From contig JALCQR010000007.1 in NCBI GenBank assembly GCA_022651385.1, positions 1 through 64,000 of the forward strand: a stretch of 64,000 nucleotides of DNA, written 5' to 3'. Origin of the DNA: Clostridia bacterium (GTDB lineage Bacteria > Bacillota > Clostridia > Lachnospirales > Anaerotignaceae). Of the stretch, positions 1-64,000 are shown one piece after another. Under the pieces are notes generated by a model that saw nothing but the letters and a program-made list of their open reading frames with translations, made no database searches and was not told where the DNA came from. Position 1 is the first letter of the stretch. The number at the start of each line of letters is the position of its first letter. Position numbers and translations under genes: made by a program.

Positions 1-96
1 ATATATATAGATTATTATAATAACAGAAGAATTAAGTGCAAACTAAATGGACTGAGCCCGGTTCAATACCGTACCCAGTCCACAAGAGTTGCTTAA
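1..96 (+). CDS. IS3-family transposase (OrfB), C-terminal fragment
   Basis: Only the last 31 codons are inside the window, with the stop TAA at 94-96. The residues read [18 protein letters not shown], then SPVQYRTQS and a short tail. The pattern YYNN-R-hydrophobic-K-x-K-LxGLSPVxYR is the standard C-terminus of the rve-type integrase (DDE) transposase OrfB of IS3/IS150 elements. The DDE catalytic residues lie upstream, outside the window, so whether the full gene is intact cannot be judged. It is immediately followed by the likely right inverted repeat, which supports a complete 3' end. Confidence 0.75.
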
Positions 97-127
97 TTAA
101 ATTGTCCAACATTTGGGGTTCAGTTCA
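1..127 (+). mobile_element. 3' end of an IS3-family (IS150-like) insertion sequence
   Basis: The window opens inside an insertion sequence. Frame 1 from base 1 encodes the C-terminal tail of an IS3-type transposase. After its stop at 94-96 the sequence reads TTGTCCAACATTTGGGGTTC and ends ...AGTTCA at about 127. Read inward this gives TGAACTGAACCCC, the TG...CA type of terminus expected of an IS3-family right inverted repeat. The left part of the element lies outside the window, so its full length and any target duplication cannot be seen. A weak GGGG/CCCC hairpin followed by six T (115-146) straddles the IS end and may act as a terminator. Confidence 0.7.
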
Positions 128-156
128 GACTGGTATCCCCTTTTTTAAATTTATTT

Positions 157-585
157 TTATCTTAAATTTTTCATTTGGATATATGCAAAATAATAGCAGA
201 GAAGCGTAAAAACCTCAAGCGCAAGATTTATTACTGAAGGTATCGTGTTTATAAATCTGACTTTTGATTTTGTAAAAACATGGATATTTACATAAAAAAC
301 ATCGTAAAATACCGGAATAAATACCATTCCTGAAGCCCAAAATGCAAGCCATTTAAATTCTTTTATAGGCTGAAAAACACCTATCGCTATTGTGACCATA
401 TATATTATAAAAGAAACCCTAAAATGCCTGTAAGTTGAGGCAATTGCATTTTTGTCGGCACTTATTTCATCGGGAGAAAAAATTCCCTCTCTTTTATTGC
501 ATAATTTTAATGCTATTTTTTTGCATAAAATACCAATGCAAAAACCAATTGGCCATAATATAAGTAACAAATAAAAAATCTTCAA
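157..585 (-). CDS. small hypothetical membrane protein
   Basis: A protein of about 142 residues with several hydrophobic stretches: an N-terminal segment (LKIFYLLLILWPIGFCIGIL), one near residues 55-70, one near 80-100 and one near the C-terminus. It is probably a four-segment inner membrane protein. I do not recognise the family. The start is decided by the ribosome binding site. AAGGAGG (598-592) runs directly into an ATG at 591 with no spacing, while a TTG two codons later (585-583) sits six bases downstream, so TTG is the better start. It is transcribed towards the IS end and divergently from the next gene. Confidence 0.6.
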   Translation of the reverse strand: MKIFYLLLILWPIGFCIGILCKKIALKLCNKREGIFSPDEISADKNAIASTYRHFRVSFIIYMVTIAIGVFQPIKEFKWLAFWASGMVFIPVFYDVFYVNIHVFTKSKVRFINTIPSVINLALEVFTLLCYYFAYIQMKNLR

Positions 586-765
586 TGTCATCCTCCTTAA
601 AACTTTTTATTACTTAATTATAAAATAAATGTCATTAAAGTCAACAATTTAGTTCATTTTAAATTTCTAATTTAAAAAATTTACCTTTTTTATGTATCAA
701 AATCTTGAAAAAAAACCTTATTTTTCATATAATGGATTTTGACTATATAAAAAGGGGTGTGTATA

Positions 766-2346
766 TTGAAAAGAATAACCGCATTTTTTGTTTTATTGGC
801 TTTAATTGTAAATACAAATGTTGTTTTTGCCGGCAGCACAGACATGAGAGGGGCGTGGATAACAACATATTATAATCTTGACTTTCCTTCAAGTACGGGG
901 CTTTCTGCCGAACAGCAAAAACAGGAAATTTTTTCAATGATAGAATCGCTTCATGAAATGGGAATCAATACGGTAATATTTCAGGTAAGACCATGCGGCG
1001 ATGCACTTTATAAATCAAGCATTAATCCGTGGTCACAGTTTTTAACAGGCACAGAAGGCAAAGACCCTGGATATGATCCCCTTGCATATGCAATACAGGA
1101 AGCACATAAAAGAGGAATGGAGCTTCATGCATGGCTGAACCCTTACAGAGCTTCAAAGCCGGGCGTGACCGATGTAAACTCACTTTCAGCAAATAATATG
1201 GCACGGCTTCATCCTGACTGGGTGTTCTCTTACAACAATATGCTTTATTATGACCCGGCAAACAGTGAAGTAAAGCAATATTTATGTGATACTGTAAAAG
1301 AAATCATAACAAATTATGATGTGGATGCAATTCACTTCGATGATTATTTTTATCCTTCAAATTATCCGCTTCCTTCCGGCGAAACTCGAGACGGAGATAT
1401 AGCCAACAGCCGAAGAGATAATATAAACGACCTTATAAAAATGGTTAAAAACACTATTGATACATATGCACCAAATGTAAAATTTGGTGTAAGCCCTATG
1501 GGAATATGCAAAAATACAACTGTTGACGGTTTTACAATAAATGGAACTCAAAGCTATTATTCGGATTTTGCAGATAGTGAAACTTGGGTTAAAAACGGTT
1601 GGGTTGATTATATCTGTCCACAGGTGTATTGGGAAATTGATAATAAAGCGGCAGCCTATGATAAAGTTGCGAAAATGTGGAACAACATTGTAGCCGGTAC
1701 AGGTGTAAAGCTGTATATAGGCGAGGCAGTATATAAAAATACGGTTGCGTCAGAAATGAGCAAGCATTTTGATGTATGCTCAAAACTTTCCAACGTAAGC
1801 GGAAATGTTTTCTTCAGGGCAAAATACCTAATAAATAACACAGGTGATATAGTTTCACAGCTGAAAAATGAATATAGTAAAAATACCCAGGCTACAAATA
1901 ATAATAAAGCTGATATATGTAAAAGAATAGCTTTAAGTACCAGCAGTCAGGTAATGGTTGACGGGGTAAAGAAAAATTTTGAAGCTTATAATATTAACGG
2001 GTATAATTATTTTAAACTTAGAGATTTAGCCTATGTTTTAAACGGAACTCAAAAACAGTTTGAAACGGAGTGGGATGAAAATAAAAATACTATTACTCTT
2101 GATTTGGGTACCGCTTATAATGCGGCAGGCGGAGAACTTTCTGCAGGAAACGGCGAAGACAAAACCGCGATTCCTTCTTCGGCGTCTGTATATATCAATG
2201 GAAAAGCGCTGGATGTTGAAGCCTACAATATTGACGGAATGAATTATTATAAATTGCGTGATATTGCAAAAGCTGTTGACTTTGGGGTAGTATGGGATGA
2301 ACAGGTAAAGACTATAGGAATATTTTCAATGTACGAATATAACTAA
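766..2346 (+). CDS. secreted GHL10 (DUF187) family glycoside hydrolase-like protein with stalk domains
   Basis: Exported protein of about 526 residues. An N-terminal signal peptide (MKRITAFFVLLALIVNTNVVFA) is followed by a GHL10/YngK-like TIM-barrel domain (about 26-350) with typical motifs MRGAWITTYYNLDFP, HAWLNPYR, DAIHFDDYFYP and DYICPQVYWE. The conserved acids in FDDYFYP are the probable catalytic region. The C-terminus carries two copies of a copper-amine-oxidase-N-like stalk repeat (EAYNI-NGYNYFKLRDLA and EAYNIDGMNYYKLRDIA), common on clostridial surface proteins. It probably acts on cell-wall or extracellular glycans, but the substrate is unknown. AAGGGGTG at 752-759 favours the TTG start at 766 over the GTG at 757. 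Confidence 0.8.
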   Translation: MKRITAFFVLLALIVNTNVVFAGSTDMRGAWITTYYNLDFPSSTGLSAEQQKQEIFSMIESLHEMGINTVIFQVRPCGDALYKSSINPWSQFLTGTEGKDPGYDPLAYAIQEAHKRGMELHAWLNPYRASKPGVTDVNSLSANNMARLHPDWVFSYNNMLYYDPANSEVKQYLCDTVKEIITNYDVDAIHFDDYFYPSNYPLPSGETRDGDIANSRRDNINDLIKMVKNTIDTYAPNVKFGVSPMGICKNTTVDGFTINGTQSYYSDFADSETWVKNGWVDYICPQVYWEIDNKAAAYDKVAKMWNNIVAGTGVKLYIGEAVYKNTVASEMSKHFDVCSKLSNVSGNVFFRAKYLINNTGDIVSQLKNEYSKNTQATNNNKADICKRIALSTSSQVMVDGVKKNFEAYNINGYNYFKLRDLAYVLNGTQKQFETEWDENKNTITLDLGTAYNAAGGELSAGNGEDKTAIPSSASVYINGKALDVEAYNIDGMNYYKLRDIAKAVDFGVVWDEQVKTIGIFSMYEYN

Positions 2347-2364
2347 AATAATATGGAGGAACAA

Positions 2365-3192
2365 ATGAACACAGACAATACTTTTAAAGGAAGCAGCGAT
2401 TATGTTGCTTCGGATGAACTTATGAGAGCGGCAAACATAGCTATTGCACTTGAAAAACCGCTTCTTATAAAGGGAGAACCTGGAACTGGAAAAACAATGC
2501 TTGCTCAGGCTGTTTCAAAAGCTCTTAACAAGCGTCTTATAATTTGGAATATTAAATCAACTACCAAAGCTCAAGACGGACTTTATGTATATGATGTTGT
2601 TCAGCGCCTTTATGACAGCCAATTCGGCGGTGAAGGTGTAGATGACATAAAGAAATATGTTAAACTTGGCAAACTTGGCGAGGCTTTTTCATCTGACGAA
2701 CAAGTTATACTGCTTATTGATGAAATTGACAAAGCTGATATTGAATTTCCAAACGACCTGCTTTGGGAACTGGACAAAATGGAGTTTTATATTCCGGAAA
2801 CAAAAGAGACAATAAAGGCTAAAAAAAGACCTATAGTTATAATTACGTCTAATGCTGAAAAAGAACTTCCGGACGCGTTTTTAAGAAGATGTATTTTCCA
2901 CTATATTCAATTCCCGGATAAGGAACTAATGGAGGAAATTGTAAAAGTACATTTTAACAATATTGACCAGAAACTACTTGACCAGGTAATGGAAACATTC
3001 TATTGGATAAGAGACCTTGATATAAATAAAAAGCCTTCTACATCGGAAGTTATAGACTGGATTCAGGCTCTTGAAATAGGCGGTATACCGGCTGAAAAAA
3101 TTAAAGATGAGATACCTTTTGCCGGAGTGCTTTTAAAGAAAAACGAGGACCTTGAAGTAGTGGAAAGAAGCCGCAGGAGATTCAAATACTGA
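2365..3192 (+). CDS. MoxR-family AAA+ ATPase
   Basis: A 275-residue AAA+ ATPase of the MoxR/ChlI type. Walker A is GEPGTGKT (about 37-44) and Walker B is ILLIDEID (about 116-123). A sensor-1 region (VIITSN) and an arginine-containing FLRRCIFHY segment follow. MoxR ATPases usually work with von Willebrand factor A proteins as chaperone-like or metal-cofactor insertion pairs, and the next gene is such a protein, 16 bases away. ATG 2365 is preceded by GGAGGA at 2355-2360, so it is preferred over an earlier ATG at 2353 that overlaps that site. The clients of the pair are unknown. Confidence 0.88.
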   Translation: MNTDNTFKGSSDYVASDELMRAANIAIALEKPLLIKGEPGTGKTMLAQAVSKALNKRLIIWNIKSTTKAQDGLYVYDVVQRLYDSQFGGEGVDDIKKYVKLGKLGEAFSSDEQVILLIDEIDKADIEFPNDLLWELDKMEFYIPETKETIKAKKRPIVIITSNAEKELPDAFLRRCIFHYIQFPDKELMEEIVKVHFNNIDQKLLDQVMETFYWIRDLDINKKPSTSEVIDWIQALEIGGIPAEKIKDEIPFAGVLLKKNEDLEVVERSRRRFKY

Positions 3193-3208
3193 GAAAGGAG
3201 TGAATTAT

Positions 3209-4405
3209 ATGTTCAGTGCCTTTTTCTACCTTCTTAGAGCAAGAGGGCTTGATGTGTCGTTAAATGAGTGGCTGACACTTATGGAAGCTCTTGACAAGGG
3301 GCTTGCCGGTTCATCACTTACTAATTTTTACTATCTTGCGAGAGCCATACTTGTAAAAAGCGAAGCCGATTTTGATAAATTTGACAGTGCTTTTCTTGAA
3401 TATTTTAAGGATGTGCAAAATTTTGAGGAGCTTCCGAAAGAACTTATTGACTGGCTTAACAACCCTAAGGAAAACCCGAATAATTATAACGCCGCTCAGG
3501 ACAGGAAAAATCTTGGACTCAGCATGGAAGAAATACAAAAAATGCTTCTTGAACGTTTAAAAGAACAGGACAGCGAGCATAACGGCGGCAAATATTGGGT
3601 TGGGACAGGCGGAATGTCTGTTTTCGGAAACAACGGAAATGCCTCAAACGGAATTAGAGTAGGCGGCGTTTCGCAAAAACACAGAGCAATGCAGGTAGCA
3701 AGCGAGAGGCATTTCAGGGACTTCAGGGATGACAATGTTCTTGGGACAAGACAGTTTCAAATGGCTTTTCGTAAACTTAGACAATTTTCAACACGTATAG
3801 ATGCACCTAAAACAGAGCTCGACATAGATTCGAGTATTGATGAAACATGTGAAAATGCCGGCAGTCTTAAATTGGTATATCAAAAGCCGAGGAAAAATTC
3901 TGTTAAAGTGCTTTTGCTTATGGACAGCGGCGGTTCAATGGATTACTATATGAACCTTTGCTCAATGCTTTTTAATGCCGTTGCAAAAAGCAGTCACTTT
4001 AAAGACTTAAAAGTCTATTATTTTCATAACTGTATATATTCAATGCTTTATACGGACCCAACTTTATATCCGGGCAAATGGGTTGAAACACAGTGGGTAT
4101 TGAAAAATATCAGCGCTGATTACAAGGTGATAATAGTTGGTGATGCTTCGATGGACCCGAGTGAACTTTACGGCCATAGCTATTATAATTACGGAGCCAG
4201 AACTGATACACCAGGAATAGAATACCTTAAAATGTTTAAGCAGAAATACAAACATCTTGTTTGGCTTAATCCTATTGTGGAAATGGGCTGGCGTTCGTCT
4301 TATTGGACGGAAACATACAACGCAATAAAAAGTGAGTTCGATATGTATCCTTTGACTGTTGAAGCACTTGATATGGCTATTAAAAAGTTGATGGTTGCAA
4401 AATAA
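3209..4405 (+). CDS. VWA-domain (CoxE-like) protein, partner of the MoxR ATPase
   Basis: A 398-residue protein. The C-terminal half is a von Willebrand factor A domain with the MIDAS start LLLMDSGGSMDYY (Asp at about 239), a DxGxS variant of the metal site seen in CoxE-like bacterial proteins. The N-terminal part is helical and charged, with a glycine/asparagine-rich linker (about 125-150). It follows the MoxR gene in the same operon, and the pair is likely one functional unit. AAAGGAG at 3194-3200 lies eight bases before ATG 3209, which is preferred to the overlapping GTG at 3200. No transmembrane segment is evident, so it is probably cytoplasmic. Confidence 0.82.
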   Translation: MFSAFFYLLRARGLDVSLNEWLTLMEALDKGLAGSSLTNFYYLARAILVKSEADFDKFDSAFLEYFKDVQNFEELPKELIDWLNNPKENPNNYNAAQDRKNLGLSMEEIQKMLLERLKEQDSEHNGGKYWVGTGGMSVFGNNGNASNGIRVGGVSQKHRAMQVASERHFRDFRDDNVLGTRQFQMAFRKLRQFSTRIDAPKTELDIDSSIDETCENAGSLKLVYQKPRKNSVKVLLLMDSGGSMDYYMNLCSMLFNAVAKSSHFKDLKVYYFHNCIYSMLYTDPTLYPGKWVETQWVLKNISADYKVIIVGDASMDPSELYGHSYYNYGARTDTPGIEYLKMFKQKYKHLVWLNPIVEMGWRSSYWTETYNAIKSEFDMYPLTVEALDMAIKKLMVAK

Positions 4406-4478
4406 AACATATTTTAATGATTTTTTGGCTAAACGGCTGGAGGCTTATAAGGTTTAGGCTTGGAACGGAACCACAATC

Positions 4479-4517
4479 AAAAGAGTACTTTTTGAAAGTT
4501 AAAGAGTACTCTTTTAT
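4479..4517. terminator. bidirectional hairpin terminator between convergent genes
   Basis: AAAAGAGTAC (4479-4488) pairs with GTACTCTTTT (4506-4515) across a 17-base loop. T-rich sequence follows on the plus side and the A-rich arm gives a U run on the minus side. It lies between the VWA gene and the convergent MATE gene. Confidence 0.65.
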
Positions 4518-4520
4518 ATT

Positions 4521-5912
4521 TTATGCTTTTTTTAATTTCCATTTGCCGCTTTTAAGCCGCAGTACACATGCAAAGCCCCGCAGTGTAACATCAAATCCAA
4601 TTGCTGCTTCGATTCCGATTACACCAAAACCAAATGTAAATGCAAGCAAGTATGCTGGAAAAAGTCTCAGTATCCACATTCCAACAAGGGAAACAATAAG
4701 CGGAAATTTTACGTCTCCGGAACCTCGGCATATGCCGCCCATGACTACGGAAATTGCAAAAAACGGTTCCGTGGCGGCTGTTATTTTAAGCCCTATGTTT
4801 CCAAGCCTTACCACTTCGGCATTTGGTGTAAGAATTGCTATAATCTGTTTCGCAAATATAAATACGACAATACATACGCCTATCAGCATTAATGTGTTTG
4901 CAACACAGATTATATGTACAAACTCATCAGCTTTTTTTTCGTTGTTTGCGCCCAAAGACTGACCTACAAGAGTTGTGGCAGTTGTTGCAAAGCCATATGC
5001 CGGAAGATACAGTATGCTTTCAACCTGATTTACAAGCTGATGTACCGCAAGCCCTATTGTGCCTGCTCCCGAAATTATGCCGGTAAGTATAACTTGTCCA
5101 ACACAAATTGTCATTCTTTCTATGAGCACTGGAATACTTATTCTGAGCATTCTTATTGTGGTTTGATACTTTAATTTGTAGTCTCCCTTAAATTTAAGTT
5201 TTATGGGAGTGTTTGCCAAAAACAGTGCCATAAGCAAAATTACACCCGATACTGTCTGAGACATAGACGTCGATATAGCTGCACCGCTTACTCCGAGACC
5301 TGCGCCCCATAAAGTATATGAATTATCAAAAAAAGTTACCATTCTCGTATCAAAAATCAAAAGAAAGTTTCCTATAATATTACAGATATTGCCTATAAAA
5401 TTAGCAAGCAAAGGAAGTCTTGTATTACCGGCACCGCGTATAACATCTGAAAATACAACTGTAAAAGCCTGTGAAACCATAGCAAAACCGAGAATGTGCA
5501 TATAAGATCTTGCGTCCGGAATTATTTCATCGGAGCCGCCAAGCCAAACCGGAAAGTTTGGAGCTATTATTAACTCAACCAATATCATGAGCACAAGGCC
5601 GATTAAAGCAGAAGCTGTAATTGACTCTCTTGCCGCGTCACATGCACGTTCAATACGCTGCTCTCCTATGCTGTGAGCAACTATGTACATATATCCTGCA
5701 CTTAAAGCAGTAAATATACCGTTTAACAGCCAAACGGTTGAAACATTTATGGCTACCGATGCCGTAGCTGCCGCGCCCGCTGAGCTTACCATAGCAGTGT
5801 CAATAAGACTTGCCATAGACGTCAGAAGCTGTTCTGCAATTGCCGGCCATGAAAGCTTAAAGACAGTATTGGCCGGGGTTTTCCCCAAATTAAGAACAGT
5901 TGAATCCACCAT
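4521..5912 (-). CDS. MATE-family multidrug/metabolite exporter
   Basis: A 463-residue polytopic membrane protein of the MatE/NorM type with about 12 hydrophobic helices in two similar halves. Typical motifs are the N-terminal KLSWPAIAEQLLTSMASLIDTAMV and, in the second half, ISIPVLIERMTICVGQ with VHQLVNQVESILYLPAYGFATTATTLVGQSLGA. MATE proteins exchange Na+ or H+ for drugs or metabolites across the cytoplasmic membrane. No substrate can be assigned. The ATG at 5912 has an AAGGGGAA ribosome site upstream. It stands alone on the minus strand between two plus-strand genes. Confidence 0.88.
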   Translation of the reverse strand: MVDSTVLNLGKTPANTVFKLSWPAIAEQLLTSMASLIDTAMVSSAGAAATASVAINVSTVWLLNGIFTALSAGYMYIVAHSIGEQRIERACDAARESITASALIGLVLMILVELIIAPNFPVWLGGSDEIIPDARSYMHILGFAMVSQAFTVVFSDVIRGAGNTRLPLLANFIGNICNIIGNFLLIFDTRMVTFFDNSYTLWGAGLGVSGAAISTSMSQTVSGVILLMALFLANTPIKLKFKGDYKLKYQTTIRMLRISIPVLIERMTICVGQVILTGIISGAGTIGLAVHQLVNQVESILYLPAYGFATTATTLVGQSLGANNEKKADEFVHIICVANTLMLIGVCIVVFIFAKQIIAILTPNAEVVRLGNIGLKITAATEPFFAISVVMGGICRGSGDVKFPLIVSLVGMWILRLFPAYLLAFTFGFGVIGIEAAIGFDVTLRGFACVLRLKSGKWKLKKA

Positions 5913-6052
5913 ATGAAATTTCCCCTTTTTCCCAAAATACCTTCTGCAAGGATTATATCATATAAAAATGAGTATTAATATATTTTTATAGGTTTAAATG
6001 TTACTTTTTTTATAATATTTATTATGTTATACTTAAAATCAAGGTGATAAAA

Positions 6053-6841
6053 ATGGAAAAAGGAAGCAATAAAATAAATAAAATAATAAAACAGCTTAAA
6101 GAAAAAAAATTCAGGAATGAAAATGCTGTGTTTCTTGTGGAGGGACTGCGTTTTGTAAACGAAATACCAAAAGACTACAGCATAATTTTTTATGCGTTTT
6201 CCGAAAGCTTTTGTAATACAAACGACTTATCAATATATGAAAAAAATGATTGCTATGTTTTTGACGATAAGACATTTAGAAGTCTCAGCGATACAAATAA
6301 TCCGCAAGGAATAATGGCGGTTGTAGAAAAAAATAAATACAAAATTGAAGATGTAATTAAAAACAGCAAAAAAAACGCATTGTATATTATTGCTGAAAAC
6401 TTAAACGACCCGGGAAACCTCGGCACAATAATCAGAACAGCGGATGCCTGCCAAGCCGACGGGATATTTCTATCAAAAGGAAGCGTTGATTTATACAATG
6501 GAAAGGTTTTGCGCTCAACTATGGGTTCAGTATTTCATATACCTATAATTACGGAAACGGATATAAAAGAATGTGTTGACATTCTCCATGATAACGGTGT
6601 AAAAATATATGCTGCACATCTTAAAGGAGAAAAAATGCCTTACGACATAAATCTTACAAATCCATCGGCGTTTTTAATTGGAAATGAGGCAGGGGGCTTA
6701 AGTAATGAGACTGCGAAAATGGCTGATGAATTAATTAAAATACCTATGCCGGGTAAAGCCGAAAGCCTGAATGCTTCTGTTGCCGCTTCTGTATTAATGT
6801 ATGAGGCAGTTCGTCAAGGAATTTTTAATAAAGAAATATAA
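6053..6841 (+). CDS. SpoU/TrmH-family RNA 2'-O-ribose methyltransferase
   Basis: A 262-residue SPOUT methyltransferase. An N-terminal substrate-binding domain (KNEKFRNENAVFLVEGLRFV-like) is followed by the knotted catalytic domain with the three TrmH motifs: NLNDPGNLGTIIRTADA, FLIGNEAGGLS and IPMPGKAESLNASVAASVLMYE. It probably methylates a ribose 2'-OH in rRNA or tRNA using S-adenosylmethionine; the target nucleotide cannot be read from sequence. AAGGTG at 6041-6046 is six bases before ATG 6053, so that start is chosen over the GTG at 6044. It is a single gene followed by a strong terminator. Confidence 0.87.
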   Translation: MEKGSNKINKIIKQLKEKKFRNENAVFLVEGLRFVNEIPKDYSIIFYAFSESFCNTNDLSIYEKNDCYVFDDKTFRSLSDTNNPQGIMAVVEKNKYKIEDVIKNSKKNALYIIAENLNDPGNLGTIIRTADACQADGIFLSKGSVDLYNGKVLRSTMGSVFHIPIITETDIKECVDILHDNGVKIYAAHLKGEKMPYDINLTNPSAFLIGNEAGGLSNETAKMADELIKIPMPGKAESLNASVAASVLMYEAVRQGIFNKEI

Positions 6842-6843
6842 AT

Positions 6844-6870
6844 AAGCTGAGGTTATTCTCAGCTTTTGTT
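6844..6870 (+). terminator. intrinsic terminator after the rRNA/tRNA methyltransferase gene
   Basis: AAGCTGAG (6844-6851) pairs perfectly with CTCAGCTT (6858-6865), six-base loop, followed by a T-rich tail (TTTTGTTT). Confidence 0.8.
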
Positions 6871-6887
6871 TAATGTAAAGAAAGCTA

Positions 6888-6916
6888 TTGACAATATTAG
6901 TTAGCTATGGTAAACT
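6888..6916 (+). promoter_or_regulatory. sigma-A promoter of the feo operon
   Basis: TTGACA (6888-6893), 17-base spacer, TAAACT (6911-6916). It lies about 75 bases upstream of the first feoA and is overlapped by operator-like repeats. Confidence 0.7.
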
Positions 6917-6942
6917 TTCAGCTGAAGTTAGCAATGGCTAAT
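6900..6942 (+). promoter_or_regulatory. two tandem operator-like sites, probably for an iron-responsive DtxR/IdeR-type regulator
   Basis: Two similar 16-base sites lie 27 bases apart: GTTAGCTATGGTAAAC (6900-6915) and GTTAGCAATGGCTAAT (6927-6942). The second has inverted arms TTAGC/GCTAA around four bases. The first overlaps the -10 element, so a bound protein would block transcription. The TTAG...CTAA form resembles DtxR/IdeR/MntR operators more than a Fur box. The regulator is not in the window, so the assignment is inferred. Confidence 0.45.
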
Positions 6943-6989
6943 AAATATAAAACGAGACTAATTTATAATTTTAAAAGGAGGCTTATATC

Positions 6990-7214
6990 ATGCCTTTGTC
7001 TATGGCGCCAACATGTGAAAAAATGGTAATTGTGAAAATCAAAGGAAAAGATGAAACAAAAAGATTTCTTGAAAACCTTGGATTTGTTCAGGGAGGAGAT
7101 GTCGATGTGATTTCACAAATAGGCGGAAATATGATTGTAAACGTTAAAAATGTACGTATAGCTGTAAGCAAGTACATGGCAAACCGTATTTTGGTAAATG
7201 TAAAGGAGGGATAA
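6990..7214 (+). CDS. feoA: FeoA-domain protein (first of two)
   Basis: A 74-residue SH3-like FeoA protein starting MPLSMAPTCEKM. The family core is seen in TKRFLENLGFVQGGDVDVISQIGGNMIVNVKNVRIAVSK-like sequence, in which the LGF-x-GxxV turn is characteristic. FeoA is a small cytosolic partner of the Fe(II) transporter FeoB. It is the first gene of feoA-feoA-feoB-(Cys-rich) and ends two bases before the next feoA. AAAGGAGG precedes ATG 6990. Tandem feoA genes are common in Clostridia, and the division of labour between them is unclear. Confidence 0.88.
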   Translation: MPLSMAPTCEKMVIVKIKGKDETKRFLENLGFVQGGDVDVISQIGGNMIVNVKNVRIAVSKYMANRILVNVKEG

Positions 7215-7215
7215 T

Positions 7216-7443
7216 ATGAAAACATTAAAGGACACATATCCGGGAGAAAATGTTAAGGTTGTTAAGATTAACGGTACCGGTGCAGTTAAAAGAAGGATAA
7301 TGGACATGGGAATTACAAAGGGAATTGAGATTTTTGTAAGGAAAGTGGCGCCTTTAGGGGACCCTGTTGAGATAAAGGTAAGAGGGTATGAGCTTTCGCT
7401 GCGAAAAGCGGATTCCGAATTGATTGCAGTTGAAGAAATTTAA
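7216..7443 (+). CDS. feoA: FeoA-domain protein (second of two)
   Basis: A 75-residue FeoA-type protein with MKTLKDTYPGENVKVVKIN at the start, then the conserved RRIMDMGITKGIEI turn and the final VRGYELSLRKADSELI segment. This copy matches the classical FeoA pattern (ALRRRLLDMGLxxG...GYxLSLR) better than the upstream one. It probably binds FeoB or stimulates its GTPase in the cytoplasm. AAAGGAGG precedes the ATG. feoB begins 11 bases after its stop, with its own AAGGAGG. Confidence 0.92.
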   Translation: MKTLKDTYPGENVKVVKINGTGAVKRRIMDMGITKGIEIFVRKVAPLGDPVEIKVRGYELSLRKADSELIAVEEI

Positions 7444-7454
7444 GGAGGATATAT

Positions 7455-9824
7455 ATGTCGATAAAAATAGCATTGGCAGGAAATCCAAACAGTGGAAAGA
7501 CTACGCTTTTTAACGCTATTACAGGCTCGAATCAATTTGTTGGAAACTGGCCCGGAGTTACTGTTGAAAAAAAAGAGGGCAGATTAAAATGGAATAAAGA
7601 TATTATAATTACTGATTTGCCGGGAATATATTCACTTTCACCGTATACTCTTGAGGAAGTGGTCTCAAGAAATTATATTTTAAACAATAAACCAGACGTA
7701 ATTTTAAATATAATTGACGGAACAAACCTTGAAAGAAACTTATATCTTACAACTCAGCTTGCGGAGCTTGGAATACCGGTATTAATTGCCGTTAACATGA
7801 TGGACATAGTTGATAAAAACGGCGATGAGATAAATATTAAACAGTTATCAAAAAACACTGGCTGCGAAGTGGTTGAAATTTCGGCATTAAAAGGTGCGGG
7901 AATAAAAGAAGCTGCCGACAGAGCCGTTGAGATTGCAAAGGAAAACAAAAAAACAATTCCGGCTCATTCTTTCAGCAAAGAAGTCGAGCGTGTATTAGGT
8001 GAAATATCTAATAGAATAGGTGACAGCGTAGAAGACTCACAGAAACGATTTTATGCAGTTAAATTATTTGAGCGGGATGAAAAAATAAGAGATACTGCTA
8101 AAGACTTGCCTGACGTTGAAAAGATAATAGAAGATACGGAAGAAAAAATGGACGATGATTCCGAGAGCATAATTACAAATGAGAGATATAATTATATTTC
8201 TTCAATTATAGGGGATTGTCTTAAAAAGAAAAGAAATAATTCGCTTTCACTTTCGGATAAAATAGACAGAATTGTGACAAACAGATTTCTTGCACTTCCT
8301 ATTTTTGCCGTTGTAATGTTTGTCGTTTATTACATATCAATTACAACTGTAGGCGGTATTGCAACAGACTGGGCAAATGACGGCGTGTTTGGCGACGGGT
8401 GGCATTTGTTTGGAATAGGCACTTCAGCATATGAAGAAGCATACGATAATTATGAAACATCAGAACAGATTGTTTCATCACATAATGAAGGCCTTTCCCA
8501 AGCGAAAATACTTGATGAAGACGGAAATATTACCGACACGATAGATATTACCCCAGAAAGTGCAAAAGAAGCTGAAAGTATTGCTGAGGCAGGGGAACCC
8601 GACCCGGCAAATTATGGAGTATGGGTTAAAGGTATTCCTGTAATTATAGAATCCGGGCTTGATGCCGTACATTGTGCCGACTGGCTGAAAAGTCTTATAC
8701 TTGACGGCATAGTTGCCGGAGTTGGAGCCGTATTAGGCTTTGTTCCTCAGATGTTTATACTTTTTATGTTTCTTGCTATTTTGGAAAGCTGCGGATATAT
8801 GGCAAGAATAGCTTTTATAATGGATAGAATATTCAGAAAATTCGGTCTTTCCGGAAAATCATTTATTCCAATGCTTATAGGAACCGGCTGCGGTGTTCCG
8901 GGAATTATGGCGTCAAGAACGATAGAAAATGACAGAGACAGAAAAATGACTATTATGACAACAACTTTTATTCCATGCGGAGCAAAGCTTCCCATTATAG
9001 CACTTATAGCAGGAGCGCTTTTTAACGGTGCATGGTGGGTTGCGCCAAGTGCGTATTTTGTAGGAATAGCAGCAATTATATGCTCAGGAATAATTTTAAA
9101 GAAAACAAAGATGTTTGCCGGAGAGCCTGCGCCTTTTGTAATGGAACTTCCGTCTTACCATTTGCCTACTGTTACAAATGTACTTAGAAGCATGTGGGAA
9201 AGAGGCTGGTCATTTATTAAAAAAGCCGGTTCAATAATACTTCTTTCAACTATATTTATTTGGTTTACTTCAAATTTTGGATTTGTAGACGGACATATTA
9301 GGATGTTGGATGATTTAAGCAGCGGAATACTTGCTTCAATAGGAAATGTAATAAGTCCGATTTTTGCTCCTCTCGGTTGGGGTGACTGGAAATCGTCTGT
9401 AGCGGCAATTACCGGTCTTGTAGCAAAAGAAAATGTTGTAGGAACACTGGGCATACTTTTTGGATTTGCTGATGTTTCTGAAAACGGTACACAAATATGG
9501 GGCACTCTTGCAAATAGTTATACAGCTGCGGCTGCTTATTCATTCCTTGTATTTAATCTTCTTTGTGCACCATGTTTTGCGGCAATGGGAGCAATAAAAA
9601 GAGAAATGAACAATACTAAATGGTTTTTCTTTGCTGTGGGCTATCAGACAATTTTTGCTTATGTCGTTTCGCTTTGCGTATACCAGATTGGTTCTTTGTT
9701 TGCAGGAGGAAGCTTTGGCATAGGAACGGTTGTAGCGATATTGCTTATTGTTTTCTTCATATATATGCTTGTAAGGCCGTACAAAGAGCCGTCAAGACTT
9801 AAAGATATGCCAATAAAAGTCTGA
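7455..9824 (+). CDS. feoB: ferrous iron transport protein B
   Basis: A 789-residue Fe(II) transporter. The N-terminal GTPase domain has G1 GNPNSGKT (about 9-16), G3 DLPG and G4 NMMD. A helical GDI-like domain follows, then a C-terminal membrane domain with the paired Gate motifs, including GTGCGVPGIMASRTIENDRDRK and TFIPCGAKLPIIALIAGALF. An extracytoplasmic stretch of about 80-100 residues rich in Asp/Glu/Ser follows the first transmembrane helix (about 300-395); clostridial FeoBs vary here. It imports Fe2+ across the cytoplasmic membrane under anoxic conditions and is co-transcribed with two feoA genes and a small Cys-rich protein. Confidence 0.96.
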   Translation: MSIKIALAGNPNSGKTTLFNAITGSNQFVGNWPGVTVEKKEGRLKWNKDIIITDLPGIYSLSPYTLEEVVSRNYILNNKPDVILNIIDGTNLERNLYLTTQLAELGIPVLIAVNMMDIVDKNGDEINIKQLSKNTGCEVVEISALKGAGIKEAADRAVEIAKENKKTIPAHSFSKEVERVLGEISNRIGDSVEDSQKRFYAVKLFERDEKIRDTAKDLPDVEKIIEDTEEKMDDDSESIITNERYNYISSIIGDCLKKKRNNSLSLSDKIDRIVTNRFLALPIFAVVMFVVYYISITTVGGIATDWANDGVFGDGWHLFGIGTSAYEEAYDNYETSEQIVSSHNEGLSQAKILDEDGNITDTIDITPESAKEAESIAEAGEPDPANYGVWVKGIPVIIESGLDAVHCADWLKSLILDGIVAGVGAVLGFVPQMFILFMFLAILESCGYMARIAFIMDRIFRKFGLSGKSFIPMLIGTGCGVPGIMASRTIENDRDRKMTIMTTTFIPCGAKLPIIALIAGALFNGAWWVAPSAYFVGIAAIICSGIILKKTKMFAGEPAPFVMELPSYHLPTVTNVLRSMWERGWSFIKKAGSIILLSTIFIWFTSNFGFVDGHIRMLDDLSSGILASIGNVISPIFAPLGWGDWKSSVAAITGLVAKENVVGTLGILFGFADVSENGTQIWGTLANSYTAAAAYSFLVFNLLCAPCFAAMGAIKREMNNTKWFFFAVGYQTIFAYVVSLCVYQIGSLFAGGSFGIGTVVAILLIVFFIYMLVRPYKEPSRLKDMPIKV

Positions 9825-9836
9825 GGAGGAATTAAT

Positions 9837-9974
9837 ATGGGCACTGCTTTAGTTGCGGTAATTGTAATTATAATTGCAGTTTTGGCAATAAGACATGTAA
9901 GAAAAACTAAGAAAAGCGGCGGGTGCGGATGCGGATGTGATAGCTGCAGTCTAAACTGCCACGAGAAAAAGTAA
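9837..9974 (+). CDS. FeoB-associated Cys-rich membrane protein
   Basis: A 45-residue protein: one N-terminal membrane helix (MGTALVAVIVIIIAVLAI), a basic stretch (RHVRKTKK), then a cysteine cluster GGCGCGCDSCSLNCHEKK with five or six Cys in about 12 residues. This is the layout of the FeoB-associated Cys-rich family (Pfam P12669/FeoB_associated). It probably binds or hands over iron at the membrane next to FeoB. AGGAGG ends about nine bases before the ATG, and the gene starts 12 bases after feoB. It is easily missed because of its length. Confidence 0.85.
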   Translation: MGTALVAVIVIIIAVLAIRHVRKTKKSGGCGCGCDSCSLNCHEKK

Positions 9975-9978
9975 AAAG

Positions 9979-10010
9979 AAAGGCCGTACAGATTTCTGTA
10001 TGGCCTTTTT
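9979..10010 (+). terminator. terminator of the feo operon
   Basis: AAAGGCCGTACAG (9979-9991) pairs with CTGTATGGCCTTT (9996-10008) with one G-T pair and a four-base loop, followed by five T. Confidence 0.88.
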
Positions 10011-10173
10011 ATATAAACAAATTATTAAATTATTGTTAAAACTTCAACAAACATTTAAATAATGAAAAGATTCGGTGGCTGACAGATTTTCTTAGCAAAA
10101 TTATTGAAATTGAAAACTTGTATGAGTTTTGGAAATGCCACTAAGGTATTAAATCAAGGCTAAATTATTCAAA

Positions 10174-11427
10174 TTATCTGTCATTCATTATGCCTAATTT
10201 ATCAAAAATATGGAAAAGCAGACTTAAAATCATTCCAACTATACATGCAAGAACCATTCCTTTAAGCTGGACATTTCCAAGCTTAACTATAACACCTGAC
10301 AGACCTGTTATAAAAACAACCGATACAAGGATAAGGTTTCTTGATTTTCCAAGGTCAACCTGTGAATCTATAAGTATACGAATACCTGAAGCTCCAATCA
10401 TACCGTAAAGAAGAAATGAAATTCCGCCTATAACAGGCCCGGGTATTGTACTTATAAGAGCCGTAAGTTTTCCGACAAAAGAAACTATTATTGAAATTAT
10501 GGCTGCTCCGGCAATTACTCTTACACTGTATACCTTCGTTATTGCCATAACGCCAATATTTTCACCGTATGTTGTAGTCGGGACAGAGCCTATGAAACCT
10601 GAAATCATTGTTGAAAAGTTATCGGCAAAGAGCGAACGATGCAAGCCCGGATCTTTTAAAAGGTCTCGGCCTATTATTTTTCCTGTAACTATCTGATGTC
10701 CTATGTGTTCTGAAACAATAACCAAAATTACAGGCAATATTGTTAAAATGGCATTTATATTGAATTTGGGAGAAGAAAAATTTGGCAGTGCAAAAAGTGA
10801 TGCTTCTTTAAATGCTGTAAAATCTACAATTCCGACTGCCACAGCGGCAATATAACCGCATATTATTGCAATAAGTATCGGAATAACGGACAGGAATTTT
10901 CTGAAAAGTACTGAACCAAAAACAGCTACTGCTATTGTAACAAAAAAAACGAAAACGTTTTTGAGCGAAATGTTGTCGCCTACAATGCCGCCTGTTGATG
11001 CCGCGGTGCCTGCAAGCTCAAGGCCAATCAAAGCTACAACAGGACCCATAGCCGCAGGAGGAAGCACAATGTTTATCCAGTCTGAGCCGCATTTATATAT
11101 TATAATTGAAAGAATACATCCGCAAAAACCTACGGCTATAAATCCTCCAAGAGCATATGCGTATCCAAAATGCTGTATTACAAGTGTTGCAGGAGCAAGA
11201 AATGCAAAACTTGAACCAAGATAAGCCGGTGCTTTCTTTTTTGTTATAAATATAAAAAGCAAAGTACCAATACCATTCATAAAAAGCACAACTGCCGGAT
11301 TAATTCCAAAAATAAAAGGGACAAGAACCGATGCGCCGAACATGGCGAACATATGCTGAATACTTAGCGGCAGCAGCATGGCAAACGGAACCTTGTCCTC
11401 AACTTGTATTACTTTATTTCCATTCAT
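10174..11427 (-). CDS. uraA: uracil permease (NCS2 family)
   Basis: A 417-residue NCS2 nucleobase:cation symporter with about 14 hydrophobic segments. Diagnostic UraA/PyrP motifs are present: PAYLGSSFAFLAPATLV, the SEHIGHQ segment of the substrate site (Glu in VIVSEHIGHQ) and TTTYGENIGVMAITKVYS. It should import uracil with H+ across the cytoplasmic membrane. ATG 11427 is chosen because AAGGAG (11444-11439) lies upstream of it, whereas the TTG at 11448 precedes the ribosome site. No pyr genes are adjacent, and I found no PyrR-binding anti-antiterminator in front of it. Confidence 0.9.
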   Translation of the reverse strand: MNGNKVIQVEDKVPFAMLLPLSIQHMFAMFGASVLVPFIFGINPAVVLFMNGIGTLLFIFITKKKAPAYLGSSFAFLAPATLVIQHFGYAYALGGFIAVGFCGCILSIIIYKCGSDWINIVLPPAAMGPVVALIGLELAGTAASTGGIVGDNISLKNVFVFFVTIAVAVFGSVLFRKFLSVIPILIAIICGYIAAVAVGIVDFTAFKEASLFALPNFSSPKFNINAILTILPVILVIVSEHIGHQIVTGKIIGRDLLKDPGLHRSLFADNFSTMISGFIGSVPTTTYGENIGVMAITKVYSVRVIAGAAIISIIVSFVGKLTALISTIPGPVIGGISFLLYGMIGASGIRILIDSQVDLGKSRNLILVSVVFITGLSGVIVKLGNVQLKGMVLACIVGMILSLLFHIFDKLGIMNDR

Positions 11428-11738
11428 TAAAATAAAACTCCTTCCCAATTTTTCATTTTAGTGCACCGTGTTGGATTATATCACATACATACAAGTATTG
11501 CCATAATTAATTTATTTTTGTTTAAGAAGTAAATTAATTGATATTTTATATCTGTGGATAAAATTTTTATAAAAACATATATTGTGCAAAATCGACATAA
11601 TTTTAATTCTATATATTATAAAGAAGGATATTTATCACAACTGTAGAATTAAATAATATAGATGGTTTTTGTAGCAATGCTTAAACTTTCCATAAAAAAC
11701 AGGCGGAATATATAAAATATAAACAGGGAGTGATTTAT
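11428..11738. other. AT-rich divergent intergenic region
   Basis: About 310 bases between divergent uraA and the EF-G-like gene. On the minus strand a TATAAT-like element lies at about 11473-11478, but it lacks a clear -35. On the plus strand several TATATT-like stretches lie near 11630 with no convincing -35. No riboswitch, hairpin or small gene was recognised. Confidence 0.4.
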
Positions 11739-13841
11739 ATGAAAAGCTATGCAACGGGTGAAGTTAGAAACATTGTGATATTGGGTCATAGTGGCTGCGG
11801 AAAAACAACTGTAACAGAATCTGCACTTTATTATTCCGGCGCTACAAAAAGATTCGGTAAGGTTTCAGACGGAAATACAACAAGCGACTATGATCCTGAA
11901 GAAATTAGAAGAGGAGTTTCTATTCAAACCACAGTTATTCCTGTAGAGTGGATGGACACGAAAATTAATTTCATTGATACTCCTGGTTATTTTGATTTTG
12001 TGGGGGAAGTTAAATCCGCACTTGCCGCTGCTGATGCAGCACTCATAGTGGTATCAGGCAAATCAGGGCCGGAAGTCGGAACTGAAAAAGCTTGGGACTT
12101 CTGTGAAAGCGTTTCCATGCCAAGAATGATTTTTGTAAATCAGATGGATGATGAAAATGCTGATTTTAACAGAACTCTCGGACAGATGCGTAAAAAGTTC
12201 GGCAAAGCGGTTGCTCCTTTCCAGATACCTTTAAGAGACGACAAAGGTAAATTCATTGGGTTTATAAACTGTATAGAAAGATACGCCAGAGTTATACAAG
12301 ACAGCAAGGACGGGAAAATACTTGTTGATGCGGAAGTACCTGAGATAATGACGGGCGAGGTAGAAAGCCTTAGAAACATGCTTATTGAGTCTGCGGCTGA
12401 ATCAGATGACGAGCTTCTTGAAAAGTATTTTAATGAGGAGACTCTCACAGAAGAAGAAATTTATAAAGGCCTTCATGAAGGCATATTAAACGGCTCTGTT
12501 GCTCCTGTTCTTTGCGGAGCCGTTACGTTGGGGTACGGAATTAAAGTTCTTATGACTTCTATAGTTAAGTATATTCCGGCTTCTAATGCCTGCATCTCAT
12601 CTGTTGACTGCGAAGATGCAAAAACAGGTGATATTATAGAGCTTCCTATGGATTCAAACGGACATTTGGCTGCACTTGTTTTCAAAACAATATCGGACCC
12701 ATACGTAGGCAGGCTTAATTATTTTAAGGTATTCAGCGGCACATTAAAAAAAGACATGACTATTTACAACGTGCAGAAAGACACTGAAGAAAGAATTGCG
12801 CATGTATATATAAGCAGAGGCAAAGATCTAATAGAAGTAGATTCTGTTCATGCCGGAGATATAGGAGCGCTTTCAAAGCTTTCCAATACATCGACAAATG
12901 ATACGATAGCTGAAAAATCATTCCCTGTTAAACTTGAAACTATTCAGTTTCCTAAACCTGTTCACGCCATGGCTATTACGCCGAAGGGAAAAGGCGATGA
13001 AGATAAAATTTCAGCCGCTCTTACAAAATTAAAAGAAGAAGACCCTACGATTTTGGTTGAGGTAAATCCTGAAACAAAGCAGACTATAGTTACAGGATTA
13101 GGTGAGCAGCACCTTGATATATTATTAAGCGAACTTAAAACAAAATTTAAAATTGAGGCAGAGCTTTCGGACCCTATTATTCCTTATAGAGAAATGATTA
13201 AATCAAAAGTTGAAGTAAGAGGAAAATATAAAAAACAGTCGGGCGGACATGGACAGTACGGTGATGTTTTGATGACTTTTGAACCTCTCGGCGACCTTTC
13301 AAAACAATATGAGTTTGAGGAAAAGATATTCGGCGGTTCGGTACCTAAACAGTATTTTCCGGCAGTTGAAAAGGGACTTCAGGAATGTATACAAAGCGGT
13401 GTTCTTGCAGGATATCCTGTTGTAGGGCTTAAGGCAACGCTTATTGACGGTTCATATCATCCGGTAGATTCAAGTGAAATGGCATTTAAGATGGCCACAT
13501 CAATGGCATTTAAAGAAGGTCTTACAAGGGCTAAGCCAACAATACTTGAACCAATTGCTCATGTTGAGGTGCTTGCACCGGAAAAATATATGGGTGACAT
13601 AATGGGTGACATCAATAAAAGAAGAGGACGTATATTAAAAATGAACCCTGAGGGCAAGAACATGAGAATATCGGCTGAAGTACCTTTAAGTGAGATGCAT
13701 AAATACTGCACAAATCTTCGTTCGATGACTCAAAGCCGAGGTGAGTATACTTATTCATTTGAGAGATATGATGAGGCTCCGGCTGATGTTCAGGCATCTG
13801 TGATTGAAAAAGCTAAAAATGCCAAAGGAAAGGATGCCTGA
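11739..13841 (+). CDS. elongation factor G-like GTPase (EF-G paralogue)
   Basis: A 700-residue translational GTPase with the full EF-G order: G domain with G1 GHSGCGKTT (about 16-24), EEIRRGVSI switch I, DTPGYFDF G3 and NQMDDE G4, then domain II, III, IV (SGGHGQYGDV) and V (MGDIMGDINKRRGRILKM). G1 and switch I differ from canonical EF-G (GHIDAGKTT, ERGITI), which places it among EF-G paralogues (FusA2/'EF-G-like') rather than the housekeeping fusA, which normally lies with rpsL-rpsG. It may act in ribosome recycling or tetracycline-like ribosome protection; this is not decidable here. GGGAG precedes ATG 11739. Confidence 0.82.
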   Translation: MKSYATGEVRNIVILGHSGCGKTTVTESALYYSGATKRFGKVSDGNTTSDYDPEEIRRGVSIQTTVIPVEWMDTKINFIDTPGYFDFVGEVKSALAAADAALIVVSGKSGPEVGTEKAWDFCESVSMPRMIFVNQMDDENADFNRTLGQMRKKFGKAVAPFQIPLRDDKGKFIGFINCIERYARVIQDSKDGKILVDAEVPEIMTGEVESLRNMLIESAAESDDELLEKYFNEETLTEEEIYKGLHEGILNGSVAPVLCGAVTLGYGIKVLMTSIVKYIPASNACISSVDCEDAKTGDIIELPMDSNGHLAALVFKTISDPYVGRLNYFKVFSGTLKKDMTIYNVQKDTEERIAHVYISRGKDLIEVDSVHAGDIGALSKLSNTSTNDTIAEKSFPVKLETIQFPKPVHAMAITPKGKGDEDKISAALTKLKEEDPTILVEVNPETKQTIVTGLGEQHLDILLSELKTKFKIEAELSDPIIPYREMIKSKVEVRGKYKKQSGGHGQYGDVLMTFEPLGDLSKQYEFEEKIFGGSVPKQYFPAVEKGLQECIQSGVLAGYPVVGLKATLIDGSYHPVDSSEMAFKMATSMAFKEGLTRAKPTILEPIAHVEVLAPEKYMGDIMGDINKRRGRILKMNPEGKNMRISAEVPLSEMHKYCTNLRSMTQSRGEYTYSFERYDEAPADVQASVIEKAKNAKGKDA

Positions 13842-13891
13842 TTTGACTATTAGGCATTAAAAACTGAAAATTTAACATATAAAATTGACAA

Positions 13892-13935
13892 AATAATACC
13901 TATACTGTGAAAAGTTTCACTGTATAGGTATTATT
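13892..13935. terminator. long near-perfect hairpin after the EF-G-like gene
   Basis: A roughly 21-bp stem with a single mismatch, from AATAATACCTATAC (13892-13905) to GTATAGGTATTATT (13922-13935), with the arms continuing inward to a two-base loop. A typical U run is absent on the plus side (ATTATTATAAG follows). It probably ends transcription but may have another role. Confidence 0.55.
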
Positions 13936-13993
13936 ATTATAAGAAAGCATATGAATTTTTATTGAATAAATTAAATTGATTGTTTTAACAGTG

Positions 13994-14022
13994 TTGACAA
14001 AATATATTTTAGTTGATATAAT
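13994..14022 (+). promoter_or_regulatory. strong sigma-A promoter of the YkvI-type gene
   Basis: TTGACA (13994-13999), 17-base spacer, TATAAT (14017-14022): a perfect consensus. It leaves a leader of about 80 bases before ATG 14113. Confidence 0.85.
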
Positions 14023-14112
14023 TATTTTCAAGTTGAAATCTGATGTGGGTGGGCTGTGTCTGATTTCAGCGGAATTATCTTATTATTCCATTTTAAGAAA
14101 GGGAGAATGTTT

Positions 14113-15276
14113 ATGTCTACTGCAACTAAAAAAATAGGTTTAGCAGCCATGTTCTCTGTAGCTTCAGTATGGTTTACAACACATGCTGGCGCCGGGTTTG
14201 CAACCGGTAATCAGGCATGGCAATATTATTCTGTATATGGTATTCCTGGAATTATATTTCCGTTTATTTCTATGGGACTGCTTGCTTATGTTCTTAAAGA
14301 AATTATGCTTACGTCACAGATATTGAACACGAGGTCATATGGTGATGTAATGAAATATATGTTTAAGCCATATGATAAGTTATACATACTTTTTGAAATT
14401 TTCTATTACTGTATAGTTATAGCAGCTGTTGGCGGCGTTATAAATGCGGCTGCCGGTATGATGCAGGATGTTGTGTCAATAAATACCGCAATTGCAACCA
14501 TAATAGTTGGCGTAGTGCTTATTATACTTGTTATTTTTGGTGCCGACTTGGTAAGAAGGGTTGCAACGGTACTTGGTATACTTATAATTCTATCGGGCTT
14601 TACTATTTATATAATTGGATTTGTATCAAAAATAAGTGTTTTAGGTCAGGCATTTGCAACAGGCTATGCACCGAGCGGATGGGCTTATCCTCTTTGGAGA
14701 GGCATCATCTACTGTGGCTTCCAGTGTGTTGCCGTCCCTTCAATGGTTGCCTGCTGTGCTCACCTTACAACAAAGAAGAGCCTTAACGGAGCAGCATTTA
14801 TTGGCTTCCTTATGAATGGTTTTGGTGTGGCGCTTACGGTCTGCATGCTTATTGGTTACAGAGACGGCGTTATAGCTGCAGAAGCATTTAAGCTTCCTAC
14901 TCTTTATGTCTGTGAACAGCTTGGAATTCCAGCGCTTTTCTATTTCTATAAGTTATGCCTTTTCTGCTGTCTTATCTCTACCGGTGTTTCATGTATTTTC
15001 GGTATTGTTGTTCGTCTTGAAAATTCACTTTTCAAAAATGCAACAGGTGTTATGTCTAATATAATGTCAAGACGTCTTTTAATATCAGTTATTGCAACTG
15101 TTGTATGTATGGCAATTTCATCATTCGGTCTTACACAAATCGTAGCTGTTGGTTATAGATACTGCGGATACCTTGGACTTATATCATGTGTTGTTCCTGT
15201 TGTTATTATTTTACGCAGGAAAAACAAAATGGCACTTGAAAAAGGCAACGGCAAGGCTGGTATAATAGAAGGATAA
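14113..15276 (+). CDS. YkvI-family (COG3949-like) integral membrane protein
   Basis: A 387-residue polytopic membrane protein with about ten hydrophobic helices. The N-terminal THAGAGFATGNQAWQYYSVYG matches the unwound first helix (GAGFASGQE) of the YkvI group, thought to be related to the LeuT-fold amino acid/solute transporters. Substrate and direction are unknown. GGGAG at 14101-14105 gives seven-base spacing to ATG 14113, so this is chosen over in-frame starts at 14056 (no ribosome site) and 14107 (too close). It is a monocistronic unit: perfect promoter upstream, strong terminator downstream. Confidence 0.72.
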   Translation: MSTATKKIGLAAMFSVASVWFTTHAGAGFATGNQAWQYYSVYGIPGIIFPFISMGLLAYVLKEIMLTSQILNTRSYGDVMKYMFKPYDKLYILFEIFYYCIVIAAVGGVINAAAGMMQDVVSINTAIATIIVGVVLIILVIFGADLVRRVATVLGILIILSGFTIYIIGFVSKISVLGQAFATGYAPSGWAYPLWRGIIYCGFQCVAVPSMVACCAHLTTKKSLNGAAFIGFLMNGFGVALTVCMLIGYRDGVIAAEAFKLPTLYVCEQLGIPALFYFYKLCLFCCLISTGVSCIFGIVVRLENSLFKNATGVMSNIMSRRLLISVIATVVCMAISSFGLTQIVAVGYRYCGYLGLISCVVPVVIILRRKNKMALEKGNGKAGIIEG

Positions 15277-15287
15277 TAGAACTTCTC

Positions 15288-15321
15288 AAAAGAGTGTGGT
15301 TTTTACCGCACTCTTTTTTTA
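15288..15321 (+). terminator. intrinsic terminator after the YkvI-type gene
   Basis: AAAAGAGTGTGGT (15288-15300) pairs with ACCGCACTCTTTT (15305-15317) with one G-T pair, a four-T loop and a run of T. Confidence 0.88.
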
Positions 15322-15407
15322 TATAACCAAAATCGTATAATTTTTACTGTTTTGATTAACCATAAGTTAAAAGTTTGCATTTTAGGTTATACAATTAATA
15401 TTTTTTA

Positions 15408-15436
15408 TTGCAAATAAGGCGTTTCTGTTATAAAAT
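15408..15436 (+). promoter_or_regulatory. probable promoter of the aminotransferase gene
   Basis: TTGCAA (15408-15413), 17-base spacer, TAAAAT (15431-15436), about 95 bases before ATG 15531. Confidence 0.5.
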
Positions 15437-15530
15437 GTCTCTGATATAAAACAGAATAAATTAAATGTGTATGAGAGAAAATACATTAATGTTTAATGTA
15501 TTAAAAAAGAGTTTTGAGGTGAATGGATTA

Positions 15531-16727
15531 ATGGAACTTTCAAGAAAAATACTTAGCATTAAACCGTCTGCAACACTTGCTGTAACTGCAAAAGCAAAGG
15601 CGCTTAAAGCAGACGGCAAAGACGTGGTGGCATTTGCAGCAGGAGAACCTGATTTTGATACACCGGAAAACATAAAACAAGCTGCAATTAAAGCAATAAA
15701 TGACGGATTTACAAAATATACTACCAGTTCTGGAATTATTGAGCTTAGGCAAGCTGTTTGTGATAAACTGAAAAGAGAAAACAATGTGCAATACGACCCA
15801 AGCCAGGTAGTAATTTCTAACGGGGCAAAACACGCGTTAGCAAATGTTTTTATGACTATTTTAAATGACGGTGACGAGGTTATTATACCGGCGCCTTTTT
15901 GGCTGAGCTATTCAACTATGGTTATGGTAGCAGGAGGAAAACCAGTTATAGTATATACTAAAGCTGAAAATAATTTCATGCTTACAAAATCAGACCTTGA
16001 AGGTGCCAAAACAGATAGAACAAGAGCAGTTATAATTACAACTCCAAATAATCCTACCGGTATGATTGCGTCTTTGGATGATTTAAAAGTTATTGCTGAT
16101 TTTGCAGTAAAAAATGATATTTTAGTTATTTCTGATGAAATATATGAACATCTTATTTATAATCCTGATAAGAAACATATATGTATAGCTTCCCTTGGAA
16201 AAGATATATATGACAGAACTATTGTAATAAATGGTGTGTCAAAAAGTTATTCAATGACAGGCTGGCGAATTGGTTATGCGGCATGTCCGCCTGAAATTGC
16301 AAAATGTATAAGCAGTCTTCAGTCACATACGGCGTCAAATCCAAATTCAATAGCACAGATGGCGGCGCTTGAGGCTTTAAACGGCCCTCAGGACAGTGTT
16401 GAGTATATGAGACAGCAGTTTAAGAAGCGCTGTGATTATATATATGAAAGGGAAGAATCAATTCCTCTTATAAGTGCTTTAAAACCGGAGGGTGCGTTTT
16501 ATCTTTATGTAAATATTGAAAAAACAATCGGTAAAAAATATAATGGCGAAGAAATAAAAGACGGAGCTTCATTTGCGACGATTCTGCTTGAAAATAAACT
16601 GACAGCCGTCGTGCCGTGTGCTGATTTTGGAACACCTAATTATATAAGACTTTCATATGCCATTTCTATTGATGATATTAAAAAGGGAATGGACAGAATT
16701 GAAGAATTTATTAAAGAACTTAAATAA
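15531..16727 (+). CDS. class I/II PLP aminotransferase, aspartate aminotransferase type
   Basis: A 398-residue fold-type I aminotransferase of the AspC/Ib group. It has FAAGEPDFDTPENIKQAA near the N-terminus, TPNNPTG, the SDEIYEHLIY loop and the PLP lysine in VSKSYSMTGWRIGY. The terminal FGTPNYIRLSYA carries the carboxylate-binding Arg. It probably interconverts aspartate/oxaloacetate and glutamate/2-oxoglutarate; aromatic or other substrates are possible within this subgroup. GAGGTG at 15516-15521 precedes ATG 15531, which matches the usual start MELSRKI...KPSATLAV. The longer open frame upstream runs through the promoter region and is not used. Confidence 0.88.
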   Translation: MELSRKILSIKPSATLAVTAKAKALKADGKDVVAFAAGEPDFDTPENIKQAAIKAINDGFTKYTTSSGIIELRQAVCDKLKRENNVQYDPSQVVISNGAKHALANVFMTILNDGDEVIIPAPFWLSYSTMVMVAGGKPVIVYTKAENNFMLTKSDLEGAKTDRTRAVIITTPNNPTGMIASLDDLKVIADFAVKNDILVISDEIYEHLIYNPDKKHICIASLGKDIYDRTIVINGVSKSYSMTGWRIGYAACPPEIAKCISSLQSHTASNPNSIAQMAALEALNGPQDSVEYMRQQFKKRCDYIYEREESIPLISALKPEGAFYLYVNIEKTIGKKYNGEEIKDGASFATILLENKLTAVVPCADFGTPNYIRLSYAISIDDIKKGMDRIEEFIKELK

Positions 16728-16729
16728 AT

Positions 16730-16770
16730 ACTTAAAAAGGGATCGAGCAGAAGCCGTTCCCTTTTTAAGT
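16730..16770 (+). terminator. terminator after the aminotransferase gene
   Basis: ACTTAAAAAGGGA (16730-16742) pairs perfectly with TCCCTTTTTAAGT (16758-16770) over a 15-base loop. The U run is within the stem arm. The Nudix gene begins only 24 bases later, so readthrough is likely in part. Confidence 0.7.
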
Positions 16771-16793
16771 TATATGAAAACGGGAGTGAGAAA

Positions 16794-17339
16794 ATGTACG
16801 AGACAGTTGAAAGTGAGCTAAAGTATAAGGGGCGTGTACTTGATGTGTACCAAGATAAAGTAATGATGCCTAACGGAAGAATTGCAAAACGCGAAAACAT
16901 TGTACGAGGTTTGGCAGCTGCAATTATACCGGTTGATGAAGATGAAAATATGTATTTTGTACGCCAGTACAGACATGCCGCAGACAAGTTGGTACTTGAA
17001 ATACCGGCAGGTATGCTGGAAAAAGATGAGGAGCCAAAAATTGCCGCTGCAAGAGAACTTGAGGAGGAAACAGGCTTTAAAGCGGGAAAACTGACTTATA
17101 TTTGCAATACTTATATGGATATAGGCATTTGTACATCAAAAGTGTATTTTTATATTGCCGAAAAACTTAAAACAGGAAAGCAGCACCTTGACATTGATGA
17201 ATTTATTGAGATAGAAAAATATAGTGTGGATGAAGCAGTTAAAATGATTTTTGACGGCAAAATTGAAGACGCAAAAACCATGGCCGGTATTTTAGCCTGT
17301 AAGCAGTTTATTCAAAATAAAAATGAGCAAAATAAGTAA
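16794..17339 (+). CDS. nudF: Nudix hydrolase, ADP-ribose pyrophosphatase type
   Basis: A 181-residue Nudix protein. The Nudix box G-x5-E-x7-RE-x2-EE-x-G is complete: GMLEKDEEPKIAAARELEEE plus TGF (about residues 75-97). The preceding YFVRQYRHAADKLVLEIPAG segment is typical of the ADP-ribose pyrophosphatase group (NudF/YqkG). It probably hydrolyses ADP-ribose to AMP and ribose 5-phosphate in the cytoplasm, a house-cleaning and NAD-turnover role. GGGAGTG precedes ATG 16794. Confidence 0.87.
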   Translation: MYETVESELKYKGRVLDVYQDKVMMPNGRIAKRENIVRGLAAAIIPVDEDENMYFVRQYRHAADKLVLEIPAGMLEKDEEPKIAAARELEEETGFKAGKLTYICNTYMDIGICTSKVYFYIAEKLKTGKQHLDIDEFIEIEKYSVDEAVKMIFDGKIEDAKTMAGILACKQFIQNKNEQNK

Positions 17340-17354
17340 CCAATGCATTAATAA

Positions 17355-17383
17355 TTGACAAACATTAAAAAAATTGTTATATT
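17355..17383 (+). promoter_or_regulatory. sigma-A promoter of lysA
   Basis: TTGACA (17355-17360), 17-base spacer, TATATT (17378-17383), about 65 bases before ATG 17448. An in-frame extension that would start at 17355 lies inside this promoter and is unlikely to be translated. Confidence 0.75.
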
Positions 17384-17447
17384 TTATCTTAACTTGTGTT
17401 TTTATAGTAAGTACAGATGTTTTATTGATATGATTGGAGAAATGAGA

Positions 17448-18707
17448 ATGCAGAAAGTTTATTCAAAAGTTACCGACAGCTTTAATTTTTTTCAGGGTAA
17501 AAATCCTATAGAACTTGCTGAGAAATATGGTACACCGTTATATGTATATAATGAACGGGTAATTAGACAAAAATGCCGTGAGATTAAGAAATTTGTTAAA
17601 TATCCTAAGTTTGTTGTTGATTATTCTTCAAAGGCAAACACAAATATAGCTTTTCTTCAGATAGTGAAATCAGAAGGTCTTGAGGTTGACGCTGTTTCGC
17701 CGGGTGAGATACTTGCGGCAAAAAAAGCCGGTTTTAAACCTGATGAGATTTTTTATATTAGCAATAATGTATCTAAAGATGAAATGCAGTATGCAATTGA
17801 TGCAGGTGTGAAAATAAGTGTTGATTCGCTTGAACAGCTTGAACAGTATGGCCAGTTTAATCCGGGCGGCGAAATTTCAGTTCGTTTTAATCCGGGAGTC
17901 GGAGCCGGACATAATATTAAGGTTGTAACAGGCGGAAAAAAGACAAAATTTGGTGTAAATCATGAATATGTTCCTCAGGTAAAAGAAATACTCAAAAAAT
18001 ATAATCTTAAGCTTATTGGTATAAATCAGCATATAGGCTCACTTTTTATTGACGATAAGGCATTTGTTAAAAGTATAGGGAATCTCTTTGATATTGCAAG
18101 ACAGTTTGATGACCTTACATTTATTGACATGGGCGGCGGATTTGGTGTATCATATAAAAAAGAAGAAGGTCAGATGGGAATTGACCTTGAAAAACTTGGC
18201 AAAGTTATGGATGAGGAGCTCTCAAAATTTGCTAAGGAATATGGCAAAGAAATTATTTTCCGTATAGAACCGGGAAGATATGTTTCGGCTGAGGCTGGAG
18301 TTTTACTCGGAACAGTTCACGCAGTAAAATATAACGGTCCTGATAAATTCGCCGGTACAGATATTGGATTTAATGTACTTCAAAGACCGGTAATGTATGA
18401 TTCTTACCATGGCATTGAAATATATAGAAAATCAGATGTAAAATCAGAGAAAAAAGAGCTTATTACGGTTGTGGGAAATGTCTGCGAAAGCGGAGATATG
18501 CTTGCTAAAGAAAGAATGCTTCCTGAAATATTTAAAGGCGATATTATAGGAGTGCTTGATGCCGGAGCATACGGATATTCAATGGCCTCAAATTATAACA
18601 ACAGACTGAGACCAGCTGAAGTTTTGATTCGCGAAAACGGAGACGTTGTGCTTATAAGAGAAAGAGACACACTTGATGACCTTTTACGTCATCAGATATC
18701 TTTATAA
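17448..18707 (+). CDS. lysA: diaminopimelate decarboxylase
   Basis: A 419-residue fold-type III PLP decarboxylase. The PLP lysine sits in FVVDYSSKANTN, the HIGSLF motif and GGGFGVSY phosphate-binding loop are present, and EPGRYVSAEAGVL and CESGDMLAKER supply the substrate residues, with Cys/Glu as in DAP decarboxylases. It converts meso-diaminopimelate to L-lysine, the last step of lysine synthesis. TGGAGA at 17435-17440 is seven bases from ATG 17448. It is followed after 23 bases by a LUD-domain gene and probably co-transcribed with it. A related carboxynorspermidine decarboxylase is less likely given the CESGD motif. Confidence 0.92.
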   Translation: MQKVYSKVTDSFNFFQGKNPIELAEKYGTPLYVYNERVIRQKCREIKKFVKYPKFVVDYSSKANTNIAFLQIVKSEGLEVDAVSPGEILAAKKAGFKPDEIFYISNNVSKDEMQYAIDAGVKISVDSLEQLEQYGQFNPGGEISVRFNPGVGAGHNIKVVTGGKKTKFGVNHEYVPQVKEILKKYNLKLIGINQHIGSLFIDDKAFVKSIGNLFDIARQFDDLTFIDMGGGFGVSYKKEEGQMGIDLEKLGKVMDEELSKFAKEYGKEIIFRIEPGRYVSAEAGVLLGTVHAVKYNGPDKFAGTDIGFNVLQRPVMYDSYHGIEIYRKSDVKSEKKELITVVGNVCESGDMLAKERMLPEIFKGDIIGVLDAGAYGYSMASNYNNRLRPAEVLIRENGDVVLIRERDTLDDLLRHQISL

Positions 18708-18730
18708 AGATAAAGCAGGGAGGTTTGAAA

Positions 18731-19369
18731 ATGGATTATAAACATATGAGAAATGAGCTAATGGCTCAGAAGCTTATTAAAAATTTTGAAAGAAGAAATA
18801 TGGAAGCTTATTACTGTCCTACAAAAGAGGAAGTTTTGGCAAAAGCTAAAGAACTTGTGCCGGAGGGAAGCTCGATTACTTGGGGCGGCTCTGTTACAAT
18901 AAGAGATATCGGCCTTACAAAAATGTTTGATGACGGAAATTACAAGGCTCTTGACCGTGACAAGGTTAAAAATCCTGAGGAGTATCAGTCAATATTAAGA
19001 AAGGCTTTTGAGCTTGACTGGTATCTTACAAGTGCCAACGCTATTACTGAAGACGGACTTATTGTAAATATAGATGGATTGGGAAACAGAGTTGCCGCAA
19101 TTACATTTGGACCTAAGAATGTGCTTTTTGTGGTAAGCCTTGACAAGCTTGCAAAGGATGCAGAGTCAGCAGTAAAGAGAGTAAGATCGATTGCAGCTCC
19201 TATAAATGCCGCAAGATTTGATAATATAAAGACACCTTGCAAGGTTGATGGTTTATGCCATAACTGCAACGCTCCGGGATGCATATGCAATTTTGTTCAT
19301 ATTGTCAGAAATTCCGGAATTAAAAACAGAATTAAAATAATACTTATGGATGATAATTACGGATTCTAA
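18731..19369 (+). CDS. LUD-domain protein (LutC/YkgG-like, DUF162)
   Basis: A 212-residue protein of the LUD (lactate utilisation domain) superfamily. It has WGGSVTIRDIGLTKMF (the G-S-x-T phosphate-sugar-like motif), TSANAITEDGLIVNIDGLGNRVA and the C-terminal Cys motif CHNCNAPGCICN. Stand-alone LUD proteins of this type are widespread in anaerobes; their reaction is not established. The Cys cluster could bind a metal or Fe-S centre. GGGAGG at 18718-18723 gives seven-base spacing to ATG 18731. It probably forms an operon with lysA, though no functional link is known. Confidence 0.8.
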   Translation: MDYKHMRNELMAQKLIKNFERRNMEAYYCPTKEEVLAKAKELVPEGSSITWGGSVTIRDIGLTKMFDDGNYKALDRDKVKNPEEYQSILRKAFELDWYLTSANAITEDGLIVNIDGLGNRVAAITFGPKNVLFVVSLDKLAKDAESAVKRVRSIAAPINAARFDNIKTPCKVDGLCHNCNAPGCICNFVHIVRNSGIKNRIKIILMDDNYGF

Positions 19370-19375
19370 AATACG

Positions 19376-19410
19376 AAAAGCCGATATACGATAGAGTATG
19401 TCGGCTTTTT
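19376..19410. terminator. terminator after lysA-LUD
   Basis: AAAAGCCGATATA (19376-19388) pairs with TATGTCGGCTTTT (19397-19409) with one mismatch, then T. Confidence 0.85.
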
Positions 19411-19481
19411 ACATCGAAATTTTAGTTTGCTTAATAGGTATTACAGATAAACTGGTTAATGTAGAATTACAGCAATAGAAA

Positions 19482-20684
19482 TTAAAGTTTAATTTTATTA
19501 AGTGCTTGGTCGAGGTCTTCTATAAGGTCGTCGGCATCTTCTATACCTATTGAGAGACGAACCTGTCCGTCAAATATGCTTGCTGCATGTCTTTCTTCAG
19601 GCGTCATGTCAAAATGGCTCATAGAAGGTGAATGCTGAATAAGTGAGTCGACATTTCCAAGGCTTGTGGCAAGACTGAATACTTTAACGTTATTCATAAC
19701 TGTCCTTACTGCATCCATGCCGCCTTTTATGTCTGCACTCATCATTCCGCCGAAGCCGTTATGCATCTGCTTTTTGGCTATTTCATAAGTAGGGTGGCTT
19801 GGAAGACCAGGATAATATACTCTGTCAATCATAGGATGGCCCTCAAGGAATTTAGCTACTTTCATTGCGTTTTGGCAGTGGCGTTCCATACGAATACCGA
19901 GGGTTTTCATTCCCTGCATAAGCTGCCAAGCTGCAAACGGGTCTATAACAGCGCCAAAACACTGTAAATAAGGCATACGGCAGCGGTCAATACGTTCTTT
20001 GTTTCCGGCTATAACTCCGGCGGTAACTGTGCCATGGCCGCAGAGATATTTTGTGGCACTGTGTACAACAAGGTCTGCACCGAGGTCGAGAGCATTCTGA
20101 AGGTATGGTGAAGCAAATGTACTGTCAACAATAAGCGTTATATCTTTATGTAAATGTACAACTTTTGAGATTTCCTCAATGTCGCTTATTTTTAATGTCG
20201 GATTTGCAGGTGTCTCAACGTAAACAAGAGAGGTATTAGGCTTTATTGCTTCTTCTACGGCTTTTACATTTGAGGTATCAACACGAGTGCATGTAATGTC
20301 GAGGCGTGAAAGAACTTTTGTAAAAAGAGCATATGTACAACCATAAATAACGTCACCGATTACTACGTTGTCTCCGGCTTTTACGACACTCATAACTGCT
20401 GTTGAAATTGCTCCCAGTCCTGACGCTAAAGCTAAAGCCGCTTCAGCATGTTCCATATGCGCTATTTTTTTCTCAAGCTCGTCTGCGTTAGGGCTTCCGA
20501 ATCTTGTGTATACAAATCCCTCATCTACGTGCTGATTGAGATATACGGCAGAATCAAAATCTTCAAGTACATATGTGGATGTCTGATAAATTGGGCTTAC
20601 GTGTGCCATTGCCTGCGGTTTATATGAGCCTGTCAGTCTTGCATGAACCTGATTTGAATGAAGTACGTCTGTGTTAAATTTCAT
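19482..20684 (-). CDS. trans-sulfuration family PLP enzyme, probable methionine gamma-lyase
   Basis: A 400-residue Cys/Met-metabolism PLP enzyme. YTRFGSPN and ALASGLGAIS bind PLP phosphate, and the PLP lysine is in SATKYLCGHGTVTAGV. The segment IYGCTYALF carries a Cys at the position of the catalytic Cys of methionine gamma-lyase (YGCT), where cystathionine lyases usually lack it. A methionine gamma-lyase (methionine to methanethiol, 2-oxobutyrate and ammonia) is therefore the best guess; cystathionine gamma-lyase or an O-acetylhomoserine enzyme remain possible. AGGAGGA (20697-20691) is six bases from ATG 20684, and a longer open frame upstream has no ribosome site. It is a single-gene unit. 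Confidence 0.82.
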   Translation of the reverse strand: MKFNTDVLHSNQVHARLTGSYKPQAMAHVSPIYQTSTYVLEDFDSAVYLNQHVDEGFVYTRFGSPNADELEKKIAHMEHAEAALALASGLGAISTAVMSVVKAGDNVVIGDVIYGCTYALFTKVLSRLDITCTRVDTSNVKAVEEAIKPNTSLVYVETPANPTLKISDIEEISKVVHLHKDITLIVDSTFASPYLQNALDLGADLVVHSATKYLCGHGTVTAGVIAGNKERIDRCRMPYLQCFGAVIDPFAAWQLMQGMKTLGIRMERHCQNAMKVAKFLEGHPMIDRVYYPGLPSHPTYEIAKKQMHNGFGGMMSADIKGGMDAVRTVMNNVKVFSLATSLGNVDSLIQHSPSMSHFDMTPEERHAASIFDGQVRLSIGIEDADDLIEDLDQALNKIKL

Positions 20685-20840
20685 ATCATTTCCTCCTATG
20701 TTTATAAATGGATAATAATATTCATATATAAATATCATATAATACCGCAAATTAAAAAACAATTTACAAAGTGAAAAAAATGCCGAGTTATTTATACTAC
20801 AAAGTGTATGAAAAAACGAAATATAAAAAAATAATATGAT

Positions 20841-20868
20841 TTGACAAATGAATTTTTTGAGATATTAT
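20841..20868 (+). promoter_or_regulatory. promoter of the PAP2 gene
   Basis: TTGACA (20841-20846), 16-base spacer, TATTAT (20863-20868). Confidence 0.55.
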
Positions 20869-20936
20869 TATTATAAATTTTTAAACAGCAATTTAATATT
20901 ATAAAATTATGAGTATTTTTGTAAGGAGCTGAAAAT

Positions 20937-21452
20937 ATGGAACTCAGGTTTTTACATTTTATACAAACTGCACATTCACATAAACTTAATTCATTTTTTT
21001 ATGTAGTTACACATCTTGGCGATTGCGGAGTTGTTTGGATAGCTATAGGAGCGGTTTTAATATGTTTTACACACTGTCTGAAATCAGGTTCGGCGTTGTT
21101 TATTGCACTTGCATTGTCTGCTTTACTAGGCAATGTACTGCTTAAAAATATAATAATGAGGCAGAGACCATGCTGGGTTGACACCAGTATACTTACGCTT
21201 TTACATAATCCTTCCGATTATTCGTTTCCGTCCGGACATGCATTTTCATCATTTGCCTGTGCATTTTCAGTCTATTTGTATGATAAAAATATAGGTTCCA
21301 TATTAATTTTATTGGCAATTATGATAGCGTTTTCGAGACTATATTTTGGAGTGCATTATCCTACGGATGTTATATTTGGGGCGATATTTGGAATTTGCAC
21401 ATCCTTTATGTCCTATCGAATAATTGAATACATATGTTTGGTAAACAGATGA
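20937..21452 (+). CDS. PAP2-family membrane phosphatase
   Basis: A 171-residue integral membrane phosphatase with about five hydrophobic segments and the three PAP2 motifs: KNIIMRQRPCW (KX6RP), SFPSGHAFSSF (PSGH) and SRLYFGVHYPTDV (SRX5H). It probably dephosphorylates undecaprenyl pyrophosphate or phosphatidic acid/phosphatidylglycerophosphate on the outer face of the membrane. A dedicated UppP/BacA is also in this window, so an undecaprenyl role here would be redundant. AAGGAG precedes ATG 20937. Confidence 0.88.
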   Translation: MELRFLHFIQTAHSHKLNSFFYVVTHLGDCGVVWIAIGAVLICFTHCLKSGSALFIALALSALLGNVLLKNIIMRQRPCWVDTSILTLLHNPSDYSFPSGHAFSSFACAFSVYLYDKNIGSILILLAIMIAFSRLYFGVHYPTDVIFGAIFGICTSFMSYRIIEYICLVNR

Positions 21453-21533
21453 TATATTAAGTTTGTTTTAGATGTATGCTTTTGTTTTTTGTTGGCTATA
21501 TTTAAAACAAAGCTTAAAAATATGATATTTCTA

Positions 21534-21562
21534 TTGATTTATTATTAAATTTATGGTATAAA
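21534..21562 (+). promoter_or_regulatory. promoter of the leuS T-box transcript
   Basis: TTGATT (21534-21539), 17-base spacer, TATAAA (21557-21562), about 20 bases before the start of stem I. Confidence 0.65.
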
Positions 21563-21582
21563 TGTTGTTAATTTAATATTTC

Positions 21583-21811
21583 TGGCGATGAGAAGGAATA
21601 GTAGATTTAAAAATTTTTTTCAGAGAGCTGACGTATGGTGAAAGACAGCATTATTTTTATTTCGAACTCGCCTTTGAGCATTATGCTGAAAACTTAAGTA
21701 GGCATAACGTGTAATCTGCGTTAAGGATTTATGAGTGTGTCAAGAAAAGACAAAGTAGAGTGGTACCACGGAAAGTTTCGTCTCTAAAGTTATGAGATGA
21801 ACTTTTTTTTT
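21583..21811 (+). ncRNA. T-box leader, leucine-specific
   Basis: A T-box riboswitch in front of leuS. It begins with GCGATGAGAAGGAATAGTAG (stem I). The specifier region reads CGAACTCGCC with Leu codon CTC at 21667-21669. The antiterminator bulge is TGGTACCACGG at about 21761-21771, with the overlapping terminator AAAGTTTCGTCTC (21772-21784)/GAGATGAACTTT (21794-21805) followed by T. Uncharged tRNA-Leu should pair with the specifier and the TGG(N) bulge to favour antitermination and LeuS synthesis. Confidence 0.93.
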
Positions 21812-21843
21812 GCACTAAAATTACTATTTGGAGGAAAAATCTT

Positions 21844-24255
21844 ATGAACAGTCGTTATGATTTTGCCGCTATTGAAAAAAAATGGCGGGCTGAATGGGAG
21901 AAAAATCCTATAAATAAGGAAGATGACAAAAAGCCTAAATATTATTGTCTTGATATGTTTCCATATCCTTCCGGAAAGGGGCTTCATGTAGGCCACTGGA
22001 GAGGATATGTATTAAGTGACGTAATAAGCCGTTATAAAGTGCTTCAGGGCTATCAGGTACTTCATCCTATGGGCTGGGATGCTTTTGGACTGCCTGCGGA
22101 AAACTATGCGATTAAAAACAATGTACATCCTGAAATAAGCACAAAAGCAAATATTGAAAATGTTAAAAGGCAGCTCCATGAAATAAGCGCAATTTATGAT
22201 TGGAGCAGAGAAATAAACACAACCGATAAAAGCTACTATAAATGGACACAGTGGATTTTTGCAAGAATGTATGAAAAAGGTCTTGCTTATGAAAAGGAAA
22301 TGCCTCTTAACTGGTGCCCAAGCTGCAAATGTGTGCTTGCAAACGAAGAAGCAACAAACGGCGTATGCGAAAGATGCGGCTCACAAGTGACAAAGAAAAA
22401 CCTGCGTCAGTGGATGCTTAAAATAACAGCATATGCTGAAAGACTTCTTAAAGACCTTGATAAACTTGACTGGCCTGAGAAGGTTAAAAAGATGCAGTCA
22501 GACTGGATAGGCAAAAGCTATGGCGCCGAAGTTGAATTTAAGGTTAAGGACTCTGATAAAGTTATTACAGTTTATACGACGCGTCCTGACACTCTTTACG
22601 GTGCAACGTTTATGGTTCTGTCACCTGAGCATAAATACGCAAAAGAACTTGCTACAAATGAAAATAAGAAGGCTGTTGAAGACTACTGCTATCTTGCGTC
22701 AACAAAATCTTCAGTTGACAGAATGAGCGACAAGGAAAAGACAGGTGTTTTTACTGGAAGATATGGCATTAATCCTTTAAACGGTGCTCTTATTCCTATT
22801 TGGATATCGGATTATGTTCTTGCTGATTACGGTACTGGAGCTATTATGTGTGTTCCTGCTCATGATGACCGTGACTTTGCTTTCGCAAAGAAATTTAATC
22901 TTCCTATAGTACAGGTAATTAAGCCTGAGGGAGAAGAAGAAAAGGAACTTACCGAGGCTTATACAGGAAACGGAATAGTAATAAATTCACCTCTTTTTAA
23001 CGGCATGACGGTTGCCGAAGCAAAAGAAAAAGCACCTCACATACTTGAGGAAAAGGGCCTTGGCAAAAAGACAGTAAATTATAAACTGCGTGACTGGGTA
23101 TTTTCAAGACAAAGATACTGGGGAGAACCTATTCCTCTTGTACATTGTCCGCACTGCGGAACAGTAGTTGTACCGGATAATCAGCTTCCGGTTGAGCTTC
23201 CTATGGTTGAAAGCTATCAGCCTACGGATACAGGTGAATCTCCTCTTGCTGCAATTGACAGTTGGGTAAATACTACATGTCCTAAATGCGGCGGCCCTGC
23301 AAAAAGAGAAACAAACACTATGCCTCAGTGGGCAGGCTCATCTTGGTATTTTCTCAGATATACCGACCCTCATAATGACAAAGAGCTTGCAAGCAAAGAA
23401 GCGCTTAAAAAATGGGCTCCTGTTGATATGTATGTAGGTGGCGTTGAACATGCGGTTCTTCATCTTCTTTATGCACGTTTTTATACAAAATTCCTTTATG
23501 ATATTGGCGTAATTGACTTTGATGAACCGTTCATAAGACTTTTTAATCAGGGCATGATAAATAAAGACGGCTCAAAAATGAGTAAATCAAAGGGGAATAT
23601 AGTATCTCCTGATGAGCTTGTTAAAAAATATGGCTGCGATTCATTGAGAATGTATGAACTTTTTGTTGGACCGCCGGAAGTTGATTCGGAATGGGATGAC
23701 AGCGGAATTGACGGCGTATTCAGATATTTAAGCAGGGTATGGAAATTTGTTTATGCAAATAAAGATAAAAATTTGACACCTACAAAAGAGTCTGAATTTA
23801 TTAAAAATACAATGATTACACAGATTACTCAGCGTCTTAATGCACTTTCAACAAATACAGTTGTAAGCGGATTTATGGAATATACAACAAAAATGATTGA
23901 CTTAGCAAAAGAGCAGGGCGGCATAGATAAATCATGTATAGATACTCTGCTTATATTGCTTGCACCTTTCACACCTCATTTGGCAGAAGAACTTTGGTCA
24001 CAGATGGGACACAAAGGCTCCGTATTTTCAGCTAAATGGCCTGAGGCAGACAAATCAAAATTAGTTGTAGATGAAATAACAATTCCGCTTCAGATAAACG
24101 GTAAGTTTAGAGAAAACATTGTTGTTGATACTGACTGTGATAAGGAAACAATTATTAATAAAGCAAAAGAGGCACTTGCTACGCGTCTTGAGGGCAAGAC
24201 AATCGTAAAAGAGATTTATGTACCTAAAAAAATAGTGAATATTGTTATAAAATAA
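21844..24255 (+). CDS. leuS: leucyl-tRNA synthetase
   Basis: An 803-residue class I synthetase, the usual bacterial length. HIGH is present as HVGH in PYPSGKGLHVGHWRGY (about 38-53), a zinc-ribbon region CPSCKC...CERCG follows, then the CP1 editing domain (TTRPDTLYGATF, GTGAIMCVPAHDDRD). KMSKS occurs in GSKMSKSKGN (about 577-586), with an anticodon-binding domain and C-terminal domain after it. It charges tRNA-Leu in the cytoplasm. It is controlled by the T-box just upstream. GGAGG precedes ATG 21844. Its own terminator has been split by an inserted element. Confidence 0.97.
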   Translation: MNSRYDFAAIEKKWRAEWEKNPINKEDDKKPKYYCLDMFPYPSGKGLHVGHWRGYVLSDVISRYKVLQGYQVLHPMGWDAFGLPAENYAIKNNVHPEISTKANIENVKRQLHEISAIYDWSREINTTDKSYYKWTQWIFARMYEKGLAYEKEMPLNWCPSCKCVLANEEATNGVCERCGSQVTKKNLRQWMLKITAYAERLLKDLDKLDWPEKVKKMQSDWIGKSYGAEVEFKVKDSDKVITVYTTRPDTLYGATFMVLSPEHKYAKELATNENKKAVEDYCYLASTKSSVDRMSDKEKTGVFTGRYGINPLNGALIPIWISDYVLADYGTGAIMCVPAHDDRDFAFAKKFNLPIVQVIKPEGEEEKELTEAYTGNGIVINSPLFNGMTVAEAKEKAPHILEEKGLGKKTVNYKLRDWVFSRQRYWGEPIPLVHCPHCGTVVVPDNQLPVELPMVESYQPTDTGESPLAAIDSWVNTTCPKCGGPAKRETNTMPQWAGSSWYFLRYTDPHNDKELASKEALKKWAPVDMYVGGVEHAVLHLLYARFYTKFLYDIGVIDFDEPFIRLFNQGMINKDGSKMSKSKGNIVSPDELVKKYGCDSLRMYELFVGPPEVDSEWDDSGIDGVFRYLSRVWKFVYANKDKNLTPTKESEFIKNTMITQITQRLNALSTNTVVSGFMEYTTKMIDLAKEQGGIDKSCIDTLLILLAPFTPHLAEELWSQMGHKGSVFSAKWPEADKSKLVVDEITIPLQINGKFRENIVVDTDCDKETIINKAKEALATRLEGKTIVKEIYVPKKIVNIVIK

Positions 24256-24278
24256 ATTTTGTTTTAAATAAAGTCAGG

Positions 24279-24298
24279 CACCTCATATTGAGGTGTCT
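24279..24298 (+). repeat. first copy of the 20-bp terminator palindrome after leuS
   Basis: CACCTCATATTGAGGTGTCT (24279-24298) is a palindromic terminator stem. An identical copy occurs at 24544-24563, where it is followed by the T run. The 245 bases between them look like an inserted element, so this copy has lost its U tract. Confidence 0.8.
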
Positions 24299-24543
24299 GA
24301 GGCTGTCGAAAAAGTTATCGTCAAAAGTAATTCTGCACAATAATAATTATTGGGGCGAAGCCTATTAAAGTTTAGTTCAAGCCTTTTTAAAGGCTTGCAG
24401 GGTTGGCGGGACAGAGTCCTGCCGGTTTTTATTACTTTCAAGCGTATTTTTAAAGGGTTAGGGGAGCTTTTTGCAAGTAAAAAAGTTCCCCTAAATTATT
24501 CTTTTGTGCAATTTTTTTATATAGGTTTTTCTACACACTGTGA
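24299..24543. mobile_element. MITE-like non-coding element inserted in the leuS terminator
   Basis: A 245-bp non-coding block flanked by identical 20-bp copies of the terminator palindrome. Its ends form a long, imperfect inverted repeat. The left end reads GGCTGTCGAAAAA then TGCACAATAATAATT; the right end, reverse-complemented, reads CAGTGTGTAGAAAAA then TGCACAAAAGAATAATT. Inside are three hairpins: CAAGCCTTTTTAAAGGCTTG, GGCGGGACAGAGTCCTGCC and AGGGGAGCTTTTT with AAAAAGTTCCCCT. No open frame of note is present. This is the layout of a miniature inverted-repeat element. The mobilising transposase is unknown. Confidence 0.6.
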
Positions 24544-24571
24544 CACCTCATATTGAGGTGTCTTTTTTTAA
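24542..24571 (+). terminator. second copy of the terminator palindrome with its U tract
   Basis: GACACCTC/GAGGTGTC stem with a four-base loop, followed by seven T. It is probably the surviving functional half of the original leuS terminator. Confidence 0.85.
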
Positions 24572-24685
24572 TTAATTTTGTTTTAAAAACGCAAATTATG
24601 TTAAATAAAAAACAATCGTATCAAAAATATCAAATTAGGAAACAATTTTCTTTATAAAGACAAGTTGGTCTTATAAGGAGGACAT

Positions 24686-25135
24686 ATGAAAACAACAGAA
24701 CAGGAAAAAGAAGAATATTTGAAAAAAGTTGATAAAATCACACCAAACAGTCCGATAATAAAAAATTGTATATGGGCATTTTGTTCCGGCGGACTTATAT
24801 GTACCGCAGGCGAAGGACTCTTCAAAATATTTGAAAGCTTAGGTTTTTCAGAGGATAACAGAGCGCTTCTTGTAAATATTATACTTATAGGTACATCAGC
24901 AATATTGACAGGACTTGGACTATACAGCAAATTGGGCAAGCGCTGCGGAGCAGGTACTATAATACCTATTACCGGTTTTGCAAACTCAATGGTTTCTCCT
25001 TCAATTGAGTTTAAAAAAGAAGGGTTTGTGCTTGGACTTGGAGCAAAAATGTTTTCCGTGGCAGGTCCGGTAATTGTATACGGCCTATTAACTTCCATAA
25101 TAGTGGGAGCTATACACTATTTTTTAATGGGGTGA
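24686..25135 (+). CDS. spoVAC: stage V sporulation protein AC
   Basis: A 149-residue integral membrane protein. A charged N-terminus (YLKKVDKITPNSPIIKNCIWAFCSGGLIC) is followed by several hydrophobic helices with the typical RCGAGTIIPITGFANSMVSPSIEFKKEGFVLGLGAKMF-type family sequence. SpoVAC is a mechanosensitive-channel-like component of the SpoVA machinery that moves dipicolinic acid into the forespore and out at germination. AAGGAGG precedes ATG 24686. It is first in spoVAC-AD-AE, the minimal clostridial set. A small hairpin (AAGAC/GTCTT) lies just before the ribosome site. A sigma-G promoter is expected but was not clearly recognised. Confidence 0.92.
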   Translation: MKTTEQEKEEYLKKVDKITPNSPIIKNCIWAFCSGGLICTAGEGLFKIFESLGFSEDNRALLVNIILIGTSAILTGLGLYSKLGKRCGAGTIIPITGFANSMVSPSIEFKKEGFVLGLGAKMFSVAGPVIVYGLLTSIIVGAIHYFLMG

Positions 25136-25141
25136 TAAACT

Positions 25142-26152
25142 ATGCTTAAAAAGAAAGGACGTTCTACAGCGGTTTTCGACAATGTAAACGTAATATCGTC
25201 TGCATCATTTGGCGGTAAAAAAGAAAGTGAAGGACCTTTGGGAAAATATATCGATTTTACAACCGAAGATGCAATGTACGGCGAAAAAAGCTGGGAAAAA
25301 GCCGAAATTAAATTTTTCAGAGAGGCAAGCAAGCTTGCGATAACAAAAGCTGACATATCTCAAAGTGATGTGGATTATGCTTTTGCCGGTGACCTTTTGA
25401 ATCAATGCGGAGCTTCCGCATACGGAATGAGAGACTTAGATATACCGTTTTTTGGAATATACGGAGCTTGTTCAACATTTGGTGAATCTCTAAGTTTAGG
25501 CGCAATGGCGATTGATGGAAAATTTGCAGAAAACGTACTTTGTACGGCAGGAAGTCATTTCTGTGCAGCAGAAAAACAATTCAGATTTCCTCTTGAGCTC
25601 GGCACTCAGCGTCCGCCATCAGCTACATGGACAGTTACAGGAGCCGGCTCATGTATTCTTTCTTCAAATGGAAACGGACCGCGAATAACGGAAGTTACAA
25701 CAGGAAAAGTTGTTGACATGGGTGTAAAAGATGCCGCAAATATGGGAGCCGCCATGGCGCCGGCAGCTGCCGAGGCAATTTATTCGCATTTTCTTGACAC
25801 AGGAAGAAAAACAAACTACTATGATTGTGTAGCAACCGGTGATCTCGGCGAGGTTGGCAGAGAGCTTCTCAAACATCTTCTTGCTGAAAAAGGCTTATAT
25901 TTTGAAAATAATCTTACAGACTGTGGAATAGAAATGTTTGATAAAGAATCTCAGGATACTCACTGCGGAGGAAGCGGCTGCGCATGTTCCGCCGTTGCTT
26001 TTTGTGCATATTTTTATAAAATGCTGTGCGAGGGCAAAATTAAAAAAATGCTTCTTATTCCTACAGGTGCTTTGATGAACACAACCGCATCACAGCAGGG
26101 CGAGAGCATACCTTCTATAGCACATGCAATTGCTTTTGAAGCGAGGTGTTGA
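25142..26152 (+). CDS. spoVAD: stage V sporulation protein AD
   Basis: A 336-residue soluble thiolase-fold protein. Family landmarks are YAFAGDLLNQCGASAYGMRD, the conserved GIYGACSTFGESLSLGAM segment, RPPSATWTVTGAGS and DTHCGGSGCACSAV. SpoVAD binds dipicolinic acid and is required with SpoVAC and SpoVAE for its uptake into the developing spore. It begins six bases after spoVAC with GGGGTGA as ribosome site, and its TGA is followed within three bases by the spoVAE start, so the three genes are translated as a tight operon. Confidence 0.95.
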   Translation: MLKKKGRSTAVFDNVNVISSASFGGKKESEGPLGKYIDFTTEDAMYGEKSWEKAEIKFFREASKLAITKADISQSDVDYAFAGDLLNQCGASAYGMRDLDIPFFGIYGACSTFGESLSLGAMAIDGKFAENVLCTAGSHFCAAEKQFRFPLELGTQRPPSATWTVTGAGSCILSSNGNGPRITEVTTGKVVDMGVKDAANMGAAMAPAAAEAIYSHFLDTGRKTNYYDCVATGDLGEVGRELLKHLLAEKGLYFENNLTDCGIEMFDKESQDTHCGGSGCACSAVAFCAYFYKMLCEGKIKKMLLIPTGALMNTTASQQGESIPSIAHAIAFEARC

Positions 26153-26154
26153 AC

Positions 26155-26511
26155 TTGGATTATGTTAAAGCATTTGTAACAGGCGGGGCAATATGTGTAA
26201 TCGGTCAAATTTTAATTGACAAGACAAAACTGACATCAGCAAGGATATTAGTTCTGTTTGTAGTAGTAGGATGTATATTGGGCGCTTTAGGCATATATGA
26301 AAAAGTATATAATTTTGGCGGAGCAGGAGCTTCTGTACCGCTTTCTGGTTTTGGCTATCTTTTGTCGAAAGGTGTGTATGAAGAAACTGAAAAAAACGGC
26401 ATTTTGGGTATATTTACCGGCGGACTAAAGGCATGCTCAGGAGGAGTGTCTGTAGCTGTGCTTTTTTCAATGCTTGCTGCGCTCATTTTTGAGCCAAAGG
26501 ACAAGAAGTAA
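26155..26511 (+). CDS. spoVAE: stage V sporulation protein AE
   Basis: A 118-residue membrane protein with about four hydrophobic segments and the SpoVAE core AFVTGGAICVIGQILIDKTKLTSARIL. It is part of the dipicolinic-acid channel in the spore inner membrane. The start is probably TTG 26155, because GAGGTG (26143-26148, inside the end of spoVAD) is six bases upstream. This makes translation coupled to spoVAD. Earlier GTG/TTG codons at 26146 and 26149 overlap the ribosome site. Confidence 0.92.
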   Translation: MDYVKAFVTGGAICVIGQILIDKTKLTSARILVLFVVVGCILGALGIYEKVYNFGGAGASVPLSGFGYLLSKGVYEETEKNGILGIFTGGLKACSGGVSVAVLFSMLAALIFEPKDKK

Positions 26512-26513
26512 AT

Positions 26514-27011
26514 ATGAAAGCTATTTTTTCAAAATATGAGATAAATGATGAATCAAAATTAACAAAAGAATATTTGGAATGTGTGAATGATATTTTGGAA
26601 AACGAGACATATATGAAACTTCAGGATGTATACCAGCATCACTATACATCACGGTATCAGCACTGTGTAAACGTATCATATTACAGTTTTGTTTTCTGCC
26701 GCTTTGTGCATTTTGACAAACGCTCTGCTGCAAGGGCAGGGCTTTTACATGATTTTTATTTTTATGATTGGCACAGGCCTCTTAAAATTAGAAAAAACCA
26801 TATATTATGGCATCCGCTTGTAGCATATGACAACGCAAGAAAACAATTTGATGTAAACAATATCGAGGAAGATGCCATAAAAAGACATATGTGGCCGGGT
26901 ACACCTCTTTTGCCCAAATATAAAGAAGGCGTAGTGGTTTCAATTGCGGATAAATTTTGCGCTACAATGGAGTTTTTTGCCGGTTTTGGTGAAAGGATTA
27001 AAAACAAATAA
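26514..27011 (+). CDS. HD-domain phosphohydrolase-like protein
   Basis: A 165-residue soluble protein with the HD-superfamily metal residues in order: H50 (RYQHCVNVSYYS), H79-D80 (AGLLHDFYFYDW) and D146 (VSIADKFCA). HD proteins of this small type hydrolyse nucleotides or other phosphomonoesters; the substrate is unknown. The gene starts two bases after spoVAE and reads as the last gene of the spoVA operon. Only a weak AAAGGA about 14 bases upstream serves as ribosome site, so translation may depend on the upstream genes. A sporulation link is inferred only from position. Confidence 0.72.
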   Translation: MKAIFSKYEINDESKLTKEYLECVNDILENETYMKLQDVYQHHYTSRYQHCVNVSYYSFVFCRFVHFDKRSAARAGLLHDFYFYDWHRPLKIRKNHILWHPLVAYDNARKQFDVNNIEEDAIKRHMWPGTPLLPKYKEGVVVSIADKFCATMEFFAGFGERIKNK

Positions 27012-27028
27012 AAATTAAATAGCATTAA

Positions 27029-27078
27029 AAAAACACCCTGTCTGTAATAATGCAATTTTTTAGACAGAGTGTTTTTTT
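27029..27078. terminator. bidirectional terminator between the spoVA operon and the PBP gene
   Basis: AAAAACACCCTGTCT (27029-27043) pairs with AGACAGAGTGTTTTT (27062-27076) with one mismatch, with U runs on both strands. Confidence 0.85.
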
Positions 27079-27080
27079 AT

Positions 27081-29843
27081 TTACTGACCGAAAATACTGC
27101 CGGAATTAGGTGCTGTAGGTTCATCTGGTTCTGTAGTGTTTTCAGGTGGCTGTTTTGTTTGAGTATCTTTGTTTTTGTCTGTATTTGTATCTTTGTCGTT
27201 TTTCTTACTGTCATTATTTTTATTGTCTTTGTCATTAATATTGGTTTCTTCATCAGACGGCACATCGTCCGATTCATCATGTGATGATAATATGCCGCCG
27301 TCTTCAGCCTCGTTATCATCATCTTCATCTTTTTTAACGCTGTTACCGTTATGATGTTCGTTGCATGTCTCGTGAAGATTTATTAACAGCTTGCCTTTCG
27401 GTGCTTCGCTTGGCTCATTTAATATATTGTTATTTTCATCGGTTGCAAGCACGACATCCATTGGCGAGTCGCATCCGTCGCCGGCAAGTTTTCCTGTTAC
27501 GGAACATACTTTATATGTCTTGAGCGAGTAATCTCCTGATAGAATATCTTTTCCGGAGTAACCCGAGGCACATAAATCATTAGTTATTGTATTTCCATAA
27601 TAATCCATTTCATGTGGGGAAGTACCGTTAGAAACAGCGTATAACTTCTTATAAACTATACCGTCGGGTTTATCGAAATCTTTTTTCTTAAGTCCCTGAT
27701 GTATTTTTTCCATTACGTCTTTCCAAAGAAGAAGGTGATAGCTTTTATCATAAACTATTTTCTTTGGGTTATCGTATCCCATCCAAATTCCAGCACAATA
27801 GTATGGAGTATAACCTGCAAAACACAAATCTTTATCATCTGTAGTAGTACCTGTTTTTCCGGACTCAGGCATACTTATTGAAGAGAATTTAGCAAGTTTG
27901 CCTGTACCTGATGAAATTACGTCTTTCATCATATCTGTAAGCATATATGCTGTTGTTGCTTTTAAAACACGTTTTGACTCTAAATTAGTGTTATCTATCA
28001 ATACATTGCCGTCATGGTCAAGAACTTTTGTATAAAATATCGGTTTATTATATACACCGCCGTTTGCTATTGTAGCATATGCAGCAGTAAGCTCGAGAAC
28101 GGATACACCGTTTGTAAGTCCGCCAAGAGCAATTGCCGGAACACGGTCACTTTGTCCGTTATCATTTGTTTCTGTCTGCAATGAAGTAAAACCAAAGTTT
28201 AGAAGATAATCAATAGATGTGTCAACTCCAACCATTGTAATTACTTTTGCTGCAAGTATATTCATAGAGTCTCTAATACCGTCTCGAACAGTGCATGTAC
28301 CGCGGTAACCTGTAGAGTACCAGTTTTTAGGTTTCCATCCATTATAGTCAAACGGTTCATCTTCTATACATGTGCCCGGCATTAAAACATCTTTGTCAAT
28401 TGCCGGCGCATATGAAGCGAGTACCTTAAAGCAAGAACCTGGCTGTCTGTAAGCTTGAGTTGCACGGTTAAATACTAAATCTCCTGTTTTTTCACGTCCG
28501 CCAACTACAGCTTTTACCTGTCCGTTATGCTGGTCCATTATAACCATTGCTGCCTGAAGTGATTTTGACACTGTAAGATTATCAAGGACCATAGAGTTAG
28601 AGGAATTAAGCACCTCATCTCTTACCGATTGAGCAAATTCCTGTGCTTCTGTATAATTTGACACTACTTTTTCACGGTATATATTTTGCTGCTTTTTGGT
28701 TTGATTATCCATAACCGTAATCGTATAGGCAGCAGTTTGTGTGTTGCATTTCGGAGGGAAAAGCGAATCATTACTGAATGATTTTTCCATTATGTTTTGC
28801 ATTGATGTATCTTCAGTTGTATATATTTGAAGTCCTCCGCTGTAAATATCGTTATATGCCTGCTGCTTCGACATGCCTTTTTCGTCCATAAGTTGCTGAG
28901 CAAGAGACACTATAACTGAATCCACAAAATAACTATGTGATGCCTCTTGATTTTTGTCGGTCTGGTTTTCACCCACAACTTCGGAGGTTATATCCTCAGA
29001 CATAGCCTGATCATACTCACTTTGGGAAACATATCCAAGCTGAAGCATTTTTGCAAGTACGGTATGTTCTCTTTCAACATTGTTTTCAGGATGAGAAACA
29101 GGTGAATATGCCGATGGATTCTTTGTAATACCGGCAATTGAAGCACACTGAGCAAGAGAAAGCTCACTTACGTCTTTTCCGTAATAATATTTAGCCGCTG
29201 CTTGTACACCGTTTAATCCGTGATTAAGAGAAATAGTGTTAAGATACAGTTCAAGGATATATTGTTTTGCCAATTGTTTTGAACCAAGCTTTTTGGTTAA
29301 TTCTTTTTCAAAATTTACTGCAAGATATTGTTCCTGCAGTTTACGGCTAATCTTTTTTTCTGATGTGAGCACTTCATTTTTCATTAGCTGCTGCGTAATT
29401 GTGCTTGCGCCCTGAGAAAAATCTCTTGTCTTAATATCAACAACTATCGCACGCAGCATGCCTTTAAAATCTATGCCATTATGTTCATAGAATCTCTCAT
29501 CTTCAATTGATATTACTGCATTTTGAAGATTTTCCGGTATTTGGGAAAGCTTGACATATTCACGGTTTTCCTCTCCGTGGAGAGTATCTATTTCTTTTCC
29601 GTTGCTATCATATAATATTGACGTAAACGATTCCGGCGTGGCGTCAATTGTACTGATTTCCGGTGCATTTTCAATTATGCCTGTAAATGCTCCTAAAAAT
29701 GCGCCTCCAACTATAAAACAACCGACCACAGCTATGACGATTATTATACGAAGAAGTATTATGCCGAAAGTGGTTTTCTTTTTGTGCCGCCGTTTACGCC
29801 TTTGATTTTTGTTTCTCTGACTGGCATCCTGAGAATAATTCAT
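27081..29843 (-). CDS. class A penicillin-binding protein (PBP1A-type)
   Basis: A 920-residue bifunctional peptidoglycan synthase. A basic cytoplasmic N-terminus and one membrane helix (about 27-55) are followed by a GT51 glycosyltransferase with EDERFYEHNGID (catalytic Glu about 114-116) and STITQQLMKN. The transpeptidase domain has SxxK at S470-CFK, SMN at 525-527 and KTG at 662-664. The last 80 or so residues are low complexity, rich in Asp, Asn, Lys and Thr, and may extend into the wall. It polymerises and cross-links peptidoglycan outside the membrane. AGGAGG precedes ATG 29843. It is a single-gene unit on the minus strand. Confidence 0.95.
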   Translation of the reverse strand: MNYSQDASQRNKNQRRKRRHKKKTTFGIILLRIIIVIAVVGCFIVGGAFLGAFTGIIENAPEISTIDATPESFTSILYDSNGKEIDTLHGEENREYVKLSQIPENLQNAVISIEDERFYEHNGIDFKGMLRAIVVDIKTRDFSQGASTITQQLMKNEVLTSEKKISRKLQEQYLAVNFEKELTKKLGSKQLAKQYILELYLNTISLNHGLNGVQAAAKYYYGKDVSELSLAQCASIAGITKNPSAYSPVSHPENNVEREHTVLAKMLQLGYVSQSEYDQAMSEDITSEVVGENQTDKNQEASHSYFVDSVIVSLAQQLMDEKGMSKQQAYNDIYSGGLQIYTTEDTSMQNIMEKSFSNDSLFPPKCNTQTAAYTITVMDNQTKKQQNIYREKVVSNYTEAQEFAQSVRDEVLNSSNSMVLDNLTVSKSLQAAMVIMDQHNGQVKAVVGGREKTGDLVFNRATQAYRQPGSCFKVLASYAPAIDKDVLMPGTCIEDEPFDYNGWKPKNWYSTGYRGTCTVRDGIRDSMNILAAKVITMVGVDTSIDYLLNFGFTSLQTETNDNGQSDRVPAIALGGLTNGVSVLELTAAYATIANGGVYNKPIFYTKVLDHDGNVLIDNTNLESKRVLKATTAYMLTDMMKDVISSGTGKLAKFSSISMPESGKTGTTTDDKDLCFAGYTPYYCAGIWMGYDNPKKIVYDKSYHLLLWKDVMEKIHQGLKKKDFDKPDGIVYKKLYAVSNGTSPHEMDYYGNTITNDLCASGYSGKDILSGDYSLKTYKVCSVTGKLAGDGCDSPMDVVLATDENNNILNEPSEAPKGKLLINLHETCNEHHNGNSVKKDEDDDNEAEDGGILSSHDESDDVPSDEETNINDKDNKNNDSKKNDKDTNTDKNKDTQTKQPPENTTEPDEPTAPNSGSIFGQ

Positions 29844-29980
29844 AGTATGCCTCCTTTCTAAAAAAGAATTATAGCAGAATCTTTAATTTTAATAAAGTAC
29901 ATTATTGTAATTTATTGTTTAATGTCATTTTTATGTAATAATTTCATACCGCTTTTGTGCTAATTTAAAATCATAAATAT

Positions 29981-30009
29981 TTGACAAAACATATAACTTA
30001 TTATATGTA
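29981..30009 (+). promoter_or_regulatory. possible promoter of the yunB-like gene
   Basis: TTGACA (29981-29986), 17-base spacer, TATGTA (30004-30009). YunB is sigma-E controlled in Bacillus, but I found no convincing sigma-E pair here. Confidence 0.45.
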
Positions 30010-30056
30010 ATTATTTATATTTCAAAATGATTTTCGGGAGGTTTGCAGAGATTAAC

Positions 30057-30671
30057 ATGAAACTTAAAAAAAAATTCAAAATTTTCTTTGTTCTGTTTAT
30101 ATTGACAGCGTTTTCTGTTATAATACTCTATGGAATGGAAAAAAATTTAATGCCGGTGCTTATTGACATTTCTTCAATAAAAGCAAAAAAAGTTGCCGAC
30201 AGTGCAATAGACTCAGCTGTAAGAAGCTCTCTGGCAGACCTAAACATAAAATCTACAGACTTTTTTACAACTGATAAAAAAACAGATACTGTTGCAACAA
30301 ATACCGTGCTAATTAATAATTTCTGTTCTCATGTAAGCAGCGTTATTGATGCTGAACTTGCTGAGGAAGTACATCAAGCCATAAGCGTGCCTATCGGTGC
30401 TGCAACCGGCTCCGACTTCTTATCGTTGTATGGTCCGAGAGTCAGGTTTACATTGATAAATTTTGGCGATTCCATTGTCGATTATGAAACATCGTTTGAA
30501 TCGGCAGGAATAAATATGCTGAATTATAAAGTATGGCTGAACATAGAAACATATATGGAACTTGTTAATCCTCTTAGAAGCAAGTACATAACAACTACAA
30601 GAAAAGTAATGATTATTGATACTGTAATTAAGGGCAACATTCCTAATACTTATTTTAAAGTAGACCGCTAA
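30057..30671 (+). CDS. yunB: sporulation protein YunB family
   Basis: A 204-residue protein with an N-terminal membrane anchor (KIFFVLFILTAFSVIILYG) and an extracytoplasmic part. It contains the YunB pattern of a helical stretch (AKKVADSAIDSAVRSSL) and then IGAATGSDFLSLYGPRVRFTLINFGD-type sequence, where P-x-G and GS-x-LS are conserved, ending with VEL/YxxTTRKVMIIDTVIKG-type strands. It is produced in the mother cell in Bacillus; its molecular role is unknown. GGGAGG (30036-30041) is 15 bases before ATG 30057, unusually far, and the earlier in-frame ATG at 30027 has no ribosome site. Confidence 0.75.
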   Translation: MKLKKKFKIFFVLFILTAFSVIILYGMEKNLMPVLIDISSIKAKKVADSAIDSAVRSSLADLNIKSTDFFTTDKKTDTVATNTVLINNFCSHVSSVIDAELAEEVHQAISVPIGAATGSDFLSLYGPRVRFTLINFGDSIVDYETSFESAGINMLNYKVWLNIETYMELVNPLRSKYITTTRKVMIIDTVIKGNIPNTYFKVDR

Positions 30672-30805
30672 ATTATTGCTTGTTAACGCAAAAGCAAATT
30701 TAAGCAAACAAGACAAATCTACATAGAAACAAAAGAAACATAAATAATCTAAAGGAACAAAGAAGAAACACATTTTTATGCAAAATTATCAGTGAGGTAA
30801 AACAA

Positions 30806-31582
30806 GTGAACAAAATTGAAACATTGAAAAACATATTGAGCTCATATAAAAAAGTCTGTATTGCATATTCAGGAGGAACTGATTCGGATTTTTTACTCAA
30901 TATGGCTAAAAAAGTTTTAAATGAAAATGTAATAGCTATTATTGGAGACGGAAGAATGGTTGCCAGAAAGGACATTGCTGAGGCTGTGCGTCTTGCCGAA
31001 AAGGCCGGTGTAAAGTACTATGTTATAAAATGTGATGCCTTTTCTGTGGAACAATTCAGAATGAATCGCCATGACAGATGCTATTACTGCAAAAAAAATA
31101 TTATGGGCGGCATAATATCGAAAGCTAAGGAACTGGGCTTTGATGTTGTTGCCGACGGTAAAAATACTGATGACGCTAAAGTTTATCGTCCGGGTGCAAA
31201 AGCTGCCAAAGAGCTTGGGCTTGCGAGTCCTCTTTTTGAGGCTGGTTTTTCAAAAGACGAAATAAGAAAATATGCAAGTCAAATGGAACTTGAAACATGG
31301 AACAAACCTTCAAATTCATGCCTTGCCACACGATTCCCATATGATACTGAGCTTAATGAAAAACTTATGTATATGGTGGAAAAAGCGGAAGAATTAATTT
31401 CAAATTTTGGCTTAAAAGGGGCAAGAGTGCGCCTGCACGGAAACATTGCAAGAATTGAAATACAAAAGAAAGATTTTGGCAAGTTTATCGAAAATGAAAA
31501 TTTAATTGCTGAAATTAAATCTCTTGGTTTTAAGTATGTTACTCTTGACTGTGAAGGTTTTAGAAGCGGAAGTATGGAATGA
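30806..31582 (+). CDS. larE: LarE, pyridinium-dicarboxylate sulfurtransferase (nickel-pincer cofactor)
   Basis: A 258-residue PP-loop ATPase. The PP-loop is YSGGTDSDF (residues 21-29). Three cysteines are notable: C92 and C95 in DRCYYCKK, and C172 in SNSCLATRFPYD, the last at the sacrificial-Cys position of Lactobacillus LarE. A three-Cys set is the arrangement of LarE homologues proposed to use a [4Fe-4S] cluster for sulfur transfer. It activates the pyridine carboxylates and adds sulfur for the nickel-pincer cofactor of lactate racemase-type enzymes. GTG start at 30806 with GTGAGGT upstream. First of larE-larB-larC. Confidence 0.9.
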   Translation: MNKIETLKNILSSYKKVCIAYSGGTDSDFLLNMAKKVLNENVIAIIGDGRMVARKDIAEAVRLAEKAGVKYYVIKCDAFSVEQFRMNRHDRCYYCKKNIMGGIISKAKELGFDVVADGKNTDDAKVYRPGAKAAKELGLASPLFEAGFSKDEIRKYASQMELETWNKPSNSCLATRFPYDTELNEKLMYMVEKAEELISNFGLKGARVRLHGNIARIEIQKKDFGKFIENENLIAEIKSLGFKYVTLDCEGFRSGSME

Positions 31583-31598
31583 AAATGTGAGGTACAAA

Positions 31599-32354
31599 AT
31601 GGACGTTAGAAAAATACTTGAGAAATGTAAAAACGGTGAGATGTCGATTGATGAAGCTGAGGGAAAACTTAAAGTTGCGCCTTTGCAGGATATCGGCTAT
31701 GCAGTTATAGATCATCAAAGAGAAATGAGAAACGGCTGCCCTGAGGTTATTTACTGTGCCGGAAAAACAAGAGAACAAATAGTAGGCATAATAAGAAATA
31801 TGCTTGCTGCCGGCACAAAAAATATCCTCGGCACAAGAGCGGACAGAGAAAAATATGAAGCGGTAAAAAAAGAATTTGATGACGCTCAATATTTTGATGA
31901 CGCAAAAATTATTAAAATTGAGAGAGAACCTGTGGAAAAAACGGGCGGTATGATACTCGTTGTAACCGGCGGTACAAGCGACATACCCGTTGCTGAGGAA
32001 GCAGCCATTACATGTGAATATTTGGGAAACCATGTTGAAAGATGCTATGATGTAGGAGTTGCCGGTCTTCACAGATTATTATCAAAACTTGATTTGATTG
32101 TGAAAGCTGATGTTATTATCGCAGTTGCCGGAATGGAGGGTGCTCTTGCAAGCGTTGTAGGAGGGCTTACCGATAAGCCTGTAATAGCAGTGCCTACATC
32201 TGTTGGGTATGGAGCAAACTTTAAAGGACTTTCTTCTTTGCTGTGCATGCTCAACAGCTGTGCAAACGGAGTTGTCGTTACAAACATTGATAACGGGTTT
32301 GGCGCAGGATATACGGCAAACAGCATAAATAAATTGGGGGCAAAAAGACGATGA
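31599..32354 (+). CDS. larB: LarB, NaAD carboxylase/hydrolase (nickel-pincer cofactor)
   Basis: A 251-residue PurE-like protein. An N-terminal helical segment (MDVRKILEKCKNGEMSIDEAEGKL) is followed by the PurE-type domain with VVTGGTSDIPVAEEAA, CYDVGVAGLHRLL, IAVAGMEGALASVVGGL and AVPTSVGYGANFKGLSSLLCMLNSC. LarB carboxylates nicotinic acid adenine dinucleotide at C5 and cleaves the phosphoanhydride to give the biscarboxylic precursor. GTGAGGTA precedes ATG 31599; the reading frame is open further upstream, but that overlaps larE. Its stop overlaps the start of larC1 by four bases, a translational-coupling arrangement. Confidence 0.95.
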   Translation: MDVRKILEKCKNGEMSIDEAEGKLKVAPLQDIGYAVIDHQREMRNGCPEVIYCAGKTREQIVGIIRNMLAAGTKNILGTRADREKYEAVKKEFDDAQYFDDAKIIKIEREPVEKTGGMILVVTGGTSDIPVAEEAAITCEYLGNHVERCYDVGVAGLHRLLSKLDLIVKADVIIAVAGMEGALASVVGGLTDKPVIAVPTSVGYGANFKGLSSLLCMLNSCANGVVVTNIDNGFGAGYTANSINKLGAKRR

Positions 32355-33214
32355 GAACATTATATTTTGACTGTTTTTCAGGTATAAGCGGAGATATGAC
32401 AATAGGAGCTCTTCTTGACCTTGGAATTGACGGAGTAGACAAAGATACTTTTTTAAACGAGCTTTCAAAGATAAATGTTGACGGATTTAAAGTCGAGTTT
32501 TCAAGAGCTGAAAAACTTGGAATCGGTGCTCAGGATGTGGACGTAGTGCTTACAAACGGGGAGATGAAAGACGCCGGATGCGCTAATGGACTGGAACATC
32601 ACCATGATCATGATAACCACGACCATGAAGAGCATGACCATGACCATCATCATGACCACGAGGGACATTCTCACGAGCATCATCACGCACATGTACACCG
32701 CAATATTAATGATGTTACTACGATTATTGATAACAGCACTATTTCAGACGGAGCAAAAGATTTGGCAAAAAGAATATTTATGCGTGTGGCAAAAGCAGAA
32801 TCCAAAGTTCACGGCAAACCTCTTGAGGAAGTGCATTTCCACGAGGTAGGAGCTCTTGACTCAATTGTCGATATCATTGGGACAGCTATACTTATTGATA
32901 TGATTAAGCCTGACAGAATATGCTCGTCCGTTGTAAATGACGGATACGGCTTTATACTTTGCCAGCATGGACATATGCCGGTTCCTGTACCGGCAACGGC
33001 AGAGATATATGCTGATTCAAATATAAAATATCGTCAGGTTGATGTAAAAAATGAAATGGTTACACCTACGGGAGCTGCGATTATCGCTGAGCTTTCCGAC
33101 AGTTTTGGAATGTGCCCGGCTATGAATGTGGTCAAAACAGGCTACGGTGCCGGAAAACGTGATTTTGCCATACCTAATGTTTTAAGAGTAATTCTTGGCG
33201 AAACAGAGGAGTGA
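32351..33214 (+). CDS. larC: LarC N-terminal part (LarC1), nickel insertion
   Basis: 287 residues corresponding to the N-terminal part of LarC, the CTP-dependent nickel insertase. It opens with TLYFDCFSGISGDMTIGALLDLG and has a histidine-rich stretch at about 78-116 (more than 15 His, with Asp/Glu), a likely nickel store. FHEVGALDSIVDIIGTAI, NDGYGFILCQHGHMPVPVPAT and VTPTGAAI follow. The frame ends with TGA at 33212-33214, while the C-terminal part continues in the -1 frame. In Lactobacillus plantarum LarC is made whole by ribosomal frameshifting between larC1 and larC2, and a similar arrangement seems likely here. Confidence 0.92.
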   Translation: MRTLYFDCFSGISGDMTIGALLDLGIDGVDKDTFLNELSKINVDGFKVEFSRAEKLGIGAQDVDVVLTNGEMKDAGCANGLEHHHDHDNHDHEEHDHDHHHDHEGHSHEHHHAHVHRNINDVTTIIDNSTISDGAKDLAKRIFMRVAKAESKVHGKPLEEVHFHEVGALDSIVDIIGTAILIDMIKPDRICSSVVNDGYGFILCQHGHMPVPVPATAEIYADSNIKYRQVDVKNEMVTPTGAAIIAELSDSFGMCPAMNVVKTGYGAGKRDFAIPNVLRVILGETEE

Positions 33215-33657
33215 CAGTAATTAGCAAATACAGTGACGAAATACTTGTACTTGAAACAAATATTGATGACAGCTCTGGAGAAATGCTTGGTTTTGTTCTT
33301 GAAAGACTTTTTAAAGAGGGAGCAAAAGATGCGTTTTTTACTTCTATATACATGAAAAAAAACAGACCTGCTTATAAGCTAACCGTTTTATGCGATAAAA
33401 GCAAAAAAGAGGCTATGGAAAATATTATATTTGAGGAGACTACTGCTATAGGAATACGATACAGACTTGAAAAAAGGACATGCCTTGACCGATGTTTAGA
33501 TGAGTTTGATACGTGTTACGGGAAAATAAAAGTCAAATGTGTCGAAACAAACAAGGGACTTAAGGTATATCCTGAATACGAAAGCGCGCGTCATGCCGCA
33601 GAGAAATTTTCCGTTCCTCTTTCATATGTATATCAGGCTGTTAAAAACTATAAGTGA
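33211..33657 (+). CDS. larC: LarC C-terminal part (LarC2), in the -1 frame
   Basis: 148 residues matching the C-terminal LarC domain: LETNIDDSSGEMLGFVLERLFKEGAKDAFFTSIYMKKNRPAYKL-type sequence and EETTAIGIRYRLEKRTCL. The frame is open back to 33178 and could start with GTG 33211, whose G is four bases before the end of larC1. Its AGAGGA ribosome site would be adjacent to that GTG with almost no spacing, so independent initiation looks poor. Expression as a -1 frameshift product with larC1 is the better explanation. No canonical X-XXY-YYZ heptamer was found in the 33178-33214 overlap. Confidence 0.85.
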   Translation: MTVISKYSDEILVLETNIDDSSGEMLGFVLERLFKEGAKDAFFTSIYMKKNRPAYKLTVLCDKSKKEAMENIIFEETTAIGIRYRLEKRTCLDRCLDEFDTCYGKIKVKCVETNKGLKVYPEYESARHAAEKFSVPLSYVYQAVKNYK

Positions 33658-33698
33658 AATGCAATTGAATAAATACCCAGAACCGATTGGGCTTGGTA

Positions 33699-33732
33699 AA
33701 AGCTTACACCGGTTGGTTTTGGTGTAAGCTTT
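33699..33732. terminator. perfect hairpin without U tract after larC
   Basis: AAAGCTTACACC (33699-33710) pairs perfectly with GGTGTAAGCTTT (33721-33732), ten-base loop. It is followed by GCCTATTC rather than a T run, so termination may be inefficient or Rho-dependent. Confidence 0.5.
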
Positions 33733-33931
33733 GCCTATTCATTTTATGAAAAAAGTTATAAAAAAACATAATATGTGCAAGATTTTTGCTTGCGGTGATT
33801 TAACATTTATGTAATAATTGTTAACTAATAAAAATTTTAACAATTATTGGATTTTAATTTGGGCTTTTTAAGCTTGTTTTTATGTAGAATTAACAAAAAT
33901 GTAATAATTGCCTGTATAATTTAAAAGTATA

Positions 33932-33960
33932 TTGACATTTGCTGTATGTTTTTTTATAAT
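33932..33960 (+). promoter_or_regulatory. consensus sigma-A promoter of the NlpC/P60 gene
   Basis: TTGACA (33932-33937), 17-base spacer, TATAAT (33955-33960): a perfect match. Confidence 0.88.
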
Positions 33961-33965
33961 ATTCT

Positions 33966-33982
33966 TGTAACAAAAATGTAAT
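33966..33982 (+). promoter_or_regulatory. WalR (YycF)-type binding site
   Basis: TGTAAC-AAAAA-TGTAAT matches TGTWAH-N5-TGTWAH exactly, the box bound by WalR, the essential cell-wall response regulator of Firmicutes. It covers the expected transcription start just after the -10. Upstream copies at 33889-33905 and about 33799-33815 keep the second half-site. PhoP uses similar TTHACA repeats and cannot be excluded. Confidence 0.55.
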
Positions 33983-34003
33983 AATTGAATGGGGGAAAGC
34001 TTG

Positions 34004-35185
34004 ATGAAGTTTAATAGAACAGCCTTGTCAGCTGCCGCCGCCGGTGCTGTTTTAACTGTTGCATTCAGTGTCACGGTTTTTGCAGCAGTAAAAGGTGTTG
34101 TTACATCCGACGGTGTTAATGTTCGTGCTCAGGCAAGCATGGAAGCTGATAAAATTGGTACTCTTTCAGATGGTGATACCGTAGAGATTGAAGTCTGTGA
34201 CGGTAAGTGGTATAAAATCAATTACGGCGGAAGCGATGCTTATGTATATTCCGATTACGTAAAGGCTGAGACAGAAACAACAGGAAATGTTGTGTGTAAT
34301 AAAGTTAATGTAAGAGCTAAAGCTTCTACAGATTCCGATGTTGTCGGACAAGTTAATAATGGAGACACAGTTACTATTATGGGAGAAGATAGCAACTGGT
34401 TTGAAATAAAAAGAACAAACGGAGATATAGCTTATGTAAGTAAAGGTTATATCAGTGGTAAAGCTCCTGAAAAAATAGAAAAAGTTAAGCCAGCTTCAAC
34501 AAATACTGCCAGTGTTAATCAGGAAAAAACAACTGATATTAGTTCAAGAGAGTCGGAGGCAGCGAAAGATGAATATGCTCAAGTCGATGCTGCTAACGGT
34601 TTGAAAGTCAGAGACGGCGCCGGTACTAATTTTCAGAAGATAGGCGTACTTAACTGTGGTGAATATGTAGACGTGCTTTCCAAGTCAAACGGATGGCTGT
34701 ATATTAAAGCTGATGACGGGACAGAAGGTTTTGTGTCATCTGATTATGCAACTGTATATGATGGGGACAAGCCTAAAAACGAAGATAAAAACACAAAAAC
34801 AAAAGGTGAAGAAATAGTTGCTTTTGCTGAAAAATACATAGGTACACCGTATGTTTGGGGAGGTACTAATCTGTCAACGGGTGTTGATTGTTCCGGATTT
34901 GTGTATTGTGTATATAAAAATTTCGGTATAACACTTAACAGAAGTTCGTCGGCAATGGCACTTCAGGGAACAACAGTTTCAAAGTCGAATCTTATACCGG
35001 GAGATTTGGTTTTCTTTGATACGGATGGAAGCAATGATGGAAGCATTTCTCATGTAGGAATATATGTTGGAAGCGGCCAGTACATACATTCATCATCAGG
35101 CAAAACATATGGTGTTACTATAACATCACTTTCTGACAGCTACAGTTCTTCAACTTATGTTACAGCAAAAAGAATGTTAAAATAA
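34004..35185 (+). CDS. secreted NlpC/P60 endopeptidase with three SH3b domains
   Basis: A 393-residue exported cell-wall hydrolase. A signal peptide is followed by three bacterial SH3 repeats (about 33-88, 96-150 and 193-248), each with NVRAxAS or LKVRDGAG and a closing G-x-AYV/GFVS strand. A Lys/Asn-rich linker leads to the C-terminal NlpC/P60 domain with Cys296 (GVDCSGFVYCVY), His350 (SHVGIYVG) and His362 (YIHS). It should cleave D-Glu/meso-DAP peptide bonds of peptidoglycan. GGGGGA precedes ATG 34004. A consensus promoter with a WalR-type box fits a growth-linked autolysin such as the LytE/CwlO group. Confidence 0.93.
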   Translation: MKFNRTALSAAAAGAVLTVAFSVTVFAAVKGVVTSDGVNVRAQASMEADKIGTLSDGDTVEIEVCDGKWYKINYGGSDAYVYSDYVKAETETTGNVVCNKVNVRAKASTDSDVVGQVNNGDTVTIMGEDSNWFEIKRTNGDIAYVSKGYISGKAPEKIEKVKPASTNTASVNQEKTTDISSRESEAAKDEYAQVDAANGLKVRDGAGTNFQKIGVLNCGEYVDVLSKSNGWLYIKADDGTEGFVSSDYATVYDGDKPKNEDKNTKTKGEEIVAFAEKYIGTPYVWGGTNLSTGVDCSGFVYCVYKNFGITLNRSSSAMALQGTTVSKSNLIPGDLVFFDTDGSNDGSISHVGIYVGSGQYIHSSSGKTYGVTITSLSDSYSSSTYVTAKRMLK

Positions 35186-35200
35186 AGATGAATAGCAGTG

Positions 35201-35231
35201 AAAACTCCGTTATCAATTTAGCGGAGTTTTT
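35201..35231 (+). terminator. terminator after the NlpC/P60 gene
   Basis: AAAACTCCG (35201-35209) pairs with CGGAGTTTT (35222-35230), followed by T. An open frame that would start at 35188 runs through this hairpin and is not a credible start for the next gene. Confidence 0.8.
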
Positions 35232-35268
35232 GCCGCATTTTAAATACATATTAAATCAGAGGAAAATA

Positions 35269-36480
35269 ATGAGAAAACATTTATTAAAATGCAAAAAAGC
35301 AGTGTTTGCTATTTGTACTGCAATAATAGCAGTATCGTTTGCTTATCCGCCTTATACGGCAAATGCAGCTAAAACTTTATCACAGCTTAAAAGTGAGCGG
35401 GAAACTCTCGCGACTAAAACTAAAAACGCAAAAAGCGAGCTTCAGAAAATTCAGTCTGAAAAAGCAGACATGTCTGAACAGATAAAAGCTATGGATAGCG
35501 TAATTAATGCGGCCCAGCAGCAGCTACAGCAGTCTCAGGCTGACCTTAATGAGGTAAACAAACGTCTTGAAGCTTCAAAAACTGCTCTTGAAGAAGCCAA
35601 AAAAAATCGTGAAAACCAAAACGAGGTTTTTGGAAAAAGAATAAAGTATTTCTATGAACACGGCGAGACAGGTTATATTGATATTATTCTTGAAGCTAAA
35701 GGTGTATCCGATATGCTTTTACGAATGCAGTATGTAGAAGATATAATGAATTATGATAAATCTCTTCTTGACAAGCTGAAAGCGACAGAGGATACTATAG
35801 CTAAAAAGACAGAAGAAATAAAGGAAGAAAAAACTGCTGCAGAAGAAATTGTGGCTGAAAATCAGAAAAATGAACAGGAAGTACAAGCTGAACTTGCAAA
35901 TAAAAAAGCTAAGATGCAGCAATACGCACAAAATGAGGCAAACTTTAAAAAACTCTTGGCTGACACAGAACAGTCAAGTAAAAATATTGAAAGACTAATT
36001 CAACAGTCATCAAGTTCATCATATTCAAGTAAGAACAGTTCTTCATATGTATATACCGGAGGAAAGCTTAATTGGCCTGTTCCGTCAAGAGCTGCGTCAC
36101 CGTCAAGTGAAAGCAGCGGGTTTGGTTACCGTTCACGACCGATAGGAAGCGGTACGGAATTTCATACGGGATACGATATACCGGCTTCATATGGTTCGGC
36201 TATTGTGGCGGCAGAGTCGGGAACTGTAATTTATGCAGGCTGGATGAATGGATACGGCAATACCATAATGATAAACCACGGTGGCGGCCTTGTAACACTT
36301 TACGGACATAATTCAAGTTTAACTGTGTCAAAAGGGCAGACTGTTAAAAGAGGTCAGCAGGTTGCAAGATGCGGAGCTACAGGTAATGCAACAGGAAACC
36401 ATTGCCACTTTGAAGTACGTTTAAATGGAAAAGCTGTAAGTCCGGAGCCATATCTCGGTGTTAAAAACATAGCAGGTTAA
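35269..36480 (+). CDS. secreted M23 peptidase with coiled coil (EnvC-like)
   Basis: A 403-residue exported protein. A signal peptide (MRKHLLKCKKAVFAICTAIIAVS...ANA) precedes a long Glu/Lys/Gln-rich coiled coil (about 35-245), a Ser-rich linker (about 248-262) and a C-terminal LytM/M23 zinc metallopeptidase with H299 and D303 (FHTGYD) and HxH at 378-380 (NHCHFEV). All zinc ligands appear present, so it is probably active against peptidoglycan cross-links. The layout resembles EnvC/CwlO-type division or elongation hydrolases. AGAGGAAA precedes ATG 35269. It follows another wall hydrolase and may share its control by readthrough. Confidence 0.92.
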   Translation: MRKHLLKCKKAVFAICTAIIAVSFAYPPYTANAAKTLSQLKSERETLATKTKNAKSELQKIQSEKADMSEQIKAMDSVINAAQQQLQQSQADLNEVNKRLEASKTALEEAKKNRENQNEVFGKRIKYFYEHGETGYIDIILEAKGVSDMLLRMQYVEDIMNYDKSLLDKLKATEDTIAKKTEEIKEEKTAAEEIVAENQKNEQEVQAELANKKAKMQQYAQNEANFKKLLADTEQSSKNIERLIQQSSSSSYSSKNSSSYVYTGGKLNWPVPSRAASPSSESSGFGYRSRPIGSGTEFHTGYDIPASYGSAIVAAESGTVIYAGWMNGYGNTIMINHGGGLVTLYGHNSSLTVSKGQTVKRGQQVARCGATGNATGNHCHFEVRLNGKAVSPEPYLGVKNIAG

Positions 36481-36501
36481 ATTCAAGCATATAAAAATAT
36501 C

Positions 36502-36537
36502 AGGTTCTGTTTTAATTTTTAAGACAGAACCTTTTTT
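36502..36537 (+). terminator. terminator after the M23 peptidase gene
   Basis: AGGTTCTGT (36502-36510) pairs with ACAGAACCT (36524-36532), followed by six T. Confidence 0.87.
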
Positions 36538-36796
36538 ACTTTGTTTATGTAATTTATGTATTTTAATATACATAAAATACTTTAAGCTCATATAATGTGT
36601 TTGCCGTGTATATTTTGTTACAAGCTGAATTATTCTGTTTTTTTGTTAAACAGATAGATACCACTAAAGCGCAATATTAACTTATTATCTGAATTGCAAA
36701 TACACCAATGAAACATTAATAAGATAGTATAAACAAATAAGTTGATATTGGCAGGCTTATGAAAGATATTCATAGGTCAAAGGAGTGAATTATTTT
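36538..36796 (+). promoter_or_regulatory. AT-rich upstream region of the GGDEF regulator with two palindromes
   Basis: A possible promoter is TTGCAA (36694-36699), 17 bases, TAATAA (36717-36722). Two inverted repeats stand out: TTTATGTA/TACATAAA (36553-36576, eight-base loop) and TATGAA-AGATA-TTCATA (36758-36774), which lies between the presumed start and the ribosome site. The second could be an autoregulatory operator for the downstream SARP-like domain; this is a guess. Nothing else was recognised. Confidence 0.35.
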
Positions 36797-39082
36797 ATGA
36801 AAACTATTATCATAGACGAAAATGTTTTTATACTGGAGCAATTCGCTGATAAGTGTGCAGATATTAAGGAAATTCAGCTTATAGGAGATTTTAATAGTTA
36901 TTCCGATTCATTGAATTTTATTAAAAATAATAATGTTGAGCTTGTTTTTTTGGCCGATGATTTAGCTGAAATTAACAGTAATATTCTCGCTCGGCGTTTT
37001 AAGGAAATTTATCCTGAAATTATAATTATATTTATTTCACAAAATATTAAGTTTTTTAAATCTCAGAATAATATTAATAATTATTATGTTCTTGAATCAA
37101 ATACTCCTGACGAAATTGAGTCGGCAGTAAACAGAGCAATATTTTTAACGAAAGAAATAAAAAACTCAATATATATAAGAACATTCGGAGACTTTGACAT
37201 TTTTATTCATAATACTCCGGTTAAATTTGAAAATTCAAATGCAAAACAATTTTTGGCTGTCATTGTTGACAGTCTTGGAGAAGAACTAAAATCGAGAGAA
37301 ATATGTAATATTCTTTTTCCAGATGAAAGTGAAATCAATCAACTAATGTATTATAATAAAGCATTAAGAGAACTAAAATTTACACTTAAAAAATATAACA
37401 TTAATGATTTAATTTGTTATTCAAATAAAGGATGTAAAATAAATACAAAAAAATTAAACTGCGATTTATTTATGTTTTTAGATGGGGACTTAAATGCTAT
37501 ACGTTCGTTTAATAACTCATATATGAATGGCTATCAGTGGGGGAAAAAAACGTTTGAAATGCTTAAGCGCCAGAAACAAATGTTTGAAAGTTATAGTGAC
37601 GGCATGACAAAAAACACAATATGTGCCAGTATTAGATGTGCTCTTGACAGTAGATTAACTATTGTATATGCTAACGAAAGTTTTCTTGCTATTACTGGAT
37701 ATTGTAGAGAGGACATGTATGAGCTGCTTTCCAACAGCTTTAAAGAACTGGTGTTTGAAAATGACAGAGAAATGCTTATGAATGCCGTGTACAGCAATGG
37801 AAAATTAGGAAAAACAAAAGAAATTGACTTGAGACTTAAGTGTAAAAGCGGCAGCCTTATTTGGGTTATGAGCAAGGGAGAAATAATAAAGTGGCAAAAT
37901 ATAACAGGAGAAGATTCCGAATGGGAAACACTTCTTATCGATATATCAAATAGAAAGGCAGACCAGCTTGCGCTTAAAGACCAGGCTCAAAGAGATGCAC
38001 TTACAAGGCTTTACAACAGAAGCACTGGAAAAGATATGATAGACAATTATTTATCAAAAGAAGGCAGAGATAAAAAATCGGCGCTGATAATTTTGGATGT
38101 TGATAATTTTAAAGCAATAAATGATACGTATGGTCATCCGTTTGCCGATACTGTACTTACAGATATAGCGTCAATTCTTACTCATATTTATAGAACTTCC
38201 GATATAATAAGCAGAATCGGCGGAGATGAAATGATGATTTTTATAAAAAACATACCGTCAGATGAATTTCTTGTGGATAAAATTAATAAAACTGTAGAAA
38301 TTTTATATGAAAAGCTTAATTTAAAAACTAAGTACGGAGAATTGTCATGCAGCTTGGGTGTTGCAGTATATCCGTCTGATGCCGATAGCTTCGAGAACTT
38401 ATATTCATGTGCAGACAAGGCTTTGTATTGCTCAAAGAAGAAAGGTAAGTGCCAAGCAACAGTTTATAAAAACATCGACTATGAAGATATAAATAAAATG
38501 CCGGCATCAATTGTAAAAGAAAGCTGTATGATAAAAGAAAACAGTATTATGTGTTATGCATTTAACCATTTATACGGTAATCCCGATTTGTATGCTTCAA
38601 TAAATTCTGTACTTCATGCAGTTGGCAAAATGCTTGATATAAGCAGAGTTTATATTTTTGAGGATACTGATGACAGAAAGTACACAGTCAACACATTTGA
38701 GTGGTGTGCTGAGGGAATATGTTCTGAAAAAAACAGTATGCAGAAGCTTCCAAGACATATATTTAAAAATTATTATAAAAACATTGAGGAAAACGGCGGG
38801 CTATTGTACTGCTGTGATTTTGAAAAACTTCCGCTTCAGATTTATAAAACATTGAAGTTACAAGGTGTAAAATCAATAATACATTGTGAGTTAAAAGATG
38901 AAAATAAATGTTTTGGATTTGTGGGTTTTGACGAGTGTAAAGAAAAGCGCTTTTGGAATTGGCAGCAGGTTAAATCACTGTTGGAACTGACAAGAGTTAT
39001 AAGTGTATTTTTAAGAAAGTACCGTTTGCAGCATGGATGTACACTTGAAAAACTTCAAAGCAATATACATGAAATGAACTAA
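36797..39082 (+). CDS. degenerate receiver / SARP-like / PAS / GGDEF / GAF regulatory protein
   Basis: A 761-residue cytoplasmic signalling protein. Residues 1-115 resemble a receiver (TIIIDENVF...VELVFLADDLAEINS), but the phosphoacceptor Asp aligns with Ala53 and the beta-5 Lys is missing. About 127-250 is a winged-helix/SARP-like segment (FGDFDIFIHNTPVKFENSNA, REICNILFPDE). About 270-390 is a PAS domain. About 395-555 is a GGDEF domain with GGDEM (475-479) and an RxxD inhibitory site (466-469), so it probably makes cyclic di-GMP under feedback control. About 580-750 is GAF-like. ATG 36797 fits better than GTG 36785. It is a single-gene unit with its own terminator. Confidence 0.75.
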   Translation: MKTIIIDENVFILEQFADKCADIKEIQLIGDFNSYSDSLNFIKNNNVELVFLADDLAEINSNILARRFKEIYPEIIIIFISQNIKFFKSQNNINNYYVLESNTPDEIESAVNRAIFLTKEIKNSIYIRTFGDFDIFIHNTPVKFENSNAKQFLAVIVDSLGEELKSREICNILFPDESEINQLMYYNKALRELKFTLKKYNINDLICYSNKGCKINTKKLNCDLFMFLDGDLNAIRSFNNSYMNGYQWGKKTFEMLKRQKQMFESYSDGMTKNTICASIRCALDSRLTIVYANESFLAITGYCREDMYELLSNSFKELVFENDREMLMNAVYSNGKLGKTKEIDLRLKCKSGSLIWVMSKGEIIKWQNITGEDSEWETLLIDISNRKADQLALKDQAQRDALTRLYNRSTGKDMIDNYLSKEGRDKKSALIILDVDNFKAINDTYGHPFADTVLTDIASILTHIYRTSDIISRIGGDEMMIFIKNIPSDEFLVDKINKTVEILYEKLNLKTKYGELSCSLGVAVYPSDADSFENLYSCADKALYCSKKKGKCQATVYKNIDYEDINKMPASIVKESCMIKENSIMCYAFNHLYGNPDLYASINSVLHAVGKMLDISRVYIFEDTDDRKYTVNTFEWCAEGICSEKNSMQKLPRHIFKNYYKNIEENGGLLYCCDFEKLPLQIYKTLKLQGVKSIIHCELKDENKCFGFVGFDECKEKRFWNWQQVKSLLELTRVISVFLRKYRLQHGCTLEKLQSNIHEMN

Positions 39083-39095
39083 ACAAAAAAATTAT

Positions 39096-39130
39096 AAATG
39101 GCGTATCTGTCAGCGGATACGCTATTTTTT
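39096..39130 (+). terminator. terminator after the GGDEF regulator
   Basis: GGCGTATC (39100-39107) pairs with GATACGCT (39116-39123), with flanking AAAT/ATTT, followed by six T. Confidence 0.85.
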
Positions 39131-39191
39131 GACTGTCAAAACATATAGTATTTTAAAATAGGCAAAAAATGTATAAATGTCTTATAATTCA

Positions 39192-39220
39192 TTGACAAGG
39201 CAAAATATATCATGTATAAT
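39192..39220 (+). promoter_or_regulatory. consensus sigma-A promoter of the two small membrane proteins
   Basis: TTGACA (39192-39197), 17-base spacer, TATAAT (39215-39220): a perfect consensus. It overlaps an upstream ATG at 39212, so that ATG is not the start of the gene. Confidence 0.85.
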
Positions 39221-39298
39221 AAAATAACGAACGTTTATTCGCTTTGCATGGCTTTACTCGTTAAAAAAGCAAACACATATTTAGGTTTGGAGGACATT

Positions 39299-39625
39299 AT
39301 GGACGATAAGAATGAAAAAGACAAGGCAGGCAAAATAGATAAAAGTCTTAGCAATTTATATTTCATAATTTTTATAATATTTCTTATTTCGTATCCTTTT
39401 GTTATTTTTTATATGTTTATTGGACTAATATTTATTGGGGCTCCGGCTGTTTTTGAAATTATTGCAATTATAATTGTGCATTTTATATATTTTTTACCAG
39501 TTTTGCTGCAAAAAAGTGTAAATAAAATAATTTATTCAGATGAAAAGTGTATTATTTTTATTTTATTTGTAATAGTTATGATTATATATATTTTTTGTAA
39601 AATAAATATTTATATGGGGCATTAA
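39299..39625 (+). CDS. small hypothetical membrane protein, first of a pair
   Basis: A 108-residue protein: a short charged start (MDDKNEKDKAGKIDKSL) followed by three hydrophobic helices (LYFIIFIIFLISYPFVIFYM; AVFEIIAIIIVHFIYFLPVLL; CIIFILFVIVMIIYIFCKI). I do not recognise a family. GGAGG (39289-39293) is five bases from ATG 39299. It has a perfect promoter and is immediately followed by a second membrane protein, with no gap. Codons are even more AT-rich than in neighbouring genes, as expected of hydrophobic residues but also compatible with acquired DNA. Confidence 0.6.
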   Translation: MDDKNEKDKAGKIDKSLSNLYFIIFIIFLISYPFVIFYMFIGLIFIGAPAVFEIIAIIIVHFIYFLPVLLQKSVNKIIYSDEKCIIFILFVIVMIIYIFCKINIYMGH

Positions 39626-39997
39626 ATGAGCGAAAAAAAGTTTAAAGTTAGTGATATAATTTTGGTGTTGATTCCTGTCGGCATTTTCATATTTTTTGAA
39701 TATATAATAATGAGCCGTTTTATTGACTACATTATTCTTTTTAATAGAGGTGTATTTGAAAGAAGTGCAATAGATGACGAAGATATTTTTGAAAATATTT
39801 GTTATTATTTTATTATTATGCTTTTTAAAACCGTAATACTGCATATACCTTCTCTTATATCTTTAATAATTATGTCATTTTTAGCAAAAAAAGGACCAAA
39901 TTTCGATATGAAAATATATAAAATAATGTATATATTATTTATTGTATCATCAGTTTTTATGTTTTTTGGTTCAATGTATGTTGAATTAAATATATAA
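39626..39997 (+). CDS. small hypothetical membrane protein, second of a pair
   Basis: A 123-residue protein with about three hydrophobic helices (ILVLIPVGIFIFFEYIIM; a middle segment YYFIIMLFKTVILHIPSLISLIIMSF; IMYILFIVSSVFMFFGSMYV) and an acidic loop (RSAIDDEDIFE). Its ATG directly follows the stop of the previous gene, and only GGGG seven bases before the ATG could serve as ribosome site, so translation is probably coupled. No family is recognised. The two proteins probably work together in the membrane. Confidence 0.6.
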   Translation: MSEKKFKVSDIILVLIPVGIFIFFEYIIMSRFIDYIILFNRGVFERSAIDDEDIFENICYYFIIMLFKTVILHIPSLISLIIMSFLAKKGPNFDMKIYKIMYILFIVSSVFMFFGSMYVELNI

Positions 39998-40046
39998 CTA
40001 AAATAAAAGGACAGAGCCTAAATAAGCACTGCCCTAAATTTATATA

Positions 40047-41711
40047 TTACTTTTTTATTTTCTTTTTTTTGAAAATTCCATGACTTTGGTGTTTTTGACT
40101 GTTCGGCTTTTTAGCTTTTTCAATACTTATGCGTTTCCCTTTGATTTTACTGTTCTTCATACCTTCTATAATTTCTTTTGCGTATTCGTAAGGGACATCA
40201 ACATATGCAAAATCGTCGTATATTTTTATTTCTCCAATAAGCTGTCCCGGAACACCGGTTTCTCCGGCAAAGGCGCCTACTATGTCTTTTGCTCTTATTT
40301 TATTGTTCTTGCCTGCATTTACAAAAAGTCTTACCATATCTTTATCTTTGCTTACAGGTTTAGATACATTTTTTGGATTTACAGGATTAAGGTCGTTTTC
40401 AGATGATGAGTAATCAGCTATTGTATTGCCCAACTGCATTTTTATAAGCGCCGCTGCAACATCTATAAGTGCTGTATCATCGTCAAGCATATTTTCAGCA
40501 ACCTCAGCATATTTCTCAAGCCCACCCTTATTTATTACATTCCTAAGTTTTTCAACAAACACATCAGTTTTCGTTTGTTCTATATCATCAAGTGTAGGCA
40601 AAAGACGCTTTTCTATTTTTGTTTTGGCATAAGTCATTATGTCTCTGAGTTTATATATTTCTCTTCCGGAGCAAAATGTAAATGCAGTTCCGCTTTTTCC
40701 TGCTCTGCCGGTACGTCCTATACGATGTACGTAATATTCTTCATTATCAGGTATATCATAATTAAATACAATATCAACATTGTCAACATCTATCCCTCTT
40801 GCAGCAACATCTGTGGCAACAAGTATTTCTATGGCGCCGCTTCTGAATTTCTGCATAACACGGTCACGCTGCTGCTGTTTAAGGTCGCCGTGCAGTCCGT
40901 CTGCAAAATAGCCTCTGCCCAGAAGCTGTTCCGTAACATCGTCAACTCTCTTTTTTGTATTGCAGAAAACAATAGCAAGCTTTGGAGAATACACATCTAT
41001 AAGCCTGCATAAAGCCTCAAGCTTATTTTTTTCCCTGACATCAAAATAGCACTGCTCAATTTGCGGTACAGTCAATTCTTTTCTTGAAATCTTTATATAT
41101 TCCGGAGCTTTAAGATATTTTTTTGAAAGAGACAGTATCTCGTCACTCATTGTTGCTGAAAACATAACCGTCTGTCTTTCTTCAGGTACTTTCTCAAGTA
41201 TTGTTTCTATGTCTTCTCTAAATCCCATGTCGAGCATTTCATCTGCTTCATCAAGAACAACATATTTTACAGTTCCCATTTTAAGTGTGTGTCTTCTCAT
41301 GTGATCCATAACACGTCCCGGTGTGCCTATAACTACCTGTGCACCTTTTTTTAAGGCCATAATTTGCCTGTCTATTGGCTGACCGCCGTATATAGGCAGA
41401 ACACGTATGTTATCTTTGAATTTCAAGAGTTTCCGAAATTCCTCGCTTACCTGTATTGCCAGCTCTCTTGTGGGACAGAGTATTAATGCCTGAAGATGCC
41501 TGTTATCAACGTCTATCATTTCAAGGCATGGTATTCCGAAAGCAGCGGTTTTTCCGGTGCCTGTCTGACTTTGGCCTATTACGTCCTTTTTTGCCATAAT
41601 GAGCGGGATTGCCTGCGACTGTATTTGTGAAGCCTCTTCAAATCCCATATCCTTTACCGCTTTGAGAGTCCAGTCGGAAAGGTTCATTTCTTCAAATTTT
41701 AAGTTATCCAT
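40047..41711 (-). CDS. DEAD-box RNA helicase with DbpA-type RNA-binding domain
   Basis: A 554-residue helicase. The Q motif is MGFEEASQIQSQAIP, Walker A QTGTGKTAAF, DEAD in VLDEADEMLDMG, SAT in FSATMS, and the C-terminal HRIGRTGRAGKSG motif VI. The last 100 residues hold a DbpA/CsdA-like RNA-binding fold (VRLFVNAGKNNKIRAKDIVGAFAGE) and a basic Lys-rich tail. Such DeaD/CshA-type helicases help ribosome assembly and RNA turnover, especially in the cold. AAAGGA lies eight bases before ATG 41711. It is convergent with the small membrane protein pair; only a weak hairpin lies at about 40007-40034. Confidence 0.93.
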   Translation of the reverse strand: MDNLKFEEMNLSDWTLKAVKDMGFEEASQIQSQAIPLIMAKKDVIGQSQTGTGKTAAFGIPCLEMIDVDNRHLQALILCPTRELAIQVSEEFRKLLKFKDNIRVLPIYGGQPIDRQIMALKKGAQVVIGTPGRVMDHMRRHTLKMGTVKYVVLDEADEMLDMGFREDIETILEKVPEERQTVMFSATMSDEILSLSKKYLKAPEYIKISRKELTVPQIEQCYFDVREKNKLEALCRLIDVYSPKLAIVFCNTKKRVDDVTEQLLGRGYFADGLHGDLKQQQRDRVMQKFRSGAIEILVATDVAARGIDVDNVDIVFNYDIPDNEEYYVHRIGRTGRAGKSGTAFTFCSGREIYKLRDIMTYAKTKIEKRLLPTLDDIEQTKTDVFVEKLRNVINKGGLEKYAEVAENMLDDDTALIDVAAALIKMQLGNTIADYSSSENDLNPVNPKNVSKPVSKDKDMVRLFVNAGKNNKIRAKDIVGAFAGETGVPGQLIGEIKIYDDFAYVDVPYEYAKEIIEGMKNSKIKGKRISIEKAKKPNSQKHQSHGIFKKKKIKK

Positions 41712-41922
41712 ATTAAAAGTCCTTTCAAAATAAAAACACATTAAATTTTATAGTAAACCAAGTGGGAAAAATTTGTATTTTTGTAGATATTCTAATTTGA
41801 CCGTCGTCTGAATACTATATCAGGTAAAAATATAAATTGCAACAAATTTATAATTGTATTATAATTATTCAGACATGCAGAAAATGTATTTTTATATAAT
41901 TTTTTATCGGAGGTATTAAAAA

Positions 41923-42717
41923 ATGAGTATTTTACATGCAGCAATACTTGGCCTTATACAGGGACTTACTGAATTTCTTCCTGTAAGCAGTTCAGGACAT
42001 CTGGTACTTTTTCAAAGAATATTTGGAATTGAACAAGCAACACAGTCATTTGATATAATATTACATATTGCAACTCTTATAGCTGTTTTTATTTGCTATT
42101 GGGATGACATATGGCGTTTAATAAAGAAGCCTTTTCAAAAGACAACTTATCTTTTGGTAGCGGCAACTATACCTACCGTTATTATTGCTTTGCTTTTTAA
42201 CGATAAACTTGAGGCTATTTTCGGAAACGGCAACTATATTGGTTTTTTGTTTATATTTACCGCAATAGTCTTATTTTATGCCGATGCAAACGACAACGGG
42301 CATAAGAGAATTAAAAATATGTCGTATGTTGACGCTTTGATTATAGGTACATTGCAGGGAGTTGCTATTTGTCCTGCAATATCAAGAAGCGGTATGACTA
42401 TTTCAGGTGCTTTGGGAGTAGGACTTAAAAGAAATTCCGCCGCAAAATTTTCATTTCTTCTTTCGATACCGGCTATTTTAGGTGCTATGGTTTTGACAAT
42501 AAAAGATATTGCAACAGGTGATGTTGTAATAAGTCAGGCAATTGGCATTGCACCTATGGCTGTAGGATTTATTGTTGCTGCTGTTACAGGCTTTTTTGCC
42601 ATAAAATTTATGATTGCTGTTGTTAACAAAGGAAAACTTAAATATTTTGGAATTTATGTGGCTGCATTAGGCGTATATCTTTGTTTAGACCAATTTTTAC
42701 TGCATATTATTTATTGA
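41923..42717 (+). CDS. uppP: undecaprenyl-diphosphatase (BacA/UppP)
   Basis: A 264-residue membrane phosphatase with about eight hydrophobic segments and both family signatures: IQGLTEFLPVSSSGHLVLFQ near the N-terminus and LQGVAICPAISRSGMTISGA near residue 145. It recycles the undecaprenyl lipid carrier by removing one phosphate from the pyrophosphate, outside the membrane, and confers bacitracin tolerance. CGGAGG precedes ATG 41923. It is a single gene. Confidence 0.95.
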   Translation: MSILHAAILGLIQGLTEFLPVSSSGHLVLFQRIFGIEQATQSFDIILHIATLIAVFICYWDDIWRLIKKPFQKTTYLLVAATIPTVIIALLFNDKLEAIFGNGNYIGFLFIFTAIVLFYADANDNGHKRIKNMSYVDALIIGTLQGVAICPAISRSGMTISGALGVGLKRNSAAKFSFLLSIPAILGAMVLTIKDIATGDVVISQAIGIAPMAVGFIVAAVTGFFAIKFMIAVVNKGKLKYFGIYVAALGVYLCLDQFLLHIIY

Positions 42718-42822
42718 TTTTTATTAAGTATAGAATTTTTGCTTTAAAGGGTATTTTATTATATCTTTAAAAGGTTTTTATAAAAAGTTTTTGATGTTTA
42801 AAGCTCATTTTTTTGAAAAATG

Positions 42823-42850
42823 TTGACAATTAAAAAAGATATGATAAAAT
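42823..42850 (+). promoter_or_regulatory. promoter of the pheST T-box transcript
   Basis: TTGACA (42823-42828), 16-base spacer, TAAAAT (42845-42850), about 25 bases before stem I of the T-box. Confidence 0.65.
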
Positions 42851-42875
42851 AAACACATAAATCGTTTAAAAGCTA

Positions 42876-43123
42876 TGATGGCGTAAAGTAGGAGTTATGT
42901 TTAGTCAAAAGAGAGAAAATGTCACGGCTGAAAGCATTTTTTGACTTAATGACTGCGAATTTTCCCGCCGGAGCCGGTTTTCTGAAATTAAGTAGGAAAG
43001 CACGTTAATGCACGTTACGTACAAAGGCTTGTAAGAGCTATGAGTGTCTGTTTTTTAAACAGAAATTTGGGTGGTACCACGAAATTTTGCCTTCGTCCCT
43101 ATATTGGCGGCGAAGGCTTTTTT
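42876..43123 (+). ncRNA. T-box leader, phenylalanine-specific
   Basis: A T-box riboswitch in front of pheST. The specifier region reads GCGAATTTTCCCGCC, containing Phe codons TTT (42960-42962) or TTC (42962-42964); the analogous leuS leader has CGAA then CTC. CTGAAATTAAGTAGG is shared with the leuS leader. The antiterminator element is GTGGTACCACG (43071-43081), followed by the terminator GCCTTCG (43089-43095)/CGAAGGC (43111-43117) and T. Uncharged tRNA-Phe should cause antitermination. Confidence 0.93.
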
Positions 43124-43153
43124 ATTGCAGAAAATGAAAGGAGAAAACTTCAA

Positions 43154-44173
43154 ATGAAAAAGAAGCTTCAGGAAATATATGAAAAAGCTATTGCAACTCT
43201 TGAAGGTGTTGAGCAGACAAAAGATCTTGATGATGTTAAAGTAAAATATCTTGGAAAAAAAGGTGAACTTACAAACATTCTTAAAAGTATGAAAGACCTC
43301 TCAAGTGATGAAAGACCTGTTATAGGCCAAATTGCAAATCAGGTAAGAAGCGGCATAGAGCAGAAAATAGATGAGGTAAAAGACAAACTTGCAGCTGCCG
43401 AGCTTAATGCGATACTTGATAAAGAAACACTTGATGTTACAATGCCGGGAAGGGCTTGTGCCTGCGGCCACAGACATCCTCTTGATACTGTTATAGACGA
43501 GATATCAAATATTTTTATTGGCATGGGATATGAGATTGCAGACGGCCCTGAAATTGAGAAAGATTACTATAACTTTGAGGCACTTAATATCCCTGCTAAT
43601 CATCCGGCCAAAGATGAGCAGGATACATTTTATATAAACGGCGATATTCTTTTAAGAACACAAACTTCGCCTGTACAGATAAGAACAATGGAAAAAGGCA
43701 AGCTTCCTGTGAGAATGATATGTCCTGGTTCAGTTTACCGTGCTGATGAGGTTGACGCAACTCATTCGCCTATTTTTCATCAGCTTGAGGGTTTGGTTGT
43801 AGATAAAAATATTACAATGGGAGACCTTAAGGGTGCTCTTGCAACATTTGCAAAAGAGCTTTTCGGCAAAGACACTAAAGTTCGTTTCAGACCTCACCAT
43901 TTCCCGTTTACAGAGCCGAGCGCCGAAATGGATGTTACATGCTTTGCATGCGGCGGAAAGGGCTGTAGAGTATGCAAAGGCGAGGGCTATATTGAAGTTC
44001 TCGGCTGCGGAATGGTTCATCCAAACGTTCTTAAAAGATGCGGAATTGATCCCGAAGAATACAGCGGCTTTGCTTTCGGAATGGGACTTGAGAGAGTTGC
44101 TATGCAGCGTTACGGTATTACTGACCTTCGTCTGCTTTATGAAAACGATGTTAAGTTCCTTAAGCAGTTTTAA
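43154..44173 (+). CDS. pheS: phenylalanyl-tRNA synthetase alpha subunit
   Basis: A 339-residue class II synthetase subunit. An N-terminal coiled coil ([20 protein letters not shown]) is followed by the catalytic domain with [20 protein letters not shown], motif 2 ([29 protein letters not shown]) and motif 3 ([18 protein letters not shown]). It forms the alpha2beta2 enzyme with PheT and charges tRNA-Phe. AAGGAG precedes ATG 43154. An in-frame extension upstream to 43040 lies within the T-box RNA and is not translated. pheT starts 17 bases downstream. Confidence 0.97.
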
Positions 44174-44190
44174 GAAGGGGGTATTATAAA

Positions 44191-46590
44191 ATGGATATTT
44201 CAATGACATGGTTAAGAGATTATGTTAATGTAAAAGCCAATATCAAAGATTTTGTTGAAGACATCACTTTATCAGGCTCAAAAGTTGAGAGCTACTCTAT
44301 TATTTCAGGCGACATAAAAAAGGTTGTTGTTGGGAAAGTGCTTTCGATTGAAAAGCATCCTAATGCAGACAAGCTTGTTATTACAAAAGTTGACATCGGA
44401 AATGGTGAACCTATACAGATAGTTACAGGTGCAACAAATCTTTATGTGGGAGCAATTGTTCCGGTTGCTTTAAACGGTTCAACAATTGCAAACGGCGTTA
44501 AGATTAAAAAGGGCAAATTAAGAGGCGAGGAGTCAAACGGCATGCTTTGCTCAATTCAGGAACTTGGATTTGACAGACACGATTTTCCTGAGGCTCCGGA
44601 AAACGGGATTTATATATTTAAAGATACTCCAGAGCTTGGAACAAATGTTGTAGACGCCCTTGATATTTATGACGAGGCAGTGGAATTTGAAATAACATCT
44701 AACAGGCCGGACTGTTTCAGTATGCTTGGCCTTGCAAGAGAAACAGGAGCAACGTATCGTATACCGGTAAAATACCCTATAGTTAAAGTTAAAGAGGAAA
44801 TTGATGAGGACATAAATAATATGATTTCAGTTGAAATCAAAAACCCCAATCTTTGTCCGAGATATGTAGCGAGAGTTGTAAAGGATGTAAAAATAGCTCC
44901 GTCCCCAAGATGGATGAGAAAAAGACTTCGTTCAGTAGGCATAAGACCGATAAACAATATTGTTGATATAACAAACTTTGTAATGCAAGAATACGGTCAG
45001 CCAATGCATGCTTTTTCAATAGATACAATAGCCGACAGAAAAATAATTGTAAGAAATGCCGAAGAAGGCGAGAAATTTACAACGCTTGATGGAATTGAGA
45101 GAACTCTCTCATCATCAATGCTTGTTATTTCCGATCCTAAAAAGGCTGTTGCAATTGCCGGAGTTATGGGCGGCGAAAACAGTATGATAACAGGCGATAC
45201 GGATACCGTGCTTTTTGAGTCTGCAAATTTTGACGGGCCTAATACAAGAATAACTGCTAAAAAGCTTGGCCTTAGAACAGACGCTTCAGGTAAGTATGAA
45301 AAGGGCCTTGACCCTAATATATGCGATAAAGCAATAGACAGAGCTGTACAGCTTGTTGAAATGCTTGGATGCGGAAAAGTTGTAAGGGGGCGTGTTGACT
45401 GTTATCCAAACAAAGTTGAGCCCAGGAAGATACCATATAATCCTAAAAAGATAAATAAACTGCTTGGAACTGATATTCCGGAAGAAGATATGGTTAGAAT
45501 ATTTAAACTGCTTGAAATAGGCGTTGACAAGAAAAACAGGATACTTACTATTCCTACATTCAGGCCTGACCTTGAGTTAAATGCGGACCTTGCCGAGGAA
45601 GTTGCACGTATACACGGATATGATAAAATTATGCCTACGCTTGCGTCAGGAACACCTACTGTAGGCAAAAAGACCTATGAACAGCAGATATCTGATATCG
45701 TTAAAAACTCAATGATATCAACTGGTCTTTGTGAGGCTATGACCTACACATTTGAAAGCCCTAAGGTATTTGACAAACTTATGATACCTTCGGATTCAAA
45801 GCTCAGAGACGCAATTAAAATATCAAACCCGTTAGGCGAGGATTTCTCAATAATGAGAACAACTACCTTAAACGGAATGCTTACATCTATCTCAACAAAT
45901 TATAACAGAAGAAACGATGAGGCTGCCATATTTGAAATAGGCAAGGTTTTCATGCCTAAATCGCTTCCTCTTACAGAACTTCCTGATGAGCTTAAAAAAC
46001 TAACAATATGTATGTATGGTGACAAGTATAATTTCTTTTATATAAAAGGCATATGCGAGCATATTTTTGATGTGCTTGGATGCAGTGATGAAGTTGACTT
46101 TTCGCCTAAAAACGATATTCCATGGATGCATCCGGGAAGAACCGCTTCCATTACTTTAAATGGCTCCGAGGCAGGATACGTAGGTGAACTTCATCCAACA
46201 GTAGCTGAAAATTATTCTATAGACACAAGAGTATATATTGCTGTTATAGACATGAAGCTTTTAAATGAAAATGCCTGTCTTGTAAATTCATACAGAGCAT
46301 TGCCGAAATATCCTTCTATGACCAGAGATATTTCAATGGTAATTAAAAAAGAGATATTTGTAAAAGATATTGAGAAAGTAATAAGAAAGAATGCAGGAAA
46401 ACTTCTTGAAAGCCTTGTGCTTTTTGATGTATATCAAGGTGCTCAGATTGAAAGCGACAAAAAATCTGTATCATACAAACTTGTTTTCAGAGCAGAAGAC
46501 AGAACACTTGTTGACGACGAAGTAAACAAAGCAATGGAAAAAGTTATAGAGGCATTAAAGGATGAGTTTGGCGCAAAACTCAGAAAATAA
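44191..46590 (+). CDS. pheT: phenylalanyl-tRNA synthetase beta subunit
   Basis: A 799-residue subunit of usual bacterial length. In order: an N-terminal domain starting MDISMTWLRDYVNV, a tRNA-binding OB domain (VVGKVLSIEKHPNADKLVIT), the B3/B4 editing region (ITSNRPDCFSMLGLARE), the B5 domain with the DLELNADLAEEVARIHGYDKI motif, and a C-terminal ferredoxin-like anticodon-binding domain (YPSMTRDISMVIKKE). It works in the cytoplasm with PheS and shares its T-box control. GGGGG precedes ATG 44191. It ends with a perfect palindromic terminator. Confidence 0.97.
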   Translation: MDISMTWLRDYVNVKANIKDFVEDITLSGSKVESYSIISGDIKKVVVGKVLSIEKHPNADKLVITKVDIGNGEPIQIVTGATNLYVGAIVPVALNGSTIANGVKIKKGKLRGEESNGMLCSIQELGFDRHDFPEAPENGIYIFKDTPELGTNVVDALDIYDEAVEFEITSNRPDCFSMLGLARETGATYRIPVKYPIVKVKEEIDEDINNMISVEIKNPNLCPRYVARVVKDVKIAPSPRWMRKRLRSVGIRPINNIVDITNFVMQEYGQPMHAFSIDTIADRKIIVRNAEEGEKFTTLDGIERTLSSSMLVISDPKKAVAIAGVMGGENSMITGDTDTVLFESANFDGPNTRITAKKLGLRTDASGKYEKGLDPNICDKAIDRAVQLVEMLGCGKVVRGRVDCYPNKVEPRKIPYNPKKINKLLGTDIPEEDMVRIFKLLEIGVDKKNRILTIPTFRPDLELNADLAEEVARIHGYDKIMPTLASGTPTVGKKTYEQQISDIVKNSMISTGLCEAMTYTFESPKVFDKLMIPSDSKLRDAIKISNPLGEDFSIMRTTTLNGMLTSISTNYNRRNDEAAIFEIGKVFMPKSLPLTELPDELKKLTICMYGDKYNFFYIKGICEHIFDVLGCSDEVDFSPKNDIPWMHPGRTASITLNGSEAGYVGELHPTVAENYSIDTRVYIAVIDMKLLNENACLVNSYRALPKYPSMTRDISMVIKKEIFVKDIEKVIRKNAGKLLESLVLFDVYQGAQIESDKKSVSYKLVFRAEDRTLVDDEVNKAMEKVIEALKDEFGAKLRK

Positions 46591-46613
46591 AACTTGATTA
46601 CACAATGACACTT

Positions 46614-46643
46614 AAGGCGGTTCATATATGAACCGCCTTTTTA
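46614..46643 (+). terminator. terminator of pheST
   Basis: AAGGCGGTTCAT...ATGAACCGCCTT (46614-46639) is a perfect palindrome, followed by T. Confidence 0.93.
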
Positions 46644-46737
46644 TATTACAAAAATTACAAAAAGCTGCAAAATATTGCACTGATTTTTTTACAATGATAT
46701 AATTGGGTACATAAAAAAATAAAGAGGGTGTGTCGTT

Positions 46738-48354
46738 GTGCGTAAAAAACTGGCTGCGTGTGCTGTAATTGGAACAATTATAATGCTTTTTTCGTTGCAG
46801 GTTATGGCATTTGATAGAATACAAACGATAAGAGTTGGGCTTGAATCGAAATATAAAGAAGTTACATCTGTACCTATATCAAATAATGAGATAGAAATAG
46901 GTTTTCAGGACAACAATGAATTTGAAGGCAAGGTAAAATTAGACGGCACATTTTCTGTTTCTTTGCCCTCAGGTTCAATAATTAATGCCAATGAATACTA
47001 TCCAAGTTACGATGACGCGGTTTCTGCCTGTGAAGATTTAGAAAATTTATGGAAATATAAGGCAGTTCCCGGTATGGTTGATAAAGACTTGTGGGGCGTT
47101 TTTGTTTATGATTACGGCGGCGACAAAGCAGACTATGCAGCGGATACCGTAACGGGATCTTTGGTAAACGACAAAAAGATAATGGTGTTAAATGACAGCA
47201 ATAAAATTAAAATGGTTTTCGACGGCGTAAACCCACAGATAATGTCTGCTGAAAATTACACAACTCTTTCAGGAAAATCTTACAGAGGTGTTATTGAATT
47301 CGGAAGATACACAGGAAAAAACATAACGGCTGTAAATGTTGTTAATATTCAAGACTACCTTTACAGTGTTGTTCCAAGCGAGATGCCGCCTTCATGGAAT
47401 ATTGAGGCTTTAAAAGCTCAGGCAGTGGCAGCGAGAACTTACGTTTACACAAGAAAAAGCGATTATGAAAGCAAAGGATATGATGTTTGCGATACAACCG
47501 AATGTCAGGCATATAACGGTGTAAGTGCTGAAAGTGATAGAAGCATCGAAGCTGTAGATGATACAGAAGGAGAACTTGCCCTCTATAACGGAGAACCTAT
47601 ATATTCTGTGTTTTTCTCATCATCCGGCGGTTCAACAGATGATTCGGAAAATGTTTGGGATGATTCCTACCCATATCTTAAGGCTGTCAATGATAAATAC
47701 GAAAAGGGTGCTGTTGAATGGAAAAGGACATTTTCAGCATCAGACATGACTAATTTTATGAATAAAATAGGCAAAAGTGTCGGAACTGTTAAAAACGTTT
47801 CTATATCATCAGCAGGGCCTTATGGAAGAGTTCAGGAACTTACTGTTGTCGGAAGCAACAAAACGGTTAAGCTTACAAAAGAAGAAACACGTACATTTTG
47901 TGCCTCTTCCGGAAATGGCGATTTGCAGAGCAGAATGTATACTATATCTAACTCAGATAATACCGATGATAATGACAGCAATAATACCGATGATAATGAC
48001 AGCAATAATACCGATAAAGATAAAGACACCGTGTATATAATAAGTGATAAAAACATCAGTCTTGCCGATGTTAAAGATGGATATTTTAAAGCAGGGGGTA
48101 CACCTATAAAGGGATTTGAACTTGACGGCATAAAAGTTATAGTATCAGAAGAAGACATAAAAGACCTTTCGCAAAACAGTGTAAAGGAAGTTACAGCTTT
48201 ATCATCCAATTCTCAAAACGAATTTGTATTTAGTGGAAAAGGTTGCGGCCATGGCGTAGGAATGAGTCAGTACGGAGCAAAAGGCATGGCCGAAAACGGT
48301 TTTGATTATAAAGAGATTCTGAAGTATTATTATACAGGTATTGAAGTCGAGTAG
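46738..48354 (+). CDS. secreted SpoIID/LytB-domain protein
   Basis: A 538-residue exported protein. A signal peptide precedes an N-terminal region (about 22-150) of unclear fold, then a SpoIID/LytB domain (about 185-345). This contains YLYSVVPSEMPPSWNIEALKAQ with the likely catalytic Glu (PSEMP), AVAARTYVYTRKS and FFSSSGGSTDDSENVW. An Asp/Asn/Thr repeat linker (about 405-430) interrupts the domain before its terminal motif GCGHGVGMSQYGAKGMAENG. SpoIID-type enzymes cut glycan strands stripped of peptide. Length and extra linker differ from SpoIID proper (about 340 residues), so a general wall-remodelling role is as likely as engulfment. GTG start with GAGGGTG upstream. Confidence 0.85.
   Translation: MRKKLAACAVIGTIIMLFSLQVMAFDRIQTIRVGLESKYKEVTSVPISNNEIEIGFQDNNEFEGKVKLDGTFSVSLPSGSIINANEYYPSYDDAVSACEDLENLWKYKAVPGMVDKDLWGVFVYDYGGDKADYAADTVTGSLVNDKKIMVLNDSNKIKMVFDGVNPQIMSAENYTTLSGKSYRGVIEFGRYTGKNITAVNVVNIQDYLYSVVPSEMPPSWNIEALKAQAVAARTYVYTRKSDYESKGYDVCDTTECQAYNGVSAESDRSIEAVDDTEGELALYNGEPIYSVFFSSSGGSTDDSENVWDDSYPYLKAVNDKYEKGAVEWKRTFSASDMTNFMNKIGKSVGTVKNVSISSAGPYGRVQELTVVGSNKTVKLTKEETRTFCASSGNGDLQSRMYTISNSDNTDDNDSNNTDDNDSNNTDKDKDTVYIISDKNISLADVKDGYFKAGGTPIKGFELDGIKVIVSEEDIKDLSQNSVKEVTALSSNSQNEFVFSGKGCGHGVGMSQYGAKGMAENGFDYKEILKYYYTGIEVE
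47957..48015 (+). repeat. 24-bp tandem repeat coding for a DDNDSNNT linker
   Basis: Two perfect 24-base units (47957-47980 and 47981-48004) start ATAATACCGATGAT, with a partial third (48005-48015). They encode an Asn/Asp/Ser/Thr-rich linker within the SpoIID-domain protein and could vary in copy number. Confidence 0.85.
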
Positions 48355-48355
48355 T

Positions 48356-49327
48356 TTATATTTCTAAAATTATAAAACATATACATAATGAGAGTACGGC
48401 GCATATAAGCCGTGCTTTTATTATATCCTTAAGTTTACAGCCGCAGTCTTTCAAAAATTCAAATGACTGAAAATGCACGCAAAGACCGCCGAAGCTTAAT
48501 ATAAACGCCGAAGCAATAATTTTTATATTTATTCCTGCCTGTGACAAAGATATATTTTTAACACCGTTTGTCATTTCAAGCAAACCTGATAAAATACCTT
48601 TTATAAGCATAGTGTCGGTACCGGTAAATAATATTATAGCTTTGGAAATAATGTCTATTATACCGCTTAATTCAAGAATTTCCGATAAAACGGCAAAAAA
48701 AACAATATATCCGCCAACCTTTATTACGGTCTCAGTAGCTGTTTTTACAGAAGATGAGAATACTGAAAAGAAATCATAGGTTTCCGGTTTTGAGCAGGCA
48801 TAAATTGCCTTTGGGCTTGAAGCTGTTTGCCTGGACATGATGAAAGCAGCTATTATGTTTCCCAAAACAGTAGAAAACATAAGAATAACAGCACTTTCAG
48901 GGCATGACAAAAAGCCGTTTGCTGTAGTTGACATAATAAAGGCAGGGCTGGCGTTAAGTGACAGACATAAATAAGTTTCGGTACTTTTACTGTCCATAAG
49001 GTGTTTTTTGCGGTTTTCTAAAGCTGTTTTAGCACCTGCCGGATAGCCTGCTGCTATAGAAAACAGTGCAGATGTAAACACTGTGCCGTTAAATCCGAAC
49101 AAATGTCTGCTTATAGTGTCGAATATTTTTGGAAGATGTATGTATGCAGATATAAAAATATTTACTGCAACTATAAAAGGAAACAAAGAAGGCACTACTT
49201 TTTCAGCCCACATTTTTAAAGCGTTAAAAGCAGATGATGTAATTTCCTTTGGGTAAAGCAGCATATAAAAAATTAAAAGGACTGAAAGAATTATAAAATA
49301 ATAATTATATCTATTTTTTGTTTTCAC
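48356..49327 (-). CDS. ylbJ: sporulation integral membrane protein YlbJ
   Basis: A 323-residue polytopic membrane protein of the YlbJ/SpmA-B-like nucleoside-recognition (Gate) family. Typical segments are LKMWAEKVVPSLFPFIVAVNIF near the N-terminus, FSIAAGYPAGAKTALEN in the first half, and ILSGLLEMTNGVKNIS and ILSFGGLCVHFQ in the second. Needed for proper spore cortex in Bacillus; transported substrate unknown. GTG start at 49327 with only a weak ribosome site. It lies 42 bases after tmcAL, the same neighbours as ylbJ and ylbM in Bacillus. Its stop is one base from the convergent SpoIID-like gene, with no hairpin between them. Confidence 0.88.
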   Translation of the reverse strand: MKTKNRYNYYFIILSVLLIFYMLLYPKEITSSAFNALKMWAEKVVPSLFPFIVAVNIFISAYIHLPKIFDTISRHLFGFNGTVFTSALFSIAAGYPAGAKTALENRKKHLMDSKSTETYLCLSLNASPAFIMSTTANGFLSCPESAVILMFSTVLGNIIAAFIMSRQTASSPKAIYACSKPETYDFFSVFSSSVKTATETVIKVGGYIVFFAVLSEILELSGIIDIISKAIILFTGTDTMLIKGILSGLLEMTNGVKNISLSQAGINIKIIASAFILSFGGLCVHFQSFEFLKDCGCKLKDIIKARLICAVLSLCICFIILEI

Positions 49328-49369
49328 AATAATAAAGACCTGTTTTTTTTAATTATATTTTGTTTTGGC

Positions 49370-50581
49370 TTATATTATTACCGGCGGAACAGTATATTCC
49401 AGTCCTGTTTTGCGAAATGATTGATTTTTACAGCAGCCAAAATATATATCGGTTGTGCGTTTTTCAAGGTCAAAGAGGAAATGCCCATAATCATCAAGCT
49501 TTTTCTCATCTTTTTTTACGTTTATTATAACAGGAATCCCTGAATCCTCCAGCTTTCTTAAAAGAGAGGATTTTTCTTTTCTGAAACCAAGAATCCTGAA
49601 ATAAGGTATATATCCTATTTTTCTGAAATGTTCCATGTCATTTTTTTTAACTGAAAACAAAACGTGAAAAAGTGCCCTTGACACTGATGTGTATGTGTAT
49701 CTTTTGCTTTTTACAAATGAGCAAATATCTGAAAAAGTGCTGCAGTATTCAACTGCTTTATATATTCTGTTTTCAATGCCTTCTCTGATGTCAAGAATAT
49801 CTGCCATGCCTTCAGCCCCGTAATTTCTTATTACAAAATCCAAGTATGGTGAGAACATATCTTCAGTAAAAATGTTGCCGTTTTTAATTATATTTTTAAG
49901 CATTTTATATGTTTCATTTGGAACGGAACCGCAAATATTTTCGATTTTTCCCTCTAAAACGGCTTTTCTGATGGCTGTAGCGGAAATAAATTTCCCGTCT
50001 GTGTTTTTGCTTGAGTATTCATTTCCATATCTTTTAACGGCTATAGGTTTAATTGAAGAATTGGCCTTTATAAGTTCTTTTACATATTCCACTGCAAGTA
50101 TATTGTTTGGAGATAAGTCAATTTCACAATTTGATTTTTCCAATGCTTTTTGTCTGGCAAGGGGATAGCTTACGCCTTTACTCAGCATTAAAGAAATATC
50201 TTTTTTAAATATATCAGACTCATTAACAAGAATTTTTGCAGTATTTTTTATAAGCTCCAAGTTATCTGTTTCGCATCCGAAAGAAAAGAAATCGGCAATA
50301 CCGCTTTTAACTGCTGTCGAAACTGCGGCAGATGCAAAAAATTCAGCGCTTGAGCAGGCATAAAGAAACGGAAGTTCAATTACCATATCAACGCCGTTTT
50401 GCAATGCGCATTTTGCCCTCTGCCATTTGTCCGTAAGTGCCGGTGCACCTCTCTGTACAAAATTGCCGCTCATTACAGCAATGATATTTTCTGCATCAGT
50501 AAGGCGTTTTGTTTCAGTTATATGATATATATGACCGTTATGAAATGGATTATATTCCGCTGTAATAACTGCTGTTTTCAT
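49370..50581 (-). CDS. tmcAL: tRNA(Met) cytidine acetate ligase (TmcAL/YlbM)
   Basis: A 403-residue nucleotidyltransferase-fold enzyme. The N-terminal motif VITAEYNPFHNGHIYHI (HxGH) and MSGNFVQRGAPALTDKWQRAKCAL, GVDMVIELPFLYACSSAEFFA are the TmcAL signatures, and YGNEYSSKNTDGKFISATAIRKAVLEG supplies the second nucleotide-binding motif. It uses acetate and ATP to N4-acetylate the wobble cytidine of elongator tRNA-Met. Interestingly, the acetate-metabolism genes pta-ackA are divergent neighbours. GAGGAG precedes ATG 50581. It probably forms an operon with ylbJ. Confidence 0.93.
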   Translation of the reverse strand: MKTAVITAEYNPFHNGHIYHITETKRLTDAENIIAVMSGNFVQRGAPALTDKWQRAKCALQNGVDMVIELPFLYACSSAEFFASAAVSTAVKSGIADFFSFGCETDNLELIKNTAKILVNESDIFKKDISLMLSKGVSYPLARQKALEKSNCEIDLSPNNILAVEYVKELIKANSSIKPIAVKRYGNEYSSKNTDGKFISATAIRKAVLEGKIENICGSVPNETYKMLKNIIKNGNIFTEDMFSPYLDFVIRNYGAEGMADILDIREGIENRIYKAVEYCSTFSDICSFVKSKRYTYTSVSRALFHVLFSVKKNDMEHFRKIGYIPYFRILGFRKEKSSLLRKLEDSGIPVIINVKKDEKKLDDYGHFLFDLEKRTTDIYFGCCKNQSFRKTGLEYTVPPVII

Positions 50582-50756
50582 AATAACTCCTCTTGTATTT
50601 TAGATAAATTGCGCAAAAACTATGAAATCTTAATGTAATATGTTATATACTATACATCAACAAGGCATATTTGTCATTTTTAATTTATATTCTCCTACTA
50701 TTTTATTATAAATTCAATAAAAGATTGAAATATTGACATAAATTTCATAAAAACTA

Positions 50757-50786
50757 TTGTAACACAAAAACTATTTGTATTATAAT
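50757..50786 (+). promoter_or_regulatory. promoter of pta-ackA
   Basis: TTGTAA (50757-50762), 18-base spacer, TATAAT (50781-50786). A second TTGACA at 50733-50738 lacks a matching -10 at the right distance. Confidence 0.55.
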
Positions 50787-50870
50787 CTAAATGTTATTGT
50801 ATGTCCTTATAGTTCTGGACGACGTATTATTAATATGTGAATGACAGATTCACTAAGGAGGATTTTAGAA

Positions 50871-51878
50871 ATGGATTTTTTAAAAAGCATTAAGGAAAAA
50901 GCAAGAAAGAGCAAAAAAACTATTGTTCTTCCTGAATCTTTAGAGAAAAGAAATCTCGAAGCCGCTGCAGCAACTTTAAAAGAGGGCTTTGCTGATATTA
51001 TTCTTGTTGGCAATAAAGATGAAATTGCAAAAGCTGCAAAGGACGCCGGAGGATTTGACATTTCAGGCGCCACTATAATTGATCCTAAAAATTATGACAG
51101 ATATGATGAGATGGTAAATCTCTTATGTGAAATTAGAAAGAAGAAGGGTCTTACACCTGAGCAGGCTAAGAAAACTCTTGAGGACCCTCTTTATTTTGGT
51201 GTTATGCTTGTTAAAATGGGTGTTGCAGATGGTATGGTTTCCGGAGCAACACATCCGACATCTGATGTAATGCGTCCTGCACTTCAGATAATCAAGACAA
51301 AACCTGGAATCAAAACAGCTTCAACATTCTTTGTAATGTGTTGCGATAAAAAAGAATTCGGTGATGACGGTATGCTTATGTTTGCAGACTGCACACTTAA
51401 CCAGCTCCCAGACTCACAGCAGCTTGCCGAAATAGCCGTAACAACTGCTGACAGCTATGCTGCTTTCTGTGACGGAGAAGCAAGAGTTGCAATGCTCAGC
51501 CATTCAACAAAGGGTTCAGCTTCACATGAAATTGTTGACAAAGTTGTAAATGCCACAAAGATAGCTCATGAGCTTCGTCCTGATGTTAACCTTGACGGTG
51601 AACTTCAGCTCGACAGTGCAATTGTTCCATCCGTAGGTGCATCAAAAGCTCCTGGAAGCAAAGTTGCAGGCAAGGCAAATGTTCTTATTTTCCCTGATAT
51701 TGATGCAGGAAACATAGGATACAAGCTTGTTCAGAGATTTGCCGGTGCAGAAGCTTACGGCCCTATTATCCAAGGTCTTGCAAAACCTGTAAATGACCTT
51801 TCAAGAGGATGCTATGCAAATGATATAGTTGCCGTTATTGCTATGACGGCATTTGAAGCTCAGTTAATAGAAAAATAA
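50871..51878 (+). CDS. pta: phosphate acetyltransferase
   Basis: A 335-residue PTA/PTB-family enzyme (short form without the N-terminal DRTGG extension). It has [17 protein letters not shown] at the start, [26 protein letters not shown] and the C-terminal [21 protein letters not shown] and [20 protein letters not shown] signatures. It converts acetyl-CoA and phosphate to acetyl phosphate for ATP formation by AckA. AAGGAGG (50855-50861) precedes ATG 50871; a longer frame from 50841 includes that ribosome site and is rejected. ackA follows after 40 bases. Confidence 0.96.
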
Positions 51879-51918
51879 AAAACTGACTAAATTAAAACAA
51901 CAAATAAGGAGAAGAACA

Positions 51919-53115
51919 ATGAAAATTCTTGTAATAAACTGCGGAAGTTCATCATTAAAGTATCAGCTTATTGATATGGATACGGAGACTCTTCTTGCAA
52001 AAGGTCTTTGTGAAAGAATCGGAATTGACGGCAGACTTAAACATGAAGCAGCCGGAAAAACAAAGTATGTCTGCGAGTCACCTTTAAAAGATCATAAAGA
52101 AGCTCTCAAATCGGTTATAAATGCTCTCCTTGATCCTGAGCACGGAGTTATTTCATCGATAAGCGAAATTGGTGCTGTAGGACATCGTGTAGCTCACGGC
52201 GGCGACCATTTTTCACATTCTGTTCTCGTAACACCTGAGGTAAAAGAATATATCAAAAAATATATTGAGCTTGCTCCTCTTCATAACCCTGCAAACCTTG
52301 AGGGTATTGAAGTTTGCGAAAAGCTTATGCCGGGCGTTCCTATGGTAGCTGTATTTGATACTGCTTTCCATCAGACAATGCCTGAAAAAGCATATCTTTA
52401 TGCTATCCCTTATAAATATTATGAAAAGTACAAGGTAAGAAAATATGGTTTCCATGGCACAAGTCATAAGTATGTTTCACAGGAATGTGCAAGAATGATG
52501 GGTATTCCAATCGAAAACCTTAAAATAATAACATGTCATCTCGGCAACGGCGGAAGTGTAACTGCCATTCAGGGCGGACTCTCAATTGATACTTCAATGG
52601 GATTTACACCTCTTGACGGTATAGCTATGGGAACAAGATCAGGAAGTATTGACCCTGCAGCTGTCCTTTATCTTATGAGGAAAGAAAATCTTTCCGTTGA
52701 TGAAATGGACAGAATTCTTAACAAAGAATCCGGCGTATATGGCATTTCAGGTGTATCAAGCGATTTCAGAGATATAGAAGAAGCAGAAAACGAAGGAAAT
52801 GAAAGAGCTGCTGCCGCACTTGAGACATTTGCTTACAGAGTTGCAAAAACCATAGGCGAATACGTTGCAACAATGAACGGTGTTGATGCAATTGTATTTA
52901 CGGCAGGTCTTGGAGAAAACAGCGGTCCTATCAGACAGCTTATATGCAGTTATCTCGGATACCTTGGCATTGAGCTTGACAGCTACAGAAATTCATTAAG
53001 AGGAGAAGCTGTTGAGATAACAACAAAACAATCAAGAGTACAAGTATTTGTTATACCTACAAACGAGGAACTTGTTATAGCAAGAGATACAAAAGAAATA
53101 GTTGAATCTCTTTGA
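51919..53115 (+). CDS. ackA: acetate kinase
   Basis: A 398-residue ASKHA-fold kinase. N-terminal [24 protein letters not shown], the [10 protein letters not shown] and [13 protein letters not shown] signatures, [11 protein letters not shown] and the C-terminal [13 protein letters not shown] are all present. It makes ATP and acetate from acetyl phosphate. With pta it forms the main substrate-level ATP-generating route typical of fermenting Clostridia. AAGGAGAA precedes ATG 51919. It is followed by a terminator. Confidence 0.98.
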
Positions 53116-53126
53116 TTTAAGTCTTA

Positions 53127-53160
53127 TGCAGATGTCTTTTGACAGGCATCTGCAATATTT
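53127..53160 (+). terminator. terminator after pta-ackA
   Basis: TGCAGATG (53127-53134) pairs with CATCTGCA (53147-53154), followed by a T-rich tail. Confidence 0.78.
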
Positions 53161-53189
53161 TTGATGTTAAATTTTTTGTATAAAAATAT

Positions 53190-53218
53190 TTGACAAATAT
53201 AAGAATACTATATATAAT
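53190..53218 (+). promoter_or_regulatory. consensus promoter of yceD-rpmF
   Basis: TTGACA (53190-53195), 17-base spacer, TATAAT (53213-53218): a perfect match, 30 bases before the start of yceD. Confidence 0.88.
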
Positions 53219-53247
53219 GATTGAAGTGTGACTTTCGGGGTGATGTT

Positions 53248-53751
53248 ATGTTTGTAGATATTTCAGAAATTATGATGATTAAGGGCGGCAATGTGTCTTT
53301 TGACTTTTCTGAAAATTTTGACGCAAAAGACTTCATGCCGGATGTTAATAAGTTTCTGTCGCCTGTAAGTGTTAAAGGGACAGTTACAAATATAAAAGGA
53401 GATTTTCATTTAAAGGGAAATGGTAAAACTGTTGTGGAAATGAGCTGCAGCAGATGCCTGAAACCGGTTAATGTGGATATCGAATTTGAATTGGATGAAA
53501 TTTTTTCAAATAAAAGTAAAGAGGAAGAAGTAGAAACTTTTACAGGAAATACAATTGAGTTTTCATCAGTTGTAAAGAAATGTATTCTGTTAAACCTTCC
53601 GATGAAGGTTTTATGCGATGAGGACTGTAAGGGTCTTTGTCCTGTATGCGGCAAGGATTTAAATGAAGGCGATTGCGAATGCGACACCACATACATAAAT
53701 CCGAAATTTGAAAGTTTGCGTTCTCTTTTCAAAGTTGATGAGGAGGTGTAG
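53248..53751 (+). CDS. yceD: YceD family (DUF177) protein, probable rRNA-accumulation factor
   Basis: A 167-residue DUF177 protein. It has a beta-rich N-terminal half, CSRCLKPVNVDIEFELDEIF (first Cys pair), and a C-terminal CDEDCKGLCPVCGKDLNEGDCEC cluster with the typical D-x-x-C-x-GLCPxCGxxLN motif. The cysteines suggest zinc binding. YceD always sits in front of rpmF and is linked to 23S rRNA accumulation. GGGGTGA precedes ATG 53248. The gene ends two bases before rpmF. Confidence 0.9.
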   Translation: MFVDISEIMMIKGGNVSFDFSENFDAKDFMPDVNKFLSPVSVKGTVTNIKGDFHLKGNGKTVVEMSCSRCLKPVNVDIEFELDEIFSNKSKEEEVETFTGNTIEFSSVVKKCILLNLPMKVLCDEDCKGLCPVCGKDLNEGDCECDTTYINPKFESLRSLFKVDEEV

Positions 53752-53753
53752 AA

Positions 53754-53933
53754 ATGGCTGTACCAAAGGGAAAATTATCAAAAGCAAGACGTGACAGAAG
53801 AAAAGCACAGAGCTGGAAAATCGCTACTCCTACATTAGTAAAATGTAGCAAATGCGGAGAATTAATGGTACCTCATAAAGTATGCAAGAACTGTGGTTCT
53901 TACAACAAACAGGTAGTATTAGACGTAGAATAA
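53754..53933 (+). CDS. rpmF: 50S ribosomal protein L32
   Basis: A 59-residue ribosomal protein: MAVPKGKLSKARRDRRKAQ at the start, then a zinc ribbon with two CxxC pairs (KCSKCGEL and KVCKNCGSY). This is the standard L32 length and layout, the four-Cys (C+) form that binds zinc. AGGAGGTG ends four or five bases before ATG 53754. Directly after yceD and before the fatty-acid/phospholipid genes, as in most bacteria. Confidence 0.96.
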   Translation: MAVPKGKLSKARRDRRKAQSWKIATPTLVKCSKCGELMVPHKVCKNCGSYNKQVVLDVE

Positions 53934-53993
53934 TGTCTTTATGTCTTTATTTCTTTATTATTCTATTTTTCTGATACGTTTATTAAAACGTTT

Positions 53994-54041
53994 AAAAGAC
54001 AGCAGGGGCCGTGCAATTTTGCCTTTTTGCTGTCTTTTCTT
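53994..54041 (+). terminator. terminator after rpmF
   Basis: AAAAGACAGCA (53994-54004) pairs perfectly with TGCTGTCTTTT (54028-54038), followed by C/T-rich sequence. It separates yceD-rpmF from plsX-acpP-rnc. Confidence 0.78.
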
Positions 54042-54116
54042 CTAAGAAAACAAAATAAATTTTAGAGAAAAAAAGGCTGATAAACTGCAATAATAAACCG
54101 CAAAAGGTGATGAAGA

Positions 54117-55103
54117 ATGGCAAATAGAATAGCAGTTGATGCAATGGGCGGCGATAATGCACCTTTAGAGGTGGTAAAAGGCTCAGTTGAGGCTGTAAAT
54201 GAATTTGGATGTGATATAATATTAGTAGGCCCTGAGGACATAATAAAGAGTGAGCTTGTAAAATACAAATATGACATCACAAAAATTACTATAGTAAATG
54301 CGACGGAAGTAATATCGACAGAGGAATCTCCTACTGCTGCCATAAGAAAGAAAAAAGACTCGTCAATTGTTGTAGGACTTAACTTAGTAAAAAAAGGCGA
54401 AGCCGAGGCTTTTGTTTCAGCAGGAAGCACGGGCGCTGTGCTTACGGGCGCTACATTTATTGTGGGCCGCATAAAAGGAATAGAAAGACCTGCGCTTGGC
54501 ACATGTTTACCGACAATTAAAGGTAAATTTGCTTTTCTTATAGACAGCGGTGCAAATGTAGACTGTAAGCCTAATTATCTTGTGCAGTTTGCAAAAATGG
54601 CTTCGGTTTATGTAGAAAATGTTATGAATGTTAAAAACCCAGCAGTTGGACTTTTAAATATAGGCATTGAAAAAGAAAAGGGAAATGCACTAACAAAAGA
54701 GGTTTATGAACTTCTTGAACAGACAAATTTGAATTTTAAAGGCAATATAGAACCAAGAGATATACCGTATGGTGAGGCTGACATTGTTGTTTGTGACGGT
54801 TTTGACGGCAATGTTGTGCTTAAACTGTCTGAAGGACTTTCTGGTGTTTTGATGAAGATTATTAAAGCTGAGATTACAAAGGGAATGTATAAATTTGCAG
54901 CAATGGCTTTGCTCAAACCGTTTAAGTCTATTAAAACGCAGTTTGATTCTGAGGAAGTAGGCGGCGCACCTTTTCTTGGTCTTAAATCTCTTGTGGTAAA
55001 AGCTCACGGAAGTTCTAAGGCAAAAGGCATAAAAAATGCCATAAAACAGTGTAAAATTTTTGTTGAAAATGATATTGTAAAAAAAATAGAAGAGCAGCTA
55101 TAA
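54117..55103 (+). CDS. plsX: phosphate acyltransferase PlsX
   Basis: A 328-residue acyl-ACP:phosphate acyltransferase. The start RIAVDAMGGDNAPLEVVKG, then AFVSAGSTGAVLTGATFIVGRI, DSGANVDCKPNYLVQFA and VCDGFDGNVVLKLSEG are family signatures. It turns acyl-ACP into acyl phosphate for membrane phospholipid synthesis with PlsY. AAAGGTGA precedes ATG 54117. It heads the plsX-acpP-rnc cluster; fabD, fabG and fabF, often in this cluster, are absent here. No FapR-type operator was recognised. Confidence 0.96.
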   Translation: MANRIAVDAMGGDNAPLEVVKGSVEAVNEFGCDIILVGPEDIIKSELVKYKYDITKITIVNATEVISTEESPTAAIRKKKDSSIVVGLNLVKKGEAEAFVSAGSTGAVLTGATFIVGRIKGIERPALGTCLPTIKGKFAFLIDSGANVDCKPNYLVQFAKMASVYVENVMNVKNPAVGLLNIGIEKEKGNALTKEVYELLEQTNLNFKGNIEPRDIPYGEADIVVCDGFDGNVVLKLSEGLSGVLMKIIKAEITKGMYKFAAMALLKPFKSIKTQFDSEEVGGAPFLGLKSLVVKAHGSSKAKGIKNAIKQCKIFVENDIVKKIEEQL

Positions 55104-55149
55104 TGTTATAGGTAATAATTTTATTTTAAATTTATTGGAGGTAGCTTTT

Positions 55150-55377
55150 ATGGATAAGGCACAAATAATTTCAATCATCGCTGATCAGTTAGGTATTTCA
55201 GAATCAGAAATTACAGAGGAGACAGCATTTGCTGACCTTGGAGCTGATTCACTTGATTTATTCCAGATTGTTTCCGCTTTGGAAGAAGAATTTAATATTG
55301 AATTTGAAAATGAAGAAGTTGAAAAGATGAAAACTGTCGGAGATGCAATTAATTACATCAAAGCAGCAGTTGAATAA
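55150..55377 (+). CDS. acpP: acyl carrier protein
   Basis: A 75-residue acidic four-helix protein. The phosphopantetheine site is Ser in GADSLDLFQIV, and FNIEFENEEVEKMKTVGDAINYI is the typical C-terminal half. It carries acyl chains for fatty acid and phospholipid synthesis. GGAGG (55137-55141) is eight bases before ATG 55150; a GTG/TTG-type start at 55135 overlaps the ribosome site. The rnc gene follows after three bases. Confidence 0.96.
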   Translation: MDKAQIISIIADQLGISESEITEETAFADLGADSLDLFQIVSALEEEFNIEFENEEVEKMKTVGDAINYIKAAVE

Positions 55378-55380
55378 TAT

Positions 55381-56076
55381 ATGAGTGGTAATGAATTGGC
55401 AGAGTTTGAAGATATAATCGGTTATAAATTTAAAGACCGTGATGCTTTGGTACTTGCCCTTACACACAGCTCTTATGCCAATGAACATAACTTGGGCAAA
55501 TATGAATATAATGAGCGTCTTGAATTTCTTGGCGACGCTGTACTTGAGTTTTTTGTGAGTAGATATATTTTTGAAAAATTCCCTCAAATGCCTGAGGGAG
55601 GGCTTACAAAACTGCGTGCAGGTGCAGTATGCGAGGGAACTCTTGCTAAAAAAGCACATGAAATTAGGCTTGGGGAGTTTTTGCGCCTTGGAAAAGGTGA
55701 GGAACTGACAGGTGGCAGAAACAGAGATTCAGTTTTAGCTGATGCTTTTGAAGCTGTAATAGGCTCTGTTCTTGTTGACGGCGGTATTCCTGCTGCGGAA
55801 AAATATGTACTTGGCCTAATGACGGATGAAATAAATGCTTTAAGAGACAGTTTTATGTTTATGGATTTTAAAACAAGACTTCAGGAAATAGTCCAAAAAA
55901 CAAGCAAACTGCCTTTGAAATATACTATTGTCGGTGAAAGCGGGCCTGATCATGGCAAGGTATTTGAAGCTGAGGTACTGCATGACGGAGTTATACTGGG
56001 ACGCGGTACGGGGCACAGCAAAAAGGAAGCCGAACAGGAAGCTGCCAAAGCTGCTATAAGCAAAATAGAAAAATAG
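55381..56076 (+). CDS. rnc: ribonuclease III
   Basis: A 231-residue enzyme with an N-terminal RNase III domain carrying the NERLEFLGDAVLEFFVS signature (catalytic Glu/Asp) and DAFEAVIGSV, and a C-terminal double-stranded RNA-binding domain (FKTRLQEIVQKTSKLPLKY...GTGHSKKEAEQEAAKAAI). It processes rRNA precursors and structured mRNAs. No obvious ribosome site precedes ATG 55381, three bases after acpP, so it is probably translated by coupling. smc and ftsY, which commonly follow rnc, are not here. Confidence 0.95.
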   Translation: MSGNELAEFEDIIGYKFKDRDALVLALTHSSYANEHNLGKYEYNERLEFLGDAVLEFFVSRYIFEKFPQMPEGGLTKLRAGAVCEGTLAKKAHEIRLGEFLRLGKGEELTGGRNRDSVLADAFEAVIGSVLVDGGIPAAEKYVLGLMTDEINALRDSFMFMDFKTRLQEIVQKTSKLPLKYTIVGESGPDHGKVFEAEVLHDGVILGRGTGHSKKEAEQEAAKAAISKIEK

Positions 56077-56090
56077 AAAAATAATTATTG

Positions 56091-56122
56091 ACAGGTCCAT
56101 GGATAATCCACGGGCCTGTTTT
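56091..56122 (+). terminator. terminator after rnc
   Basis: ACAGGTCC (56091-56098) pairs with GGGCCTGT (56112-56119) through one G-T pair, followed by TTTTG. Confidence 0.65.
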
Positions 56123-56152
56123 GATGTAAATATGTCTGGAGGGATTAAAATA

Positions 56153-57046
56153 ATGAGAGCAAAATATATTACGCCGGTTGTAGCAATATTTGACGAAAAC
56201 GGCAAAATTGACAAAGAGGGAAACTGCAAGGTACTTGAACACCTCATTAAAGGCGGTATGGACGGTATAGTTATAATGGGCAGCACCGGAGAGTTTTTCA
56301 GCATGACCATTGATGAAATTAAAAGATACATAGATATTGCTGCCGAGTGTATTAATCACAGAGTTGAGTTTTATGTGGGAACAAGCCGTATGATTGCCTC
56401 TGAAACAATTGAGCTTGGAAATTACGCTCTTTCAAGGGGTGCAGACGGCGTTATGATTATCAGCCCGTATTATTTCCCGCTCACGGACGAAAGTGTGGAA
56501 TTTTATTACGACACTGTTGCAAGCGGCATAAACGGAAAGATTTTCTTATATAACTATCCTGCTATAACTAAACATGAAATTTCGCCTAAGGTTGCTTTAA
56601 GCCTTGCCAGAAAACATAATAACATACGCGGTATCAAAGATACAAACCCGTTAATTGGACATACAAGGGACCTTATGAACGCTCTTTTGCCCGAATTCCC
56701 TGATTTTGAAGTTTATAACGGTTTTGATGAATCATTCGGATTTGTTGTTGAGTCAGGCGGAACAGGTGCTATAGGCGGATTATCAAATCTTTGGCCTGAA
56801 TTATTTGCAAAATGGGTTAAGGCCGCAAACGAAAAAGATTATGAAACTTTTGTTGAGTGCCAGAAAACCACTAATGTTTTAATGGGGCTTTATACTATCG
56901 GTTCACCTTATATTCCTATAATGAAACATGCCCTTAATTTAAGAGGTCTTGGTATAAGTGAGTATGTAACAACTCCGTTTATAAAATGTACAGATGAACA
57001 GGATAAAAAATTAAGAGCACTTATGAAAAAAGTCGGACTTCTGTAA
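56153..57046 (+). CDS. DHDPS/N-acetylneuraminate lyase-family aldolase
   Basis: A 297-residue TIM-barrel class I aldolase. It has ITPVVAIFDENGKIDKEGN, the GSTGEFFSMT phosphate/carboxylate loop, FLYNYPAIT with the conserved Tyr, and the Schiff-base Lys in RGIKDTN (about 165). The GSTGE version (rather than GTTGE of DapA) and divergence in the second half suggest a paralogue acting on a sugar acid or other 2-keto acid rather than the lysine-pathway DapA, but dihydrodipicolinate synthase is not excluded. GGAGGG precedes ATG 56153, and it stands alone between terminators. Confidence 0.8.
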   Translation: MRAKYITPVVAIFDENGKIDKEGNCKVLEHLIKGGMDGIVIMGSTGEFFSMTIDEIKRYIDIAAECINHRVEFYVGTSRMIASETIELGNYALSRGADGVMIISPYYFPLTDESVEFYYDTVASGINGKIFLYNYPAITKHEISPKVALSLARKHNNIRGIKDTNPLIGHTRDLMNALLPEFPDFEVYNGFDESFGFVVESGGTGAIGGLSNLWPELFAKWVKAANEKDYETFVECQKTTNVLMGLYTIGSPYIPIMKHALNLRGLGISEYVTTPFIKCTDEQDKKLRALMKKVGLL

Positions 57047-57087
57047 ATACATAAAAACAATAAAATATATGTTTATGGAACACATTT

Positions 57088-57121
57088 ACAGTATACGTTT
57101 TTAGGCGTATACTGTTTTTTT
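57088..57121 (+). terminator. terminator after the aldolase gene
   Basis: ACAGTATACG (57088-57097) pairs perfectly with CGTATACTGT (57106-57115), followed by T. Confidence 0.9.
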
Positions 57122-57164
57122 ATATATTTATATGGTAAAATAATAAATACTGTGATAAAATGTA

Positions 57165-57176
57165 GAACAACAGTTC
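57165..57176. promoter_or_regulatory. LexA (SOS) box upstream of uvrBA
   Basis: GAAC-AACA-GTTC, with outer A and T extending the palindrome (AGAAC...GTTCT), matches the Firmicute LexA core GAACN4GTTC. It lies 25 bases before uvrB, downstream of a weak -10 (TAAAAT at about 57156), a fitting place for repression. Confidence 0.7.
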
Positions 57177-57200
57177 TTGTTTCTATGAGGTGAAAAATCA

Positions 57201-59183
57201 ATGGCTAAATTTAAACTACATTCTAAATATAAAGCTACAGGTGACCAGCCTCAGGCTATTGACAAGCTGACACAGGGCTTTATTGACGGCAAGAAGTTTC
57301 AGACTCTTGTTGGAGTAACGGGGTCGGGAAAAACATTTACAATGGCAAACATAGTTGAAAGGCTGCAAAAGCCGACTCTTGTAATAGCACATAATAAAAC
57401 TCTTGCGGCACAGCTTTATGATGAATTTAAAGAGTTTTTTCCTGAAAATGCAGTTGAGTATTTTGTAAGCTATTATGACTATTATCAGCCGGAGGCTTAT
57501 GTGCCCAGCACTGATACTTATATTGAAAAAGACTCTGCAATTAATGATGAGATAGATAAACTTCGTTATTCTGCAACAGCCTCTCTTATTGAACGTAAAG
57601 ATGTTCTTATTGTGTCCAGTGTTTCATGTATTTATGGTTTGGGCGACCCGTCCGATTATAAAGAGCTTATGCTTTCACTTCGTCCCGGAATGATAAAGGA
57701 CCGTGATGAGGTACTTAAAAAGCTTATAGCAATTCAGTATGACAGAAACGATATTGATTTCCAGCGCGGCACATTCAGAGTAAGAGGAGACACTGTAGAG
57801 ATTTTTCCTGTGGCAAACAGTGAAAGTGCAATACGTGTTGAGTTTTTCGGTGATGAAATAGACAGGATAACGGAAATAGATGTCACAACAGGCGAAATAA
57901 TAGGCGAAAGAAAGCATGTCTCTATATTTCCTGCATCCCACTATATAACCATGCCTGAAAAAATGAATATTGCTATTAAAAATATCGAAAAAGAACTTGA
58001 CGGACGTCTTAAAGAGCTTCGCAGCCAAGACAAGCTTTTGGAAGCGCAGAGACTTGAACAGCGTACAAATTACGATATTGAAATGATGCGTGAAATGGGA
58101 TTTTGTTCCGGCATAGAAAATTACTCAAGGCATTTGGCTTTAAGACCGCCGGGAAGCACACCAAGCACACTTATTGATTTCTTCCCTGATGATTTTCTTA
58201 TAATAGTAGATGAGTCACATGTAACGTTGCCTCAGATTAGAGGAATGTATGAAGGTGATAAATCACGAAAAACAACGCTTGTTAATTTTGGCTTCAGACT
58301 GCCTTCGGCACTTGACAACAGGCCTCTTAAGTTTAGTGAGTTTGAAAAGAAAATACACCAGATATTGTTTGTATCGGCAACGCCTTCTAAATATGAGGCC
58401 GAGCATTCCCAGCAGAGCGCTGAGCAGATTATAAGGCCTACAGGACTTCTTGACCCTCCTATTACAGTTAAACCCGTTGAAGGCCAGATAGACGACCTTT
58501 TAAACGAGATAAGTATGACTGTGAATTCGCAGCACAAAGTGCTTGTTACAACGCTTACCAAAAAGATGGCCGAACGGCTTACGGATTTTCTGCGTGAGTC
58601 TGGAGTACGGGTAAGATACTTGCATTCCGATATAGATACATTAGAAAGAATAAAAATTATACGTGATTTAAGAATGGATGTTTTTGATGTTCTTGTGGGT
58701 ATAAATCTTTTAAGAGAAGGGCTTGATATACCCGAGGTATCATTGGTGGCAATACTTGATGCCGATAAAGAAGGCTTTCTCCGTTCTTCTACATCGCTTG
58801 TTCAGACTATAGGACGAGCTGCAAGAAATGCCGAAGGACGCGTTATAATGTATGCTGATGTAATTACCGATTCAATGCGCTACGCCATAGATGAAACAAA
58901 CAGAAGAAGAACTATACAGCAGGAATACAACAAAAAGCATGGTATAGTGCCTAAAACAATCAAAAAGAAAATTTATGATGTTATTCAGGCCACAACGCCA
59001 GCTGAGGAAAAAGATAAATTCGGATTTAAAAAAGCTCCTGAGAGTATGAATGTTGATGAGTTAAGGGAAAATATCAGAAAACTTGGTAAAGAAATGAAAT
59101 CTGCAGCTTCCGAATTGCAGTTTGAAAGAGCGGCAGAGTTAAGAGATAAAATACTTGAACTTAAAAAACTTCTAAAACAGTAA
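57201..59183 (+). CDS. uvrB: excinuclease ABC subunit B
   Basis: A 660-residue UvrB of normal length. Walker [15 protein letters not shown] (about 39), the beta-hairpin [21 protein letters not shown], helicase motifs including DESHVT and QTIGRAARN, and a C-terminal UVR domain ([14 protein letters not shown]) that contacts UvrC. It loads at DNA lesions after UvrA in nucleotide excision repair. GAGGTG precedes ATG 57201. It is followed by uvrA after 13 bases, with a LexA box upstream of both. Confidence 0.98.
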
Positions 59184-59196
59184 ATGAGGTAACAAA

Positions 59197-62034
59197 ATGT
59201 TTGAAGATAAAATTATTGTAAAAGGTGCAAGAGAACATAATTTAAAAAATGTTGATGTGCAGATACCGAGAAACAAACTTGTGGTATTTACAGGTGTATC
59301 CGGCTCAGGCAAATCATCACTTGCTTTTGATACAATATTTGCCGAAGGCCAGAGAAGATATGTTGAGTCGCTTTCATCATATGCCAGACAGTTTCTCGGT
59401 CAAATGGACAAGCCTGATGTTGACAGCATTGAGGGTCTTTCTCCAGCAATTTCAATTGACCAGAAAACCACAAGCCATAACCCAAGGTCTACAGTTGGCA
59501 CTGTTACGGAAATATATGACTATATGCGTCTCTTGTATGCGCGTGTGGGTATACCGCATTGCCCAAAGTGCGGCCGTGAAATAAAAAAACAGACAATAGA
59601 CCAAATAGTCGACCAAGTTATGGCTATGCCTGAAAGAACGAAAATACAGCTTTTTGCTCCCATTGTCAAAGGCAGAAAGGGAGAACATGTAAAGCTTCTT
59701 GAAGATGCAAGAAAAGCCGGTTATATTCGTGTAAGAATAGACGGAATTATTTATGACTTAAGTGACGAAATAAAACTTGAAAAAAATAAAAAGCACAATA
59801 TAGATATTGTTGTGGACAGACTTGTAATTCGCGACGGAATGCAAAAACGTCTGACGGAATCTATTGAAAACGTAATGGCACTTAGCGGCGGAACACTGAT
59901 ACTTAATATGCCGGAAACTGATAAAGACACGGTATTCAGCCAGAATTTTTCATGTCCGGACTGCGGCATAAGTATAAGCGAGATAGAACCGAGAAGCTTT
60001 TCTTTCAATAATCCAAGCGGTGCATGTCCAAACTGCGGCGGTATAGGAATGCAGATGAAATTTGATGAAGAACTTATTGTGCCTGATGATTCTTTAAGTA
60101 TAGCAAAAGGGGCAATTGTCGCTCCGGGGTTTAACTCAATTTCTTCGTCAGACAGTATGAGCCGTGTTCTTTTTAATGCTCTTTCGGAAAAATATGAATT
60201 TTCTCTTGAAACTCCTTTTAAAGAGCTTCCAAGAAAAATAAAAGATGTTATTTTTTATGGGACAAAAGGGGAAAAACTTAATATTAAATATAAAAACGCT
60301 CATGGAACAGGCACATATCAGTATAGTTTTGACGGCATAATAAACAGCCTTCAAAGACGCTATAATGAGACATCGGAAGCCATGAGACCTGAATATGAAG
60401 AGTACATGACAAACACTGTATGCCCTGTCTGCCATGGAAAAAGACTTAAACCGGAAGTGCTTGCGGTAACAGTAGGCGGTATAAACATTTCGGATTTATG
60501 CGATAAGCCTATTAAGGAATTAAAAGTGTTTATTAATAATCTTAAGTTTACACAAAGAGAACAGATGATAGCGGGACAGATAATACGCGAAATAAAAGCA
60601 CGTGTTCAGTTTCTTATTGATGTTGGGCTTGATTATCTAACTCTTTCACGTTCTGCACGTACACTTTCAGGCGGTGAAAGCCAAAGAATAAGGCTTGCAA
60701 CGCAAATAGGCTCCGGCCTTGTAGGGGTTGTGTATATACTTGATGAACCAAGCATAGGACTTCATCAAAGAGACAACGACAAACTTATAGGTACATTGAA
60801 AAACTTAAGAGATATGGGCAATTCTCTTATTGTAGTTGAGCATGACGAGGATACAATGCTTGCAAGCGATTATATTGTAGATGTAGGCCCGGGAGCAGGG
60901 GAAAACGGCGGAAATATTGTGTTCAGCGGTACTGTTGAAGACTTAAAAAAATGCAGCAAATCAATTACCGGTCAGTATTTAAGCGGAATTAAAAAAATTC
61001 CTGTTCCCAAAACGAGGCGCAAACCTAAAAAGAATGCATTTATTACAATAAAAGGTGCAAGAGAAAACAATTTAAAGAATATAGATGTTTCTATTCCTCT
61101 TGGGCTTATAGTGTGCATAACAGGTGTAAGCGGTTCGGGCAAAAGCACTCTCGTGAATGAAATTTTATATAAACATCTTGCAAAAACTCTTAACAGAGCC
61201 AAATGCAAGCCCGGGAACCATGATGATATTATAGGCATGGAAAAGCTTGATAAAGTAATAAATATCGACCAGTCGCCTATAGGCCGTACTCCAAGAAGCA
61301 ATCCTGCAACATATACAGGGCTTTTTGACCTTATACGTGATGTTTTTGCTCAGACAAATGAGGCAAAGCTTAGAGGATATAAGAAGGGCAGGTTCAGTTT
61401 TAATATAAAAGGCGGCAGGTGTGAGGCTTGTTCCGGAGACGGAATAGTTAAAATAGAAATGAATTTTCTGCCGGATATTTTCGTCCCTTGCGAAGTATGC
61501 GGCGGCAAAAGATATAACAGGGAAACGCTTGAAGTTAAATACAAGGGCAAATCAATTGCGGATGTTCTTGATATGACTGTTGAGGAGGCCTTAAAGTTTT
61601 TTGAAAACCTGCCGAAATTAAAAAACAAACTTCAGACACTCTATGATGTTGGACTTTCATATGTAAAACTCGGCCAGTCATCCACAACACTTTCGGGAGG
61701 AGAGGCACAAAGAGTGAAACTTGCAACTGAATTAAGCCGAAGAAGTACAGGAAAAACAATGTATATCCTTGATGAGCCTACAACCGGACTTCACAGCGCG
61801 GATGTTCATAAACTGACGGAAATTATGCAGCGCCTTGCTGAGGGAGGAAACACGATTGTAGTTATAGAACATAACCTTGACGTGATAAAATCGTCTGATT
61901 ACATTATAGACCTTGGCCCTGAGGGAGGAGACGAGGGCGGAGAAATTGTCGCATTAGGTACTCCTGAGGAAATAAGTGAGAATGAAAAATCTTATACAGG
62001 AAAGTATTTAAAAAAATATCTGTCCAACGGTTGA
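59197..62034 (+). CDS. uvrA: excinuclease ABC subunit A
   Basis: A 945-residue ABC-type damage-recognition ATPase with two nucleotide-binding halves: GVSGSGKSS near the N-terminus and GVSGSGKST in the second half, ABC signatures [12 protein letters not shown] and [12 protein letters not shown]. Zinc modules include CPKCGRE, CPDCG...CPNCGG, CPVCHG and CEACSGDG...CEVCGG. It finds distorted DNA and hands it to UvrB. Its ATG follows TGAGGT by seven or so bases. uvrC is not in the window. Confidence 0.98.
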
Positions 62035-62106
62035 CATGAGGCCAAATAATTTGTACCATATTATATAGCAATTGATTACTACAGAGATTTACGGAGGATA
62101 CTTATC

Positions 62107-62412
62107 ATGTCATATGCAGAGTCAAAAGATTGTCTTGAAACTTATATCGATGCAAAAAAAGAACTTATGAGGTATTTTAATTGCACTGATGATTTTTATG
62201 TAAAGGCAATTGGCAGATGTAAATGGATGATAAAAGACGATGATGATTTTTCTTTTCTTAGATATTGGACTGATGATGAAAAAAGACATGATGCGGTTAT
62301 AGTGAAAAAAAATGGCTCACCTATGATATTTAAAGCAGGAAAATATACAATGGTTGTTGCTATAGACTGTGTTAAAATAGCTTTTATATTTGAAAATGAA
62401 AATTATAAATAG
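62107..62412 (+). CDS. hypothetical protein
   Basis: A 101-residue soluble protein that I cannot assign to a family. It has an N-terminal helix (AESKDCLETYIDAKKELMRYF), a conserved-looking core CTDDFYVKAIGRCKWMIKDDDDFSFLRYW, and a C-terminal strand-rich part (DAVIVKKNGSPMIFKAGKYTMVVAIDCVKIAFIFE). It has four Cys but no CxxC pairs. ACGGAGGA precedes ATG 62107, and a long hairpin follows the stop, so it is a real, separately transcribed gene. No signal peptide or membrane segment is seen. Confidence 0.65.
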   Translation: MSYAESKDCLETYIDAKKELMRYFNCTDDFYVKAIGRCKWMIKDDDDFSFLRYWTDDEKRHDAVIVKKNGSPMIFKAGKYTMVVAIDCVKIAFIFENENYK

Positions 62413-62451
62413 TAACTTGAAAGTTTTATAATCGACATAGCGTTAAAAAAT

Positions 62452-62506
62452 AAAATAAGCTCAAATTCAGTAAAGTATAAAATTATTACTGATTTGAGCT
62501 TATTTT
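62452..62506. terminator. long bidirectional hairpin terminator
   Basis: AAAATAAGCTCAAATTCAG (62452-62470), extending to TAA, pairs with TTACTGATTTGAGCTTATTT (62486-62505) with a single bulged base. U runs can form on both strands, between convergent genes. Confidence 0.85.
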
Positions 62507-62562
62507 ATTACAAATACCGTTTCCAAAAACACACTTATTTATATTCTATAATAAATTATTTT

Positions 62563-63141
62563 TTAAATTTCAATTTTAGCTCCGAGAAGTTTTACAAAAT
62601 CACGGCAGATAGCAGTATCTCCCGGCCAAGCAGGTGATGTAACAAGGTTTCTGTCAACTACAGTATCTGTTACAGGTACTTCGATGTATTCTCCGCCTGC
62701 AAGATTAATGTCAGGGCCTACGGCTGGATATGCTGTTGCCTTGTATCCTTTTAAAACTCCGGCTGCTGTAAGAATCTGAGGACCATGGCATATAGCTGCA
62801 ACAGGTTTGTTGTCGGCAAAAAATTCTTTTACTATTTCTATTACGCGAGGATTTAGCCTTATGTACTCAGGAGCACGTCCGCCTGTTAAGAAAAGACCAA
62901 CATAGTCTTTTGTATTGACTTTGTCGAAATCGGCTGTAAGGGCAAAATTATGTCCTGTAAGTTCTGTGTAAGTCTGCTTTCCAAGGAAATCATGTACAGC
63001 TGTTGCAACTGTGTCACCGGCTTTTTTATCAGGGCATACACAGTCAACCTGATATCCTAACATTGAAAGAGCCTGGTATGGTACCATTGTTTCATAATCT
63101 TCTGTATAGTCTCCGCAGAGCAATAAGATTTTTTTAACCAT
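62563..63141 (-). CDS. DJ-1/PfpI-family protein
   Basis: A 192-residue class I glutamine amidotransferase-like protein. The nucleophile Cys is in the elbow [11 protein letters not shown] (about residue 117), with [14 protein letters not shown] before it and [19 protein letters not shown] after. Members include intracellular proteases, glyoxalase-III-like and protein/nucleotide deglycase candidates, so the reaction is open. It probably guards against carbonyl or redox stress in the cytoplasm. AAGGAGG precedes ATG 63141. It diverges from the AraC-type regulator that follows. Confidence 0.87.
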
Positions 63142-63381
63142 TTAAAATTCCTCCTTCAGTATAAACAGAAACATTATAATATTTTATGTATCGCAAACAT
63201 TTTACCACATATTGTCTTAAAACTCAATTAAATAAGTAATATTTTACAGTCCAATAATACAATATAATTTTAAATGTGCCTATTTAAGTGTATAAAAATA
63301 TTCAATTTAAAATGAAGATATCTTACAAGACCTTTTGGAGAATTGACGATAAAATAGGATTCGACTAAGGAGGGGAAATAT

Positions 63382-64000
63382 ATGAAAAAAGAAATACGGA
63401 CAGTTTGCTATGATGAGGAACTTCAAATTGAGACCTATCGCTTTGAAGGTATTGAACAGCCTTTTCCAAACCATTTCCATGAGCATTACGTGATTGGTTT
63501 TATTGAGGAGGGCAAACGATGCCTGTCATGTAAAAATAAGGAATACACAATAAAAAAAGGTGACATTATAGTTTTTAATCCAGGAGATAATCATGCCTGT
63601 GTTCAAAGCAGCAATGAAAAATTAGATTACCGCGGATTTAATATTTCAAAATCAACTATGCTTAATTTGACGGATGAAATAACGGGTAAAAAGGCGCTTC
63701 CTGGTTTTATTGAAAATGTAATACAAGATGATGAGCTGGCATGCTGTCTTAGTTCACTTCACAAAATGGTAATGAGCGGATTAGCTGAATTTGAAAAAGA
63801 GGAAAAATTTATATTGATGATTTCATTGCTTATAAGTAAATATGGCCGCCCATTTGAAAGCTGTATTGCCGAGTGTGGCAATGAAATTGACAGAGCTTGC
63901 AAATTTATTGAAAAACACTACTCAGAACATATATGTATGGACCAAATATGCACATGTGCCGGGCTTAGCAAATCAACGCTCCTTAGGGCCTTTACAAAAT
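63382..64000 (+). CDS. AraC-family transcriptional regulator, 3' truncated by window end
   Basis: 206 codons are visible. The N-terminus is an AraC-type cupin sensor domain (NHFHEHYVIGFIEEGKR, then KKGDIIVFNPGDNHAC), and the C-terminal helix-turn-helix domain begins (IDRACKFIEKHYSEHICMDQ, then CTCAGLSKSTLLRAFTK). The second HTH lies outside the window. Ligand and targets are unknown; the divergent DJ-1/PfpI gene or genes beyond the window are candidates. AAGGAGGGG precedes ATG 63382. Confidence 0.88.
   Translation, partial: MKKEIRTVCYDEELQIETYRFEGIEQPFPNHFHEHYVIGFIEEGKRCLSCKNKEYTIKKGDIIVFNPGDNHACVQSSNEKLDYRGFNISKSTMLNLTDEITGKKALPGFIENVIQDDELACCLSSLHKMVMSGLAEFEKEEKFILMISLLISKYGRPFESCIAECGNEIDRACKFIEKHYSEHICMDQICTCAGLSKSTLLRAFTK

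Follow-up and report, generated by a model that had tools for sequence, protein, structure and literature searches.

Can a single protein chain couple cyclic di-GMP (c-di-GMP) production to direct control of transcription, independently of a histidine kinase? The question is raised by a gene in the window, the 64,000-nt stretch of a Clostridia bacterium contig (JALCQR010000007.1) analyzed here. A preliminary description of this DNA had read the gene product as a receiver without phosphosite, followed by a SARP-like DNA-binding domain, PAS, GGDEF and GAF.

Domain architecture of the protein

The gene starts with an ATG at 36797, with AAAGGAG 5′ to it, and its stop codon ends at 39082:

36797..39082, + strand: 761-aa protein with Asp-less receiver, winged helix, PAS, GGDEF and GAF; single unbroken ORF

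A Pfam search of the 761-aa protein matched GGDEF and PAS; receiver, winged helix and GAF were not called. Leave-one-out profiles, built from relatives with the window protein excluded (Z = 100,000), recovered the domains missed by Pfam: the receiver at residues 1-114 (i-E 5.5e-15), the winged helix at residues 125-259 (E 2.9e-33), both jointly (E 1.5e-55) and GAF at residues 581-742 (E 7.6e-35). Hence the five-domain reading, REC-wHTH-PAS-GGDEF-GAF, is correct, well beyond chance, and the domain order of the preliminary description was upheld. Each domain is ordinary. The order, built from known parts, is unique within the collections searched.

A receiver without phosphoacceptor

The N-terminal part comprises the following features:

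36797..37159, + strand: degenerate receiver, residues 1-121 (leave-one-out E 5.5e-15; AlphaFold (beta-alpha)5; 2qv0 with TM 0.83 by target length)
36953..36955, + strand: Ala53 codon, phosphoacceptor position

A structure check had been proposed for residues 1-260. Our AlphaFold model of residues 1-266 (alignment of 40 rows; mean pLDDT 93.5) showed an OmpR/PhoB-type winged helix behind a complete (beta-alpha)5 receiver. Foldseek matched it to full-length OmpR/PhoB regulators, some of which (CosR, 2hqr and RitR) act independently of phosphorylation. Strand beta3 covers residues 49-53 and ends with Ala53, at the place of the acceptor; this residue aligned with the Asp of 2qv0, and Asp occupies the position in 39 of 44 aligned relatives, as expected from the claim that Ala53 replaces the acceptor. 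The claimed change of Lys-Pro to Glu-Ser was equally evident, Glu100-Ser101 standing where Lys and Pro are each found in 41 of 45 rows. The protein has the receiver fold of a response regulator, with Ala53 and Glu100 instead of the acceptor Asp and the conserved Lys. A receiver fold that lacks the acceptor Asp and is joined to an output domain places it among aspartate-less receivers.

Two aspartates, D54 and D55, adjoin the acceptor position, and through one of them an unlinked kinase might still drive the protein as a response regulator. We regard this as most improbable. In 42 of 45 rows the residue at position 54 is Ile or Val, position 55 is mostly Glu, Asp or Asn among aligned relatives and it is Ala53 that aligns with Asp, so that the structure model and the 45-row alignment rule out both residues as phosphoacceptor. 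The replacement of Lys100 by Glu and of Pro101 by Ser also speaks against it, as does the lack of a kinase nearby: the window ORF list contains no histidine-kinase neighbour, the gene lying among small membrane-protein ORFs and one for an M23-type peptidase. Absence of Asp, Lys and a kinase neighbour fits the earlier proposal of independence from a histidine kinase. Among the relatives examined, 27 of 41 had a LytS-type kinase motif within the short flank fetched.

Degraded receivers were also observed in further stand-alone receiver-wHTH proteins, one carrying Ser at the acceptor place (L091:1129-1920) and another lacking the conserved Lys (L092:1486-2253).

An OmpR/PhoB-type winged helix with a short cap

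The receiver is followed by:

37166..37459, + strand: OmpR/PhoB-type winged helix, residues 124-221 (leave-one-out E 2.9e-33; topology b-b-H-H-H-b-b; relatives score above or right at the Pfam Trans_reg_C cut-off)
37460..37591, + strand: C-terminal cap, residues 222-265, CD...YM..Y.W, a stub instead of BTAD, common to stand-alone relatives

Residues 127-250, previously suspected to be a DNA-binding fold, form a winged helix according to both model and profile. In the model the recognition helix extends over residues 179-199 and the wing over 206-215, and the cap forms three helices (223-228, 232-237 and 247-265). No BTAD was found after the winged helix by Pfam or AlphaFold; a 44-residue stub precedes the PAS domain. 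Of the term ‘SARP-like’, the OmpR-type winged helix stood and the rest did not: with no BTAD, membership in the SARPs of AfsR/DnrI type is ruled out and ‘SARP’ expresses a mere likeness of the winged helix. Since BTAD is absent and the cap is also conserved in stand-alone relatives, the term should be dropped, and BTAD-less SAPR-type regulator is the better label.

The receiver-winged-helix half might be a decayed leftover on an ordinary diguanylate cyclase, serving dimerisation at most. Indeed only 7 of 17 family-conserved positions remain in the receiver and 16 of 23 in the winged helix, the lowest winged-helix value of 40 compared, and relatives exist in which the PAS-GGDEF-GAF part occurs alone. 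However, the winged-helix fold was predicted at very high confidence with wing and recognition helix complete, and of its seven losses the C-terminal stub accounts for four, the other three being mild, conservative changes of the core. The ORF, moreover, is full-length and without frame damage, which disfavors decay. Taken together, we find a leftover quite unlikely.

Relatives of the winged helix

Winged-helix profile surveys covered the family, order, class and phylum of the window and one further order. Profile A1 was too loose for the collection scan and the tighter A5 was used; in named genomes, tblastn detected at least 450 relatives, 80 of which were taken. Typical profile matches were receiver-winged-helix response regulators of Clostridia of ~260 aa. 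We sorted 135 distinct winged-helix cores (window excluded) by domain order: 46 were REC-wHTH, 72 had a long N-terminus before the winged helix (those run through Pfam carried PAS repeats), eight carried GGDEF before the winged helix and nine had short N-termini. The REC-wHTH-PAS-GGDEF-GAF order was found in the window only and in none of these 135 cores, so that the search through other Clostridia yielded no second case among the relatives examined. Similarly, a scan of genome contigs with the full-length protein gave no relatives, and no equivalent was described in the literature on SARP or winged helix with GGDEF that we covered, which included few subscription papers. The earlier statement that no such system is described holds, within the collections and papers covered, for the exact five-domain order, but Asp-less receivers, PdeL and opposite-order wHTH/GGDEF joins exist.

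The surveys also brought up a large unnamed one-component family of PASn-wHTH and PASn-GGDEF-wHTH proteins, mostly from gut Clostridia (L102-L112, L147-L226), with examples in Butyricicoccus pullicaecorum (L149:2072-4426), Clostridium porci (L150:1832-4414) and an Atopobiaceae MAG (L190). Its winged helix was missed by Pfam in several members. Where GGDEF lies ahead of the winged helix (L102, L103, L111, L112, L149, L150, L151, L225), the I-site Arg is absent from most proteins, and the active site is degraded in several of them (EGDNF, GEDEF, SGTRF), as if, from their sequences, the enzyme were turning into a sensor. Winged-helix proteins of a further kind, of ~300 aa (L065:1000-1917, L074:1042-1929), have an N-terminal domain that is not a receiver, with a PAS-like end RDISLQEKY; both genes adjoin a glycosyltransferase-like gene.

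PAS, GGDEF and GAF domains

The C-terminal half contains:

37637..37966, + strand: PAS, residues about 281-390 (PAS_3 E 7e-10; S-box domain model E 8e-8)
37985..38449, + strand: GGDEF, residues 397-551 (Pfam E 5e-38; modelled as a GGDEF fold, closest to solved cyclase structures)
38192..38203, + strand: I-site RTSD, residues 466-469 (sequence; alignment with relatives)
38219..38233, + strand: active-site motif GGDEM, residues 475-479 (sequence; GGDEF in 6 of 6 aligned PAS-GGDEF-GAF relatives)
38516..39034, + strand: GAF, residues about 574-746 (leave-one-out E 7.6e-35; secondary structure fits)

A second AlphaFold model strongly supported the GGDEF and moderately the GAF tail; its PAS part was poor (shallow alignment). 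The GAF-like tail of the preliminary description proved to be GAF by the profile and by matches to Pfam GAF families in 10 of 11 aligned members, and the I-site and GGDEM motifs were present as claimed. The GGDEF domain retained DVDNFKAIND, GH...D, GGDE, K..GK and the I-site RTSD, and departed from the usual residues by M for F (GGDEM) and by A for G in GHxxGD (GHPFAD). Cyclase activity is plausible because GGDE, the metal/GTP-site DxD..K..ND, the D of GHxxGD and K..GK are present; GGDEM and the Ala in GHxxGD could nevertheless lower or abolish it.

These departures, beside a perfect I-site, would also suit a c-di-GMP- or GTP-responsive transcription factor, in which the GGDEF would be an I-site sensor rather than an effective cyclase and would set DNA binding. 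Degenerate GGDEF effectors are established (PMC5052742), and the frequently degraded active sites of the cousins with C-terminal winged helix suggest that catalysis tends to be lost in GGDEFs joined to this winged helix. On the other hand, the catalytic residues named above are all present in the window protein, and those cousins show the reverse, most being without the I-site Arg. On balance we consider a pure sensor doubtful.

Origin of the fusion

Among collected sequences, the GGDEF scored best against proteins that share the PAS-GGDEF-GAF order (L121, 131.6 bits); GGDEFs already joined to this winged helix came lower (L013, 92.7 bits). With these scores, a common origin with the opposite-order wHTH-GGDEF joins is not favoured. 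As the GGDEF is nearest to PAS-GGDEF-GAF proteins and the two halves have different nearest relatives, we infer that a stand-alone receiver-wHTH regulator was fused to a PAS-GGDEF-GAF protein, the phosphosite being lost at some point. In the winged-helix tree, the window protein lay near the base of a branch with C-terminal fusions and some degenerate receivers, a place that is unsure because its own branch is long (1.61). The view of the winged-helix/GGDEF join as a unique invention of this genome is softened by the opposite-order joins in other Clostridia.

Promoter region and genome context

Two features lie upstream of the gene:

36502..36532, + strand: intrinsic terminator of the upstream gene
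36672..36750, no strand: candidate operator ahead of the ATG, an inverted repeat (CAATATTAACTTATT / AATAAGTTGATATTG) with arms at 36672-36686 and 36736-36750, separated by 49 nt and pairing at 14 of 15 positions

The regulator gene is solitary, and since the terminator of the upstream gene precedes it, it probably has its own promoter. Pairing of 14/15 was reached in 1 of 150 shuffles of the region, and the exact motif of the inverted repeat occurred nowhere else in the 2.6 Mb genome beyond these two arms. The repeat was picked post hoc in a region of 25% GC, and we hence take it as a lead only, a candidate operator. No regulon was seen in the genome by way of the motif: one of seven one-mismatch sites was clearly just upstream of an ORF, and the others were mostly within genes or had no clear position upstream of one. 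There was no riboswitch before the regulator gene, and the window holds no c-di-GMP riboswitch, only two T-box leaders (21579-21788 and 42866-43103, + strand), the second directly before a pheS-like gene.

Elsewhere in the genome, the c-di-GMP network includes further GGDEF loci, four EAL matches and one c-di-GMP-I riboswitch (G000:C9:78118-78205, L228). Downstream of the latter lie a TadE-like ORF and an ORF that we take, by reading of its sequence, to be prepilin-peptidase-like, which suggests c-di-GMP control of Tad-type pili in the same genome.

Another gene of the window, LarC-like (32351-33657, + strand), consists of two ORFs (287 and 148 aa) with a 4-nt overlap and a His-rich stretch. 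Programmed frameshifting, known from other LarC proteins, could yield LarC from these two.

Proposed mechanism

By fold and homology, a DNA-binding domain and a c-di-GMP enzyme domain stand in one chain, which is one mark of a ‘trigger enzyme’ of the PdeL kind; for the other, promoter binding that changes with ligand or turnover, the upstream inverted repeat is a candidate site. We infer that c-di-GMP production may in this way be coupled to direct transcription control. Evenly poised, in our judgement, is the reading of the protein as a soluble kinase-independent regulator, in which a cyclase with I-site feedback would be combined with a winged helix acting on DNA, perhaps at its own promoter. 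The receiver would serve as a platform for dimerisation and control without phosphorylation, and PAS and GAF as input domains. The GGDEF would make c-di-GMP and be product-inhibited through RTSD, and the dimer state that joins GGDEFs or I-sites would also set DNA binding by the winged helix, whose targets would probably include its own promoter. Against this reading stand GGDEM and the Ala in GHxxGD, a winged helix more divergent than any other of the 40 compared, and the failure to find a regulon with the motif or another species with this domain order. The whole protein would then be the cyclase counterpart of a PdeL-type ‘trigger enzyme’. The stricter version is somewhat unlikely: here the diguanylate cyclase would itself be the transcription factor at its own promoter, c-di-GMP at its own I-site would switch DNA binding and the protein, with its non-phosphorylated receiver, would mirror PdeL on the synthesis side.

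Repeated fusions of its family to PAS and GGDEF in other proteins suggest that this winged helix can be the output module of proteins that have no phosphorylatable receiver. With dead receiver, DNA-binding and c-di-GMP-making domains joined, both signal level and gene expression may be changed directly. If this is true, c-di-GMP synthesis and transcription control joined in cis would constitute a single-gene feedback switch. More broadly, our survey revealed two layouts in which one winged-helix family is combined with PAS and c-di-GMP domains, and thus this family, poorly recognised by current domain libraries, could be a general kinase-free route from internal signals to transcription in gut Clostridia. 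Beyond the window gene itself, the larger result is how extensive the surrounding unnamed PAS/GGDEF-winged-helix family is.

Comparison with known systems

The closest family is that of the stand-alone REC-wHTH regulators of Clostridia (~260 aa, BTAD-less, SAPR/COG3947-type relatives), homologous over residues 1-262 and with the same winged helix and CD...YM..YSW cap. Unlike the window protein, they retain Lys-Pro and the acceptor Asp, are often encoded next to a LytS-like kinase (PF06580) and stop after the winged helix, where the window protein adds PAS-GGDEF-GAF. PASn-wHTH and PASn-GGDEF-wHTH proteins join a winged helix of the same family to PAS and sometimes GGDEF, but theirs is C-terminal, with no receiver and mostly no I-site Arg, and their GGDEF, often degraded in its active site, is not the nearest relative of that of the window.

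Aspartate-less receivers are an established class, reported to be enriched with GGDEF outputs (PMC4395418). RitR, ChxR and HP1043-type regulators likewise have no acceptor Asp, an OmpR-type winged helix and phosphorylation-independent action; however, those whose structures have been studied stop at the winged helix, with no cyclase in the chain. PleD and WspR share the N-terminal receiver and a GGDEF with I-site (PMC2270323 for WspR), but have no DNA-binding domain, and their receivers respond to phosphorylation. The PucR-type regulator MabR combines a GGDEF-type fold with an HTH (PMC11617747); it differs in a GGDEF without A-site and I-site motifs, another HTH and no receiver.

E. coli PdeL (HTH-EAL), an autoregulating c-di-GMP enzyme, recognizes an imperfect palindrome located upstream of the pdeL gene (PMC5052742). 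It has in common with the window protein a DNA-binding domain and a c-di-GMP enzyme in one chain, but it degrades c-di-GMP (‘trigger phosphodiesterase’) and its LuxR-type HTH belongs to another DNA-binding family. By analogy, the window protein functionally resembles a diguanylate-cyclase counterpart of PdeL.
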